A DNA stretch of 51,850 nucleotides from a virus: the IMG/VR virus record IMGVR_UViG_3300010885_008444, positions 1 through 51,850 of that record; one strand, 5' to 3'. Below are positions 1 through 51,850 of this stretch, in pieces. A model generated the notes under the pieces. It was not told the DNA's origin. It saw nothing but the letters and a program-made list of their open reading frames with translations, and did not search any database. The position numbers were made by a program, and so were the translations under genes. Within the stretch, counting starts at the first letter, position 1. Every line of letters begins with the position of its first letter.

Positions 1-1
1 T

Positions 2-3000
2 GTAGAAGGATTAATTGGATCGCGTGGATTAGGTTCAACAGGAATGAGCCTGTCAGATTTTGTTCCTGTTGCTGGTTCAATTCTTCCAGCGCAAGAAGCG
101 GTTCAACAAGGTGATTATAAAACAGCGGCAATGTCTATGATCCCAATGGAAGGATCAATTGCTAAGCGGTTGGCGGCAAATGAAGCACAAACATTAAAAG
201 GATTAGCATATGAAACAGCACAACATGGACCGTTCTACAGAATCTCCCCTAGAACGGCAGGAGCGGATCAGCCAGCAATTAGCGGCTTTGGCCAAAAAGA
301 ATGGACTGGATCGCCAGCCGACATCAGAGGAACAGGACCGAGCGCATACGGCACTTCGCAACTTGACCCGATCACGGGGGAGTCGTCAATTTTAATGCCG
401 CCAGCGGAGCAAAATGCTCCCTTGCAAGCGGCCAATCAATATGTTGCAGATCGTGGATTTAGTGCCGTCACACAGCCAGAAATGCCACGCTCTTCTTTGG
501 CAAAACAAAGTGCAATAGGCCGCACATTTCAATTAGCCTCTGAAGATTCTCCGGCATATAAAACTGCAATTTTTGATGCTTATCAACGTGCCATGCCAGA
601 AGTTGTTGAGCAGTCTGGCGCACAAAATTACGATCAACTGTTGGAAGCATCTTATCGGCAAATGGCAAAAGAAACCGACGAACAATTTAAAAAATTGCCT
701 TTAAGGTTTTCTTTTCACAAAGCCGGAGAGGGCGATTACGAAAACAGCGCACAAATGCTGCAAGATGTGCATAACAATAATCACCTTTTTGTGTTTCAAG
801 GAGGTGATAGGCATGACTTTTTGCATAACATTGATCCAGACACTGGGTTGAATGAAAACGAAAAATTTAGAGCGGTTCATGACGCATTTGGTCATGCAAT
901 TTTAGGAAATACTTTTGGCGCACAAGGCGAAGAGCGTGCATGGGGTTTGCATTCTCAAATGTATTCGCCTCTTGCTCGTCTTGCGATGACAGCAGAAACG
1001 CGAGGTCAAAACAGTTTTGTTAATTATACGCCTGTCAATATGAAAGTATTTGACAACCTTGGTCAATATGAAATGCAAATGGTTGACGCTTTGAGAAAAG
1101 GCGATAAAAACGCAATTGAAGAATTAAAAAAAGTTAAAAAAGAAATTATGGGCGATTGGCAATTTGCTCCTCAAAAATCAGTATTGTTGCCGCCTGAATT
1201 TTTAAGCACTGAATATAATGGCGGAATGCCTGAATATGTTCGTTCGCTTGTTAAACCAAAAACTGGAACAACATTTTCTTCTTCTCTTACTCATTTTAGT
1301 CGTGATCCAAACATGACTATGACTGATCCAACTCTTTATGGAACTGGTTTAAAAGGGGATGAACGAGATCGGATTTTTGGTATGCCGGGTGGTGTAGCAA
1401 ATAGATCGTATTTTTATTTAGGTGATCCTCGTCGTGTTTCTCCTGAACCGGGATTAGGTTCTCAAAGATATTCTTCAAGTTCTGAAAACCTTTATAATTG
1501 GAATCAAGACCCATTAGGATTGTGGAATATTTCCCAAGAATTAAATCGCGCTCCTGCAACGGCAAAAAATGATCCTGCATGGATTAAGATGCCTCAAGCA
1601 AAAAATGATGTAGAACGATTAGCAAAAGAATACGGTTATTCTGGTATTGCAAATACGAAACATAGGTATCCCATGGCAGTTATGTTTGACCCAACTCCTG
1701 TGCAACGTGTTGGAAGAAAAGAAGGTGGAAGAATAGGTTATGCAACTTTGGGAGGCGTTCCTGAAGATGACATAGAAGATGCCAAAAACATAGCTTACGG
1801 CAGAGATGCTGGAGCGCGTGATATTGAAAACAAGATTAAAGGACTAGCCACCTTTCAATCTGGCCTTGATATGCAAGTGGCCAATCCATCATTTCATACG
1901 GGATTGGATCGCCCCAGTATGGGTGGCGCTGGTATGCCTTCTAATATGCCCATTTTGCATAATCGTCTAACAAATGATGAAATTGAAAACCATTCTTCTG
2001 CTATTGCGGAAGCAATGCAAAACCATTTTGGCGTTCCCGTATCAGTAAGCAAATCTAAAACACCATACGGCGTAAGTCATTATGTAAAACCACAATTTGA
2101 TTTACCCGAATCTGAAACGCCTTTTGTGATTCGTGTTAGTGATCATGCCGCTTGGGTTCCAAGACTTCATCAAATTGAACATCATTTATATCCTAAATCA
2201 AATGATGATCCTAAAAAATTTATCAATGAATCAATTGATGCAACAAAAAATTACGGGCAAAAAGTTGGTCTTTTTTCAAAGGATGAATTTGTTCCATTAA
2301 TTGGAGATGTTTATCATCAAACTTTTGGAAAAGGCACAATTATTAATTCTCAACCTGATTTTGCCAAAGTAGATTTTGGCGATAAAGGCATAAAAAATAT
2401 ATCATCTAGGTTTTTGCAACCAGTTGCAGATCAAAATATCAATAAAGCAAGAGGTGGAGACGTAAGAATGCATCATGCTGGCGGCGGTCGTGCTGGCTAC
2501 GCAACTCTTGGCGGCGTTCCTGAAGATGACATAGAAGATGCCAAAAACATAGCTTACGGCAGAGATGCTGGAGCGCGTGATATTGAAAACAAGATTAAAG
2601 GATTAGCTACCTTTCAATCTGGCCTTGATATGCAAGTGGCCAATCCATCATTTCATACGGGATTGGATCGCCCCAGTACGGGTGGCGCTGGCATGCCTAC
2701 TCGCATATTGGCTGGCAACCCATCTAATATTCAAGAAGAAATTACTGTTATTCGGCCAACGGTAGATAATCCTCAACGTATTGCCTATCCCGGCGTTTAT
2801 GAACGCCCTGATATTATGGCAGCAAAAGCGGCGGCTCGTGTTGCTCCAGAAGACCCAGCATTAAAACAACTTTTTGGCGTAACTCGTGATGATTTGTATC
2901 AAATGAGTAAAGACCGTAAAGGGACGGCTGTTCCTGACATCATGTTAGGAAAAGGTAAAACACCTGATACTGTTGATGCCATCATGAATCAACGTAATGC

Positions 3001-5599
3001 CCAACGCCTTGTTGACGCATTAGGAGAAGCAGAACGGTATCCTGCTTTAACTAAAGGTATGGATGCTTGGTATACGATGGACCCGCTATATCATGCGATG
3101 GTTAAAGAACTTGGTCCAGAATTAGCCGCCAAACGCTATACGCAAATGAATACCCGTATGGGTATGATGTCGCCGGGGTCTGATGTTGTTTCTGAAATTC
3201 AACGTGGTCTTGGTGCTGATTATATGACTGAGCAAGGGCGGTTTCCAGAATTTTCAAAAATGGGAGGAATTGGTAAATATGTTCGTCCTTCTAGTTTCCC
3301 ATCTGAACTTTTATCTATGCCGGGCCATCCATATCATTCCACGTCTCACATGGGGCCAATGGCAAAATTTAATGAAACTGGCGAATTGGACATGGGATCG
3401 CCAAAAGTTCCATTATATATACAATCATCAAATGCTCCTGAACTAGGGCAACAAACTCGTTGGCCTGTTCCTGATGCACATTTTGCTCGCGGCGTTGGCA
3501 TGGGTGAAACAAGAACAGCTAAAGATTTTAAACCATCTATGAATATGGCTGAATACCGTCCTTTTGGTGAATGGTATTATCAAAATGTTGCACAACCTTT
3601 GGGGTTAGAAGGTGTTCCTGCACAGGCTCGCCAATGGGGTCTCATGGGTCATGCTACGGGGGTAGAGACGGATATTGGCGCACCTAAATTAGAAATGCTT
3701 GCTCAACATATTATGGAATCTGCGCGACGTAATGGAGTTGATCCAATTACGGCTCGCAATGAAATTATAAGAGGCAATATGTATAATCATGGCGGTCGCA
3801 CATTGGGCAACAATGCCATTGATAACGCAATTCGCATGGCTCGCGGTGGTGAGGCAAGTGATGGCATCAATGAGCCATCTATTTTGGACACAGCATCACC
3901 AATAGAAGTTCCTCATTCGTTGCAGGAATTGCAAAATTGGAAAAAAACTCATCCGCGTCCGTTAAACAAGCATGCGATGGATGACATCTTCAGCTTGCGC
4001 TTGTCTGGCGTTGAGGGCGGTGAGCCAATTGCTATGCCAGCCAACTTAGATGAGTTGCTTGCTGATCTACGCAGAAGGCATCACGCTTCTGGCGGCAGGC
4101 TGCATTATGAAGATGGTGGTGAAGCTGATGGCGGCGATCCACGCGGTAACGAAGCGGGCATGGCGGATCGTTCGCAGTCAGATAGTAACTACGGTGGCGA
4201 TCCACGCGGCAATGAGCGTGGTTTTGCGGATATGTCGCGTCCGGATAATAATCCATCAGATGTTGACCGTTTTTCATTTGGCCGTGATTTTGATGTTTCA
4301 GGCGGCAACTACACGGGCCATGAGATGCCGACTGGATTAGTTGGATACTCTGAGCAACGCATGAACACGCCATACGAAGGCAGCTTGTTAAGCGCAACTA
4401 TGGACCCAAGCAATGCATTTGGCATGGGATACGGCTCATTGGTTGGAAAACAAAACACACGCGCTGGTGCGGCTGGGTTACTTGGTAGTGCAATGGGTGA
4501 AAGCGGCCAAGAACTTGATCCGTCAGCCATCAATGCTGGTTCTATTGGCATGTTCCAACACACGGGATCACGCGCAAGGGATTTAAGAGATGTGCTTGGA
4601 ATTGGCCAAGGAGTGAGGGGCAATGAATTGCGCGATGCCTTGGCTGGCTCTCAAATGCCACAACTTGGATTTGCATTAAATGAGATAGCTACGAACCCAG
4701 CTTATGCAGATACAAGAAATGCTATGAGAACGGGAACCAATGCGGCTGATGTTGCGGATGTTGCGTTGGAAAATTTTGAACGTCCATCATTGGAAAATCA
4801 AATTAAATCTGCACCATCCCGTGAGGCATATGCCCGTGGCATTATGGCTGGGCGTCCGTCGGGAGCAACTTTAGGTGTTGGGCAATATGATGGAACTCCT
4901 AGTAGCATTAGGGACGCACTAAGAAGCGGTGCGGATTTGGCTAAAACCCAAAGGGGACGCTTTGGTGCTTCAGATATTTATGCTGCCAACAACGCAGGCA
5001 ATGTTGGTGCAAATGCTCTTGTTGGATCATATGACAACAGCACGCTTTCTGGCGACACGGCAGATGACACTTTAGAAAATGCAATGCCAAGAACACCCGT
5101 TGAAAGTTTTGAAGACCCTGCATTAATTGCGGCTTATAATGCACAATACGGACTTAGTGGGCCTAAAAATGCCTATGCTGACATGACATTAGGCCAAAGA
5201 ACGCCTGATGTGACCACTAACAACCCATTTATTAATGCGGTTCAAGGTTTTGGTGGTTTCCTTGCGGATAGATTTACACCATCTTATGGTTTGAACTCAC
5301 CGGAATACAATAAAATCAGTCAGGCAGTTTATCCAAATCGTGATCAATCTTCAGATTATCGCGGTGATCATGGCGTGCAGCAGCAAGCTATCAATCAGGC
5401 TATGGCTTTGGCTGCCTCGCAAAAGGTGGCTGCTCCATACACAACTGAACTTGGAACGTATAATCAACAACTTCCAACCGTTGACGGCATGACTGCTGAA
5501 CAATGGGCGGCTGCTCACACGGGTGGGGATATGTCCAAGGTTCACGGTCGCATCAAATATGTAAACGGTGCGCCAAGGTTGGAATATTATACGATATAA
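2..5599 (+). CDS. Large polyvalent virion protein with tail-lysozyme-like domain (5' partial)
   Basis: The frame is open to the window edge: the codons before the first ATG at 44 read VEGLIGSRGLGSTG, which joins smoothly to the rest, so that ATG is probably internal. At least 1865 residues are present. Around residues 280-345 is a conserved block with FRAVHDAFGH and a GEERAW..H motif. Around 425-560 is a region loosely like ADP-ribosyltransferase domains of phage polyvalent proteins (weak). A later block resembles phage tail lysozyme: GSAMGESG, with candidate catalytic Glu near residue 1500, then GSIGMFQHTGSR. Two near-identical copies of a 62-residue segment lie near residues 585-646 and 838-899. 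Basic Gly-Gly motifs (KEGGR, HHASGGR) separate the blocks. It is likely packaged or ejected with the genome and degrades peptidoglycan; function beyond the lysozyme-like part is unknown. Confidence 0.8.
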   Translation, partial: VEGLIGSRGLGSTGMSLSDFVPVAGSILPAQEAVQQGDYKTAAMSMIPMEGSIAKRLAANEAQTLKGLAYETAQHGPFYRISPRTAGADQPAISGFGQKEWTGSPADIRGTGPSAYGTSQLDPITGESSILMPPAEQNAPLQAANQYVADRGFSAVTQPEMPRSSLAKQSAIGRTFQLASEDSPAYKTAIFDAYQRAMPEVVEQSGAQNYDQLLEASYRQMAKETDEQFKKLPLRFSFHKAGEGDYENSAQMLQDVHNNNHLFVFQGGDRHDFLHNIDPDTGLNENEKFRAVHDAFGHAILGNTFGAQGEERAWGLHSQMYSPLARLAMTAETRGQNSFVNYTPVNMKVFDNLGQYEMQMVDALRKGDKNAIEELKKVKKEIMGDWQFAPQKSVLLPPEFLSTEYNGGMPEYVRSLVKPKTGTTFSSSLTHFSRDPNMTMTDPTLYGTGLKGDERDRIFGMPGGVANRSYFYLGDPRRVSPEPGLGSQRYSSSSENLYNWNQDPLGLWNISQELNRAPATAKNDPAWIKMPQAKNDVERLAKEYGYSGIANTKHRYPMAVMFDPTPVQRVGRKEGGRIGYATLGGVPEDDIEDAKNIAYGRDAGARDIENKIKGLATFQSGLDMQVANPSFHTGLDRPSMGGAGMPSNMPILHNRLTNDEIENHSSAIAEAMQNHFGVPVSVSKSKTPYGVSHYVKPQFDLPESETPFVIRVSDHAAWVPRLHQIEHHLYPKSNDDPKKFINESIDATKNYGQKVGLFSKDEFVPLIGDVYHQTFGKGTIINSQPDFAKVDFGDKGIKNISSRFLQPVADQNINKARGGDVRMHHAGGGRAGYATLGGVPEDDIEDAKNIAYGRDAGARDIENKIKGLATFQSGLDMQVANPSFHTGLDRPSTGGAGMPTRILAGNPSNIQEEITVIRPTVDNPQRIAYPGVYERPDIMAAKAAARVAPEDPALKQLFGVTRDDLYQMSKDRKGTAVPDIMLGKGKTPDTVDAIMNQRNAQRLVDALGEAERYPALTKGMDAWYTMDPLYHAMVKELGPELAAKRYTQMNTRMGMMSPGSDVVSEIQRGLGADYMTEQGRFPEFSKMGGIGKYVRPSSFPSELLSMPGHPYHSTSHMGPMAKFNETGELDMGSPKVPLYIQSSNAPELGQQTRWPVPDAHFARGVGMGETRTAKDFKPSMNMAEYRPFGEWYYQNVAQPLGLEGVPAQARQWGLMGHATGVETDIGAPKLEMLAQHIMESARRNGVDPITARNEIIRGNMYNHGGRTLGNNAIDNAIRMARGGEASDGINEPSILDTASPIEVPHSLQELQNWKKTHPRPLNKHAMDDIFSLRLSGVEGGEPIAMPANLDELLADLRRRHHASGGRLHYEDGGEADGGDPRGNEAGMADRSQSDSNYGGDPRGNERGFADMSRPDNNPSDVDRFSFGRDFDVSGGNYTGHEMPTGLVGYSEQRMNTPYEGSLLSATMDPSNAFGMGYGSLVGKQNTRAGAAGLLGSAMGESGQELDPSAINAGSIGMFQHTGSRARDLRDVLGIGQGVRGNELRDALAGSQMPQLGFALNEIATNPAYADTRNAMRTGTNAADVADVALENFERPSLENQIKSAPSREAYARGIMAGRPSGATLGVGQYDGTPSSIRDALRSGADLAKTQRGRFGASDIYAANNAGNVGANALVGSYDNSTLSGDTADDTLENAMPRTPVESFEDPALIAAYNAQYGLSGPKNAYADMTLGQRTPDVTTNNPFINAVQGFGGFLADRFTPSYGLNSPEYNKISQAVYPNRDQSSDYRGDHGVQQQAINQAMALAASQKVAAPYTTELGTYNQQLPTVDGMTAEQWAAAHTGGDMSKVHGRIKYVNGAPRLEYYTI
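1754..1939 (+). repeat. Intragenic direct repeat, copy 1
   Basis: This 186-base segment is repeated 759 bases downstream, in frame, at 2513-2698, with about four mismatches by eye. It encodes a segment starting GVPEDDIEDAKNIAYG and ending just after HTGLDRPS. The near identity at the DNA level suggests a recent duplication or ongoing gene conversion inside the polyvalent gene. Confidence 0.9.
2513..2698 (+). repeat. Intragenic direct repeat, copy 2
   Basis: Second copy of the repeat at 1754-1939. The few differences include gga-cta-gcc versus gga-tta-gct (silent) and Met versus Thr near the end of the block. Protein similarity extends a few residues upstream of the DNA repeat (GYATLGG in both copies), directly after a basic Gly-Gly motif in each case. 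Confidence 0.9.
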
Positions 5600-5658
5600 G
5601 AGAATTGTCTTAATGGTAAAATTGCGTTAAGGTGCATTGTTCTTCTCAGGAGCCGCCC

Positions 5659-7059
5659 ATGTCCAAGCTGTCAGATTCCATCAAAAACCCTATGCGTGAT
5701 AAGGCCAAGCGCCTGACATCGGGTGAGCCTCATACCAAGGTGGATTCTTCCACATGGACGCCTCCAGAGATGGAAAACGCTGGCATTAAGACTGGTTTAC
5801 GGCCACTCAGCAAGCGCCAATACAAGTCTGGCGGCAAAGTTCATGGTCACGACGCCAAGAAGCGCGGTGATCGTGCAATGCGTAAGTCTGGTGGACGCAC
5901 TGAGAGTGAAGACCGTTCAAAGCGTTATCTCACGCCTGACAATTTGCTAAACCGCGATGTACGCATGGCGAATGAAGCCCGTGAAGGCATCAAGCATGTT
6001 GGTGGTTTCAAGAAGGGCGGCAAGATTAAGCGTTCGCACCACATGGATGGTGGCGTTCCTGATTATACGCCAGAGCAGATTGCTTTGGCAAAGCGCGGCA
6101 TTGATCCATTCGGTGGTGATCGCACCACGGCACCGAGAGTTATGCCTGTTAAACGTCTTGTTCGCCTTCCAGTTCCTGTTCCGGTCGCACGTCCATCCGA
6201 TATGGATTACGTTCCAATGCCAACGCCACGTCCTTCTAATTTAAAGAAGGGTGGCAAAGTATCGGAAATGGAGTGGGAACACTCAAAGGCTGATCTCAAG
6301 CAAGACAAAAAGTTGGCCAAGAAGCATGGCATGTCTATGGAGGCTTGGGAAAAGTCTGATTTAGACAAAAAGCACGACAAGCAGCAGTCGGCTGAAGGTC
6401 TTTGCTATGGCGGCAAGGCAAAGAAGGCTGATGGTGGCAAGATTAAATGGATTCAGGGTGCTATTAAGCATCCGGGTTCATTGCATAAGGCACTTCATGT
6501 TCCTGAAGGCGAGAAGATTCCTGCAAAGAAGTTGGAAAAAGCTACGCATAGCAAAAACCCTAAGCTGGCTAAGAAGGCTCATCTTGCTGAGACGCTTAAG
6601 CGTATGCATCACGCTAAGGGTGGCGAAGTGTTCGCCGGAAATTCGGTTACTAAGATTCCGGGTGAAGTACCGGGTGGCCGCACCGCTCACAAGCATGGTG
6701 GCAAAGCAAAGGGCAAGACGCACATTAACATCAATGTGAATGCTCATCCTGCTGGTATGCCAATGGCTGGTGGCCCAATGGGTGTTCCTCCAATGCCTCC
6801 TCCTCCGCCTCCAATGCCACCGCGTCCTCCAATGGGTGGCCCAGCAGGTGGCGCACCGACTGATCCTGCTTTGCTGGCGGCTCTCGCTGGTGGCCGTGGC
6901 CCAATGGGAGGTGGTATGCCTCCAATGGGTGGCGGTATGCCAATGGCTCGTAAGTCTGGTGGCCGCGCAATGGGTCGCACTGAACATATTATTGACCACG
7001 CCGCTGGTGGTGGTCTTGGCCGTCTTGAAAAGATCAAGGCATACGGTCACAAAGCATAA
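5659..7059 (+). CDS. Lys/Gly/His-rich protein with repeated Gly-Gly motifs and a Pro/Met-rich stretch
   Basis: The protein has 466 residues. The ATG at 5659 is chosen over the upstream GTG at 5632 because CAGGAG lies 6 bases before it. It is very basic and contains at least eight motifs of the form (K/R/H)xGG(K/R), for example [27 protein letters not shown] and RKSGGRAMG. Near residues 370-425 is a low-complexity Pro/Met/Gly stretch with runs of PP. No enzymatic domain is recognised. The composition suggests binding of DNA or packing inside the capsid, and the same motif is shared with several late proteins here, so it is probably a virion component. It ends just before a strong terminator. 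Confidence 0.75.
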
Positions 7060-7087
7060 TCTTTGGTTCCTCCCCCAAAGATAAACT

Positions 7088-7119
7088 AGGCCGCAGATTA
7101 AACCCTGCGGTCTTTTTTT
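7088..7119 (+). terminator. Rho-independent terminator
   Basis: CCGCAG at 7091-7096 pairs with CTGCGG at 7105-7110. The stem can be extended to 9 bp with AGG/TCT (one G-T pair). The loop has 8 bases and is followed by a T-run at 7111-7119. It lies 28 bases after the Lys/Gly-rich gene and separates it from the next transcription unit. Confidence 0.9.
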
Positions 7120-7120
7120 A

Positions 7121-7184
7121 TGTAAATTATTACATTCATTGCAAATCATTTTAGGTGGGAATTTACACTCATCGCAAACGATTT
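7121..7184 (+). promoter_or_regulatory. Operator-like region: inverted repeat plus tandem 20-base repeats
   Basis: TGTAA-ATTA-TTACA at 7121-7134 is a perfect inverted repeat with 5-base arms. Two 20-base direct repeats follow at 7132-7151 and 7165-7184 (16 of 20 identical, core TTCAT.GCAAA). Their starts are 33 bases apart, about three helical turns, so bound proteins would lie on the same face. The position between a terminator and the next gene fits a control region. The promoter elements themselves are unclear: TTGCAA at 7139 is a possible -35. Confidence 0.5.
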
Positions 7185-7211
7185 AATTCCTACCTGTGCC
7201 ATAAACTGCCT

Positions 7212-7424
7212 ATGACACAGACATACGCAGACAGATATGCAAGAATCATGGCCCAACTGATTGAAGAAACAATCGGTGAGGAGATGCAATTTATTTGCGA
7301 GGGCATGCTTTCCGACATTGCGGATTACAAACACCGTACTGGCATCATTTCCGGTCTGCGTAAGTGTTTAGACCTCATGGAAGAGGCAGACACAATCATT
7401 TCTACAGGGGAAAGGAAAAAGTAA
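7212..7424 (+). CDS. Small hypothetical protein upstream of GroES-like gene
   Basis: Seventy residues, starting MTQTYADRYARIMAQL. The ATG at 7212 is preferred over the in-frame upstream start at 7155, which would place coding sequence across the operator-like repeats. No good Shine-Dalgarno is seen. The protein is predicted mostly helical and acidic in its first half. The stop codon overlaps the start of the GroES-like gene by one base, so the two are probably translated together. No family is recognised. Confidence 0.6.
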   Translation: MTQTYADRYARIMAQLIEETIGEEMQFICEGMLSDIADYKHRTGIISGLRKCLDLMEEADTIISTGERKK

Positions 7425-7816
7425 TGCCATTTATGCGAATGAACCACAGTGTTGATCCAGCCAAAATCCTTATGGATGAATTGGGCAATCTGGATGACAT
7501 TCAGGTGTTCAACAATGAAGTAATGGTTGCCATTTATGTGCGGCCTGAGAAGACAAACAGCGGAATTATTCTGCCGGGGGCAACCCGTGATGAGGATCGG
7601 TATCAGGGCAAAGTTGGCCTTGTTGTGAAAATGGGCCTGCAAGCCTTTGATGACCCCAATAACAATTGGTTCAAAGGCACAAAAGTCAAAGTTGGTGATT
7701 GGGTGTATTTCCGCGTCACGGACGGTTGGTCAATCAATGTGCATGGCGTCTCATGCCGCATGATTGATGATACCGACATTCGTGGCATGACCAAATACCC
7801 TGATGCAGTATGGTAA
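7424..7816 (+). CDS. GroES-like co-chaperonin (Cpn10)
   Basis: The protein has 130 residues. EKTNSGIILPG at residues 42-52 matches the mobile loop of GroES/Cpn10, which contacts the GroEL rim. QGKVGLVVKMG at 61-71 and VGDWVYF near 90-96 correspond to conserved beta strands of the barrel. Phage co-chaperonins such as T4 gp31 replace host GroES to fold the capsid protein, and this gene lies directly upstream of the scaffold and capsid genes, which fits that job. It is longer than bacterial GroES (about 97 residues) because of an N-terminal extension and a C-terminal tail. The start at 7424 is preceded by GGGGAAAGG. Confidence 0.75.
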   Translation: MPFMRMNHSVDPAKILMDELGNLDDIQVFNNEVMVAIYVRPEKTNSGIILPGATRDEDRYQGKVGLVVKMGLQAFDDPNNNWFKGTKVKVGDWVYFRVTDGWSINVHGVSCRMIDDTDIRGMTKYPDAVW

Positions 7817-7827
7817 AGGGATAAGAC

Positions 7828-8721
7828 ATGGTTGATCAAAATGATGTTCAGTTAGAGCCTGAAGAAAAAATTGAAGTTGCGGCTGCGGATGATCCGGTAA
7901 AAGTTGAAAAATCATCTGATGCAAATGAAATTTCGGCTGATGAAGGCATTACTCAACTCAAAAAACAGCTTGAGGACGAGAAAAAAGCCCGTGATGACGC
8001 GGAACGTAGGGCTTATCATGCCCAACAGCAGGCTCAAGAAGCCCAGCGCAATGTTCAAGATGGTGATTACCAGCTTATTGTGAGCGCCATTGACGCCACA
8101 AAGCAGCGTTCAGAGGCGTTGAAGAACGGTTACGCTGAAGCAATGGCCGCTGGTGACTACCGCAGGGCGGCAGACTTCCAAGAAGCCTTATCATTGAATG
8201 CCAACAAGCTATCAACGCTTGAAAATGGCAAGAATGCTATGGAAAACAAACTTCGTCAGCCTGTGCAGCCAATTGTGCCGCCACAGAATGACCCAGTTGA
8301 GCAATTTGCGTCTCAATTGTCGCCACGTTCAGCGTCGTGGGTGCGTCGCAACCCTGATGTCATCCGTGATGCAAAGAAGTTTGATGAAATGGTTCGTGCT
8401 CACAACCACGCAATGGGTGAGGGTTTTGTTCCAGACAGTGATGCGTACTTCCAGCACGTTGAAATGCGTCTTGGATTGAATAAAGCACCAGAGCCAGACT
8501 TGGATTACGAAGTTGTCTCTGTGGCGGCAGCACCAGTGCAAAAGCGCACGTCTGCACCGCCATCTGCACCATCAACCCGCGTTGCTTCTGGCACTTCTGG
8601 TAAGCCAAATGTTGTTCGCCTGTCCAATGAGCAACGAGAAATTGCTTCCATGATGGGCATGACACCAGAAGAGTACGCAAAAAACATGGTCTCGCTTAAA
8701 CGCGAAGGCAAATTGAATTAA
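7828..8721 (+). CDS. Capsid scaffolding-like protein
   Basis: The protein has 297 residues. It is acidic at the N-terminus, followed by a long coiled coil near residues 45-80 (repeated E, K, Q, A with KKQLEDEKKARDDAERRA). After a Pro-rich linker comes a basic segment near 165-190. The C-terminus ends with MGMTPEEYAKNMVSLKREG, a pattern common in phage scaffolds and capsid-assembly proteins. Its position three genes before the major capsid candidate supports the call. Sequence evidence is mainly composition and order, so a minor head protein is the alternative. Confidence 0.65.
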   Translation: MVDQNDVQLEPEEKIEVAAADDPVKVEKSSDANEISADEGITQLKKQLEDEKKARDDAERRAYHAQQQAQEAQRNVQDGDYQLIVSAIDATKQRSEALKNGYAEAMAAGDYRRAADFQEALSLNANKLSTLENGKNAMENKLRQPVQPIVPPQNDPVEQFASQLSPRSASWVRRNPDVIRDAKKFDEMVRAHNHAMGEGFVPDSDAYFQHVEMRLGLNKAPEPDLDYEVVSVAAAPVQKRTSAPPSAPSTRVASGTSGKPNVVRLSNEQREIASMMGMTPEEYAKNMVSLKREGKLN

Positions 8722-8733
8722 TAGGAGATTAGA

Positions 8734-9267
8734 ATGACTGAAGAAAAGTACCCAGTTGAGAAGTCACAAGTTAACCGCAAGCCAATGCGTGAAACTATGC
8801 GCCCCGAAGATGCTCGCGCCCGTGCAGAACAGCGTGCGGCTGAGATTCGTTCTAACCGTGGCAATATGGATGATGGCATTGACGAGTTTTATGTTGATTC
8901 ATCTATTGTTCCAGATGGCTGGTCTTATGAATGGAAGCGCCACACGCTTCTAGGAAAAGAAGACCCGGCGTATCAAGTTCAGTTGGCCCGTGGTGGTTGG
9001 GAAGCAGTCCCAGCAAGCCGCCATCCAGAGATGATGCCTATTGGAAATTATGCTTCTATTGAGCGAAAAGGCATGATTTTAATGGAGCGTCCTTTGACGT
9101 TGACAAAAGAAGCAAAAGAGATAGAATTGCGTCGTGCTAGGAACCAAGTGCGTGCCAAAGAGCAGCAGTTGTCCCAGACACCAGATGGTACGATGACCCG
9201 TCAGCATGACAGTGTTCGTCCATTGGTTAAAAAGTCGTTTGAGCCAGTCCCTATTCCAGAGGATTGA
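8734..9267 (+). CDS. Hypothetical head-module protein
   Basis: The protein has 177 residues, and AGGAG precedes the ATG. The N-terminal third is charged and helical (DARARAEQRAAEIR). The middle holds PDGWSYEWKRHTLLG and GGWEAVPASRHPEM, and the C-terminal part is again helical. I recognise this pattern from head modules of alphaproteobacterial phages, where it has no assigned role, but cannot name a family. It lies between scaffold and capsid genes with short spacing and may be a second assembly factor. Confidence 0.65.
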   Translation: MTEEKYPVEKSQVNRKPMRETMRPEDARARAEQRAAEIRSNRGNMDDGIDEFYVDSSIVPDGWSYEWKRHTLLGKEDPAYQVQLARGGWEAVPASRHPEMMPIGNYASIERKGMILMERPLTLTKEAKEIELRRARNQVRAKEQQLSQTPDGTMTRQHDSVRPLVKKSFEPVPIPED

Positions 9268-9279
9268 TCTGCGACTAAC

Positions 9280-9301
9280 ACCTGCCCTTGGGGAGGCGGG
9301 T
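9280..9301 (+). terminator. Hairpin, possible weak terminator
   Basis: ACCTGCC at 9280-9286 pairs with GGCGGGT at 9295-9301 (7 bp, one T-G pair) around an 8-base loop. It is followed by TTAAAATTTG rather than a clean T-run, so it may attenuate or stabilise mRNA ends ahead of the highly expressed capsid genes rather than terminate fully. Confidence 0.4.
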
Positions 9302-9366
9302 TAAAATTTGTCTAGGTTTGCAGTGCTGGGCGCATAGCAACCTCCATTTCATCAGGAATCTCTGCT

Positions 9367-9999
9367 ATGGCTAATACGCAAGCGTATTATGGCTTCTTGC
9401 AGTTTCAGGGTGGTGCTGGCGGCGCTCCTACGTTTGCCCAGTCTGCTCGTCGTATTGCAAGCGGCAACTCTACCGCAATTTACACTGGCGATCCTGTAAC
9501 CCCAATCACGGGTACGGGCGCGGCCACTGGTTACATCACTGCATCCGCAAACGGCGCACAGCCTATCGCTGGCATCTTCGTTGGCTGCAAGTATCTTTCA
9601 ACCTCGCAGAAGCGCGTTGTTTGGTCGTCTTACTGGCCGGGTTCGGACGCTACGGGCGACGTTGAAGCCTATGTGATTGATGATCCGAATGCTCGTTTCG
9701 TTGTTCAGACCAGCTTTGCTGGTGCTCCAATGACGGGTACGGCTACCACGATGACTTCCGGCATTATTGGCCAGTATGCTCAGTTCACGCTGGGTACGGG
9801 CAGCACTGCAACTGGTCGTTCGGGTGCTTATCTCTCGGCAGTCAGCACAACCATCACCTCGCCCTTCATTGTTGTTGATTACGCAATCAGCTTCGGCAAT
9901 GGCGGCGATCCCACCACGCAATATTGCAACGTCATCGTTGGCTTCAACAACGAAATGTGGCGTTCTAACGGTGCTGGCCCTGCCAGTATCAATGCTTAA
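9367..9999 (+). CDS. Structural protein upstream of major capsid (decoration-like)
   Basis: The protein has 210 residues, rich in Gly, Ala, Thr and Ser with few charged residues, as in beta-rich virion proteins. The segment starting GIFVGCKYLSTSQKRVVWS and the block VEAYVIDDPNARFVVQT are the most distinctive parts. It precedes the major capsid candidate by 13 bases and has the same codon preference (many C-ending codons), which suggests high expression. A head-decoration or stabilising role is inferred from position and composition only. Confidence 0.6.
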   Translation: MANTQAYYGFLQFQGGAGGAPTFAQSARRIASGNSTAIYTGDPVTPITGTGAATGYITASANGAQPIAGIFVGCKYLSTSQKRVVWSSYWPGSDATGDVEAYVIDDPNARFVVQTSFAGAPMTGTATTMTSGIIGQYAQFTLGTGSTATGRSGAYLSAVSTTITSPFIVVDYAISFGNGGDPTTQYCNVIVGFNNEMWRSNGAGPASINA

Positions 10000-10012
10000 G
10001 GAGTAAGGTAAA

Positions 10013-10927
10013 ATGGCTGTTAATCTCTCACAGATTAAAGACCTTCTCCTCCCCGGTCTCCGTGGCGTAGAAGGCAAGTACGAGATGATTCCATCTCAGT
10101 ACGATAAAATCTTCACGAAGCATGATTCAAAGATGGCTCTGGAGCGTACCGCTGAAATGCGTTACCTCGGTCTTGCCCAGCTTAAGAGCGAAGGCGGTCA
10201 GACCTCTTTTGATTCGGGCGCTGGTGAGCGTTTTGTCTACAACCAAGAGCATACTGAAATTGCCCTTGGCTATGCAATCACCCGCAAGGCGATTGACGAC
10301 AACCTCTACAAGACCCAGTTCATGCCATCCAACCTCGGCCTGATTGAATCGTTTCAGCAGACCAAGGAAATCTATGGCGCGAACCTCCTCAATACGGCTC
10401 AGACGTACAACGCATCTGTTGGCGGCGATGGTGTAGCACTTTGCTCCACGGCGCATCCAATTGACGGTGGTACGGTAGCTAACACCTTCTCGGTACAGCA
10501 GGACTTGAACGAGTCTTCGCTCCTTAACGGTATGATCAACATTCGTACCAACTTTAAGGATCAGGCTGGCCTGAAGGTTTTCGCTCGTGGCCGCAAGTTG
10601 ATTGTTCCTCCGCAGCTTGAGCCTGTGGCAATCCGCTTGACGAAGACGGAACTGCGTCCGGGTACTGCCGATAATGATGTCAACGCGATCCTCAGCACTG
10701 CTGGTGGCATTCCTGAAGGCTATCTCGTCAACGACTTCCTCACCTCCTCCTATGCTTGGTTCTTGTTGACCAACATTGATGGCCTTGCCTACATGGAGCG
10801 TGTGAAGTTTGAGACCGATATGCAAGTAGATTTCGTGACTGATAACCTTCTGGTTAAGGGTTACGAGCGTTATTCTTTCGGCTACTACAACTGGCGCTCC
10901 ATTTTCGGTTCATTCCCAACATCGTAA
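10013..10927 (+). CDS. Major capsid protein (candidate)
   Basis: The protein has 304 residues. It begins with a helical arm and has a segment with FDSGAGERFVYNQEHTEIA, then ALGYAITRKAIDDNLY, a loop holding CSTAHPIDGG, and GRKLIVPPQLE. It ends in a beta-rich part with KGYERYSFGYYNWRSIF. These features are typical of HK97-fold capsid proteins of the Mu gpT-like group (the AHP and IVPPxLE segments). It lies after the scaffold and has strongly biased codons. Start chosen from GGAGTAAGG 5' of the ATG. No cleaved prodomain is evident. Confidence 0.75.
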   Translation: MAVNLSQIKDLLLPGLRGVEGKYEMIPSQYDKIFTKHDSKMALERTAEMRYLGLAQLKSEGGQTSFDSGAGERFVYNQEHTEIALGYAITRKAIDDNLYKTQFMPSNLGLIESFQQTKEIYGANLLNTAQTYNASVGGDGVALCSTAHPIDGGTVANTFSVQQDLNESSLLNGMINIRTNFKDQAGLKVFARGRKLIVPPQLEPVAIRLTKTELRPGTADNDVNAILSTAGGIPEGYLVNDFLTSSYAWFLLTNIDGLAYMERVKFETDMQVDFVTDNLLVKGYERYSFGYYNWRSIFGSFPTS

Positions 10928-10939
10928 GGAGTTTAGCCC

Positions 10940-12076
10940 ATGTCTATTACAGCAAACTCTGGACCGTATATTGGCTTTGGACAGGCTCCATTTGCTGATT
11001 ACAACTCCGACATCGCCCCATCGCTCTTCTGGGGCGGTGTGGGCCGTCTTGACCCTCGCTCTAACTTCACTTACGTCCCCGGCCAAGCGGCTGGTGCCTT
11101 TACCGCTGGTTTTGGTACTTCGGATACGCAGACGATTAACTATGCTCCATACGCGCTTGGTAATGCTGCAATTGCGGCTGCTGCAAACGTAGTATCCGGC
11201 ACGGCTATGACGCTGGTATCAACGAACTCCACCAGCACTGGTGTTTCGGTTGGCGCTTCATGCATCAACTTCAATACTGGTTTAGCGGTTACGGGCTTGT
11301 TGTTGCTTGATGGCTTTGCATCCTTCACGGGTGTGATTGCCAGCAGCATTCTGACGGTTTCGTCCCTCACCGGCACGATTTCCATCGGAATGACGCTATC
11401 TGGCACGGGCGTACTTTCTGGAACCACGATTGTGAACCAACTGACGGGTGCTCCCGGCGGCGTTGGAACATACACGGTTCAGGGCGATGACACTGCATCT
11501 TCCACAACGATGACAGCACAGGCTACTGGTGGATACACTGCTTTCGCGCAGCCATTTGGTTTGCTTGGCCAGCCATCAGGTGTGTATTTGTGGAACCCAC
11601 AGGCACTTGTTGCCCGTGCGGTTAGCGTTACTGGTTCAGCATCCGCAACGGGTGGCAATATCACAATCTCTGGCTATGACATTTATGGCGTACCAATGAG
11701 CGAAGTTATTGCGGCTCCTGCAAGTGCTACAACGGTCAACGGTAAGAAGGCGTTTAAGTACATTTCGTCGGTTGTCCCGGCGTTCACTGACGCGCACAAT
11801 TACTCTGTTGGCACGACCGATATCTATGGTTTCCCACTTCGTTCTGACTTCTTCAGCGATGTAGCAATCAACTACAATGCTGCGGCAATCACTGCGAGCA
11901 CGGGATATGTTGCGGCAGTTACCACAAGTCCTGCGACGACAACCACAGGTGACGTTCGTGGAACGTATGCATTGCAGTCGGCGGCAGATGCTGCCAAGCG
12001 TCTCGCAATTCGTCAATTCGTCCTTCCAGCCAATATGGGTTCCGTCACGGGCCTGTTTGGTGTTACACAAGCATAA
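10940..12076 (+). CDS. Virion structural protein with inserted beta module
   Basis: The protein has 378 residues and starts behind AGGAG. The N-terminal part (FGQAPFADYNSDIAPSLFWGG) and the C-terminal half (ISGYDIYGVPMSEVI, then SVGTTDIYGFPLRSDFF) look like one conserved virion protein. Between them, near residues 125-185, lies a Thr/Ser/Gly module (SIGMTLSGTGVLSGTTI, GGVGTYTVQGD) of a type found scattered among unrelated phage structural proteins. It directly follows the capsid gene, so it may be a head-surface protein. The insertion could mediate carbohydrate binding; this is inference. Confidence 0.65.
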   Translation: MSITANSGPYIGFGQAPFADYNSDIAPSLFWGGVGRLDPRSNFTYVPGQAAGAFTAGFGTSDTQTINYAPYALGNAAIAAAANVVSGTAMTLVSTNSTSTGVSVGASCINFNTGLAVTGLLLLDGFASFTGVIASSILTVSSLTGTISIGMTLSGTGVLSGTTIVNQLTGAPGGVGTYTVQGDDTASSTTMTAQATGGYTAFAQPFGLLGQPSGVYLWNPQALVARAVSVTGSASATGGNITISGYDIYGVPMSEVIAAPASATTVNGKKAFKYISSVVPAFTDAHNYSVGTTDIYGFPLRSDFFSDVAINYNAAAITASTGYVAAVTTSPATTTTGDVRGTYALQSAADAAKRLAIRQFVLPANMGSVTGLFGVTQA

Positions 12077-12086
12077 GGGGTAGACC

Positions 12087-12491
12087 ATGAAGGGTCAGAA
12101 GCATCACTACGGGCATGTCATGCATCATGAGCATCCCCGCGCTGAACACAAGAAGGGCGGCAGTGTGAAAGCACATTCCGTTGACGAAGGTTCGGTTAAA
12201 GAAGGCGATTTTTACGCTGATGAAGCAGTAAATGACGTCTACGCAGGCGCCAATTCTCCAACGGTTAAGGAAGCCAAGGAGAAGAAGCGCGGCGGTCGTA
12301 TGAAGCGCAAGCATGGTGGGATGATTCACATGGGTAAAGTCCAAGGTGAAAGCGCCAAGATGCGTGCTGACCGTCCTAAGCGCAAGTCTGGTGGCAAGGT
12401 TGGTTCCAACATGAACCCACTTTCTAGCGCGGCGCATGGCATGGAACCTTCTGCTCATAAGTCGTATGAGCCTGAAGAGCACGGTAAGTAA
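12087..12491 (+). CDS. Small basic His/Lys/Gly-rich virion-associated protein
   Basis: The protein has 134 residues. The N-terminus is unusually rich in His (KGQKHHYGHVMHHEH). Three Gly-Gly motifs (HKKGGSVKA, KKRGGRMKRKHGG, RKSGGKVGS) match those in the protein encoded at 5659-7059. No domain is recognised. It probably binds nucleic acid or lies in the capsid interior. The gene is followed within five bases by a terminator-like hairpin. Confidence 0.65.
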   Translation: MKGQKHHYGHVMHHEHPRAEHKKGGSVKAHSVDEGSVKEGDFYADEAVNDVYAGANSPTVKEAKEKKRGGRMKRKHGGMIHMGKVQGESAKMRADRPKRKSGGKVGSNMNPLSSAAHGMEPSAHKSYEPEEHGK

Positions 12492-12495
12492 AAAC

Positions 12496-12526
12496 GATGG
12501 GGGTGTAATAGCCCCCATCCTTTCTT
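12496..12526 (+). terminator. Rho-independent terminator or attenuator
   Basis: GATGGGGG at 12496-12503 pairs perfectly with CCCCCATC at 12512-12519 across an 8-base loop, followed by CTTTCTT. It directly follows the gene ending at 12491 and precedes the ATG at 12537, so it probably reduces transcription of downstream neck and tail genes relative to the capsid genes. Confidence 0.75.
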
Positions 12527-12536
12527 GGAGGCTCGC

Positions 12537-12779
12537 ATGACTGCGGCTTGGACACGTTCTGAGGGCAAATCTCCTTCTGGCGGCTTGAATGCCAAAGGAC
12601 GCGCATCTGCTCGCGCTGAGGGCCACAACCTCAAGGCACCCACCAAAGATTCGGATAATCCCCGTCACAGTAATTTCTGTTCCAGAATGACGGGTATGAA
12701 GCGCAAAATGACTGGTTCAGCCAAGGCTGCTGATCCAGATAGTCGGATTAACAAATCCCTTCGTAAGTGGGGTTGCTGA
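12537..12779 (+). CDS. Small basic protein (Lys/Arg/Ser-rich), head-tail region
   Basis: Eighty residues, starting at the ATG at 12537, which follows TTGGAGGCTCGC with a good Shine-Dalgarno. An in-frame TTG at 12525 is less likely. The sequence holds WTRSEGKSPSGGLNAKGRAS, then PRHSNFCSRMTGMKRKM, and ends with RINKSLRKWGC. I recognise it as a frequent small phage structural-module protein, without assigned function. The stop codon overlaps the next start (TGATG). Confidence 0.65.
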   Translation: MTAAWTRSEGKSPSGGLNAKGRASARAEGHNLKAPTKDSDNPRHSNFCSRMTGMKRKMTGSAKAADPDSRINKSLRKWGC

Positions 12780-12943
12780 TGACTGACAAGCCATTCTGGG
12801 AAACTAAGTTGCCCAAAGACCACCACACAAAACATTTGTCGCATAAGCAGCAACAAAATGCTAAAGCTAGAGCACGGGCGGCTGGTCGGCCATACCCGAA
12901 TTTGATTGATAATGCTGCCGCGTCACGGAAGAAGGGTAAATAA
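12779..12943 (+). CDS. Small basic protein, 54 residues
   Basis: ATG at 12779 overlaps the upstream stop. It encodes 54 residues (MTDKPFWETKLPKDHHTKHL, later RARAAGRPYPNLIDNAAASR). It is strongly basic in its C-terminal half. The reading frame exactly fills the space to the next gene, whose ATG at 12946 lies two bases after the stop, which supports it being real. Function unknown; it may be a capsid-internal or head-completion peptide. Confidence 0.7.
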   Translation: MTDKPFWETKLPKDHHTKHLSHKQQQNAKARARAAGRPYPNLIDNAAASRKKGK

Positions 12944-12945
12944 TC

Positions 12946-13755
12946 ATGGGTACGTTTTCTGCGGGTAACATCATTTGGGATTCCATCACCAAAAATGGTC
13001 GGTATGAGTCATTTGAATTACAAGTTTCCCGTAATCACATTTCCAATCATGCGCCGCAAAACATTTTTGGGTATGGAACAACGCCAGCGTCGGCGGCTGG
13101 AACATTTCGCACCGTATGGGAAAATATGGCGACAACGGAATATGTATTTCCAACTTCTGCCATTACAATGAACCTTAAAAGTGACACTGCTGGCGATACG
13201 GCAACAATTACCATTGTTGGCTTAGATGCCAATTACAATGTTCTTACGGAAAATCTTGTTTTGAATGGCACAACCAACGTGCCAACGGTAAACCAATATT
13301 TTCGCATCAACAGCATGTTTGTTTCCGTTGGTAGTACAACAAACCCTGCTGGTGTAATTACGTTGTCCAACTTGGCTGCAACTGTAGTTTACGCGCAAAT
13401 CAATACGGGTGTGTTTAACGGCGTCACAAGCAGCCTCGGCACAACTCAAATGGCTGTTTATACGGTTCCTGCGGGATATACTTTTTATGGTTGGCGGTAC
13501 GGTGCGTATTCCTCATTTAACGGAAACAGTGCAAACTACACCACATATCGTGCGATCACCAATTTATCCTCCGGTGTTCAACGCATTGTTGTACAAACGC
13601 CGTACAATACAACCTATGAAGTCCATCGCCAATTTCCATTCCCATACGCGGAAAAAACAGATTTGCGTTTCCAAGTTGCATCCAGTTCTGTTACGGCTGC
13701 GGTCGTCAGCATTAACATTGGCGGCGTATTGGTGGCTAACGATACGATAGATTAA
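12946..13755 (+). CDS. Virion structural protein, beta-rich
   Basis: The protein has 269 residues, dominated by Thr, Ser, Asn, Val and Gly, with few charges. It starts MGTFSAGNIIWDSITKNGRY. A core of beta-type segments includes TATITIVGLDANYNVLTENL and the aromatic YTFYGWRYGAYSSFNG. It resembles head or collar proteins often found beside neck adaptor genes in marine and freshwater phages, but the family has no name I can give. It precedes the gp4-like adaptor by nine bases. Confidence 0.6.
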   Translation: MGTFSAGNIIWDSITKNGRYESFELQVSRNHISNHAPQNIFGYGTTPASAAGTFRTVWENMATTEYVFPTSAITMNLKSDTAGDTATITIVGLDANYNVLTENLVLNGTTNVPTVNQYFRINSMFVSVGSTTNPAGVITLSNLAATVVYAQINTGVFNGVTSSLGTTQMAVYTVPAGYTFYGWRYGAYSSFNGNSANYTTYRAITNLSSGVQRIVVQTPYNTTYEVHRQFPFPYAEKTDLRFQVASSSVTAAVVSINIGGVLVANDTID

Positions 13756-13764
13756 TGAGGCGTT

Positions 13765-14457
13765 ATGACCACCAGCGGCACAACTGCTTATAACCCAAGT
13801 TTAGGTGAACTTACTTTATACGCATTTAATCTTTGCGGCGTAAGAAACACGGCCTTGGCGCAAGAGCATATGCAGTCGGCTCGTACTGCCGCCAACCTGA
13901 TGTTGTCCAGTTGGTCAAACCGTGGCGTGAACCTTTGGAAAGTTGATTTAGTGACCGTCAATTTGGTTACTGGCCAGTCAACCTACAGCGTTGATCCAAG
14001 CACCGTTATGATTTTGGATGCTTATGTCACGACAACAACTGGTTCGGTAAACACTGACCGCATTATTCTTCCGGTGAGCCGCACGGAATATGCTTCGTAT
14101 CCGAATAAGCAACAGCAGGGCTTCCCAACCACATATTGGTTTGATCGTCTAATCAACCCGACAATCACAATTTGGCCTGTCCCTAACGTATCCAATGGCC
14201 CATCTACGTTGTCTTACTACCGGGTGTCGCAGGTTCAAGACAGCAATTTCACAAGTGGGCAAACAATTGATATCCCGTATCGTTGGCTGGAAGCCTTCGC
14301 GACTGGGTTGGCGTCTCGCTTGGCTATGGTATGGGCGCAGCCGCTGGTTCAAATGCTGAAGCCAATGGCTGATGAGGCATATAATATTGCCTCAGCGCAA
14401 GATACAGAGTATGTTTCAATGTATATCAGTCCCCAAATATCGGGGTATTATCGTTAG
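13765..14457 (+). CDS. P22 gp4-like head-to-tail adaptor (tail accessory factor)
   Basis: The protein has 230 residues. The N-terminal helical segment (LGELTLYAFNLCGVR, SARTAANLMLSSWSNRGVNLW) is followed by a beta-rich part (SYSVDPSTVMILDAY) and a C-terminal helix with RWLEAFATGLASRLAMVWA. This is the pattern of P22 gp4-type proteins, which bind beneath the portal after packaging and keep DNA from leaking. It marks the phage as a podovirus with a P22-like neck. A second adaptor-like gene lies at 23155-23862. Confidence 0.75.
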   Translation: MTTSGTTAYNPSLGELTLYAFNLCGVRNTALAQEHMQSARTAANLMLSSWSNRGVNLWKVDLVTVNLVTGQSTYSVDPSTVMILDAYVTTTTGSVNTDRIILPVSRTEYASYPNKQQQGFPTTYWFDRLINPTITIWPVPNVSNGPSTLSYYRVSQVQDSNFTSGQTIDIPYRWLEAFATGLASRLAMVWAQPLVQMLKPMADEAYNIASAQDTEYVSMYISPQISGYYR

Positions 14458-14478
14458 CACCGGAAAGGGTGATGCAAA

Positions 14479-15219
14479 ATGGGATATGCGTCATTATCTG
14501 GTCGCGCTACAACAAGTTCACGAAATCCAAGAGCGCATGCTATTTGTGATAGGTGCGGGTTTCGGTACAATCACGTTGCTCTTCGGTGGCAATTTGACTG
14601 GGCTGGTGCCAGCCTGATCAATAAACGCATGCTTGTATGCAATCCATGCTATGACACGCCACAAAATCAGCTTCGCGCCATCATTTTGCCTGCTGATCCT
14701 ATGCCAGTCATGAATCCTCGCACGGAACCATTTGCTTCTGATGAGACAAATTCTGTTGTTGTATCGGCAGGTGCACCAAAAGACTCTGTTACGGGCATCC
14801 CAATTTATCCGACTGTTGGTGTGGTGACTGAAAGCGGCCAAACTGTAACTACGCAGCCATTAGGTCCGCCAACGGGCTTTGATGAAAATGCGGTGATGTC
14901 GCTGTATCAACAAAAAGCATACCGTGTGAATCTTAATCCGACATCTATTATTGCTGATGGCACGAATACTGTGACGGTAAACTGTGCGTCGGTTCACAAT
15001 TTATCGGATAATGATCAAATTGCTGTTCAAGGTTTGTCCAACAAACTGGCAACGGGCTTTTATAGTGTCACCATCAGATCAGCAACATCATTCACTTACC
15101 AGACAAACAATGCTATAACGGCGGGGAACCTGCTGCAAGGCACCACGTTGATGGTTACGGCGCTGGTTGGGCTGCCTTACGATTACAATCAGATACCTGA
15201 GACTGGACCTCTGACATGA
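14479..15219 (+). CDS. Structural protein with N-terminal zinc ribbon and C-terminal beta domain
   Basis: The protein has 246 residues. The N-terminal 70 residues hold CDRCGFRY near 24-31 and CNPC near 53-56, a likely zinc-binding four-cysteine site, with HVALRWQFDWAG between. The C-terminal third is beta-rich with TVNCASVHNLSDNDQIAVQG, a module also found in other phage tail proteins. It overlaps the next fibre gene by four bases (ATGA). I recognise the N-terminal part as a common uncharacterised element next to P22-type neck genes; the exact role is unknown. Confidence 0.65.
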   Translation: MGYASLSGRATTSSRNPRAHAICDRCGFRYNHVALRWQFDWAGASLINKRMLVCNPCYDTPQNQLRAIILPADPMPVMNPRTEPFASDETNSVVVSAGAPKDSVTGIPIYPTVGVVTESGQTVTTQPLGPPTGFDENAVMSLYQQKAYRVNLNPTSIIADGTNTVTVNCASVHNLSDNDQIAVQGLSNKLATGFYSVTIRSATSFTYQTNNAITAGNLLQGTTLMVTALVGLPYDYNQIPETGPLT

Positions 15220-18047
15220 GCAACATTACCGTCACCAATCTTCCGGTTTTAACGTCTCTGAGTGGTTCTTCTCAGATTATGGTGGTGCAGAATGGTGTTT
15301 CCGCCAGCGCCACGGCCCAGCAAATTGCAAATCTCAATGCAAATGGTGGAACTGTAACATCAATTACCGCAACATCCCCTCTTTCTGGCGGCACAATTAC
15401 ATCCAGTGGATCAATCGGATTAAATGGTAGCAGCATTACAAACAGCTACCTTGCTAGTATGCCAGCCAGCACAATCAAAGGTAACAATGGTGGATCATCT
15501 GCCAACCCATCTGATTTGACTGTTGCTCAAACGATGACATTGTTAGGTGCTGCACCATTAGCATCACCTGCATTCACGGGGGTTCCTACCGCCCCAACGC
15601 CATTGACCAATGATAGTTCCACAACCATTGCAACCACTGCTTACGTTCAAGCGCAGGGGTATAAATCTGGGACAGTAACCAGCATCACGGCGGGTACAGG
15701 GCTGTCTGGTGGAACAATCACGGGAACTGGCACTATATCAATTGCTAATACCGCTGTTACGGCTGGCTCTTATGGATCAGCATCATCGGTTGGTTTGTTT
15801 ACGGTTAATGCTCAAGGGCAATTAACTGCCGCCAGCAATACAACAATTGCGATTGCGGGAACACAAATTACGTCTGGTCTGGTTGGTTCAACGTATGGTG
15901 GTACGGGTGTCAATAATGGCACAAAAACCATTACTCTTGGCGGCAATTTAACCACATCTGGGGCGTTTAATACCACGCTCACAGCGACTGCTGACACAGC
16001 ATTAACAATGCCCACTTCTGGGTATTTAATTTCCACTGTCACGAACATGGCTGCAAACCCAGTGACGGGTACGCCATCCAGTACAACATTTTTGCGTGGT
16101 GATGGAACGTGGTCAACCATTCCCGGCGCGACATCCATCACGGTTGGAACCACAACTGTTGGCAGCGGAACAAGTGGTTATATTTTATACAATAATGCTG
16201 GAATCCTTGGAAACTTGGCCACAACTGGTACAGGCAATGTGGTTTTAGCAACATCGCCAACGCTCACAACCCCAACGCTAGGCGTGGCAACAGCAACGTC
16301 CATCAATAAACTTACACTTACAGCACCTGCGAGCAGTGCAACGCTTACTTTGGCAAATGGTTCAACTTTTGCAACGTCTGGTGCTTTTTCTGTAACATTA
16401 ACGGCTTCGGCCACCACTAACGTCACGCTCCCAACATCTGGAACGCTTGTTAGTTCAACAGTTACAACGCTTTCAAGCCTTTCGGGTATTGGAACCATTA
16501 CATCTGGAACATGGAACGGCACAGCAATAGGCGCAACTTATGGCGGCACTGGTTTAACAGCTATTGCAACGGGTGATATTCTCTATGGTTCGGCAACAAA
16601 CACATTGTCTCGTTTGGCGGCTGGAACAAATGGATATGTTTTAACTCTTGCGGCGGGTGTACCGTCATGGGCTGCCGCATCAAGCATACCCTACCCTTCA
16701 GCGGGTATTGCTAATTCTACAGGCTCGGCGTGGGGTACATCATACTCTACAACTGGCTCTGGCACTGTTTTGGCGTTAGCAACTTCCCCATCATTGACTA
16801 CGCCAAATATCGGCGTTGCAACTGCTACAACTGTAAACAAAGTTACAATAACAGCACCCGCCACTGGCGCAACGCTAACGCTTGCGGATGGATCAACACT
16901 GGCTACTGCTGGTGGATTTTCTACGACATTAACTACAACTGCCTCCACTAACGTGACTTTGCCAACGTCTGGAACATTGGTAAATACTGCCGTGGCAGGC
17001 TTATCCAATTTGGCAACCGTTGGCACGATCACAAGTGGCACTTGGAATGCTTCAATTATTGGTCCTGCGTATGGTGGTACGGGTATAGCTAACAATGCCG
17101 CCAGCACACTTACGATTAGCGGTAATTTTGGAACAACGCTTACGGTTACTGGAACCACAGCAGTAACGCTCCCAACGTCTGGAACGCTTGTTAACACGGC
17201 TGTTAGCACGCTTTCGTCTTTGGCCAGCATTGGCACAATCACTTCTGGAACATGGAACGGTTCAGTAATTGGTCCTGCCTATGGCGGCACTGGCGTGGCA
17301 AACAACGCAGCCAGCACGATTACGATTAGCGGTGCTTTTGGCACAACTTTCACAGTAAGTGGAACCACATCGCTGACGTTGCCTACGAGTGGCACTGTCA
17401 CCGCATTGGGCAACACAACAACGGGTTCTGGCAGCATTGTTTTGGCCACTTCGCCAACGCTAACAACGCCTACAATTGGTGTGGCGACGGCTACTTCGGT
17501 TAACAAAGTTACGTTGACGGCACCAGCCACCGGATCAACTTTGACCATTGCAGATGGTAAGACGTTGACGGCCAACAATTCCATTACTCTTGCGGGTGTG
17601 GACGGAAAAACGCTGACCGTTAATAATTCACTTACTCTTGCTGGTACAGATGCCACCGTAATGACGTTCCCATCGTCATCAGACACGGTTGCGGGTCTTG
17701 CCGCCACTCAAACACTTACTAATAAGCGCGTGACACCTCGCGTTCTGGCAAGCACGGCAAACTCTGCCACGCCAACACTGAGCACTGATGACTACGATAT
17801 GATGGTTATCACAGGGCAGTCTGTGGCAATTACATCTTTCACCACAAACTTGACCGGGACACCCACAAATGGTCAAAAACTGTGGATTTCAATTACTGGG
17901 ACGGGCGCAATTGGAATAACTTGGGGTGCTTCATTTGAATCATCCACAGTTATTCTTCCATCAACAACAATTTCAACCAATCGTTTAGATGTTGGATTTG
18001 TTTGGAACGTAGCTACATCCAAGTGGCGTTGTGTCGCAACTGCATAA
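15216..18047 (+). CDS. Tail fibre or tail spike protein with tandem beta repeats
   Basis: The protein has 943 residues, made mostly of Thr, Ser, Gly, Ala and Val. A repeating unit recurs about three times: LTTPxxGVATAT, then LTAPATGATLTLADG, TTNVTLPTSGTLV, GTITSGTWNG and YGGTG. These are the marks of trimeric phage fibres with short beta repeats. The C-terminal part (near 820-943) differs and holds MTFPSSSDTVAGLAATQTLT and a beta domain ending TSKWRCVATA, probably the receptor-binding or trimerising end. The gene starts inside the previous stop codon. Confidence 0.75.
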   Translation: MSNITVTNLPVLTSLSGSSQIMVVQNGVSASATAQQIANLNANGGTVTSITATSPLSGGTITSSGSIGLNGSSITNSYLASMPASTIKGNNGGSSANPSDLTVAQTMTLLGAAPLASPAFTGVPTAPTPLTNDSSTTIATTAYVQAQGYKSGTVTSITAGTGLSGGTITGTGTISIANTAVTAGSYGSASSVGLFTVNAQGQLTAASNTTIAIAGTQITSGLVGSTYGGTGVNNGTKTITLGGNLTTSGAFNTTLTATADTALTMPTSGYLISTVTNMAANPVTGTPSSTTFLRGDGTWSTIPGATSITVGTTTVGSGTSGYILYNNAGILGNLATTGTGNVVLATSPTLTTPTLGVATATSINKLTLTAPASSATLTLANGSTFATSGAFSVTLTASATTNVTLPTSGTLVSSTVTTLSSLSGIGTITSGTWNGTAIGATYGGTGLTAIATGDILYGSATNTLSRLAAGTNGYVLTLAAGVPSWAAASSIPYPSAGIANSTGSAWGTSYSTTGSGTVLALATSPSLTTPNIGVATATTVNKVTITAPATGATLTLADGSTLATAGGFSTTLTTTASTNVTLPTSGTLVNTAVAGLSNLATVGTITSGTWNASIIGPAYGGTGIANNAASTLTISGNFGTTLTVTGTTAVTLPTSGTLVNTAVSTLSSLASIGTITSGTWNGSVIGPAYGGTGVANNAASTITISGAFGTTFTVSGTTSLTLPTSGTVTALGNTTTGSGSIVLATSPTLTTPTIGVATATSVNKVTLTAPATGSTLTIADGKTLTANNSITLAGVDGKTLTVNNSLTLAGTDATVMTFPSSSDTVAGLAATQTLTNKRVTPRVLASTANSATPTLSTDDYDMMVITGQSVAITSFTTNLTGTPTNGQKLWISITGTGAIGITWGASFESSTVILPSTTISTNRLDVGFVWNVATSKWRCVATA

Positions 18048-18059
18048 TGAGGGAACATT

Positions 18060-18254
18060 ATGGCTACTGAAATTTTAGAAAACGGTTGGATTAGTGATCG
18101 GTTTCAAATTGGAGAATCCCCGTGGGTTTTCAATGATGCTATTGTTATGCCAGCAGATCAATACAATGCTCTTACGCCAGATGATATTGCTGCCATGAAA
18201 CAACAGCGTTACGACAAGTGGTATGCCATCGTAACCAACCCTCCGCAGGAGTAA
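18060..18254 (+). CDS. Small fibre-associated protein
   Basis: Sixty-four residues with GAGGGAACATT before the ATG. It contains WISDRFQIGESPWVFNDAIV and ends with RYDKWYAIVTNPPQE. It lies between two large fibre genes, with 12 and 3 bases of spacing. Small proteins at this place in other phages act as fibre chaperones or attachment factors, but no such family is recognised here, so the role stays open. Confidence 0.65.
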   Translation: MATEILENGWISDRFQIGESPWVFNDAIVMPADQYNALTPDDIAAMKQQRYDKWYAIVTNPPQE

Positions 18255-18257
18255 ACC

Positions 18258-20540
18258 GTGGCAAATCGGTATTGGGTTGGCGGAAGCGGCACATGGGATA
18301 CAACGACGACCACAAACTGGTCGGCGGCACAAGGGCTATCATTTACCGCATCTTGTTCTGGAACAACCTTAACAACCGTTGGTTCTCCAGCGTTGGTTGT
18401 TGGGATGAAGGTATTTTCCAGCACGAACGTGTCCCTTGGCACAATTTCAAGTGGATCAGTAAATACTTGGGTTGTTTCTGTTGGCGGAACATACGCTTCG
18501 CAGACGATGACAGCCGCCACAGTGGGAGCATCTGTTCCAACTTCCGCTGATAGCGTCTTCGTTGCTACGGGTAGCGGAACTACGGTCGGTACAATTGTTA
18601 TGACGGGCAATATTAACTGCCTTGATCTCACAACTTCTGTTGGTAATTGGACTTTTTCGGCTGGGACAGCACCTAACTTATCAATATACGGTAGTTTATC
18701 TTTAATATCCCCCACGACGTTTCCAACAACCAATCTATCCAATATAAATTTTAGTTCTACTACAAGTGGTAAAACTATTACCACTAACGGAAATACTTTA
18801 GATAGCGTGACATTCAACGGTGTTGGCGGCGTATGGACGCTTGGATCAGCACTTTCGGTTGCTAATACAATAACTTTAACTAATGGCACGTTTAATACAA
18901 GCGCAAGCAATTATTCAGTTACTGCTTTTAATTTTTCTAGTTCAGGTTCTTTAGCAAGAACTCTCACTTTAAATGCTAGTACATTTACAGTAAGTAGCAC
19001 ATTAACTGCTTGGGACACTAGCACCACAACAAACTTAACTTTTAATTCTGGAACTTCAACTATAGTAGCCACGGCTGCTTCAGGAACATTAACATTTTCG
19101 GGTGGTGGATTAACATATTACAATGTTACTTCAACGGCGAGTAGTGCCAGTTCTGTTACTAGAACCATAAATGGAGCCAACACTTTTAATAATTTAACCA
19201 TTACAAACACGAATACAACGAATGGTTGGTTGGGTTTAAATTTGGGCGCGAGCCAAACGATTACTGGAACATTAACCATTTCTGGTGGCACAACCACACC
19301 GGGAACAAATAGGGTTTATGTAGTTTCTTCCACATATGGAACTCAAGTAACTTTAACAGCAGCGGCTGTTTCGCTTACAGATGTTGATTTCACTGATGTT
19401 GTTGGAGCGGGTGCGGCTTCGCCGTTTACAGGAACTCGCCTTGGAAACTGTGGCGGCAATAGCGGAATTACGTTTACCACTGCGAAGAATGTTTATTTCG
19501 TCGGAACAACATCCGCAAACTTTGGTGCTTCACAATGGGCTACATCTAGCGGCGGTGCTGTGTCGTCAACAAATTTTCCATTACCACAAGATACGGCAAA
19601 CATTGATAATAGCAGCCTAAACACATCCGCTATTCTTTCGCTTGGCACAAGTTATAATGTGCCTAACATTAGTTTTGCAACGCGCACCAATGCAATAACT
19701 TTTGCTACATCAACTCTTACTCCAAAATTGTTTGGTAGTATTACTTTAAGTTCCGCTGTAACTATAACAGGAACAGGAACATTAACTTGGCAAAACCGAA
19801 ACACGTCAACAATTACAAGCGCGGCAGTTTCTTGGACTCAGCCTATTACAATTAACAATTTAACCGGAACAGTTCGGCTCCTTGACGCTTTTACCAGCAC
19901 CAATGCCACCACAGCATTGACCTTAACATCTGGCACTTTTGATGCCAATGGGTTCAATTTTACAGGCGTTAAAGTTGTCGCAACTGGAAGCACAACCCGC
20001 ACCTTGGCGATTGATTCCGGCACATGGACAATTTCTGGTGTCACCACGACAACTTGGAGCGTTGCATCCACTGGTTTAACTGTTACGGGTTCTGGCACAA
20101 TTTCAATGACAGGGGCTACGGCCAAAACATTTGCTGGCGGCGGCGTCAATTATGGCTCAATTGCCTTAAACCAAGGCGGAGCGGGTGCGTTAACCATTTC
20201 CGGTTCCAATACATTTGGTAATATTACCAATACATATAGTGCCACGGGTGCAACATCTATTCTGTTCACTTCTAGCACTACTCAAACGGTTGCAGCATTT
20301 ACAGCCACAGGATCGGTGGGAAACATACTCACATTAAACTCCACCGTTGCAACCGCAGCATTTACTCTTTCCAAATCAAGTGGCACGGTAAGTTCTGACT
20401 ATCTAAGCCTAAAAGATAGCACTGCCACTGGTGGGGCTTCATGGTATGCTGGTGCAAACTCAACAAATACGTCCAATAACACGGGATGGATTTTTTCGGC
20501 AGCCCCGTCAACTACTGGCAATTTTTTCTTCTTAATGTGA
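18258..20540 (+). CDS. Large beta-helix-like tail spike or fibre (GTG start)
   Basis: The protein has 760 residues and starts at GTG behind AGGAG (7 bases spacing). It starts MANRYWVGGSGTWDTTTTTN, a phage-adhesin N-terminus also found in other environmental phages. The rest is a long run of Thr/Ser/Asn/Gly-rich segments with periodic TLTLNASTFTVSS and GTLTISGGTT type strands, as expected for a parallel beta helix. No catalytic residues are obvious. It is probably a host-recognition protein. An alternative is a surface protein homologous to bacterial autotransporter passengers. Confidence 0.65.
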   Translation: MANRYWVGGSGTWDTTTTTNWSAAQGLSFTASCSGTTLTTVGSPALVVGMKVFSSTNVSLGTISSGSVNTWVVSVGGTYASQTMTAATVGASVPTSADSVFVATGSGTTVGTIVMTGNINCLDLTTSVGNWTFSAGTAPNLSIYGSLSLISPTTFPTTNLSNINFSSTTSGKTITTNGNTLDSVTFNGVGGVWTLGSALSVANTITLTNGTFNTSASNYSVTAFNFSSSGSLARTLTLNASTFTVSSTLTAWDTSTTTNLTFNSGTSTIVATAASGTLTFSGGGLTYYNVTSTASSASSVTRTINGANTFNNLTITNTNTTNGWLGLNLGASQTITGTLTISGGTTTPGTNRVYVVSSTYGTQVTLTAAAVSLTDVDFTDVVGAGAASPFTGTRLGNCGGNSGITFTTAKNVYFVGTTSANFGASQWATSSGGAVSSTNFPLPQDTANIDNSSLNTSAILSLGTSYNVPNISFATRTNAITFATSTLTPKLFGSITLSSAVTITGTGTLTWQNRNTSTITSAAVSWTQPITINNLTGTVRLLDAFTSTNATTALTLTSGTFDANGFNFTGVKVVATGSTTRTLAIDSGTWTISGVTTTTWSVASTGLTVTGSGTISMTGATAKTFAGGGVNYGSIALNQGGAGALTISGSNTFGNITNTYSATGATSILFTSSTTQTVAAFTATGSVGNILTLNSTVATAAFTLSKSSGTVSSDYLSLKDSTATGGASWYAGANSTNTSNNTGWIFSAAPSTTGNFFFLM

Positions 20541-20550
20541 GTATCGGATC

Positions 20551-20793
20551 ATGGCTTTTGACTGGCAGCAAATCATCAACCTCTTGATCACGGCAGGATT
20601 TGCTATGATTGGCTATTTCTATGCCCAAATTGTGAACGATCAAAAGAAGGATCGGCAATTGCTGAATGATCTTCGGGTGGACATGCCAACAAAATATGTC
20701 AGCAAGGACGATTTGACCGCGCATTTAAATCGGATTGAGGCTATGCTGACTAAAATCTTTGATCGTCTGGAGCAGAAGGTAGATAAATCATGA
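20551..20793 (+). CDS. Small membrane-anchored coiled-coil protein
   Basis: Eighty residues. A single hydrophobic segment near residues 7-26 (IINLLITAGFAMIGYFYAQI) is followed by a charged helical tail with PTKYVSKDDLTAHLNRIEAM. This layout, one N-terminal membrane helix and a cytoplasmic or periplasmic coiled coil, is common in small phage proteins beside fibre and lysis genes. It could help lysis or virion entry. It overlaps the next start by four bases. Confidence 0.6.
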   Translation: MAFDWQQIINLLITAGFAMIGYFYAQIVNDQKKDRQLLNDLRVDMPTKYVSKDDLTAHLNRIEAMLTKIFDRLEQKVDKS

Positions 20794-21755
20794 GCACAAC
20801 TACAAATCTTGCCCTTAATGAGCCAGCATATAACAGCACATCCCCAACGTGGGATCAGCCGCTGAATTACAATGCCACAATCCTTGATCAGATGTATGGC
20901 AATACAACGAGCGTGGCTGTCAGCACCAGCGGTTCAACGACATATACCAATATTACCGCACCTAGTGCCACGGCTGCTGGCTCAACATCTCAGGCTATGC
21001 GGTTCAATTTGACGGGTGCTCTGGCCGCCAACCAGAACGTGCTCTTGCCCCAAAGCGTGGCGGGAATGTGGGTTGTGAGCAATAACACAACCAATGCCTT
21101 CACTGTGACATTGGGGTCAAATAACGGCTCTAACGTGGCGGCAGGGACAACAGTTGCTTGTCCGCAGGGTTACAGCATTCTTGTCTATTGCGATGGGACC
21201 AATGTTAAAAAAGCGGATGATGGTCTTATTTCTTCTGGTATTGTGACATCATTTTCCGCCGGAACAACTGGATTAACGCCATCTACAGCCACAACTGGGG
21301 CAGTAACATTAGCTGGAACGCTCAATGTAGCCAATGGTGGTACGGGCGCGGCCACGCTGACAGCCAATAACGTAATTTTGGGAAATGGCATTAGTGCAGT
21401 CCAAGTTGTCGCTCCCGGAACATCCGGCAACGTATTAACTTCTGACGGAACCACATGGTCATCCTCAGCCGCCACTAAAGCAATTGGTAATTCTAGCCAA
21501 ACGTGGCAAGCGGTAACAAGAACATCAGGAACCACTTACACCAATTCCACGGGTGCCGGAATTATGGTTACGATAAACCCAGTTTATTCCTCTGGCAGTC
21601 AGTCAATCATCGTTGTGGTGGGCGGCGTTCAAATTTATAATTTTGGAAACGGTGGCGGCGGATACATAAGTGGTTGTTCATTTATTGTCCCAGCGGGAGC
21701 TACTTATGTCCTAACGTATACTCTCAGCACCGCCACAATCAGTGAGTTGCGCTAA
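20790..21755 (+). CDS. Tail fibre-like protein
   Basis: The protein has 321 residues. The N-terminus (TNLALNEPAYNSTSPTWDQP) is typical of phage fibre proteins. The middle contains VANGGTGAATLTANNVILG and a segment ending GNVLTSDGTTWSSSAATK, part of the same repeat family as the fibre at 15216-18047. The C-terminus is beta-rich (IIVVVGGVQIYNFGNGGGG) and may form the tip. It starts in the preceding stop (ATGA) and ends with TAATG coupling to the next gene. Confidence 0.65.
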   Translation: MSTTTNLALNEPAYNSTSPTWDQPLNYNATILDQMYGNTTSVAVSTSGSTTYTNITAPSATAAGSTSQAMRFNLTGALAANQNVLLPQSVAGMWVVSNNTTNAFTVTLGSNNGSNVAAGTTVACPQGYSILVYCDGTNVKKADDGLISSGIVTSFSAGTTGLTPSTATTGAVTLAGTLNVANGGTGAATLTANNVILGNGISAVQVVAPGTSGNVLTSDGTTWSSSAATKAIGNSSQTWQAVTRTSGTTYTNSTGAGIMVTINPVYSSGSQSIIVVVGGVQIYNFGNGGGGYISGCSFIVPAGATYVLTYTLSTATISELR

Positions 21756-22066
21756 TGCAATTCACATGGACGTTCCCCCAGTTCATCGTTAACCCATCAA
21801 CTGATGGCCTCACCAATGTGGTGACGGCTATCAATTGGGTATGCACGGGTACGGATGGTGCCTACACATCTTCCGCTTCTGGGTCGGTAAAATTAGGTAC
21901 GCCAAACCCAGCAAAATTTATTCCGTATGCTGACATTACGCAGGAAATGGCTTATATATGGGTTTCGCAAGGCATCAGTATGCCGGGCGTTGAATCGGGG
22001 ATCGCTGCCCAAATTAAGCAGTTGTCTCAACCTTATGCTCAAACTCAATCACCACCATTTTCATAA
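21755..22066 (+). CDS. Small virion-associated hypothetical protein
   Basis: The protein has 103 residues. The first part (MQFTWTFPQFIVNPSTDGLT, then VVTAINWVCTGTDG) is beta-rich, and the second half (FIPYADITQEMAYIWVSQ) is helical. It resembles a compact phage protein that I have seen next to fibre genes of podoviruses, where it has no known role. Its start overlaps the preceding stop by one base. Confidence 0.6.
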   Translation: MQFTWTFPQFIVNPSTDGLTNVVTAINWVCTGTDGAYTSSASGSVKLGTPNPAKFIPYADITQEMAYIWVSQGISMPGVESGIAAQIKQLSQPYAQTQSPPFS

Positions 22067-22077
22067 GAGGGAAAATT

Positions 22078-22263
22078 ATGGAAAATTTTGAACTGACCCT
22101 AAAGTTAACCATCGCGCAAACCAATGTGGTTTTGAAATATCTTGGCACAGGTGCGTATGCTGAAGTTTCTGACTTAATTGCTGCCCTTCATGCCCAAGCA
22201 AAGCCACAAGTGGATGCGGCAATGCAGTCAATTCCAGCAGTAGAAGACAATCAAGCGGAGTAA
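22078..22263 (+). CDS. Small hypothetical protein before the holin
   Basis: Sixty-one residues: MENFELTLKLTIAQTNVVLK followed by a mixed beta and helical tail. GAGGG lies in front of the ATG. Similar short proteins with a LTLxLTxxEAN-type start are frequent directly before phage lysis genes; the role is unknown. Spacing to the holin gene is five bases, so they are co-transcribed. Confidence 0.65.
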   Translation: MENFELTLKLTIAQTNVVLKYLGTGAYAEVSDLIAALHAQAKPQVDAAMQSIPAVEDNQAE

Positions 22264-22268
22264 TCATT

Positions 22269-22643
22269 ATGGCTTTCGGGGTTGATGACGCTATCGGTGC
22301 GGCGTTAGGCATTGTTAACAAATTCATCCCCGACCCTTCCCAAAAAGCGGAGGCGGAAGCCGCTTTACGCGCATCGTTGCAGGGATGGGATCAACAACAA
22401 AATACGGTAAACGCAAATGAAGCACAAAATTCTAATCTTTTTGTTAGCGGTTGGCGTCCTGCTATCGGTTGGATTGGCGCATTTGGTCTCGCATATCAGT
22501 ACCTACTGCGTCCAATCGCCATTGGTGCGGGATTACACGATCTGCCTACTCTGGATTCGTCCCTTATGGAATTAGTATGGGCTTTGTTGGGCATGGCGGG
22601 GCTACGAACTTACGAAAAAATTCAAGGTGTTGCGCGTAAATGA
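22269..22643 (+). CDS. Holin, 3-TM GTA-type
   Basis: The protein has 124 residues. The N-terminal amphipathic part (IVNKFIPDPSQKAEAEAALR) is followed by SGWRPAIGWIGAFGLAYQYL and further hydrophobic segments to LMELVWALLGMAGLRTYEK. This order matches the holin family first described from gene-transfer agents of alphaproteobacteria, which makes pores that release the endolysin. GGAG precedes the start. The stop overlaps the endolysin start by four bases. Confidence 0.8.
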   Translation: MAFGVDDAIGAALGIVNKFIPDPSQKAEAEAALRASLQGWDQQQNTVNANEAQNSNLFVSGWRPAIGWIGAFGLAYQYLLRPIAIGAGLHDLPTLDSSLMELVWALLGMAGLRTYEKIQGVARK

Positions 22644-23152
22644 ACGGTAATTTTGAACAATGTTTTGCCCTAGTTTTAAAGCACGAAGGTGGCTACGTTG
22701 ATAATCCAAAAGACTTTGGCGGGGCAACCAATCTTGGATGCACAAAGGCTGTTTGGGAGGCATGGATTGGCAGAGAAGTATCAAAGGATGATATTAAGGC
22801 TCTGACGCCTGCGGACGTTATGCCATTGTATCGCAAGAAATATTGGGATGCGGTCAGTGGTGATAAACTCCCAGATGGCGTAGATTATGCCGTGTTTGAT
22901 TTGGCCATAAATTCTGGGACAGGCCGTGCCGCCAAGATTTTGCAGAAGGCGGTTGGGGCGGTTCAAGATGGCATAATTGGTTTGGCTACTCTGGCGGCAG
23001 TGAATACACATAATCCACGCGAATTAGCGACATTGATTTGCGAGGCTCGTTTGGCTTTTTTGCAAAGCCTGCCAACCTATGATACTTTCGGGAAAGGTTG
23101 GTCGCGTCGTGTTTCAGAAGTTGAGAACATGGCATTTAGCATGGTTGGATAG
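22640..23152 (+). CDS. Endolysin, GH108 family muramidase with peptidoglycan-binding part
   Basis: The protein has 170 residues. The N-terminal KHEGGYVD (catalytic Glu at residue 16), followed by DFGGATNLGCT, is the signature of glycoside hydrolase family 108 muramidases (N-acetylmuramidase). The WDAVSGDKLPDGVDYAVFD segment is conserved, and the C-terminal half (ILQKAVGAVQDGIIGLATLA) matches the usual peptidoglycan-binding domain. It has no signal peptide, so it relies on the holin just upstream, with which it overlaps by four bases. Confidence 0.9.
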   Translation: MNGNFEQCFALVLKHEGGYVDNPKDFGGATNLGCTKAVWEAWIGREVSKDDIKALTPADVMPLYRKKYWDAVSGDKLPDGVDYAVFDLAINSGTGRAAKILQKAVGAVQDGIIGLATLAAVNTHNPRELATLICEARLAFLQSLPTYDTFGKGWSRRVSEVENMAFSMVG

Positions 23153-23154
23153 TT

Positions 23155-23862
23155 ATGAATTACAATGATTACATCCAGCAGATTGCTACGATGTCGGTAA
23201 TTCCGGTGTCGGACGCTAATTATCAAATCATTTTACCTCAAATGATTTCGTATGCTGAACTGCGGATGCAGCGTGATCTTGATTTTTTGTCTACTCAAAT
23301 CAGCACAACAGCCTATTCATTCACAGCCAGCAATGGCACTTTGACAATTCCAACATCTCAATTTGTTGTTCCGCAGACATTTGAGGTGATTGATGGGTCG
23401 GGCAACTCCTCGCCACTGTTGCCGATCACCAAAGAATTTATTCAAAATGTTTATGGTTCAGGGTCTACAACGGGTTTGCCGCAGTATTTTGCCGTTTATG
23501 GTGGCGACACAGCAACTACTGGATTGACAAGCCAAAACATTATTGTTGGGCCAATACCCAATTCAGCTTATAATGTTCGCCTGACAGGTACGGTTCGTTC
23601 TGCGCCACTGTCGGCAAGCAATACAACGACATTTATTTCGGTGTACCTTCCAGACATGTTTATCATGGCTTCTATGGTTTACATTTCAGCTTACCAGCGC
23701 AACTTTGGTCGGCAGTCTGATGATCCACAAATGGCGCAAAGCTATGAAAACCAGTATCAGGTTTTGAAAAGTAGCGCCTTAATTGAAGAAAACCGCAAGA
23801 AATTTGAAGCTGCTGCATGGACATCCTATTCTCCGGCTCCTGCCGCAAGCCCAACGAGGTAA
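23155..23862 (+). CDS. SU10-adaptor-like head-tail connector
   Basis: The protein has 235 residues. It begins MNYNDYIQQIATMSVI, has a segment with MISYAELRMQRDLDFLST, and later LPITKEFIQNVYG, GLPQYFAVYG and YLPDMFIMASMVYIS. This order is that of the adaptor of phage SU10 and relatives, which forms a ring under the portal. A second, distinct gp4-like adaptor lies at 13765-14457. The gene starts three bases after the endolysin stop. Shine-Dalgarno is weak. Confidence 0.75.
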   Translation: MNYNDYIQQIATMSVIPVSDANYQIILPQMISYAELRMQRDLDFLSTQISTTAYSFTASNGTLTIPTSQFVVPQTFEVIDGSGNSSPLLPITKEFIQNVYGSGSTTGLPQYFAVYGGDTATTGLTSQNIIVGPIPNSAYNVRLTGTVRSAPLSASNTTTFISVYLPDMFIMASMVYISAYQRNFGRQSDDPQMAQSYENQYQVLKSSALIEENRKKFEAAAWTSYSPAPAASPTR

Positions 23863-23865
23863 AAA

Positions 23866-26097
23866 ATGCCTCATAATATGATGAAATATAAGCCGGGCGT
23901 TGATACGACATCAACAACGGCTTTAAATGATGGAAGCGAATACACTTCATCAAATCTCATTCGGTTTTTGCCGGATCGTGATGGAATGGGCCTTGTTCAA
24001 AAAATGGGCGGATGGGTTGCCTATTTTAACTCCGCCATTAGTTCAACAGTTCGCGCATTAAAAGGTTGGTCTGATCTAAATGGTGTCAATTATTTGGCAA
24101 TTGGAGCGGAGTCCTCTTTAAGCGTTTTATCGGGAAATGTTTTAGATGACATTACCCCACAATTAGCGACAACAAACACAACGCCTGTTTTTGTAACAAC
24201 GGCTGGTTCAAACGTAGTTACCGTCACGGATTCAAATATTTCTGGGTCTGTTTTGGACTATGTTAATTATGTCACCCCAGTATCAGTTGGCGGCTTGGTT
24301 CTTCAAGGTGCTTACCAATTGAAAACGGCTGCGGGGACGCAGTACACCATATATGCGTCTTCTCTGGCCACTACCACAGCAGACACTTCTGCAAACACAA
24401 TCATTACTGGCCTTACAACGGGACTCACATATAAAATTGTGACCGTTGGCGTTGGGTCAAATTGGACATCCATTGGTGCTTCTGCCGCGACCGTTGGAAC
24501 AATTTTTAACAAAAATAGCACAGTAGGCGTAGGTACAGGGACAGCAAAATTGGTTGCCGTACCAGCCTTCAGCACAACAAGTGGCCTATCCATAATCACA
24601 ACTTATCTGGACAATCACGGATATTCCGTTGGTGATCAATTTTATGTTGGTGTCTCAACGACCATTGGCGGTGTTACGCTGTTTGGTTCTTACACGGTGT
24701 TGTCTGTTACATCAGCAAGCATCTTTACGTTTTCTGCCGCCAACACTGCCACATCAACTGCTGGCCCAACCGCCATAAATAGCGGCAATGTTCGGTCAAC
24801 TTTTTATATTGCCACAGGCCCACAGCCTACTGGCACGGGATTTGGCGTTGGCGGTTTTGGTACTGGTGGCTTTGGTTTGGGGACAACTCAAACCCCAACC
24901 CCCGGAACGCCGATCACTGCGACAGATTGGACATTGGATAATTACGGACAAGACCTTGTTGCATGTCCAGCGGGTGGGGCCATTTATTATTGGCAGCCAG
25001 ATGGTCAAATTCAAAATGCTCAAATTGTTGGCGGCGATGCGCCTTTGGTCAACGATGGCATTTTTGTTGCTATGCCTGAGCGTCAAATTGTAGCTTACGG
25101 TTCTTCGTTTACACTTGCTCCCGACCCCCTTCTTGTTCGTTGGTCTGATGTTGGTGATTTTACAGTTTGGGCCGGAACCGTGACAAATCAAGCTGGTTCT
25201 TACCGTATCCCGTCAGGTTCAAAGATCGTCACTGGTATTCAAGGGCCACAGCAGGGTCTTTTGTGGACTGATCTTGATCTTTGGGCGATGCAGTATGTTG
25301 GCTTGCCATTTGTATATGGTTTTAACAAAATTGGATCAAACTGCGGTGCTATTGGTCGGCATTGCGTTGGTCAATTAAATAATGCTGTTTATTGGATGAG
25401 CCAAAAGCAATTCTTCATGAGTATGGGAAGCGGTCCACAAATTATACCTTGCTCTGTTTGGGATGCTGTCTTTCAAAATTTGAAGTCTGGCAATGATGCT
25501 AATGGCGTCCCCTACACCCAGCGCATTCGTTGCGCGGTGAACAGTCAGTTCAATGAAGTTATGTGGTTTTATCCGTCCGCCAATGGAACGGGCGAAAACG
25601 ACAGTTATGTTAAATACAATGTTGTCATGCAGTGCTGGGATTATGGATCACTCGGTCGCACGGCTTGGATTGATCAATCGGTTCTTGGGCCACCAATTGG
25701 CGCAGGATCAGACAATTTTCTGTATCAGCATGAAATTGGCAATGATGCGGCCTCTGGTACATCCACAACCGCCATGCTTTCAACGGCTGCAACTGGCTAT
25801 AGCCAGTTAAATGAAGCTGATAATTTGGTGTTTGTTGACCAAATTTGGCCTGATATGAAATGGGGAACATACAGCGGAAACCAAAACGCAACAGTCCAAA
25901 TCACATTTTTAGCAACAAACTACCCCGGAGATACGCCAATAACTTATGGCCCTTACAATATGACCCAAGCAACAGAATACATTTCTGTTCGCATTAGGGC
26001 GCGTCTTATGTCCATTCAACTCTCATCAAATGATGTTGGCACGTTTTGGCGTTTGGGTGCAGTGCGATATAGATACCAAATTGATGGAAAGTTTTAA
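23866..26097 (+). CDS. P22 gp10-like tail protein (packaged DNA stabilisation), with inserted modules
   Basis: The protein has 743 residues. The beginning (MMKYKPGVDTTSTTALNDGS, LIRFLPDRDGMGLVQKMGGW) and the later half (RWSDVGDFTVWAG, GPQQGLLWTDLDLWAMQYVG, NGVPYTQRIRCAVNSQFNEV) match P22 gp10-type nozzle proteins. An insertion near residues 100-310 contains GLTYKIVTVGVGSNWTSIGA and GYSVGDQFYVGVS, a Ser/Thr-rich module common in phage adhesins. The protein probably forms the tail nozzle below the adaptor. GAGG precedes the ATG. Confidence 0.75.
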   Translation: MPHNMMKYKPGVDTTSTTALNDGSEYTSSNLIRFLPDRDGMGLVQKMGGWVAYFNSAISSTVRALKGWSDLNGVNYLAIGAESSLSVLSGNVLDDITPQLATTNTTPVFVTTAGSNVVTVTDSNISGSVLDYVNYVTPVSVGGLVLQGAYQLKTAAGTQYTIYASSLATTTADTSANTIITGLTTGLTYKIVTVGVGSNWTSIGASAATVGTIFNKNSTVGVGTGTAKLVAVPAFSTTSGLSIITTYLDNHGYSVGDQFYVGVSTTIGGVTLFGSYTVLSVTSASIFTFSAANTATSTAGPTAINSGNVRSTFYIATGPQPTGTGFGVGGFGTGGFGLGTTQTPTPGTPITATDWTLDNYGQDLVACPAGGAIYYWQPDGQIQNAQIVGGDAPLVNDGIFVAMPERQIVAYGSSFTLAPDPLLVRWSDVGDFTVWAGTVTNQAGSYRIPSGSKIVTGIQGPQQGLLWTDLDLWAMQYVGLPFVYGFNKIGSNCGAIGRHCVGQLNNAVYWMSQKQFFMSMGSGPQIIPCSVWDAVFQNLKSGNDANGVPYTQRIRCAVNSQFNEVMWFYPSANGTGENDSYVKYNVVMQCWDYGSLGRTAWIDQSVLGPPIGAGSDNFLYQHEIGNDAASGTSTTAMLSTAATGYSQLNEADNLVFVDQIWPDMKWGTYSGNQNATVQITFLATNYPGDTPITYGPYNMTQATEYISVRIRARLMSIQLSSNDVGTFWRLGAVRYRYQIDGKF

Positions 26098-26099
26098 CC

Positions 26100-26444
26100 G
26101 TGGCATCACTTGACGATATTTTAACTACTCAAAAGAATGGCGTTCAGGCAATTAATTTGTATGCAAATTCTTTGTCTAAATATGCTGGCTCGTATTCAAC
26201 TAAAGAAATATCTGCCAGCACTGTTGTTAAATCATCATCGGGATGGGTCTCTACTGTGAGCGTTCTGGTTATTGGAACAACGCAGGGGTATCTTTATGAT
26301 ACAAACAGCACTTCTGCGACAACAGGAAACCGAATTTATGCTGTCCCTAATGTGCTGGGTGTGTACCAAGTGCAAATTCCGTTTGCTACTGGATTGGTTT
26401 TTGTTCCGGGAACCAATTCAATCGTTTCCATAGGATATTCATAA
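26100..26444 (+). CDS. Virion-associated hypothetical protein (GTG start)
   Basis: The protein has 114 residues. GTG at 26100 follows the previous stop by two bases. It has an N-terminal LDDILTTQKNGVQAINLYAN, a beta-rich middle, and ends VFVPGTNSIVSIGYS. It resembles small proteins in the tail region of podoviruses, with no known role. The stop overlaps the next ATG (TAATG). Confidence 0.65.
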   Translation: MASLDDILTTQKNGVQAINLYANSLSKYAGSYSTKEISASTVVKSSSGWVSTVSVLVIGTTQGYLYDTNSTSATTGNRIYAVPNVLGVYQVQIPFATGLVFVPGTNSIVSIGYS

Positions 26445-27013
26445 TGCCATTGCATCACGGTACATCACAAAAAACAATCAGTTCAAATATCAGCGAAATG
26501 GTTCATTCAGGCCATAAGCAGGATCAGGCTATTGCGGCTGCATTAAACATGGCGAAGTCAGGCAAGGCTTCTGGCGGCATGGCGGCACCATTGACCAAGA
26601 ATGATGTGTCTGATCGTTCTGCTCAGGACGCACGGGCGCATGTTGGGCCAATTCCTGCTCCGGTTGCTGGCAGAACAGACCATTTAAATATGCATGTCCC
26701 TGCTGGAAGCTATGTCATACCCGCAGACATTGTATCGGCATATGGCGAGGGAAACACTGAGGCTGGCTTCAAGGTATTTGATAGCCTGTGCCACGATCAC
26801 GCCGCCAAGGACAAATCGTCGGGAAATATGCAGCCATCTCTGGCCCCTATTGTGGCTGCGGGTGGCGAATATGTTATACCGCCATCTGTAGTGACATCCA
26901 TTGGCATGGGTGACATTGATGCTGGTCATGACCTGCTTGATGAATTTGTGGTTTTGACCAGAAAAGACTTGATAGAAACATTGAAAAAACTACCGGGACC
27001 AAAATCTGATTGA
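26444..27013 (+). CDS. Virion-associated protein with two VAAGG/VPAGS-type repeats
   Basis: The protein has 189 residues. After a helical, basic N-terminus with GKASGGMAAPLTKND, a pair of similar blocks occurs: HVPAGSYVIPADIVSAYGEG and VAAGGEYVIPPSVVTSIGMG. They share the pattern V.AG.YVIP..VV.S.G.G, so the protein probably has two copies of one fold. I recognise this as a common uncharacterised protein of podovirus tail modules. Coupled to the gene before it by overlapping stop and start. Confidence 0.7.
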   Translation: MPLHHGTSQKTISSNISEMVHSGHKQDQAIAAALNMAKSGKASGGMAAPLTKNDVSDRSAQDARAHVGPIPAPVAGRTDHLNMHVPAGSYVIPADIVSAYGEGNTEAGFKVFDSLCHDHAAKDKSSGNMQPSLAPIVAAGGEYVIPPSVVTSIGMGDIDAGHDLLDEFVVLTRKDLIETLKKLPGPKSD

Positions 27014-27023
27014 GGGATCAATA

Positions 27024-27581
27024 ATGACTATGACTGAGGGAAAGAAACGTATCCGTTACACACCAGCGCAGCGCCGTAATAGGGAAAAAATTGAAGTAGT
27101 TGATACGCCGTGCCACGTTCGTGTTGCCACTAAGGATGACTTTTTTGGCATTATTGAACTATCCAGAATGGTTCACGACGAGAATGGCTTGTTTGATTTT
27201 AATGAAGTGAAAGTGGCTGAAGCCATTTGGCTACAGATTGAAAAGAAAAACGGCATTATTGGTGTTATTGGTACGAAAGATAAGTTGGAAGGCATCGTTG
27301 TTCTGCGTCTTTCCACCTATTGGTATTCTAACAGCCAATTTTTGGAAGAAATGTTTGTCTTTGTCCATCCGGATTTCCGCAAAGCCAAAGATTCACGCGC
27401 CCAGAAATTGTTAGAATTTGCTAAAAAAGTATCATCTGAACTTGAAATGCCATTGATGATTGGTGTTTTGTCAAATACCAGAACTTCTGCTAAAGTGTCA
27501 TTATATGAGCGAAATTTTGGTGAACCTGCTGGTGCATTCTTCCTTTGGGGAGCAAAAACTGGCCATCAAAATGAAAATTAA
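27024..27581 (+). CDS. GNAT-family acetyltransferase-like protein
   Basis: The protein has 185 residues. An N-terminal basic segment (KKRIRYTPAQRRNREKIEV) precedes a GNAT-like fold: VRVATKDDFFGIIELSRMVH, then IEGIVVLRLSTYWYSNSQFL, EEMFVFVHPDFRKAKDSRAQ (acetyl-CoA site region) and MPLMIGVLSN. GNAT genes in virion modules have been seen in several phages, with unknown substrates; it could modify a virion protein or host target. The Q/RxxGxG/A consensus is replaced here by FRKAKDSRA, so cofactor binding is uncertain. Confidence 0.65.
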   Translation: MTMTEGKKRIRYTPAQRRNREKIEVVDTPCHVRVATKDDFFGIIELSRMVHDENGLFDFNEVKVAEAIWLQIEKKNGIIGVIGTKDKLEGIVVLRLSTYWYSNSQFLEEMFVFVHPDFRKAKDSRAQKLLEFAKKVSSELEMPLMIGVLSNTRTSAKVSLYERNFGEPAGAFFLWGAKTGHQNEN

Positions 27582-27591
27582 GAGGTAGATT

Positions 27592-30417
27592 ATGTGCGGT
27601 CACGGCTCTTCTTCAGCGACAACTTCGTCTACCCAATCGCCTTCTCAGGGCGTGCAGGAGATGTACAAGTACCTTATGGAGCAGGGCAAGGCGCTCCAGC
27701 AGAAGCCGTATGAATCATATACTGGTGAGATGGTTCCAGAACTAAACGCCATCCAACAGTCTGGAATTAATCAGGCTCAACAGTATTCTACCGCCGCACA
27801 ACCCTACTATCAAAGAGCGGGTCAGATGACCCAAGACGTATATAGCGGTTACAACCCGCAAAATTATGCGTCTGGTGTTCAATCTTACATGAACCCCTAC
27901 ATGCAGAATGCAATGGGTGCCACTGCCGCCCAGATGAATAACCTCAACCAGCAAGAGCAGAATAAATTGCTTGGTAATGCCATTTCTTCGGGTGCCTTTG
28001 GTGGTGATCGTGGGAAAATTGCTCAATCTGCATTGATGGGCCAGCAGAATTTGGCTCTTGGAAATGTCATGGCTAACATGGCAAACACTGGGTACAATTC
28101 AGCCGCCACAAATTACTTGTCAGGTTTGCAGCAGCAGGGTGGTCTGGCTAATCAGTACGGTAATTTTGGAACTAATGTTCAAAACGCTGGGATGACTGGC
28201 GCTCAGGGTCTTATGACGGCTGGTGCTGTACCGTATGCTGTACAACAAGCGCAAGATGCCGCCAAATATCAGCAGTTCTCTCAAGGCCAAGCGTACCCAT
28301 TCCAAACGCTGGGCCTCCTTGCAAACATGGCCTCTGGTCTTGGTGCTGGTCAGGGTGGAACAAGTTCAACAACATCACCGGGTCCAAACTCCATGAATTC
28401 CATCTTGGGTCTTGGAACTGCATTCTTGAATATGTCTGACGAACGCACCAAAGAAAACGCTGAACCAATTGGTAAGACGTTTGATGGTCAGAATATCTAC
28501 AAGTTCAATTACAAGGGTGATCCAAAAACCAACATTGGTTTGATGGCTCAAGAAGTTGAGAAGCATGCGCCTTCAGCCGTTCACAAGACGGATGGTGGCC
28601 TGCGTATGGTTGATTATGATGCAGCAACCAGTCATGCGGCAGACCGTGGCCATTTTGCTGGCGGCGGCTCCTCTATGGGTGGATTGGTATCTGCTGGCAT
28701 GGAGCGTCAACCGTATGCCAAGGGCGGCTATGGCTTAGTCCCATATGCAGATGATCCACTGTACGCATTCATGAGTGAGCGTGTTGGCATTCCAATGGTT
28801 GCATACGTTCCACAGATTGACATTAAAGGCGGCGGCGTAGGCATCCCAGAATCGCCAAAGGCATACGAAGACAAGCCATATGACACGTCCGGCATTACAG
28901 GTTTTGGTAAGGCTTTTGGAAAAAACAGCAGTGTCAAAGCATTTTTAGGCAACAATTTTGCAAGTGCTACTCAGCCGGGTACATGGCAAGCGCCAACAAG
29001 TGATTATTGGAGTTATGCGGATGGTGGCCTTGTGCCGCGCAGCCATCATGCGAGTGGTGATACTCCGCCAAAGGGCAATGACGTTCCCGCTGATGACAAT
29101 TTCCTTGGCGGCCTTGGCTCGTCCATCGCGAAGGGCGTTGGTGGCCTGTTCAGCACCGACACTCAACCCGGTTTAATTGGTAATATCTTCAATGCTGGTA
29201 AACCACTGGATGAGGATACGCGCCTTGGAATTATGGCTGCTGGCTTAGGAATGGCCGCAAGCCCATCACCATTCGTTGGTCAGGCCATTGGTCAGGGTGG
29301 ACTGACTGGCCTCAATACATACGCTAACCGCAAGAAGGCAATTGCTGAACAAGCATTGAAGAGCCGTGAAATTGGTGTTCAAGAAGCTAAAATTCCTTCT
29401 GAAATTGCTGAAATGCAAGCAAGAACTGCTGTTGCAAGGGCTGGCCTTTATAGCAAGCAGTGGATTCCGGGGTATGGTTTTGTTCTTTATGACAATACCA
29501 ATCCTACGCTTCCACCAAAAAGAATTACCGACGAGAATATGAAACCGTTGACAGAAATAAAACCTGAAACTGTTCCAAATGCTCCCGGAAGTGCTGATCC
29601 TTTGCCTCTTGCAAAAACTGGTGGGCAAAAGATTCCTGTTACTTCTTCAACTCCAGCAGTACCTGAAACAAAGATTATTGATCCCACTAAAGTTCCAGAA
29701 GGTTTTATGCCTGAAGAACAGTTCAATATTCAAATGAACCCAACTTTGGCCAAGGATGAAGCGGCTAATGCTGCCAAAGCGTTAGCAACGCAACGAGATA
29801 AATCTATAGCGGCATACGGGCAGTTATACCGTTTAGATGAAATGGATCGTCAGTATGGTAATTTGCCGCCAACAGGACCGCTTTCTCCGGGTTCATATGC
29901 TACTGAACGTGGTGAGTTTGCCAAGGGCGTGAATACCTTCTTGCAGGGTCTTGGTGGTGCTCCCGTGTTTGATACAAGTTCAGTGGCATCCATTGAAAAT
30001 CTTACCAAAGATAGGTTCCGTTTAGGTGCGGAACTTAGCCGTTCTATTGGTGGTCATGAACCCGGATTTATTGTTCAACAGTCTGTGCAAGCAAATCCCG
30101 GCACTGAAAATACAGCCCTTGGATACAAGCGAATTACAGAAGGTTTGAGGCAAGCCGCTGAATATGAAAAAAATCGCACTGCATTTTATGAAGATTATGC
30201 AGCAAAATTTGGTCATTTGAATGGGGCAGAAAAATTATTTGTTCAACAAAATCCACCTGAAATGTACTCAAAACGTGCAATTCTTTCAACAGTTGATCCA
30301 GAAGATGCAAAAGCATTAAGGGAATATGCTGTTAAAAATACTGACCCATCCAAAGCTATGAAGGCATTTGATGACCATTATGGCAAAGGTGTTTCAAATC
30401 TTGTATTGGGGCAATAA
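27592..30417 (+). CDS. Large internal virion or ejection protein with internal S74-like chaperone domain
   Basis: The protein has 941 residues. The first 250 residues (QSGINQAQQYSTAAQPYYQR, NLNQQEQNKLLGNAISSGAF) are Gln/Asn/Ala/Gly-rich and look like ejection proteins of podoviruses. Residues 281-345 match the intramolecular chaperone/peptidase S74 signature: MSDERTKENAEPIGK, then NIYKFNYKG and IGLMAQEVE. S74 usually ends a fibre, but here about 590 residues follow, with HFAGGGSSMGG, YAKGGYG and coiled-coil regions (LKSREIGVQEAKIPSEIAEM). The combination suggests a chimeric protein. AGAGGTAG lies in front of the ATG. Confidence 0.7.
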   Translation: MCGHGSSSATTSSTQSPSQGVQEMYKYLMEQGKALQQKPYESYTGEMVPELNAIQQSGINQAQQYSTAAQPYYQRAGQMTQDVYSGYNPQNYASGVQSYMNPYMQNAMGATAAQMNNLNQQEQNKLLGNAISSGAFGGDRGKIAQSALMGQQNLALGNVMANMANTGYNSAATNYLSGLQQQGGLANQYGNFGTNVQNAGMTGAQGLMTAGAVPYAVQQAQDAAKYQQFSQGQAYPFQTLGLLANMASGLGAGQGGTSSTTSPGPNSMNSILGLGTAFLNMSDERTKENAEPIGKTFDGQNIYKFNYKGDPKTNIGLMAQEVEKHAPSAVHKTDGGLRMVDYDAATSHAADRGHFAGGGSSMGGLVSAGMERQPYAKGGYGLVPYADDPLYAFMSERVGIPMVAYVPQIDIKGGGVGIPESPKAYEDKPYDTSGITGFGKAFGKNSSVKAFLGNNFASATQPGTWQAPTSDYWSYADGGLVPRSHHASGDTPPKGNDVPADDNFLGGLGSSIAKGVGGLFSTDTQPGLIGNIFNAGKPLDEDTRLGIMAAGLGMAASPSPFVGQAIGQGGLTGLNTYANRKKAIAEQALKSREIGVQEAKIPSEIAEMQARTAVARAGLYSKQWIPGYGFVLYDNTNPTLPPKRITDENMKPLTEIKPETVPNAPGSADPLPLAKTGGQKIPVTSSTPAVPETKIIDPTKVPEGFMPEEQFNIQMNPTLAKDEAANAAKALATQRDKSIAAYGQLYRLDEMDRQYGNLPPTGPLSPGSYATERGEFAKGVNTFLQGLGGAPVFDTSSVASIENLTKDRFRLGAELSRSIGGHEPGFIVQQSVQANPGTENTALGYKRITEGLRQAAEYEKNRTAFYEDYAAKFGHLNGAEKLFVQQNPPEMYSKRAILSTVDPEDAKALREYAVKNTDPSKAMKAFDDHYGKGVSNLVLGQ

Positions 30418-30419
30418 TT

Positions 30420-32981
30420 ATGGATGATTTTGTTCTTCCAAGTTTGAAGAAAAAACCAGAATTAGGTCAAATTTCTCAATCTCCCGAATTTACACTTCCT
30501 TCAATGAAAAATGCTGCCCCATCAACATTGCCTGATGTTGGGGTTGGTGCCGTAAGTGGATTGCAGCGGGGTGTTTATGGCATTCCTGAAGTCCTTCAAG
30601 AAACATCTAATTTGATTGAAAGTATTCCGGGGCGAGCAGTCAGTGGTGGTATTTGGGCTGGTGAAAAACTTGGCGCTTTTCCATCAGGGACATCTGAACA
30701 GTTTGAAAAAAGCACACAAAACATAAGGGACATTCAAAGTGAATGGGAAAAAAAACATGGTTCCAATAGGCTCCCATCATTAAAAGATGTAACTTCTACT
30801 GCTGAATCTGTTGGTATTCCAACTTCTCCTCGCCCTAGAACCACTTTAGGAAAAATCACTGAGGCTGGCACTCAGGCATTGCCATTGGCTGTGGTTGGGC
30901 CGGGGACTGCTATTGAGCGTGGGTTAACTCAATTTGCGTCAGGTGCTGCAAGCGAGGCGGCTGGATTAGCTACGCAAGGCACTCCATATGAAACTTTTTC
31001 TCGCATTGTAGGTGGATTGGGTGGCGGTGCAGCCATTGCAGGTCCATCAGCAATGATTCGGGCAAAAAGCCCCGAAAACATTGAAGAAATAGGAAGTCAA
31101 TTAGCTGGCAAAGCTGCCCGTGAATCTTTTGTGCAACCAAACGCGGCTGAAGCATCTTTGGCAACTCCATCACCTAGTTTTGTTTCGGGTGTTGAGCCAA
31201 CTACCGCCCAAACTCTTCAAATCAAAGGTGCTGAGGCTGCTGCAAAACAAGCACAAGCATTGGCGCAAAAAGTAACTGGAATAAAAGATTTTGAAAATAC
31301 GGCAGAGGCTCAAGCCTTACGCAATCAAATGGAAACTTCTGAACAAAACCTTGCTGCTCAAGCTGAATTAACAGCACAGCAGGCATCTGCTGTTTCAGGA
31401 AAACCAATTGATATTTCAACATCATTTGGAATTTCTGGGACCAGCCCACAAGGTGATGCATCAATTCAAGTTCGCAACATGATTGCGGCATTGGATAAAA
31501 GATTAGATGAACAAGCTAAATCTGCATGGAAAGACCCGCAACTTGAAGCTGCTGGTGTTTATAAAAACAAAACCGTGAATGAATTGACCAATTATTTGGA
31601 CAATTTATCACAGGCCAAGCGTGCTGGGTTTCCATCTGAAATTACTAAAGTTTTGGAAAATATTTCATCAATGGAAGGGTCTCAAATTCCATTTAATGAA
31701 TTGCAAGACCTTAGATCAATGACACTGGCGCAAGCTAGAAAGGCTTACACATCACCCAATGTTGTTGATGCTCCTGCCTTATATGGCTTTGCCAATAAAA
31801 TTGGAGAAGTTTTGTCTAACCCTCAAAATATTAGGTTTGGCAATACTTATGGTGAAATTGAAGCATGGAATAAAGCCCGTGCTGCAACCAAACAATATTA
31901 TGATACTTTTGGTGATGGTTTCTTAGCCAATATGGTTAATAATGAAAAAATATCACCGGAGATGACACTTAAAAATTTATATACAGGTTCATCTGGTCCA
32001 AATAATTTACGCGAATTGCGTAATGTTTTTGGTGATCAAGCTGATAAAAGTGTTTCTGATTGGATGGTTGGGGAACTAACCAACAATGGGTCAAATTTAA
32101 ATATCACTCCAGATAAAGTGACAAAGTTTATTAGTGACCCAAAGAACTCTGCCATCATTCAAGAAGTTCCCGGTCTCTCTGAGAGACTGCAATCTATTGC
32201 TCAACGCGCTGGGGAAAGTGCTGAGCAATCTCAAATGCGTCAGTTTTCAAATTCTTTTGAAAACATTGTAAACAAAAACAATCCAAAAGCTTTGGCTAGT
32301 TTTCTTGATAGTCATCCAGATATGATTGAAAAAGTGTTTCCTACTGCTGATCAGCAAAAATATGTACAAGCGTTGCGTGATTCAGCGAAAGCCATTTCAA
32401 AAATTGGAAATGCTAAATTAATTCCAAATGAAACGCTGAAGAATCTTACTGAAAATAATATGTTCACCTTATTGTATGGTCGTGCAACCGGAGCACTATC
32501 TGATACCGTTGTTGGTGCATTGGCTGGGCATGCATTAGAGGGTGCTACAAATATTGCGGGTGCTGGTCCAGTTGGTGGTGCATTATCTTTATTGGGCGTT
32601 GGTAAAAGAGCAGTTCCTGCAATTTTTAATAAAGCTAATGATTGGGTGTTCGGTGGCACTCGTGAAGAAGCAATTCGTAAATTGCAGGCTGCTGCAAGCG
32701 ACCCGCAATTGATGCAAGCATTATTAAATAAGCCAGACCCAAATGGATGGTCGCGTTTAGGTAATGCTTTGATAAATGTTGCAGGACGTTCTGCAATCCC
32801 AGTGGTTGAAAGTTCAAATCGTGAATTTCGCAAATCTGGCGGCAGGGCTGGTGTTATGTCTGCACAGCAGTTGTTGCGCGATTTAAAACGCCGCCAAGCA
32901 ATGATGGCTCATAAGACTGAGCAAATGCTATCACTGCCAGACGACGCTATTGTTCAGGCTTTAGATGCTGCAAAGCGATAG
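30420..32981 (+). CDS. Large internal virion protein, helical
   Basis: The protein has 853 residues, mostly helical, with Gln/Ala/Ser-rich coiled-coil regions (EQNLAAQAELTAQQASAVSG). Near residues 245-310 is a possible region for DNA or membrane contact. The C-terminus holds RKSGGRAGVMSAQQ, then LRDLKRRQAMM, KTEQMLSLPDDAIVQALDAA. This ending (Gly-Gly motif followed by TEx(L)LxxPDxxIVxAL) recurs in internal virion proteins of other podoviruses and may be a packaging or ejection signal. It is probably ejected into the cell with the DNA. It is the last gene of the rightward late block. Confidence 0.65.
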   Translation: MDDFVLPSLKKKPELGQISQSPEFTLPSMKNAAPSTLPDVGVGAVSGLQRGVYGIPEVLQETSNLIESIPGRAVSGGIWAGEKLGAFPSGTSEQFEKSTQNIRDIQSEWEKKHGSNRLPSLKDVTSTAESVGIPTSPRPRTTLGKITEAGTQALPLAVVGPGTAIERGLTQFASGAASEAAGLATQGTPYETFSRIVGGLGGGAAIAGPSAMIRAKSPENIEEIGSQLAGKAARESFVQPNAAEASLATPSPSFVSGVEPTTAQTLQIKGAEAAAKQAQALAQKVTGIKDFENTAEAQALRNQMETSEQNLAAQAELTAQQASAVSGKPIDISTSFGISGTSPQGDASIQVRNMIAALDKRLDEQAKSAWKDPQLEAAGVYKNKTVNELTNYLDNLSQAKRAGFPSEITKVLENISSMEGSQIPFNELQDLRSMTLAQARKAYTSPNVVDAPALYGFANKIGEVLSNPQNIRFGNTYGEIEAWNKARAATKQYYDTFGDGFLANMVNNEKISPEMTLKNLYTGSSGPNNLRELRNVFGDQADKSVSDWMVGELTNNGSNLNITPDKVTKFISDPKNSAIIQEVPGLSERLQSIAQRAGESAEQSQMRQFSNSFENIVNKNNPKALASFLDSHPDMIEKVFPTADQQKYVQALRDSAKAISKIGNAKLIPNETLKNLTENNMFTLLYGRATGALSDTVVGALAGHALEGATNIAGAGPVGGALSLLGVGKRAVPAIFNKANDWVFGGTREEAIRKLQAAASDPQLMQALLNKPDPNGWSRLGNALINVAGRSAIPVVESSNREFRKSGGRAGVMSAQQLLRDLKRRQAMMAHKTEQMLSLPDDAIVQALDAAKR

Positions 32982-32991
32982 GTTCGGCGCA

Positions 32992-33041
32992 GGGAAGACC
33001 GGAGTAGGCTGCGCTTAGGTCTTCCCTCCCCCACTCCGGTC
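32992..33041. terminator. Interleaved inverted repeats between convergent genes
   Basis: GGGAAGACC at 32992-33000 pairs with GGTCTTCCC at 33018-33026. GACCGGAGT at 32997-33005 pairs with ACTCCGGTC at 33033-33041. Both stems are perfect over 9 bases and share GACC, so they are mutually exclusive, or can form a pseudoknot. The second arm overlaps the stop codon of the leftward gene. There is no clear T-run. It probably acts as a terminator or barrier in both directions. Confidence 0.6.
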
Positions 33042-33396
33042 ACTTCACTTCGCCAACTGCCAATACATTAGCCAAGTCTGACATTACGCGCAGATCAGCC
33101 AAACTCTTTGTTGGACTGCCAACCAAGTGGCCAGCATACGCGGCAGTGGTGATCACGTCGCGGTAATTATCCTGCCGCCCGTGGTTTTCACTTACCTTAG
33201 CAATTGCCATTGCCATACACATCATTGCAACGTCATGGGCCGTTACCTGTTTATCAAGCATGGCAGTGGCCACCAGTGCCGCCTTCTCCAAAATAACTAC
33301 TGGGTCAGCAGTTTTGGTTGCATCGGCCTCAGCAGCCTTCCTTGTGCTTTCTATAAGTTGGCTCCAGTTTGGTGTTGCCTGTTTTAGTTCAGCCAT
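33040..33396 (-). CDS. Small conserved phage protein (DUF6378-like), end of leftward operon
   Basis: The protein has 118 residues starting at the ATG at 33396, preceded by AAAGGAAATTAAA. The middle and end hold AHDVAMMCMAMAIAKVSENH, QDNYRDVITTAAYAGHL and LADLRVMSDL. Asp/Asn/Tyr residues in the DNYRD segment are typical of a small uncharacterised family (DUF6378-like) found in phage early regions. It follows the upstream stop by a single base, so the two are co-translated. The function is not known. Confidence 0.65.
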   Translation of the reverse strand: MAELKQATPNWSQLIESTRKAAEADATKTADPVVILEKAALVATAMLDKQVTAHDVAMMCMAMAIAKVSENHGRQDNYRDVITTAAYAGHLVGSPTKSLADLRVMSDLANVLAVGEVK

Positions 33397-33397
33397 T

Positions 33398-33937
33398 TTA
33401 ATTTCCTTTGAGTTTACGCCAGCGAAGTTCTTTTTTTGGACATACATAGAATGTTTCAATTTTGTTGGTGTTGTTGGTTTTAATATCCTCCACTGTCCAT
33501 GTTGGTTTTGTAGCATCAGGAATACAGGCTGCGTATTGAAGATCAGCACTCACAATGAAATACGCTTTCGGGGGAGGAATATGGCTTTCAAATTCATAAG
33601 CCCTATCTACGGCGGCTTTGTTAGAGACAATGCAATTTTGATATGGCCAGTCTTTTTCTCCCGTAAAATTAAACCTCATTCCCTTAACTTCAATGCGATA
33701 CTCTTCACCTTCTTCCGTTTCAATTGTTATGTCTCCATTGTCTTGGTAGTCTGCGATTTGTTTCATTGATGGCGCGTATCTAATGCGTGGAATAGAAACA
33801 CTGAAATCCAAACTGTGAAGGTATTCAGCTACCGCAAACACGGCTGGGCGCGACCCATTCAAGCGTTTGAAAAAAGCAGTCTGCTGATTGTTTTCACCTA
33901 CCGGGGGACCACTGTTCCGTCTAATTTTTTCTTCCAC
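33398..33937 (-). CDS. Possible PD-(D/E)XK nuclease (GTG start)
   Basis: The protein has 179 residues. GTG at 33937 follows GGAAAGGG at suitable distance; it overlaps the HNH gene by 40 bases. A beta segment with DNGDITIE (Asp69) followed by YRIEVKG (Glu83, Lys85) fits the D-(x)n-ExK catalytic core of PD-(D/E)XK enzymes such as resolvases and restriction-type nucleases. The remaining fold (EFESHIPPPKAYFIVSADL) is compatible. Assignment is from motif only. It may process recombination intermediates together with the ERF and HNH proteins. Confidence 0.5.
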   Translation of the reverse strand: MEEKIRRNSGPPVGENNQQTAFFKRLNGSRPAVFAVAEYLHSLDFSVSIPRIRYAPSMKQIADYQDNGDITIETEEGEEYRIEVKGMRFNFTGEKDWPYQNCIVSNKAAVDRAYEFESHIPPPKAYFIVSADLQYAACIPDATKPTWTVEDIKTNNTNKIETFYVCPKKELRWRKLKGN

Positions 33938-34251
33938 TTGGAACCCTTTCCAAAAGGCAATGGAGTTTTAGATTGTTTCATGCCCAGCGTTGATGCTTTG
34001 GCTCGTTTTGCTTTGGCGGCAGTTGAGTGATCCACTTTGGTTTTCTCAGTGGCGCACGGCTTGCACGTCAGGCGGATATTGTCATCAGTGTCGGTCCCGC
34101 CTAACTCCAAAGCGCGGACATGCTCAAAGATGAAGCCGCCAGTGATCAGTTTAATTCCGCACAGCATGCAGAACCCTTTTTCACGCTCCCATATTGTCAG
34201 CTTTCGTCTAACAGATAATGATCCGCGTTTTGTTGTCCCTACATCCGTCAT
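33898..34251 (-). CDS. HNH endonuclease
   Basis: The protein has 117 residues. Cys28 and Cys31 (CMLC) and Cys63 and Cys66 (CKPC) make a zinc site. Between them, FEHVRALELGGTDTDDNIR gives the HNH motif (His44, then GGTD..DN with Asn58), and His75 follows the second CxxC. Free HNH enzymes in phages may help packaging or recombination; it may also be a homing nuclease. The start (ATGA) overlaps the upstream stop. The C-terminus is basic and overlaps the next gene. Confidence 0.85.
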   Translation of the reverse strand: MTDVGTTKRGSLSVRRKLTIWEREKGFCMLCGIKLITGGFIFEHVRALELGGTDTDDNIRLTCKPCATEKTKVDHSTAAKAKRAKASTLGMKQSKTPLPFGKGSKWKKKLDGTVVPR

Positions 34252-34595
34252 TGGAACTTGCTCCCAGCCCGAAGGCTTGCCTGCTCCGTTCTGTATGCCT
34301 CAATGATGGCATCACACTTGTTGCGTTGTGCTCGGTGCCACTCATCAGCCTCAACAGCAATCACTTCTTCCTCGCAGGCAGAAGCGTAATCTGAGTGGGC
34401 CTCAGCCCAAGCATCGCGCATTGCTACGGATGATTCGGGTGATCGCAGTATCAATCTGGCGCGTGTTTGTTTTCGGTTGAACTCCGCCCGTACACGATTG
34501 GCACGGGCGGCTGCTGTTTGCTCAGAGGAGGTTGCCAAATAGTTCAGCGCATCCTCAATCCATTCGTCACTAATCAATCTCGTTGGCTGGGCCAT
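34248..34595 (-). CDS. Small helical protein of recombination operon
   Basis: The protein has 115 residues from the ATG at 34595, which has GAGAG before it; an in-frame TTG four codons upstream is less likely. It begins MAQPTRLISDEWIEDALNYL and is nearly all helical, with many Arg, Glu and Ala (AEAHSDYASACEEEVIAVEA). This type is frequent beside recombination genes in phages of alphaproteobacteria and may be a partner of the ERF protein. The role is unknown. Confidence 0.65.
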   Translation of the reverse strand: MAQPTRLISDEWIEDALNYLATSSEQTAAARANRVRAEFNRKQTRARLILRSPESSVAMRDAWAEAHSDYASACEEEVIAVEADEWHRAQRNKCDAIIEAYRTEQASLRAGSKFQ

Positions 34596-35019
34596 TGTAT
34601 CTCTCAATTTTGGGTTTGAGCGTTATCCAACACTCAACATTGTGGTTAGGGATTGGCATGGCATCCAAATAGACAAGGATTTCATCCTCCTCCATCCACG
34701 CGCTGCCAATAATCATTTTTTTAGTCACATTGTTCCGATCAGTTTTGTAGGTGAGGACAGTCCACTTTTCTACAAAACTTGGATCAATCGGGGAAAAATC
34801 TGCGGGTTTAATAGATACCCGGCAGAAGTTATCCGAATCAGCAATCGGGATCGCATCAAACTGGATGTTGATGGTGTCCTTTTTTGTTGAGAACCCGCGC
34901 CCGATCACAATTTCACGCCATTCATCCGTAATTGGATCGGGGCGGTAAGAAACGGCAATCCAGTCAAACCGCCACTGTTGATCGGTATTTGTTGGATGCA
35001 TCATTCTTGGAACTTTCAT
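34570..35019 (-). CDS. Hypothetical beta-rich protein
   Basis: The protein has 149 residues. It starts MKVPRMMHPTNTDQQWRFDW. It contains beta-type segments (YRPDPITDEWREIVIGRGF, FVEKWTVLTYKTDRNNVTKK) and ends CWITLKPKIERYNG. A methionine six or seven codons later could be the real start. No family is recognised. It overlaps the next leftward gene by 26 bases and lies between SSB-like and helical recombination proteins. Confidence 0.6.
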   Translation of the reverse strand: MKVPRMMHPTNTDQQWRFDWIAVSYRPDPITDEWREIVIGRGFSTKKDTINIQFDAIPIADSDNFCRVSIKPADFSPIDPSFVEKWTVLTYKTDRNNVTKKMIIGSAWMEEDEILVYLDAMPIPNHNVECWITLKPKIERYNGPANEID

Positions 35020-35049
35020 TTTTTATGCCGTTCTTGATTATTTCTCATA

Positions 35050-35286
35050 TCAAAATGGGATATGGTCATCTAAATCTTCTTTAGAATTAGATTGATTTTT
35101 TTTCGGCTCATCATCCTTTACCGTGAATTTTAGAGCGTAGTAGGGGCCACTGTTTCCAGACTTTGCCCATCCAGCCACCATCATCTCTTGACCATTGATT
35201 GTGGCCTTCCCAGTGATGTCAGGTTGCTTATCAAGTTTCTTGTATTTGTTTTTGGAAATAATTCCAGACATATCATAATCAGCCAT
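35050..35286 (-). CDS. SSB-like single-stranded DNA binding protein (short)
   Basis: Seventy-eight residues. The middle (ITGKATINGQEMMVAGWAKS, GPYYALKFTVKDDE) could form a small beta barrel. The end DDLDDHIPF resembles the DDDIPF tail by which bacterial SSB recruits partner proteins. It follows the ERF annealing gene by one base, a usual place for phage SSB. It is much shorter than bacterial SSB (about 170 residues), so the call rests on the tail, size and place. Confidence 0.6.
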   Translation of the reverse strand: MADYDMSGIISKNKYKKLDKQPDITGKATINGQEMMVAGWAKSGNSGPYYALKFTVKDDEPKKNQSNSKEDLDDHIPF

Positions 35287-35287
35287 T

Positions 35288-36022
35288 TTATTTTGCTCCT
35301 TCGTTAATTGTTGTGATTCGGTTAGTGCAGGCTTCCGCCATCAGGGTATATTCTTCGTTGTTTATCTGGATCGCCATTAGCGCCCGATTTTTAGCTTCTT
35401 GTCTCCAGAACTCACGGACTTCCTTTTCTGTTTTTGCGAAGACAAGTGCATCCACAAAAACCTTGACGTATTTATCCACATCCTCAGCGGCAGGAGTGAA
35501 ATTGTCGGCATACGTAATTGGCGCAAGATTGCTCTTCGCATCGGATTTTGCAGCAGGTTTCTTATGTTGGTTTTGAGAACTTTCCGTTTTTTGTTCTGCT
35601 GGCGGCGGAGCGGTTTCATCTTTCTCTGGGTCATCACCCGTCTCAATCTGGAACAGTTTGAACAGAAGGTACTTGTTAGCGCCTGTGAGGGCTTTGTAGA
35701 CGCCCTTGTCGCCAACACTGCCTGACTTGGACCTGTCATTGCCGCAGCCAACAGCAACAATCTTATCGGGCCAGATTTCACCGGAAGTATGCGCCAATGT
35801 GTACTCAACAGTCAGCATCGTGTTGCCATGCTGATCAATCGGGCTGACATTTCCCACACTGGGAATTAGGGTCAAGCCGTGTTTGATCATGGCGGGACGC
35901 AGACTTTCCAGAAGGGATGCTTCGCTGGCGTACTTGTAGTTGTGGAACTCATTCTTGGACGATTTTTGAACGTAAGAAACGTCCTTCATGATGTTGTTTA
36001 GTGCTTGGATTATATGTTTCAT
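35288..36022 (-). CDS. erf: ERF-family single-strand annealing recombinase
   Basis: The protein has 244 residues. The N-terminal half is typical of the ERF superfamily (P22 Erf and relatives): LNNIMKDVSYVQKSSKNEFH, YKYASEASLLESLRPAM, KHGLTLIPSVGNV, VEYTLAHTSGEIW, and GDKGVYKALTGANKYLLFKL. A Gln/Lys/Pro linker separates it from a C-terminal helical part. It anneals complementary single strands in recombination and genome circularisation. It sits in an operon with the SSB-like, Gp157-like, HNH and possible PD-(D/E)XK genes. Confidence 0.85.
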   Translation of the reverse strand: MKHIIQALNNIMKDVSYVQKSSKNEFHNYKYASEASLLESLRPAMIKHGLTLIPSVGNVSPIDQHGNTMLTVEYTLAHTSGEIWPDKIVAVGCGNDRSKSGSVGDKGVYKALTGANKYLLFKLFQIETGDDPEKDETAPPPAEQKTESSQNQHKKPAAKSDAKSNLAPITYADNFTPAAEDVDKYVKVFVDALVFAKTEKEVREFWRQEAKNRALMAIQINNEEYTLMAEACTNRITTINEGAK

Positions 36023-36030
36023 TTTTTGCC

Positions 36031-36549
36031 TTATCGGATTGTTAGCGTTTCACCGCCGTTTGATAGTTGCGCGCCGGGAACGTCTTCGCCAGCCTTTAGC
36101 TTTTCACCAATCAACGTCTTGTTCGGTGATTTGGTAATACGGAAGAACTCTTCGGGAAGCAACCCCTCATCCACAATCTCCACATTCTGTGGCTTTGCCG
36201 TGAGAGATGCCGTGCCGTGGGGAACCGTAAATTTCCTCATTTCAGCCGCCTCCAACAGTCTGCGAATTATGCTGCGGATAACGTCAGATTTGTTCTTGAG
36301 CCTGACCGAGCGAGCATCTATACGCGCCCGCGTTATTTTAATACCTTCTACATATCCTTCTGTAAGAGATAGATTAATCATAAGTTTATCTACTATCTCT
36401 AACAAATCGGTACTACCTTCTAATATATCTAATTTAAAATCATCATCTGATTTTAACTCAGGATTAGATTGATATACTGCCGCCAACAGATTAGTAATCT
36501 CATGCTCTATAGCTGGAAGAGATAGTTTTATTTTCTGTAATTCGTTCAT
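36031..36549 (-). CDS. Gp157-like protein
   Basis: The protein has 172 residues from the ATG at 36549, preceded on the coding strand by AAGGAACTCCT. It has a helical N-terminal half (LPAIEHEITNLLAAVYQSNP, LLEIVDKLMINLSLTEGYVE) and a C-terminal part with FTVPHGTASLTAKPQNVEIV and LPEEFFRITKSPNKTLIGEK. This combination is the Siphovirus Gp157 family, found next to ERF/SSB proteins; it is thought to give phage resistance or recombination functions. It is the first gene of the leftward operon. Confidence 0.8.
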   Translation of the reverse strand: MNELQKIKLSLPAIEHEITNLLAAVYQSNPELKSDDDFKLDILEGSTDLLEIVDKLMINLSLTEGYVEGIKITRARIDARSVRLKNKSDVIRSIIRRLLEAAEMRKFTVPHGTASLTAKPQNVEIVDEGLLPEEFFRITKSPNKTLIGEKLKAGEDVPGAQLSNGGETLTIR

Positions 36550-36558
36550 AGGAGTTCC

Positions 36559-36611
36559 TTGACATTCGTTTGCAGTGAACGTAAATTGCACTGAATGCAA
36601 AAAGGTGTCAA
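36559..36611. promoter_or_regulatory. Divergent promoter and operator region
   Basis: TTGACA at 36559-36564 is followed after 17 bases by TAAATT at 36582-36587, a good rightward sigma70-type promoter. On the other strand TTGACA lies at 36611-36606, pointing to the leftward operon, though its -10 is poor. Between them CAGTG at 36573-36577 and CACTG at 36589-36593 form an inverted repeat over the -10 region. The 12-base word TTGCATTCAGTG on the minus strand at 36600-36589 recurs upstream of the terminase genes. Confidence 0.65.
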
Positions 36612-36845
36612 ATGATAATTCGTCTTGATCCACCACTACCTGTAGTTACTCCGAAGGGCAGCGCGATGGCGCATTTCCTGTTGGATTACGGATACGAGCA
36701 TCATTTGATGTGGATATGTTTTCAGAATGAAACTGGAGAATGCTGGACATGGGAGAACCCTCAATTACGGATGCAGCCCAATTCAACGGCCAACCGTCTG
36801 TCAACGTCACTCATTGGCGGCATAGCGGGTCAGGCCACCCCATGA
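36612..36845 (+). CDS. Small conserved early protein
   Basis: Seventy-seven residues starting MIIRLDPPLPVVTPKGSAMA. It contains FLLDYGYEHHLMWICFQNET and GECWTWENPQLRMQPN. I recognise this as a frequent small phage protein of alphaproteobacterial phages, usually first in an early operon; its function is not known. AAAGG lies before the ATG. The stop overlaps the next start. Confidence 0.75.
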   Translation: MIIRLDPPLPVVTPKGSAMAHFLLDYGYEHHLMWICFQNETGECWTWENPQLRMQPNSTANRLSTSLIGGIAGQATP

Positions 36846-37030
36846 GAGTTTGGCGCAGGGCGTTCCAGATCACGTTGGATGATATTTCGTTTTTGACGGG
36901 TATCTCAATCGCCAGCCTGTCCCGCATTGAGCGATTTAAACAAACGCCACTGATCAGTGCGGCTCAGAAAATTATCAGTGTCTCCCACGGCCAACTTTCA
37001 CCAGCGGACTTCTTCAATGATCATTCTTGA
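36842..37030 (+). CDS. HTH (XRE-type) DNA-binding protein
   Basis: The ATG at 36842 overlaps the upstream stop (ATGA) and gives 62 residues. The segment ITLDDISFLTGISIASLSRI, followed by ERFKQTPLISAAQKI, is a helix-turn-helix of the Cro/C1 (XRE) type. An upstream in-frame start at 36740 exists but would overlap the preceding gene by over 100 bases. It probably acts as an early regulator, perhaps of the divergent promoter 250 bases upstream. Confidence 0.7.
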   Translation: MRVWRRAFQITLDDISFLTGISIASLSRIERFKQTPLISAAQKIISVSHGQLSPADFFNDHS

Positions 37031-37397
37031 ACTGCCATTAGCACCATCGGTAAATGCCTTGTGGCGTATCTCCGGCAAAAGAATGTATAAGACAAAACTA
37101 TACAAAGATTGGTTGGAGGAGGCTGGTTGGATGGTTCGCCAGCAAACAAAACAAACCATAGACGGCGAGTACGCAATACACATCAGGGCGTTGCGCTCAA
37201 ACAAAAGACGTGATTTGGATAACATTCTGAAAGCCACCTCAGACTTATTGGTGGGGCTAAAAATAGTGGAAGACGACTCCCAGTGTCTGGCGCTGGCTGC
37301 GGAGTGGGCCAATCAAAGCAATGCGCCAATGACCGTAACACTTATAGCAATGGGCGAATCAAATGAACGCGGACAATTACCATTTCAGCTACAATGA
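37017..37397 (+). CDS. rusA: RusA-family Holliday junction resolvase
   Basis: The protein has 126 residues. It starts MIILELPLAPSVNALWR, has YKDWLEEAGWMV, and the catalytic region SNKRRDLDNILKATSDLLVG with Asp66 and Asp68, Asn69, followed by LKIVEDDSQC (Asp86, Asp87). These are the conserved carboxylates of the RusA fold, which cuts four-way junctions as a dimer. The start was chosen because it begins at the family's usual N-terminus; a longer frame from 36957 is less likely. It overlaps the HTH gene by 14 bases. Confidence 0.9.
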   Translation: MIILELPLAPSVNALWRISGKRMYKTKLYKDWLEEAGWMVRQQTKQTIDGEYAIHIRALRSNKRRDLDNILKATSDLLVGLKIVEDDSQCLALAAEWANQSNAPMTVTLIAMGESNERGQLPFQLQ

Positions 37398-37785
37398 ACT
37401 GACAGCACATTATGCAGCCGTTAAAAAACGTCTGGGCGGCTTGGGTAAGCCAGCAGGCTTAGTGCCAATACAACTTGTTACACCAGTACCCAAACCTCAG
37501 CCGATTGAGGAGCCTGAAATCATTTGGCGGGTGGAAGGTTTGCCACGGAACAATTTCCACAGGTTCCTGATGGAAGTGGCTAGGAAGCACAAAATTGATC
37601 CTAACATTTTAATGAAGGATGATCGTCGGAAAAACATTGTGCTGATCCGCCGTGAATTGATTTGGGGCGCAGTGAAGAATTTAAACTACTCTCAATCTCA
37701 AGTGGGTCGGTGGCTCAACAAGGATCACACCTCCATCAATCATGCCATCCAAATGTACGAGAAAGAAAATCATGTCAGCGCATGA
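37363..37785 (+). CDS. DnaA domain IV-like replication protein
   Basis: The protein has 140 residues. The C-terminal half matches the DNA-binding domain of DnaA: RRKNIVLIRRELIWGAVK near 88-105, then SQSQVGRWLNKDHTSINHAI near 110-129, where DHTSINHA corresponds to the DnaA signature DHTTVLHA that contacts the DnaA box. The ATPase domain is absent and the N-terminal 60 residues are a Pro-rich linker. It may help load the helicase at the phage origin or occupy host DnaA boxes. It overlaps the helicase gene by 14 bases. Confidence 0.8.
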   Translation: MNADNYHFSYNELTAHYAAVKKRLGGLGKPAGLVPIQLVTPVPKPQPIEEPEIIWRVEGLPRNNFHRFLMEVARKHKIDPNILMKDDRRKNIVLIRRELIWGAVKNLNYSQSQVGRWLNKDHTSINHAIQMYEKENHVSA

Positions 37786-39280
37786 GTTGAGGGATTATCA
37801 GAAGGATGCCATTTCTGCTTTGAGGCAATCTATTCGTGGCGGCAAATTGCGGCCCGTATTGCAGATGCCCACTGGAGCCGGGAAGACCGCAACGGCTGGC
37901 GCAATCATCAATATGGCACGCGAAAAGGGTAATGGGGTAATGTTTTGCGTCCCAGCCATTTCGCTCGTTAACCAGACGGTTGAATCATTTGAACGCGATG
38001 GCATTTTTGAAATCGGCGTGATGCAGGCATTCCATGAGAGGACGGATCACACTGCGCCTATTCAGGTGGCATCCATCCAGACATTGATGCGGCGTAAAAT
38101 ACCAGACACTTCGCTGGTGATCATTGACGAGTGCCACGTTCAGTTCAAATTCCTTGAGAAATGGTTCAAGCAATTGGAGGAGCAGAAAGTGCCAGTGATT
38201 GGCCTGTCTGCCACGCCTTGGGCCAAGGGTATGGGCAAGCTGTATGATGACCTCATCATAGGCACAACTACCGAGAAACTGATTGAGGCTGGTTATCTTT
38301 CCAAGTTCAAGGTGTTTGCTCCGGCGCATCCTGATCTGACAGGTGTTAAAACTGTTAAAGGCGATTACGAAACTAAAGGATTATCCCAAGCCATGCAGCA
38401 GGGTACGCTGGTGGCTGATATTGTATCAACTTGGTTGGAGCAGGGTGGGGATCGTCCCACGCTGTGCTTTGCTGTGGATCGGGCGCATGCCAAGAAGTTG
38501 CAGCAGCAGTTTCAAGATGCTGGTGTAGATTGCGGATACATGGACGCTTTCACGGATATTCAAGAACGGGAACAAATTGCCAAACAATTTGCCGATGGTG
38601 ATTTGCAAGTGGTCTGTAATGTCGGTGTACTGACAACAGGCATTGATTGGGATGTGCGGTGTATCATTCTGGCGCGGCCTACACAGTCTGAGATTTTGTA
38701 TACACAAATCATTGGCCGTGGCTTGAGAACGGCACCGGGCAAGGATTACTGCCTGATCTTAGATCACAGCGACACAACGCTGCGGTTGGGTTTTGTTACT
38801 GATATCCACCACGATACCTTGGATAGTGGGGAAAAAACCAAAGGCATTTATGAGAAGATGGTGAGGCTGCCCCGCGCTTGCCCAAAGTGCGCTTACCTTA
38901 AACCACCCGGCACAAGGGAATGCCCAGTGTGTAAATTTGTTCCAACCGTTAAATCAGAAGTGGAACCCGAAGAAGGTGAATTGGCTGAATTAACCAACAA
39001 AAAAGAACAACTAGGAAAACAGTGGACAACGCAGGCCAAATTGTTCTTTTACTCCGAGTTGCTGGGTTATGCCCGCGAGAAGGGGTACAAAGAGGGTTGG
39101 GCTTATCATGCCTATAAGCATCGGATTGGTGTGGGGCCGCCAAGTAAGCCGTCTCCAATCAGCCCATCGGCTGCGACAAGATCATGGATAAAGCATTTGA
39201 ACATTGCCAGAGCAAAACAAAGAGAAAAACAAAATGAACTTTCAAACGGCTCACGATCAAGCGCAAGGGCGGTGGCATGA
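37772..39280 (+). CDS. SF2 DEAD/DEAH-type DNA helicase with zinc-binding insert
   Basis: The protein has 502 residues. The ATG at 37772 is chosen because LRDYQKDAISAL (Q-motif-like) follows at once. Motif I is PTGAGKT (33-39), motif II DECH (119-122), motif III SATPW (146-150) and motif VI QIIGRGLRT near 310. After the helicase core, CPKCAYLKPPGTRECPVC gives a zinc site (about 369-386). Its role is probably replication or recombination-linked unwinding, with the primase directly downstream; the two genes overlap by 47 bases. Confidence 0.9.
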   Translation: MSAHELRDYQKDAISALRQSIRGGKLRPVLQMPTGAGKTATAGAIINMAREKGNGVMFCVPAISLVNQTVESFERDGIFEIGVMQAFHERTDHTAPIQVASIQTLMRRKIPDTSLVIIDECHVQFKFLEKWFKQLEEQKVPVIGLSATPWAKGMGKLYDDLIIGTTTEKLIEAGYLSKFKVFAPAHPDLTGVKTVKGDYETKGLSQAMQQGTLVADIVSTWLEQGGDRPTLCFAVDRAHAKKLQQQFQDAGVDCGYMDAFTDIQEREQIAKQFADGDLQVVCNVGVLTTGIDWDVRCIILARPTQSEILYTQIIGRGLRTAPGKDYCLILDHSDTTLRLGFVTDIHHDTLDSGEKTKGIYEKMVRLPRACPKCAYLKPPGTRECPVCKFVPTVKSEVEPEEGELAELTNKKEQLGKQWTTQAKLFFYSELLGYAREKGYKEGWAYHAYKHRIGVGPPSKPSPISPSAATRSWIKHLNIARAKQREKQNELSNGSRSSARAVA

Positions 39281-40148
39281 TATTCTGGTCAGCATGGGGA
39301 TTGAAAGCAGCCGCCTGAATGGGAAGCACGGTCCCTGCCCGATCTGTTCCGGCAAGGATCGGTTCCGGTTTGATGATAAAAATGGCAAAGGCGGGTGGCT
39401 ATGTTCGCATTGCGGCGCGGGGGACGGTTTCTCCCTCGTCGCTAAATTGAAGGGCATAGATAACGTCGCAGCCAAAATGATGGTGGTGCCTCTCCTTGGC
39501 GGCATGAGAAAGCGGCAAGTTAGCAAGGAAATTGATACCAATACCTTCAGGACTGCCGCAGAACGATTTTGGAAGGCCACCAGCGCGGTTTCTGATACTG
39601 GCCCAGTAGGGATATACCTCAGAAAAAGAATAGGCGTCTGTGAGGCTCCCAGCGCGATTAGGCAGGGTCACACAATTCACCCGCAAGATAAGACCCGCAG
39701 CTATTTTGTCATGGCCGCAAAGATCAGTGGGCCTGATGGCCGTGGAATATCTGTCCATAAAACTTTTATATCTACCAATGGGACGAAGGCTAATTTATCA
39801 CCCGACAAATTGGTAATGCCGGGGCCGCTAATTCCGAGTGCATCCATATGGCTGACTGATCCGGCGGAGCATATGGGAATCGCTGAAGGCATTGAGACTG
39901 CTATGTCAGCCACAGTGTTGCATGGCATTCCAACATGGGCTGCTATCAGTGCCACGATAATGAAATCATTTGAGCCGCCAGCTATTTGCAAAAAATTAAC
40001 GATTTTCGCGGATAACGATGCCAACTATGTCGGACAGGCCACTGCTTATGAGTTGGCCCGAAAGCTGGTTATGACGAGGCAGATTGAAGTTCAGGTGATG
40101 GTGCCTGACACAATAGGGGATTGGAATGATGTCCTTCAGAGACGATGA
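39234..40148 (+). CDS. DNA primase with zinc ribbon and TOPRIM
   Basis: The protein has 304 residues. Cys35, Cys38, Cys57 and Cys60 (CPIC..., WLCSHC) form a primase-type zinc ribbon with GKDRFRFDD between. The TOPRIM part carries GIAEGIETAMSA (Glu218) and LTIFADND (Asp260, Asp262), ending GDWNDVLQRR. This is the zinc-TOPRIM primase type common in phages and plasmids of alphaproteobacteria. No helicase domain is fused; the separate SF2 helicase may supply the partner. Start at 39234 inside the helicase gene. Confidence 0.9.
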   Translation: MNFQTAHDQAQGRWHDILVSMGIESSRLNGKHGPCPICSGKDRFRFDDKNGKGGWLCSHCGAGDGFSLVAKLKGIDNVAAKMMVVPLLGGMRKRQVSKEIDTNTFRTAAERFWKATSAVSDTGPVGIYLRKRIGVCEAPSAIRQGHTIHPQDKTRSYFVMAAKISGPDGRGISVHKTFISTNGTKANLSPDKLVMPGPLIPSASIWLTDPAEHMGIAEGIETAMSATVLHGIPTWAAISATIMKSFEPPAICKKLTIFADNDANYVGQATAYELARKLVMTRQIEVQVMVPDTIGDWNDVLQRR

Positions 40149-40356
40149 AATGACAAATAAACTGCGGGTAAACCAAACCAGTGAGTTCGTGTTTACAGTG
40201 CATTGCGATGGGCAGGATGTTGCGTGGTGCCAGTGGTCGCCAGTGTGGAAAATGTGGCGCGTCCTGATGCTGACGGATAACAGGGTTCATCATCTGGCAG
40301 ATTTAAAAAGTATTTTTTCTTTGTGTGCGGATGAAATAGGTGTTGACACTATATAA
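40126..40356 (+). CDS. Small hypothetical protein
   Basis: Seventy-six residues from the ATG at 40126; a second ATG at 40150, one base after the primase stop, is an alternative start giving 68 residues. It contains FVFTVHCDGQDVAWCQWSPV and WKMWRVLMLTDN, a compact beta-type pattern with several Trp. The stop TAA at 40354-40356 lies inside the spacer of the first repeated promoter, so gene end and promoter are fused. No family is recognised. Confidence 0.65.
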   Translation: MMSFRDDEMTNKLRVNQTSEFVFTVHCDGQDVAWCQWSPVWKMWRVLMLTDNRVHHLADLKSIFSLCADEIGVDTI

Positions 40357-40416
40357 AGACTGCCGTAGAACAGAGACATCAACAACGGGCTACGGCCAAA
40401 CCAACGGAGATAGCAA
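40343..40416 (+). promoter_or_regulatory. Repeated promoter/leader unit, copy 1
   Basis: TTGACA at 40343-40348, 17-base spacer, TAGAAC at 40366-40371. The spacer ends in AAAGACTGCCG, shared with the other two copies. Downstream comes ACATCAACAACGG, then hairpin GGC-TACG-GCC at 40388-40397, then ACGGAGA as ribosome binding site before the ATG at 40417. The promoter overlaps the end of the preceding gene. Confidence 0.85.
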
Positions 40417-40572
40417 ATGAAATACGAGATCGTAAAAAAAGATAAGGGTACTCATCCTTTTCATATTGTGTTTGATGGTTGCGTTGATGTCGCCCATGCC
40501 ATCACTCGCGAGGCTGCGGAAATCATTCTTGTTGCTTTAGTAGCCGCAAATTACGAGGTGGCAGATGATTAA
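40417..40572 (+). CDS. Small hypothetical protein, 51 residues
   Basis: This gene encodes 51 residues: MKYEIVKKDKGTHPFHIVFD followed by GCVDVAHAITREAAEIILVA. It is acidic-basic mixed with a C-terminal helix. GGAGA lies 7 bases before the ATG, and a leader with a conserved hairpin precedes it. The stop overlaps the next start by eight bases (ATGATTAA). No known family is recognised. Confidence 0.75.
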   Translation: MKYEIVKKDKGTHPFHIVFDGCVDVAHAITREAAEIILVALVAANYEVADD

Positions 40573-40768
40573 GATCGTTAAAATAAAGCCACGAGAATGG
40601 CACCCAAATTTTGGTTATACCAAAGCCGTCTATGGCATCATTGACCGCCCAGAAATCAGAATTGTTAAGGATTTTTTAGGTTGGCGTTGTTACGGAATTG
40701 GTGTCGGTTTAATGGCCGATAATCGCAAAGAATTAGAAAATCAGATTGCTAAAATATTGGAGATTTAA
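40565..40768 (+). CDS. Small hypothetical protein
   Basis: Sixty-seven residues: MIKIVKIKPREWHPNFGYTK, then AVYGIIDRPEIRIVKDFLGW, and a C-terminal helix DNRKELENQIAKILEI. It overlaps the end of the 51-residue gene and is in the same transcription unit. It looks like a compact alpha/beta protein. No family is recognised. Confidence 0.7.
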   Translation: MIKIVKIKPREWHPNFGYTKAVYGIIDRPEIRIVKDFLGWRCYGIGVGLMADNRKELENQIAKILEI

Positions 40769-40769
40769 A

Positions 40770-40970
40770 ATGGAACGCACACCTTTTCGTAATATCATCG
40801 GAATTGATCTAGCCATCCGAGAAGCGCGGAATAACGCAGAAGAACGCGATCTTTGGCGTGGCGGATACCTCGTCCTTGAACGCAAAGATACTGGTAAAAT
40901 GGTCGCTCACATCCATCCAGATTGCTTCTATGATCAAGATGGCAACAACTTTTCTTTTGATGCCGAATAA
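40770..40970 (+). CDS. Small hypothetical protein
   Basis: Sixty-six residues from the ATG at 40770, one base after the upstream stop, with TTGGAG as ribosome binding site. It contains LAIREARNNAEERDLWRGGY and LVLERKDTGKMVAHIHPDC. A longer frame from 40746 would overlap the preceding gene. It is third in the unit started by the first repeated promoter. Function unknown. Confidence 0.7.
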   Translation: MERTPFRNIIGIDLAIREARNNAEERDLWRGGYLVLERKDTGKMVAHIHPDCFYDQDGNNFSFDAE

Positions 40971-40977
40971 ATAAAAG

Positions 40978-41052
40978 TTGACACCATATAAAGACTGCCG
41001 TAAAACAGAGACATCAACAACGGCACTGCGGTGCAACCAAACGGAGATTAAA
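40978..41052 (+). promoter_or_regulatory. Repeated promoter/leader unit, copy 2
   Basis: TTGACA at 40978-40983, 17-base spacer ending AAAGACTGCCG, TAAAAC at 41001-41006. The leader carries ACATCAACAACGG and a hairpin GCAC-TGCG-GTGC at 41023-41034. ACGGAGA lies before the ATG at 41053. Same layout as the unit at 40343-40416, with different paired bases in the hairpin stem. Confidence 0.85.
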
Positions 41053-41355
41053 ATGAACATTCATCCTCTCAACATTGTAACCGAGTTTGATCTGGATATT
41101 GATTACGCCACCGTTAACTTCCAAGGCAAAAAGTTGTTGGTTGATGCCAAGGCTCGCGTTATTTACGGTTATGTAAATTACGGTGAGCCTGAATGGGAAT
41201 TTGAATGGGTCACAATCAATTATGTTTCTAATGATGATGGCGATAATGTCACTATGTCTGGAGATGAGGAGGCACAGTTGGCCGAAATCGTAAAACGCAG
41301 CACCACCCAATTTGATGATTATGTCATGTCTGAAATTGAAGACCGTTTGAACTGA
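41053..41355 (+). CDS. Small acidic hypothetical protein
   Basis: One hundred residues from the ATG at 41053; the frame is open further upstream to a TTG at 40978 but that is the promoter's -35 element and cannot be part of the mRNA. The protein begins MNIHPLNIVTEFDLDIDYAT, is beta-rich in the first half (ARVIYGYVNYGEPEWEFEWV) and ends in a helix with EEAQLAEIVKRST. It is acidic overall. No family is recognised. Confidence 0.75.
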   Translation: MNIHPLNIVTEFDLDIDYATVNFQGKKLLVDAKARVIYGYVNYGEPEWEFEWVTINYVSNDDGDNVTMSGDEEAQLAEIVKRSTTQFDDYVMSEIEDRLN

Positions 41356-41367
41356 GGAACAATAACA

Positions 41368-41559
41368 ATGGAAAACTTCTTAAAAATTAAAGATTTGAAG
41401 CCACACAAAATTGAAGAATTAGAAACCTTCTTAACGGAATTGTATATTGATTTAGAAGGAAAGGCAGACGCAGACCTTGATGACGACCGATTTGTGCCAA
41501 ACGAGGCTATGAGAAAAAAATGTGAGATAGATGCCATTTTTAATTTAAGATGGTGTTGA
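41368..41559 (+). CDS. Small acidic hypothetical protein
   Basis: Sixty-three residues: MENFLKIKDLKPHKIEELET, then FLTELYIDLEGKADADLDDD and NEAMRKKCEIDAIFNLRWC. GAGG lies before the ATG. The stop TGA at 41557-41559 overlaps the -35 box of the third repeated promoter, a repeat of the gene-end and promoter fusion seen at 40343. Function unknown. Confidence 0.7.
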   Translation: MENFLKIKDLKPHKIEELETFLTELYIDLEGKADADLDDDRFVPNEAMRKKCEIDAIFNLRWC

Positions 41560-41629
41560 CAGATAATAAAGACTGCCGTAATCTACATACATCAACAACG
41601 GCGCTGAGGCGCAACCCAAGGAGACTACC
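41556..41629 (+). promoter_or_regulatory. Repeated promoter/leader unit, copy 3
   Basis: TTGACA at 41556-41561, 17-base spacer ending AAAGACTGCCG, TAATCT at 41579-41584. The leader has ACATCAACAACGG, then the hairpin GCGC-TGAG-GCGC at 41601-41612, and AAGGAGA as ribosome binding site before ATG 41630. Confidence 0.85.
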
Positions 41630-41935
41630 ATGAGCAACGCAACTGATTTCACCGCAATGACCATAGCAGAAGTTGTGGACGCAGCCGCCTACCTCAAGGC
41701 GCAGATCAAAGAATTGGAGGCTCAGTTTGCTTCCGCTGAGAAGGTTATCCGTGACCGTGCCACCGCCAAGGAATTGCATGGCAATCTTTTTAAGGCAGTC
41801 TTTGCTGAAGGTTCGGTACGCTGGAACATTGATACCGACAAGGTTAAGCAAGAGATGGGCGAAGATTGGTGGCTGGCACGTTGCAAGGTGTCTACGCCTA
41901 AGCCATCTCTCTCCTTCAAGATCAACGTACAATGA
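41630..41935 (+). CDS. Small hypothetical protein with helical N-terminus
   Basis: The protein has 101 residues: MSNATDFTAMTIAEVVDAAA, a coiled-coil-like helix with AYLKAQIKELEAQFASAEKV, and a C-terminal part with WWLARCKVSTPKPSLSFKIN. Expressed from the third repeated promoter with a strong ribosome binding site. It overlaps the next gene by four bases. Looks like common small phage proteins with a cofactor-free helical hairpin; role unknown. Confidence 0.75.
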   Translation: MSNATDFTAMTIAEVVDAAAYLKAQIKELEAQFASAEKVIRDRATAKELHGNLFKAVFAEGSVRWNIDTDKVKQEMGEDWWLARCKVSTPKPSLSFKINVQ

Positions 41936-42141
41936 TCTTTGATTTATTCAAAAAGAAGCGCGTGGTTCCAAGTGGCCCACGCGCCAAAATTTGGATGATG
42001 ATACCGGAAGTAAGAGTAGTGTCAGTTGATGATGTTTTATCTGTCATCCAGATTCCAAAGGGATACATGAACGATGCCAGACAAACTGAAGCGAGGCTTC
42101 GCGCTATTAAGCCCAGAGAAAAGGGCAGAGATGGCTCGTAG
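41932..42141 (+). CDS. Small hypothetical protein
   Basis: Sixty-nine residues starting MIFDLFKKKRVVPSGPRAKI in the stop of the preceding gene (ATGA). The middle holds IPEVRVVSVDDVLSVIQIPK and the end is basic (EARLRAIKPREKGRDGS). It overlaps the following gene by 68 bases in another frame; both frames look like normal protein, so the overlap may be real. No family is recognised. Confidence 0.55.
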   Translation: MIFDLFKKKRVVPSGPRAKIWMMIPEVRVVSVDDVLSVIQIPKGYMNDARQTEARLRAIKPREKGRDGS

Positions 42142-42271
42142 GGCGGCTTTAGCAGTAAAGAACCGATACCAGATACCAAAAGAGAAGATGGCTGCTGGTG
42201 GCCGTATTGGTGGAAAGACAAAGAACCCCAACAAAGGGTTTGGAACAACCAAGAAGGAGATGATGAAATGA
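42074..42271 (+). CDS. Small basic protein with GGRIGGK motif
   Basis: Sixty-five residues. It begins MPDKLKRGFALLSPEKRAEM, similar to the start of KGG-type stress proteins (GFAxMxPEKxREIA), followed by RRAALAVKNRYQIPKEKMAA and GGRIGGKTKNPNKGFG. It is strongly basic and may bind nucleic acid. It overlaps its neighbour upstream by 68 bases and downstream by four (ATGA). Confidence 0.65.
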   Translation: MPDKLKRGFALLSPEKRAEMARRAALAVKNRYQIPKEKMAAGGRIGGKTKNPNKGFGTTKKEMMK

Positions 42272-42468
42272 CCGTGATTAAGATGCCGCCACCAAAGAAG
42301 AAAGAGCCAGAATTTGTGCCGTCTCCATTTGATATAAGCAAGGAGATGCACAAGATGCAGCAACGCATGATTGCATTGGAGGATATGTTAGCGACTGTGA
42401 TTATGTTCGCAGAAAGCGCAACTACGGCAGATATGACTGAGGCACGCAAAGTGCTGAATGGGGAATGA
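42268..42468 (+). CDS. Small hypothetical protein
   Basis: Sixty-six residues: a Lys/Pro-rich start (MTVIKMPPPKKKEPEFVPSP) and a helical part MHKMQQRMIALEDMLATVIM ending in MTEARKVLNGE. It may form a coiled-coil dimer. It begins in the preceding stop and ends one base before the start of the PAPS-reductase-like gene. Function unknown. Confidence 0.65.
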   Translation: MTVIKMPPPKKKEPEFVPSPFDISKEMHKMQQRMIALEDMLATVIMFAESATTADMTEARKVLNGE

Positions 42469-42469
42469 T

Positions 42470-43216
42470 ATGGAAACGATAGCCGTATGGTTTTCTTGTG
42501 GTGCCGCCAGTGCTGTTGCTGCCAAGAAGACAATTGAAAAATACGGCAAAACTTATTGTATCAGGGTTCTTAACAACCCAGTAGCAGAAGAAGACGAAGA
42601 TAATAGGAGATTTCTTAAAGACGTTCAAAATTGGCTTGGAATTTATATTGAAACAGTATCATCTAAAAAGTTTCCATCAAATTCAGCAGTGGATGTGTGG
42701 GAAAAACGTCAGTTTATGAGTGGAACAGCAGGTGCGCCATGCACTTTAGAATTGAAGAAATATGCCCGACAAGATTGGGAAAAAGAAAATCATACTGATT
42801 GGCATGTTTTAGGATTTACCTACGAGGAAAAGCCAAGACATGATCGGTTTGTTATGACTGAGCGGTCTAATGTCATCCCAGTGCTTATTGATGCGAAGAT
42901 AACGAAAGCCGATTGCTACTCTATTTTGCAATCTGAGGGGCTTGAACTTCCACGCGTATATTCGTTGGGTTACCCAAATGCTAATTGTATTGGTTGCGTA
43001 AAAGCTACTTCTCCAACTTATTGGTCGCATGTGAAGTCGGTGCATCCTGATGTGTTTCAACAAAGGGCAGAGCAATCTAGGCGCATTGGAGCAAAATTAG
43101 TAAGATATAAAGGCAAGAGGCTATTTTTGGATGAACTGCCAGAGGGAGCGAAAGGCAATCCAATGAAAAATATGGACATTGAATGTGGTTTGTTTTGTGA
43201 GGAATGGAAAAAATGA
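42470..43216 (+). CDS. PAPS reductase-like PP-loop protein
   Basis: The protein has 248 residues. The N-terminal SCGAASAVAAK (residues 9-19) is a PP-loop ATP pyrophosphatase motif like that of phosphoadenosine phosphosulfate reductases. Later, CTLELKKYAR near 91-100, Cys173/Cys176 (CIGC) and Cys239/Cys243 (CGLFC) give four cysteines that may bind iron-sulfur or zinc. Phages carry such proteins next to DNA methyltransferases, so a nucleotide- or DNA-modifying role (sulfur transfer, as in DndC, or thiolation) is possible; reduction of PAPS is the other option. It overlaps the cytosine methyltransferase by four bases. Confidence 0.75.
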   Translation: METIAVWFSCGAASAVAAKKTIEKYGKTYCIRVLNNPVAEEDEDNRRFLKDVQNWLGIYIETVSSKKFPSNSAVDVWEKRQFMSGTAGAPCTLELKKYARQDWEKENHTDWHVLGFTYEEKPRHDRFVMTERSNVIPVLIDAKITKADCYSILQSEGLELPRVYSLGYPNANCIGCVKATSPTYWSHVKSVHPDVFQQRAEQSRRIGAKLVRYKGKRLFLDELPEGAKGNPMKNMDIECGLFCEEWKK

Positions 43217-44769
43217 AATATCTTTCTGTTTGCTCCGGGATTGAAGCGGCTACCGTTGCTTGGCATTCGCTTGGGTGGGAGCCGTTGGCATTTAGCGAGA
43301 TTGAGCCATTCCCGCGCAAGGTTCTAACGCATCATTATCCTGATGTGCGGTTGGAAGGTGATTTTACTAAACTGCGTCAACAAGATTGGATTAAAGATGC
43401 AGACATTCTTGTTGGCGGCACACCCTGCCAAGCATTCTCTGTAGCAGGATTACGCAATAGCCTTGATGATGACCGAGGTAACTTAACATTAGAATTTGTA
43501 AGGTTAGCAGATGCAATTGACGATTTACGATTTTTTGGAGGAAAGCCAGCCAGTATCATCGTCTGGGAAAACGTCCCCGGCGTCCTCTCCGTCAAAGACA
43601 ATGCCTTTGGATGCTTCCTCGGAGCCATTGTGGGAAACGATGCACCCCTCGTCCCGACAGGGGGAAAATGGACAAACGCTGGTATGGTTGTGGGACCGAC
43701 AAGACGTGCAGCGTGGCGAGTTCTTGATGCTCAATACTTTGGATTGGCCCAACGCCGCAGACGTGTGTTCGTTGTCGCAAGTGCTAGAGACGGAATTGAT
43801 CCCGCAGAAGTTCTTTTTGAGCGCGAAGGCTTGCGAAGGGATACTCCGCCGAGCAGAAGCAAGGGGCAAGAAACTGCCAAATGCCTTACAACAGGCGTTG
43901 GTCAGCGTTACGATCCAGAAACAGAAACCTTGCCTGTAATGACCAATTCCCATGTTTCTGGAACATTATCGGCAAATGCGGGTGGATTAACTAGAGCCGC
44001 TGGTAACGCAAATGAATTAGATTTTTGTATAGCGCAGCCAATCGCTCTTGCAGAAAATATTATTGGGCGAAAACCAGAAAATGGCGGAAACGGTGATGGG
44101 TTCATAGATGGCGGCCCAATGTATACATTGAATGCTACTGGAGTTCATGGCGTCGCGCAGCCAATTCCATTTGGTGTTGGCGAGAACCCCGATCTTGGAC
44201 ATTGCTTGCGTTCTGGTGCGTCTAAAGCAGATAAGCATGAAAGCACGACATATGTGGCACAGCCAATCACTCAATATGGAGAAATCGCGGGTACATTATC
44301 AGCGCGTCACGATAGTTCGCCTTGCGCGGATCGGGGGCAGAATATGGTAGCGCAACCAATTCCAATTAATAGCATGAATGCTTTTCGTAGCCCTGATGCA
44401 GACAAAAGTACTGGTGTAGGTATTGGTGAAGAGGGTGAAGCCATGTTTACCCTTACAAAAGGGAATAGCCATGCGGTGGCGCAACCAATGGCAACACATG
44501 AAATTGCAGGCACAATGATTTCACATAATGGCGGTGGAGGATGGTCTAATTCAATAGATCATGCTGCTTCCGGTTATATGGCAATTCAACAGATGGCAGT
44601 GCGCCGCCTTACACCACGGGAATGTGAACGCCTACAAGGTTTCCCTGACGATTATACCTACATCCCCGGCGCGACTGATAGCCCTCGGTATAAGGCATTG
44701 GGAAATAGCATGGCAGTGCCAGTGATGGCATGGATAGGTAAACGAATTGAGAGACACGAAAAGTTTTAA
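43213..44769 (+). CDS. C5 cytosine-specific DNA methyltransferase
   Basis: The protein has 518 residues. Motif I is CSGIEAATVAW (7-17), motif IV GGTPCQAFSVAG (catalytic Cys72), motif VI WENVPG (118-123), motif VIII QRRRRVFVVA (180-189), and motifs IX-X at the end (RRLTPRECERLQGFPDDY, YKALGNSMAVPVM). The target-recognition region near 225-450 holds five AQP(I/M) units spaced by variable segments, an organisation seen in phage enzymes with several target modules. ATG 43213 has GAGGAA nine bases upstream. It probably protects phage DNA from host restriction. A nested frame at 43511-43939 overlaps it. Confidence 0.95.
   Translation: MKYLSVCSGIEAATVAWHSLGWEPLAFSEIEPFPRKVLTHHYPDVRLEGDFTKLRQQDWIKDADILVGGTPCQAFSVAGLRNSLDDDRGNLTLEFVRLADAIDDLRFFGGKPASIIVWENVPGVLSVKDNAFGCFLGAIVGNDAPLVPTGGKWTNAGMVVGPTRRAAWRVLDAQYFGLAQRRRRVFVVASARDGIDPAEVLFEREGLRRDTPPSRSKGQETAKCLTTGVGQRYDPETETLPVMTNSHVSGTLSANAGGLTRAAGNANELDFCIAQPIALAENIIGRKPENGGNGDGFIDGGPMYTLNATGVHGVAQPIPFGVGENPDLGHCLRSGASKADKHESTTYVAQPITQYGEIAGTLSARHDSSPCADRGQNMVAQPIPINSMNAFRSPDADKSTGVGIGEEGEAMFTLTKGNSHAVAQPMATHEIAGTMISHNGGGGWSNSIDHAASGYMAIQQMAVRRLTPRECERLQGFPDDYTYIPGATDSPRYKALGNSMAVPVMAWIGKRIERHEKF
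43511..43939 (+). CDS. Nested out-of-frame gene inside the cytosine methyltransferase
   Basis: The +2 frame of the methyltransferase gene encodes 142 residues with the pattern of a small phage protein family I recognise: IYDFLEESQPVSSSGKTSP, then GQTLVWLWDRQDVQRGEFLM, LNTLDWPNAADVCSLSQVLE and FFLSAKACEGILRRAEARGK. The start ATG at 43511 has TAAGG about 8 bases before it. The family is usually found free or overlapping such methyltransferases, and here it lies across motifs VI to VIII. Both frames look like coherent proteins. Its function is not known. Confidence is limited because a frame shadow of a conserved gene can look conserved. Confidence 0.5.
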   Translation: MQLTIYDFLEESQPVSSSGKTSPASSPSKTMPLDASSEPLWETMHPSSRQGENGQTLVWLWDRQDVQRGEFLMLNTLDWPNAADVCSLSQVLETELIPQKFFLSAKACEGILRRAEARGKKLPNALQQALVSVTIQKQKPCL

Positions 44770-44781
44770 ATGGAGAGTGAT

Positions 44782-45330
44782 ATGGCTGATCAGCTAATGA
44801 TGGAAACGTACTACGAGCGCAGGGCGTGGGATCATTACGAGACTGAACCTTGGGTCACGGAGGTATTGTTGCGACACGAATCATTTGCGCGGGTTTGGGA
44901 GCCAGCCGCTGGCAAGGGAGCAATTGTTAATGTTTTTAAAATGAACAACATAGATATCATCGGAACTGATATTTTTGATTATGGTTTTGGATTTCCTGTG
45001 GGCGATTTCCTTTTGACATGGCAGAATGATGAGAGAGACATAGTAACAAACCCGCCGTTTGCTGAAGATTTGGCTGATCGGTTTATTGAGCATTCCCTGT
45101 TGCTGACAAAGAACTTTGGTGGACGGGTTTGTATGCTTCTTAGGAATGAGTTTGATTGTGCCAGCAGCCGTAAGAAAATCTTTGGTCAGAAGCCCTTCGC
45201 CTGCAAGATCGTCCTGACTAAGCGCCCAAGGTGGATAGCAGGTACATTTGGAAGCCCACGCCATAACTATGCTTGGTATATATGGGATTGGTCATGGGGT
45301 AAGGCTCCAAATATCATATACGATAAGTGA
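44782..45330 (+). CDS. DNA adenine-type methyltransferase (NPPF motif)
   Basis: The protein has 182 residues. The ATG at 44782, preceded by GGAGAG, is chosen over one at 44770. Motif I is VWEPAAGKGAI (near 38-48), followed by IDIIGTDIFDYGFG, and motif IV is TNPPF (89-93). This marks an amino-methyltransferase (usually N6-adenine). It is short for the family (typical enzymes are 230-300 residues) and lacks an obvious target-recognition domain, so it may need a partner. It is cotranscribed with the cytosine methyltransferase and the PAPS-reductase-like gene. Confidence 0.8.
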   Translation: MADQLMMETYYERRAWDHYETEPWVTEVLLRHESFARVWEPAAGKGAIVNVFKMNNIDIIGTDIFDYGFGFPVGDFLLTWQNDERDIVTNPPFAEDLADRFIEHSLLLTKNFGGRVCMLLRNEFDCASSRKKIFGQKPFACKIVLTKRPRWIAGTFGSPRHNYAWYIWDWSWGKAPNIIYDK

Positions 45331-45344
45331 GGTATCATGATACC
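45331..45344. promoter_or_regulatory. Perfect 14-base palindrome
   Basis: GGTATCATGATACC directly follows the stop codon of the methyltransferase and is a perfect palindrome with no loop. It is unlike a terminator and fits a binding site of a dimeric protein. It opens the control region ahead of the terminase genes. Confidence 0.5.
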
Positions 45345-45378
45345 GCAAAAATCCCGAAAAAATCGTAGGGGATGTGAC

Positions 45379-45430
45379 TTGCATTCAGTGAAAGATTACA
45401 AAGTGTTATGTTATAACATTACATTATAAT
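45379..45430 (+). promoter_or_regulatory. Control region upstream of terminase: shared 12-mer, palindrome and -10 box
   Basis: TTGCATTCAGTG at 45379-45390 matches exactly, in opposite orientation, a word in the divergent promoter at 36589-36600. ATGTTATAACAT at 45408-45419 is a perfect palindrome. TATAAT at 45425-45430 is a consensus -10 box. The palindrome would lie in the -35 to -10 spacer, a usual repressor position. The -35 is not clear. Confidence 0.5.
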
Positions 45431-45445
45431 TAATTTGGTGTAAAA

Positions 45446-45940
45446 ATGGCTAAGAAAAAGGTTCCAAGAGGTAGACCAGCGCATCAACCTACAGATGCAA
45501 CGAGGAAGGCTGTGGAAATCATGGCCGCTTCGGGCTTGTGGCAATATCAAATAGCTGCACAAATGAAGTTAACTGATGAAACATTAACCAAATACTATGC
45601 CCATGAACTGGAAACAGGTTGGGCTACAACGATAGCCGCTGCCACCAACGTGATCGTGACTGAAATGCTTTCCAATACTGATAAATCACTGGATGCTGCA
45701 AAGTTCTTCTTAAAAAGCCGTGGCAAGGGATTGTGGTCTGAAACCAAGCAGGTGGAACTGAGTGGCCCCAATGGTGGCCCTATCCTCACGCAGAGCATTG
45801 ACATTGATGCATTGGACACTGACCAGCAGGAGCAACTTGAATCCATGCTGAATACGGTGCTTGCATTGCCGACACCCAATGAGGAGATTGTGTACGAGCC
45901 TTGGGAGTACGAGGAAGAAGAAGCGGAAGAAAATGCTTAA
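45446..45940 (+). CDS. terS: Terminase small subunit
   Basis: The protein has 164 residues. It has a basic N-terminus, then a helix-turn-helix region (TRKAVEIMAASGLWQYQIAA, QMKLTDETLTKYYAHELETG) and a helical part with ATNVIVTEMLSNTDKSLDAA, as in terminase small subunits that bind packaging sites. A Glu-rich C-terminal tail (EYEEEEAEENA) may contact the large subunit, whose gene overlaps by eight bases. GGTG lies before the ATG (weak ribosome binding site). Confidence 0.85.
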   Translation: MAKKKVPRGRPAHQPTDATRKAVEIMAASGLWQYQIAAQMKLTDETLTKYYAHELETGWATTIAAATNVIVTEMLSNTDKSLDAAKFFLKSRGKGLWSETKQVELSGPNGGPILTQSIDIDALDTDQQEQLESMLNTVLALPTPNEEIVYEPWEYEEEEAEENA

Positions 45941-47627
45941 TGTAAGGCAGTTGCCGCGTCTGGAGGCTGAACGGCTGCGGATGCAGTTAAGCAAGCGGCG
46001 TATGGAACGCAGCCTGTATGAGTTTGCTAAAGAAGCGTGGCATGTGATTGACCCGGCGGAGTTCATTGGCGGTGGCTTCGCAATGCAGGCAGTGTGTGAC
46101 CATCTACAGGCATGCGCTGATGGTAATATCCGTAATTTGATCATTAACATTCCGCCACGCTTCTCAAAGAGCACGCTTGTGGGCGTTCTGTTTCCGGCGT
46201 GGTGTTGGATACAGGCTGAGAAGTCACCGACCTCTGGCAATGGTGTGCAGTTTTTGTATGCGTCTTACAGCCAAAGCCTATCGTTGCAGGACAGCCTGAA
46301 GTGCCGCCGATTGGTTGAGAGCGACTGGTTCCAATCACGTTGGGGTGAGATGGTGCAATTGCAACCAGATCAGAATACAAAGAGCCAGTTTGATCTTGTG
46401 TCTGGCGGCAGGCGGCAAACTACGTCTGTCGGTGGCTCCACAACTGGTATGGGTGGAACGTATCTGATAGCGGATGATCCCAACAACAGCCGTGAAGCCA
46501 ATTCTGAGGCTATCATTTTTAGTACCAACGAATGGTGGGATCAGGCTTGGTCTACGCGTTTAAATGATAGCAAGCGAGGATGCAGGATAGTTATTCAGCA
46601 GCGTTTAAATTCTAGGGACATTACTGGCCATATTTTAACAAAAGATGTTGGTAACTGGCAGCATCTGATGTTGCCCATGCGCTTTGAGCCTGAGAGACGG
46701 ATATACACTACGCTGGTTCCCAGTGCCGCCAACGATGATGAGGGTGACATTGTGTGGACAGACCCACGGACTGAGGAGGGCCAACTGCTTTGGCCTGAAC
46801 GGTTCGGTGAGGAACAAGTAACGCTTTTAGAAAAAGATTTAGGCCCATACGGTGCGGCTGGTCAGTTGCAGCAAAGGCCAACGCCTGCTGGCGGCGGTAT
46901 CATCAAACGCACATGGTGGGTGCCTTACGACAAGCCATCCTTTCCTGATATGGAAGTGACCATTGGATCATTAGACTTGGCATACACCACCAAGAAGGAG
47001 AATGACTTCTCCGCCATGACTTGCTGGGGCGTGTGGCGTGACGGTGGCGAGGCTACGGCTATCGTCAATCGGGATCATCACGGCAATGTAGTGACGCGCA
47101 TTCAGAAGTCAGATCAGGGCGCTGACGTGCCAAAGATCATGCTGACCAATGCGTGGAAGGCGCGACTGGAGTTTCATGAGTTGGTGCAGAAGATCGTGCA
47201 GACTGCGCGTGATAGCAAGATTGATATTCTATTGGTGGAAGCTAAGGGGCCGGGCATATCAGTGGCTCAAGAAATCAGGCGGCTGGTTGGCATTGAAGAA
47301 TTTAGCGTCAGGGAAGTAAACCCGCAGGACTTGGATAAGACTGCCAGACTATACGCAGTGCAGCATTTGTTCAGCGAGGGGTTGGTGTATGCGCCCACCA
47401 AGCTGGGAGACCCTGATCTGTTCAGAGTGTGGGCTGACATGGTTGTGACTGAAGTGGAAGAGTTTCCAAAAGGCATTCATGATGACTTGGTGGATACAGT
47501 TAGCCAAGCAATAACATTTATGCGTAAAACCGGAATGATAACACGCGGTGTTGAGAGAACATTTGAATTAAGTGAGAGCCAAAAATTTACTGGGAATAAT
47601 TCTAATATTCCGTTGTATCCTGTTTAA
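45933..47627 (+). CDS. terL: Terminase large subunit
   Basis: The protein has 564 residues. Walker A is PPRFSKST (74-81) and Walker B is YLIADDPN (177-184, Asp181/Asp182). The nuclease domain begins at IGSLDLAY with Asp348 and continues to the conserved C-terminal KGIHDDLVDTVSQA. This is the ATPase/nuclease motor that packages DNA into the prohead. The start at 45933 overlaps the small-subunit stop by eight bases; a longer frame (45861) is less likely. Confidence 0.95.
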   Translation: MLNVRQLPRLEAERLRMQLSKRRMERSLYEFAKEAWHVIDPAEFIGGGFAMQAVCDHLQACADGNIRNLIINIPPRFSKSTLVGVLFPAWCWIQAEKSPTSGNGVQFLYASYSQSLSLQDSLKCRRLVESDWFQSRWGEMVQLQPDQNTKSQFDLVSGGRRQTTSVGGSTTGMGGTYLIADDPNNSREANSEAIIFSTNEWWDQAWSTRLNDSKRGCRIVIQQRLNSRDITGHILTKDVGNWQHLMLPMRFEPERRIYTTLVPSAANDDEGDIVWTDPRTEEGQLLWPERFGEEQVTLLEKDLGPYGAAGQLQQRPTPAGGGIIKRTWWVPYDKPSFPDMEVTIGSLDLAYTTKKENDFSAMTCWGVWRDGGEATAIVNRDHHGNVVTRIQKSDQGADVPKIMLTNAWKARLEFHELVQKIVQTARDSKIDILLVEAKGPGISVAQEIRRLVGIEEFSVREVNPQDLDKTARLYAVQHLFSEGLVYAPTKLGDPDLFRVWADMVVTEVEEFPKGIHDDLVDTVSQAITFMRKTGMITRGVERTFELSESQKFTGNNSNIPLYPV

Positions 47628-47643
47628 TGATTAAATAAATTGT

Positions 47644-47670
47644 TTGTGTGTAAAAGGAGAAAACACACAA
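47644..47670 (+). promoter_or_regulatory. Hairpin displaying the ribosome binding site
   Basis: TTGTGTGT at 47644-47651 pairs perfectly with ACACACAA at 47663-47670 (8 bp, ends on the A of the start codon). The 11-base loop contains AAGGAG at 47654-47659. The SD sits in the loop and the stem closes over the spacer up to the start codon, so folding could affect translation of the gene at 47670. Confidence 0.65.
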
Positions 47671-47909
47671 TGATTAAATACAAATTAGACAAAAAAGTTC
47701 CAATGCCTGAGTTTCGTGCTCGCCTGTCATCGTCGCGCTATCCGTTTGGTGAAATGGAAGTTGGCGACAGTTTCTATGTGCCAGCGGCTGATGTGTCGTC
47801 AAAGGCCAGCCTTAAATCATCTGCATCTGTTGCTCAGAAGAGGTTTGGAGGCAAATTATTTCGCGTTGCTGATGAAAAGGGTGGTTACCGAGTATTTCGG
47901 TTGAAGTAA
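47670..47909 (+). CDS. Small conserved phage protein
   Basis: Seventy-nine residues from the ATG at 47670, with AAGGAG in a hairpin loop. It contains SSRYPFGEMEVGDSFYVPAA, then SVAQKRFGGKLFRVADEKGG and ends YRVFRLK. The YPF..MEVGDSFFVP pattern followed by GxKFxxR...GVRVWR is frequent in small phage and plasmid proteins of unknown function. It is the first gene after the terminase; a separate leader may give it its own regulation. Confidence 0.8.
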   Translation: MIKYKLDKKVPMPEFRARLSSSRYPFGEMEVGDSFYVPAADVSSKASLKSSASVAQKRFGGKLFRVADEKGGYRVFRLK

Positions 47910-47972
47910 TTCCTCCCCTGTTCCTTATCATGGGGGAAGGTCTTAGGTGCATAAGGTGCTACTACGCTGGGC

Positions 47973-48035
47973 GGGGGCGTAGTTTAAGATAATGGTAAGT
48001 GGAAGCTGCAAACCATAACCCGCTCTAACGCTCCA
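47973..48035 (+). other. tRNA-like remnant (Cys-GCA-like)
   Basis: GGGGGCG at the start can pair with CGCTCC near the end (six pairs, one G-T). The D-arm region GTTTAAGATAATGGTAAGT is tRNA-like, and CTGCAAA at 48005-48011 is exactly a Cys (GCA) anticodon loop. However the anticodon stem does not pair, no T arm is recognisable, and the total length is 63 bases rather than about 74. It is probably a decayed tRNA or chance; not a functional tRNA gene by eye. Confidence 0.25.
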
Positions 48036-48046
48036 AGGGGAACACA

Positions 48047-48340
48047 ATGGATATTGTTAAATTGAAGAAGCCTATAACATTTGTATTGATTGAGGCCGCC
48101 AACGAGATTAAGCGACTGCAAGAAGAAAACGAGCGCCTTTTTGCCGCCAACAAAGATTTGCGGGCATGGTATGATTCATCGCGGGAAGATGCAGCGCAAT
48201 TGCGGGAAGCGTTGAAAGAAATTGCAGATGCATACATTCCGGGGGTGATTGATCATGGTTACAACGTAAGGGATTGGCTTATTAAACACCACACCATGTT
48301 GGTTGATAAAGCCCGTACCGCACTGAAGGAGGGTGAGTGA
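48047..48340 (+). CDS. Small coiled-coil protein with ALKE end, array gene 1
   Basis: Ninety-seven residues: MDIVKLKKPITFVLIEAANE, then IKRLQEENERLFAANKDLRA as coiled coil and a C-terminus ending VDKARTALKEGE. CCAAGGGG lies before the ATG. The last codons (AAGGAGGGTGAG) double as ribosome binding site for the next gene. The AANEIKRL / ALKE pattern is shared with other genes in the array. Similar small phage proteins are of unknown function. Confidence 0.75.
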   Translation: MDIVKLKKPITFVLIEAANEIKRLQEENERLFAANKDLRAWYDSSREDAAQLREALKEIADAYIPGVIDHGYNVRDWLIKHHTMLVDKARTALKEGE

Positions 48341-48630
48341 TGGATATTGATAAACGAAATTTAAGCATTATTGAACGATTGGAAGAATTACGAGATTTAA
48401 TGAAGATTGGTATGGATAAGGTTACTTTGCAAGACGCAATGGATGAAATTGAACGGTTGCGGGAGGCTGCAAAAGATCGGCCAAAAGATCGGCCAAATGA
48501 TGCCGCCAACAAGATTGAGCATTTGCGGGAAGAAAATCAAAAGCTATGGGAAAGGCTCATAATTCTTAACGACATGATCCAGACAGAACATGAAATTATC
48601 CGTGTAGCCGCATTGAAGGAGGGTGAATGA
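48340..48630 (+). CDS. Small coiled-coil protein, array gene 2
   Basis: Ninety-six residues from the ATG at 48340, which overlaps the preceding stop (TGATG). Segments include SIIERLEELRDLMKIGMDKV, DAMDEIERLREAAKDRPKDR and IEHLREENQKLWERLI; the end is VAALKEGE. A repeat KDRPKDRPND lies in the middle. It shares the MDxIERL and ALKE patterns with its neighbours, so these genes probably arose by duplication. Confidence 0.75.
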   Translation: MDIDKRNLSIIERLEELRDLMKIGMDKVTLQDAMDEIERLREAAKDRPKDRPNDAANKIEHLREENQKLWERLIILNDMIQTEHEIIRVAALKEGE

Positions 48631-48944
48631 TGGATGATATTGTAGAACGGTTAGATGAGCATCTGCGTTTTAATGGTAAAGATCAATTATCCCGTGATGC
48701 AAAAGGCAAAATTGAAGAGCTGGAGAAAAAGATTGAAGAATTAGAAGGGGAGTTATCATTTGCAAATGACCAAATTGATGACCTTGGAGATGATGTGGCA
48801 CACCTGTGCAACACCGTAAATGAGTTGGAAGAAAAAGCCATTAATGACAAAAACAAAACTGAATCAGACCACATAAAGATGCTGGAGAAATTTATGTTGG
48901 ACAATGGTTACATCCTTGGAAATGGCAAAACAATGGGAGGGTGA
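48630..48944 (+). CDS. Small DIVERL-type coiled-coil protein, array gene 3
   Basis: The protein has 104 residues from the ATG at 48630. The first 27 residues (MDDIVERLDEHLRFNGKDQL) are nearly identical to those encoded at 50813-51034, showing a duplication. A coiled coil with GKIEELEKKIEELEGELSF follows. Unlike its neighbours it does not end in ALKE but in GNGKTMGG. It is preceded by the coupling sequence AAGGAGGGTGAATGATG. Confidence 0.75.
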   Translation: MDDIVERLDEHLRFNGKDQLSRDAKGKIEELEKKIEELEGELSFANDQIDDLGDDVAHLCNTVNELEEKAINDKNKTESDHIKMLEKFMLDNGYILGNGKTMGG

Positions 48945-48947
48945 GTG

Positions 48948-49169
48948 ATGAAGGGAGCACCAGAGATTAGTCCGGTTATTTGGCTGGAACGAAAAATTAT
49001 AGAACAGGACAATGAGATTGTGCAGATGCGAGAAGACATGGTGAAAATAATGTGGTTGCTAACGCAAGGCCCGGACCGCGAACGAGATATTATGGCTATC
49101 ATAAACCCGTGGATACTTAAACAAGTGGATTTTTTAGGGTCACGCGCCGCACTTAAGGAGAGGGAGTGA
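48948..49169 (+). CDS. Small helical protein with ALKE end, array gene 4
   Basis: Seventy-three residues from the ATG at 48948. It contains SPVIWLERKIIEQDNEIVQM and a C-terminal part with IINPWILKQVDFLGSRAALK. The ribosome binding site GGGAGGGTGAG is part of the upstream gene's 3' end. It shares the terminal RAALKE with array genes, but has no further similarity to known families. Confidence 0.65.
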   Translation: MKGAPEISPVIWLERKIIEQDNEIVQMREDMVKIMWLLTQGPDRERDIMAIINPWILKQVDFLGSRAALKERE

Positions 49170-49354
49170 TGGATTACAAATTAGAAATTGAGTATCAAAA
49201 CGTGATACGAAAGCTGGAGTCTGATCTTCTGGCGGCAGAAATGCGGGAACAATTTTACGCTAAAACATTAGCGCACTATGTAAAACGAATTAAGGAATTG
49301 GAAGACAATGCCAAAAGAGAAGAAACTAACGGAAGACCAGAAGCGGTTGCTTAA
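49169..49354 (+). CDS. Small coiled-coil protein, array gene 5
   Basis: Sixty-one residues from the ATG at 49169 (TGATG overlap). It is MDYKLEIEYQNVIRKLESDL followed by a heptad-like helix (AAEMREQFYAKTLAHYVKRI) and a charged end. The next gene starts inside it at 49308 in another frame. It probably forms a coiled coil. Function unknown. Confidence 0.65.
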   Translation: MDYKLEIEYQNVIRKLESDLLAAEMREQFYAKTLAHYVKRIKELEDNAKREETNGRPEAVA

Positions 49355-49475
49355 GATTGAAATAGCCAAGCGTGAAGCCCGAATACAATCCATCAGAAAA
49401 ACACAAGGTGGGGAAGGCGTAAAGCCAACAGTTACATTGCCTAAGTTTTCATGGGATAAGAAAGACGAAGCATGA
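49308..49475 (+). CDS. Small basic protein, array gene 6
   Basis: ATG at 49308 encodes 55 residues: MPKEKKLTEDQKRLLKIEIA, then KREARIQSIRKTQGGEGVKP and TVTLPKFSWDKKDEA. It is short but well formed, with lysine-rich helix and a conserved-looking tail. Its stop TGA (49473-49475) overlaps the start of the next gene (ATGA). It overlaps the preceding gene by 47 bases. Confidence 0.6.
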   Translation: MPKEKKLTEDQKRLLKIEIAKREARIQSIRKTQGGEGVKPTVTLPKFSWDKKDEA

Positions 49476-49654
49476 CTAATAAAATTGGGCAGCATGTTGG
49501 CAAATGGACAGAGGAGCGAATTAGAATTGCTTTGGATCATTTGCACAATGGCCTGTCATTAACGCAAGCCGCCAAGGAAATGGGTATCAGCCGCATGGCC
49601 CTCACAACAGCATTGGAGCGGCACGGCGTTAAACCAAGGAGAATATGGATATGA
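49472..49654 (+). CDS. Helix-turn-helix DNA-binding protein
   Basis: Sixty residues. It contains LSLTQAAKEMGISRMALTTA followed by LERHGVKPRRIWI, a helix-turn-helix like those of transposase/resolvase and Fis-type proteins. It starts in the preceding stop codon. It could regulate the array or phage development. A one-domain HTH protein of this size may act as dimer. Confidence 0.7.
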   Translation: MTNKIGQHVGKWTEERIRIALDHLHNGLSLTQAAKEMGISRMALTTALERHGVKPRRIWI

Positions 49655-49944
49655 CTGACAATCCGCATTATGTAACTCCTGACGAGGCAGCGGATAGAGG
49701 CTGCGTTATGTCAATGGCAAGGCGAAATCCCAACATTGTTTATCAAATGTGTATTGGCCCACAATGTATGGCTTGGCGTTGGGCAGATAAAACCAGCAAA
49801 ACTTATATTTGGGCAGAGACGGATTCTAACCCAAAACCACGGGAAAATTGGATTGCTATAGAAGAATTTGAAATTCTTGGCAGAAAGGCAGGTATGTTCA
49901 AGGAAGGCCCAACCCACGGCTATTGCGGGATGGTGCGGTCATGA
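49651..49944 (+). CDS. Small Cys-containing hypothetical protein
   Basis: Start at the ATG 49651, because AAGGAG (49636-49641) lies nine bases upstream; an earlier ATG at 49645 is too close. The 97 residues contain IGPQCMAWRWADKTSKTYIW and GPTHGYCGMVRS. The CMAWRW and GYCGM cysteines are conserved in related phage proteins as far as I remember, and may bind metal. Ends in overlap with the DUF551 gene. Confidence 0.7.
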   Translation: MTDNPHYVTPDEAADRGCVMSMARRNPNIVYQMCIGPQCMAWRWADKTSKTYIWAETDSNPKPRENWIAIEEFEILGRKAGMFKEGPTHGYCGMVRS

Positions 49945-50135
49945 GTGAATGGCAACCAATAGAAACAGCGCCAAAAGAAGACGACGCCGAATACCTAGTA
50001 TGGGATGAGAAAACAATATGGCTCGTCAGATATATGAACTCGTTTGGAATGGAGCCAAAGCATAATGGATGCGGATGTTGCGTTTCCAGTATTACAGCCA
50101 CCCATTGGATGCCATTACCGGAGCCGCCAAAATGA
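49941..50135 (+). CDS. DUF551-domain protein, copy 1
   Basis: Sixty-four residues: MSEWQPIETAPKEDDAEYLV, then aromatic and charged residues, GCGCCVSSITATHWMPLPEP. The W.PIETAPKD start and THWMPLPEPP end are the marks of DUF551 (small phage protein). A second copy lies at 50365-50586. Start overlaps the preceding stop (ATGA). Confidence 0.85.
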   Translation: MSEWQPIETAPKEDDAEYLVWDEKTIWLVRYMNSFGMEPKHNGCGCCVSSITATHWMPLPEPPK

Positions 50136-50368
50136 CTGAATATGAAAAAATTCGTGTTTATAATCTTGCATCATTAAGAAAATTAAAAGAATTAAGCATA
50201 ATAGCCGCTTATTATTTTGCGAACAAATTGGATCAATTAAATGCGTGTGAAGCAAATAAATTTTATGATGAATGTTTAAAAATATTAGATGAGTTTGAAT
50301 ATGTTGGAGTAGAAGTTCATCCAAAACAACGACAAAAATTTATTGATTTGAAAGAAAGTTTGTTATGA
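50132..50368 (+). CDS. Small helical hypothetical protein
   Basis: Seventy-eight residues from the ATG at 50132. GGAGCCGCC at the end of the DUF551 gene serves as its ribosome binding site. It is helical: MTEYEKIRVYNLASLRKLKE, IAAYYFANKLDQLNACEANK. A longer frame to 50069 exists but the given start fits better. No family is recognised. It ends overlapping the second DUF551 gene. Confidence 0.65.
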   Translation: MTEYEKIRVYNLASLRKLKELSIIAAYYFANKLDQLNACEANKFYDECLKILDEFEYVGVEVHPKQRQKFIDLKESLL

Positions 50369-50586
50369 CTGAATGGCAACCAATAGAAACAGCACCAAAG
50401 GACGGGAAACCTTTTCTCGGAGCAAAAAATCTTGGCCCCAAATTTGGGTGGCACCGATACATTTGCCTTTATCGTGGTTCACAATTTTGCTCCAATTGGA
50501 GCATTGCAGAAGGCGGTATTTTATATCCGCTGAATGAAAAGAACACGCCGTCTCATTGGATGCATTTAACGGAGCCGCCGAAATGA
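50365..50586 (+). CDS. DUF551-domain protein, copy 2
   Basis: Seventy-three residues: MTEWQPIETAPKDGKPFLGA, KFGWHRYICLYRGSQFCSNW and ending PSHWMHLTEPPK. It matches DUF551 like the gene at 49941-50135, with a longer middle. The last codons (GGAGCCGCCGAA) again provide a ribosome binding site for the next gene. Function of DUF551 is unknown. Confidence 0.85.
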   Translation: MTEWQPIETAPKDGKPFLGAKNLGPKFGWHRYICLYRGSQFCSNWSIAEGGILYPLNEKNTPSHWMHLTEPPK

Positions 50587-50813
50587 CTGACATTGTTGAA
50601 CGGTTGCGTAAACGTGCAATTACTTGGCTATCTTTTGGTTGGGGGAACAATGATATTTATGATGAAGCTGCCGACGAAATTGAGCGATTGCGGAAAACCA
50701 ACATCATGCAAGCCAGATGGCTATACGAAGCACAACAAGAAAATAAATTGTTTAAAGATCAAGTTCGCCAGTGGTTGGATATAGGTAAACCTGCGGCAAT
50801 GGAGGGTGAGTGA
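50583..50813 (+). CDS. DIVERL-type small coiled-coil protein
   Basis: Seventy-six residues: MTDIVERLRKRAITWLSFGW, then IYDEAADEIERLRKTNIMQA and QENKLFKDQVRQWLDIGKPA. The TDIVERLR start and AADEIERLR block are typical of a common phage protein family with coiled coils. It starts in the DUF551 stop and ends with AMEGE plus GGAGGGTGAGTGATG as coupling to the next gene. Confidence 0.8.
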   Translation: MTDIVERLRKRAITWLSFGWGNNDIYDEAADEIERLRKTNIMQARWLYEAQQENKLFKDQVRQWLDIGKPAAMEGE

Positions 50814-51034
50814 TGGATATTGTTGAACAGTTAGATGAGCATTTGCGGTTTAATGGCAAAGACCAGTTATCGCGTGATTCAAAAAATTATATTGAGCGGT
50901 TGCGGGAAGCGTTAAACGCGGACAATCAAACAATTCGTTTGCATCTTGGCGAAATAACACAGCAAGAAATGAGAACGGTAAAAGCAGCGTTTGCATGGGT
51001 TCTTTCCTGTGCCGCACTGAAGGAGAGTGAGTGA
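50813..51034 (+). CDS. DIVERL-type small coiled-coil protein, paralogue of 48630 gene
   Basis: Seventy-three residues: MDIVEQLDEHLRFNGKDQLS, then RDSKNYIERLREALNADNQT, ending AWVLSCAALKESE. The first 25 residues match the protein encoded at 48630-48944, with some synonymous change, showing an older duplication. The last codons again carry AAGGAGAGTGAGTGATG. Function unknown. Confidence 0.8.
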   Translation: MDIVEQLDEHLRFNGKDQLSRDSKNYIERLREALNADNQTIRLHLGEITQQEMRTVKAAFAWVLSCAALKESE

Positions 51035-51384
51035 TGACATACGAAGATATTGCTAAAATCGCACATGAAGTAAATCGTGCCTATTGTTTGTTTATTGGAG
51101 ATGACAGTCAGGTGGCATGGAATGACGCCCCGCAATGGCAAAAAGATAGCGCGATTAACGGCGTGAAGTTTCATGCTGAAAACCCAAATACAATGCCAGA
51201 AGATAGCCACATTAATTGGTTAAAAGATAAATTAGCGGATGGATGGAGGTGGGGGCCACATAAAAACGCTGATAAAAAAGAACACCCTTGCATATGCGAA
51301 TATAAATTTTTGCCAGAATTCCAACAAGTAAAGGACCACTTGTTTTTGGCTGTGTGCCGTGCCGCATTGAAGGAGGATAAGTGA
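51034..51384 (+). CDS. RyR-domain protein
   Basis: The protein has 116 residues. MTYEDIAKIAHEVNRAYCLF, then DSQVAWNDAPQWQKDSAING and VKFHAENPNTMPEDSHINWL, WRWGPHKNADKKEHPCICEY match the RyR domain, first known from ryanodine receptors and also frequent as small proteins in phages and bacteria. A role in nucleotide or ligand sensing has been proposed; it is not established for phages. It ends with CRAALKEDK, again with AAGGAGGATAAGTGATG after it. Confidence 0.85.
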   Translation: MTYEDIAKIAHEVNRAYCLFIGDDSQVAWNDAPQWQKDSAINGVKFHAENPNTMPEDSHINWLKDKLADGWRWGPHKNADKKEHPCICEYKFLPEFQQVKDHLFLAVCRAALKEDK

Positions 51385-51451
51385 TGCACTCTGTCATTAA
51401 TTTGATGAATTAGTTTTCTATGGTGGTTCTGCCTTTTAACAGGAGATTCAA

Positions 51452-51850
51452 ATGTCCCTTAAAGTTCAAACCCTGACCGCCAATTTTACCTTTGGCATGG
51501 AGCCAAAAGCGGAATTTAGCGCGGATGTTTACACCATAGGAGCCAAACCCATGTCTTGGAACTACCGCATTGTTCTGGAACCAAAGAACGAAACTGAAGA
51601 GTTTTCGGAAAATTCTTACACCATTCGTGAAGTGTTTTACGACGAAGACGGTGAGATCACCTTCTGGTCGGATGATGGCGCATTCACGGAAGGCACGACC
51701 TACGCAGAGATAGCGGAAGATTTTAAGTTGCAAGGCGAAGCGTTTGATCGTCCTGCCCTTAAAATTGAAAAAGACGAGGAAGGCAATGACTGCCTTGTTG
51801 AATTTGAAATTGAAGACGAAGACGCAGAATCATCGGAAGATGAAGATGAA
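51452..51850 (+). CDS. Acidic hypothetical protein (3' partial)
   Basis: ATG at 51452 with AGGAGA five bases upstream; the frame remains open to the window end, so at least 133 residues are encoded. It begins MSLKVQTLTANFTFGMEPKA and has a beta-rich middle (MSWNYRIVLEPKNETEEFSE), then a strongly acidic end (EDEDAESSEDEDE). No family is recognised. The acidic tail may mimic DNA, as in some anti-restriction proteins; this is speculation. Confidence 0.75.
   Translation, partial: MSLKVQTLTANFTFGMEPKAEFSADVYTIGAKPMSWNYRIVLEPKNETEEFSENSYTIREVFYDEDGEITFWSDDGAFTEGTTYAEIAEDFKLQGEAFDRPALKIEKDEEGNDCLVEFEIEDEDAESSEDEDE

Follow-up and report, generated by a model that had tools for sequence, protein, structure and literature searches.

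The window, a 51,850-base IMG/VR virus record, carries three same-direction units downstream of a primase gene (at 40343, 40978, and 41556), each joining promoter elements, a fixed leader, a covarying hairpin, and a ribosome-binding site in front of a small gene. We hold, with slightly better than even confidence, that each unit is a compact module for starting a short phage transcript, made up of a host-polymerase promoter, a fixed leader, and an insulating hairpin.

Three units of common layout

RusA, helicase, Toprim primase, and terminase genes place the window among the tailed phages; no close isolate of the phage was found. Each unit consists of TTGACA, a 17-base spacer ending in AAAGACTGCCG, a −10 element, ACATCAACAACGG (at 40376, 41011, and 41589), a hairpin, GGAG, and ATG, with hairpin-to-ATG distances of 19, 18, and 17 bases in units 1, 2, and 3, respectively. 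The original prediction had described this shared arrangement together with the stems GGC/GCC, GCAC/GTGC, and GCGC/GCGC and four-base loops, and we found every element at its described position; the hairpins are GGC(TACG)GCC, GCAC(TGCG)GTGC, and GCGC(TGAG)GCGC. The composite pattern matched exactly three times in the window, compared with 0 matches expected from 100 shuffles. A fourth ACATCAACAACGG, at 23908, was dismissed as a chance match, lying within a structural gene without promoter or ribosome-binding site (RBS). Unit 1 overlaps the end of a 76-aa ORF, and the 63-aa gene before unit 3 (41368-41559) has its stop codon within the −35 element of that unit. The Shine-Dalgarno (SD) regions are of the AACCAACGGAGA type. 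The features, all on the + strand, are as follows.

40315..40342, +, final part of the 76-aa ORF, directly before unit 1; resembles 40950-40977 upstream of unit 2 (19/28 identical)
40343..40348, +, unit 1 −35 TTGACA; TTGAC kept in nearly all relatives' units, including loci fetched through proteins only
40355..40365, +, unit 1 spacer motif AAAGACTGCCG, end of the 17-base spacer; phage-group-specific
40366..40371, +, unit 1 −10 TAGAAC; 17-base spacing conserved in relatives
40378..40387, +, unit 1 predicted +1 and conserved 5′ RNA leader AUCAACAACG; +1 placed by the T7 A1 register
40388..40397, +, unit 1 RNA hairpin GGC(UACG)GCC; covariation among relatives
40406..40409, +, unit 1 Shine-Dalgarno GGAG; from sequence
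40417..40572, +, 51-aa gene following unit 1, of no known family; an unrelated gene instead in contig L005
40978..40983, +, unit 2 −35 TTGACA; conserved in relatives
40990..41000, +, unit 2 spacer motif AAAGACTGCCG; from sequence
41001..41006, +, unit 2 −10 TAAAAC; relatives' spacing
41013..41022, +, unit 2 predicted +1 and leader AUCAACAACG; leader conservation
41023..41034, +, unit 2 RNA hairpin GCAC(UGCG)GUGC; covariation
41043..41046, +, unit 2 Shine-Dalgarno GGAG; from sequence
41053..41355, +, gene 2, 100 aa, unknown family; most related contigs have an orthologue that follows a unit
41556..41561, +, unit 3 −35 TTGACA; conserved in relatives
41568..41578, +, unit 3 spacer motif AAAGACTGCCG; from sequence
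41579..41584, +, unit 3 −10 TAATCT; relatives' spacing
41591..41600, +, unit 3 predicted +1 and leader AUCAACAACG; leader conservation
41601..41612, +, unit 3 RNA hairpin GCGC(UGAG)GCGC; covariation
41620..41623, +, unit 3 Shine-Dalgarno GGAG; from sequence
41630..41935, +, gene 3, 101 aa, unknown family; a unit precedes gene 3 in every relative having gene 3

Elsewhere in the window (44151-44494), a 20-nt repeat of the GGTAGCGCAACCAATTCCAA type occurs three times inside a C5 cytosine methylase ORF, within a repetitive insert rich in AQP motifs.

Paired changes in the hairpin

Pattern and protein scans detected hairpin-bearing units in about 15 further contigs. MAFFT alignment of all units misplaced the stems, and a covariance model was built from seven units instead; the search for further copies that had been proposed for the window units returned two or three matches in most of these contigs, all before genes. 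In the model alignment of 34 matches in related IMG/VR contigs, which is fitted to the structure, all 106 of the 106 counted pair cells held standard pairs, and two-sided changes numbered 13 against 4.4 in shuffles, a value reached in 0 of 500 shuffles. Sliding the pairing partner reduced the two-sided changes to 0–3. Since the alignment is structure-fitted and the contigs are related, orthologous positions were compared separately: before gene 3, 10/10 orthologous units were fully paired, compared with 4.1 in shuffles (p = 1.7e-4), and before gene 2 the figures were 8/8 and 3.8 (p = 0.006).

The stems were of the types GGC/GCC, GCC/GGC, GCAC/GUGC, GUGC/GCAC, GCGC/GCGC, and GGGC/GCCC, with variation also at orthologous positions; the two inner pairs were CG/GC/UA and GC/AU/CG. 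The closing pair was C-G in 30/30 stems, and 20 of the 24 four-base loops were YNMG loops, 13 of them belonging to the UNCG class, which is known for unusual RNA stability. The constant closing C-G pair and the loop preference argue for an RNA rather than a DNA structure. In unit L017c, the terminal pair is broken. Folding energies of the leaders were unremarkable (z about 0), so the evidence for structure lies in the pattern of changes. Judged by that pattern, the hairpin is a selected RNA structure. The paired differences among the three window copies had already been read in this way; compensatory stem changes were sought in related phages and are present there, and they make the case far stronger than three copies allowed.

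If promoter and initial transcribed sequence alone mattered, the hairpin would be a tolerated insertion, in keeping with a folding energy that is not extreme and with the hairpin-less leader being the common form in other phages (see below). Two-sided changes and a loop preference are, however, hard to obtain without selection for pairing, and we consider this account very improbable. We give even less credence to a DNA operator or an intrinsic terminator/attenuator. The inverted repeat is G+C-rich and near a promoter, but stem sequences differ between the units of one phage, which argues against a single operator; moreover, AAACC, AACCA, and AACCC rather than a T-run follow the window stems, and the three hairpins were not among the terminator-like sites found. 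Rfam at gathering score gave 0 matches in the window.

The main rival to a structural role is a bound protein. The hairpin could be bound by an RNA-binding protein of phage or host origin that represses or activates translation or serves as a boxB-like antitermination factor, with the constant single-stranded flanks AUCAACAACG and AACCAACGGAG belonging to the site. These flanks stay constant while the stem covaries, and up to three units per phage would make joint control possible. On the other hand, the tetraloops vary (UACG, UGAG, UGCG, CACG, AACG, UUCG, and AAUG), as does loop length (triloops GAU, GCU, GAC, and AAC), even within one phage; many phages have the leader flank but not the hairpin; and no boxA-like element was seen. 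Protein binding therefore seems unlikely to us. Because stem and loop letters change freely, a role for stability rather than for a recognized sequence fits the hairpin better.

Promoter and predicted start

The 17-base spacing and the predicted start of the units agree with the sigma-70-type arrangement, in which −35 and −10 elements lie 16–18 bases apart and the start 6–8 bases further on. The −10 elements of the window are weak (TAGAAC, TAAAAC, and TAATCT), and nearly all relatives' units keep TTGAC and the 17-base spacing. Since a plain sigma-70 scan of the region showed no promoter excess (15 found vs 16.6 expected), the promoter reading rests on conservation and not on consensus score. 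Contigs L009 and L012-L018 were fetched through their proteins, so their units were not preselected; these loci keep TTGAC, the 17-base spacing, the −10-to-CATC distance (5–6 nt), the leader, the hairpin, and the SD.

In T7 promoter A1, the annotated start is the A that corresponds to the predicted +1 of the units. This register and the fixed spacing in the relatives support the earlier proposal of promoters with starts near 40378, 41013, and 41591, and we place the putative +1 at these three positions. The layout does not match an N4-type virion RNA polymerase promoter, in which the polymerase recognizes a hairpin upstream of +1; here the hairpin lies downstream of the −35/−10 pair.

A spacer motif specific to each phage group

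Exact AAAGACTGCCG was found in the three window units only, and other phage groups carry other motifs. The spacers of the window and L005 share AAAGACTGCC; those of L012-L018 share GTGGATGCGTT, with L013 and L014 (CAGCA-type spacers) as exceptions; and L022 and L026 have GGTTGAAA adjoining the −35 element. Mean spacer identity was 0.65 between units within a phage compared with 0.37 between phages. Across clades, the promoter spacer held 0.49 bits per position, with TTGAC and the last seven leader bases nearly fixed. A new observation is thus that the spacer motif is common to the units of one phage and specific to its group, whereas the RNA leader is the same in all.

Units 1 and 3 agree in the motif and are near-random around it, so the motif is kept by selection. 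The simplest reading is that a phage-specific factor probably binds it. The neighbouring 96-aa HTH protein, encoded at 36740-37030 and a candidate regulator, does not track the spacer classes: its recognition region is identical in L005 and L067, which have different spacers, and it is therefore not supported as the reader. The motif is no palindrome, and we found no factor for it.

Inheritance of the units

The related contigs share the order HTH – RusA – helicase – primase – 76-aa ORF – unit – gene 2 – (63-aa gene) – unit – gene 3. Genes 2 and 3 encode small proteins of unknown family that are conserved across this phage lineage directly behind the units. Gene 3 had no Pfam match and no confident PHROG match; its fold model, of middling confidence, comprises a long helix, a three-stranded stretch, and short helices, and no PDB match to the model was found. 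A weak extra unit (14.8 bits) lies at 4079-4120 on the minus strand of L029 before a distant gene-3 relative, with TTGACT, 17 bases, CTAGTG, GTCAACA, GGGC(GACA)GCCC, AAGGAG, and ATG. Bacterial genomes were rejected as a home of the hairpin unit, as 257 Gb gave two chance coding-sequence matches only, and the matches in L065, L066, and L068-L071 had the look of coincidences within coding sequence.

Over 74 nt (40315-40388 vs 40950-41023), units 1 and 2 share 85% identity; this stretch includes the 28 nt upstream of their promoters, which are 19/28 identical (p = 1e-5). On this likeness, unit 2 is evidently a local duplicate of unit 1. The gene behind unit 1 is unrelated between the window and L005, which lacks unit 2 and instead has a promoterless hairpin, GGGGGC(UUCG)GCCCCC, at 6386-6401, shortly before the RBS of the gene-2 orthologue. 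The likeness of units 1 and 2 and the swap between the window and L005 indicate that local duplication and gene replacement do happen. Genes 2 and 3 keep their units in relatives down to about 30% protein identity, and the units before these genes are old and mostly vertically inherited.

These data bear on the idea, proposed for the PeSLs of T4-type phages, that such a unit serves chiefly as a target for recombination and thus as a mobile regulatory cassette by which small genes are inserted or swapped. The identity of units 1 and 2 extends into their upstream sequence, L005 has exchanged the gene behind unit 1, and a single unit in L012-type phages corresponds to two units separated by three ORFs in the window, all of which this idea would explain. 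It accounts poorly for the retention of units by genes 2 and 3 across phages, and also for units 1 and 3, which are near-random outside motif and leader; since these two have diverged elsewhere, selection rather than recent copying keeps the units alike. We regard a mainly recombinational role as quite unlikely. The mobile expression cassette of the original prediction is accordingly borne out weakly, by one duplication and one gene replacement, but the units mostly stay with two conserved genes.

The leader occurs without the hairpin in other phages

We searched virus contigs with the pattern TTGAC-N18-TA-N8..11-CATCAACAACG, which matched at least 120 stretches. CATCAACAACG, beginning at the predicted +1, was present at at least 115 promoter sites in at least 101 other virus contigs, the matches listed being a lower bound. 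Among the listed sites, the spacing to the −10 element was 8, 9, 10, and 11 in 10, 90, 14, and 1 cases, respectively, and the four unconstrained −10 positions of the 115 sites resemble TATAAT. An SD and a start codon follow the leader in 100/115 listed sites, about 27 nt past the C of CATC, and in 23 listed sites the leader runs directly into the SD (CAACAACGGAG). Hairpins at the listed sites are of other kinds, except for two units in L160, which belong to the window's own family.

In the same context, permuted motifs gave 0–1 matches vs 68 for the real motif, a comparison that serves as a specificity check only, the loci having been chosen by motif. A whole-collection scan with the permuted decoy CAACATCAACG gave 19 distinct sites, 11 of them at spacing 9; these matches are partly real and the decoy is not a clean negative, probably because it contains a short leader form, CATCAACG. 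The leader was not found in about 580 Pseudomonadota genomes, and a partial literature search found no description of it.

Isolates with the leader include Burkholderia phage Bcep1 and T7-like Pseudomonas phages. In Kompost-2 and Lepni01, ACATCAACAACG or a near copy opens two early host promoters each in the same register (L072, 359-416 and about 530-590; L073, 431-486 and about 603-660), and T7 A1 has ATCGAGAGGGACACGG at the corresponding place. Since the leader lies some 400 nt before the first gene there, it is no translation element of the adjacent gene. We put forward, at a little under even confidence, that ACATCAACAACG at +1 may be a general 5′-end element of proteobacterial phage transcripts, which would act on host RNA polymerase escape or on the RNA 5′ end and be shared through convergence or module exchange by unrelated phages, among them T7-like Pseudomonas phages, Bcep1, and many uncultivated phages; in the window's phages this element would be derived, having gained an insulating hairpin by insertion and, in the promoter spacer, a control motif specific to the phage.

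Two further features were seen among hairpin-less leaders. Within 6.5 kb, L080 (6,482 bases of a 183,930-base contig) has eight promoter-leaders built as TACACT-ACTAA-CATCAAC...GGAG-ATG, all of which lack the hairpin of the window units. In L075-L187 (e.g. L093, L133, L121, L129, and L179), the non-transcribed −35/−10 spacer often holds an inverted repeat that varies from unit to unit (ATACCGCCCAAAAGGCGGT, ATACCCTCCAAAAGAGGGT, and AGGGTTTCCAAACCCT); the mean stem was 3.7 vs 2.8 in shuffled sequence (z 6.3; −0.3 inside genes), and these repeats fit neither a single operator nor an RNA of that promoter.

Proposed mechanism

In the start-module scheme, for which we infer the transcription start, its timing, the effect of the hairpin, and the spacer factor, host RNA polymerase would use the sigma-70-type promoter and start at the A of ATCAACAACG. 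The transcript would then open with the fixed unstructured leader AUCAACAACG, by itself a widespread phage element, which may have been selected for good promoter escape, translation, or both. A plain module of the form AUCAACAACG-GAG would have gained the hairpin and an A/C-rich linker between leader and SD in this lineage. The footprint of an initiating ribosome ends about 17–19 nt before the AUG, and the hairpin, standing 17–19 nt before it, would mark the upstream edge of that footprint; the SD was mostly unpaired on folding. The hairpin would most likely act mechanically, as a stable, sequence-free clamp that prevents the ribosome site from pairing and protects the short mRNA. Classic 5′-end protection is less likely because ten unpaired 5′ bases precede the hairpin. 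Small genes would in this way be made at a set level regardless of their surroundings, and a phage-specific factor would probably recognize the spacer motif and switch all units of a phage together.

If this scheme is right, these phages possess a natural, ready-to-use expression module of about 75 bases that combines promoter, leader, insulating hairpin, and ribosome site and whose numerous natural variants can be tested as reporters. If the wider proposal for the leader is right, very different phages have come to share their first ten transcribed bases, and the question of early-transcript start and translation efficiency becomes directly testable. The leader is also a search handle for promoters and starts of many unannotated phage genes.

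Comparison with known systems

Bacterial 5′ UTR stabilizing hairpins and synthetic RBS-insulator hairpins are small, stable, and placed just upstream of an exposed ribosome site. The window hairpins differ from these in being natural, repeated, tied to one promoter-leader, and preceded by 10 unpaired 5′ bases. Like the units, the early host promoters of T7-like Pseudomonas phages (Ghunavirus) combine TTGAC, about 16–17 bases, a −10 element, and ACATCAACAACG in the same register, at two promoters of one phage, but they lie about 400 nt from the first gene and have neither an SD nor such a hairpin by the leader.

PeSLs, as cited in PMC4503421 (Arbiol 2010, Comeau 2014), are described as promoter(early)-stem-loop mobile regulatory cassettes of T4-type phages and as promoter-terminator composites. 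In that account, they resemble the units in joining a promoter to a stem-loop between small genes, and gene shuffling is their proposed role; for the units, one duplication and one gene replacement were seen. Compared with them, the window stem-loop lies in the 5′ UTR downstream of the promoter and has no T-run. The terminator character so described was rejected for the three window hairpins, which lack a T-run and fall outside terminator-like sites.

The nearest described parallel is the SAS/ESAS system of cluster K mycobacteriophages, in which a shared start element is likewise combined with promoters that differ by group. SAS is a 13-bp GGGATAGGAGCCC that lies 3–9 bp from the start codons of certain small non-structural genes, and roughly half of its copies are linked to a sigma-type promoter element upstream; the consensus of the SAS-linked promoters differs between subclusters, while SAS itself is shared (PMC3203893, PMC11373665). 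The ESAS inverted repeat overlies the promoter, and the authors found little support for an mRNA hairpin (PMC3203893, PMC11373665). The window units are not SAS, as there is no 13-bp GGGATAGGAGCCC at their translation starts, nor ESAS, as no long (15–17 bp) inverted repeat lies over the promoter. In contrast to SAS/ESAS, the window element begins at the predicted +1 and is separated from the SD by a covarying RNA hairpin.
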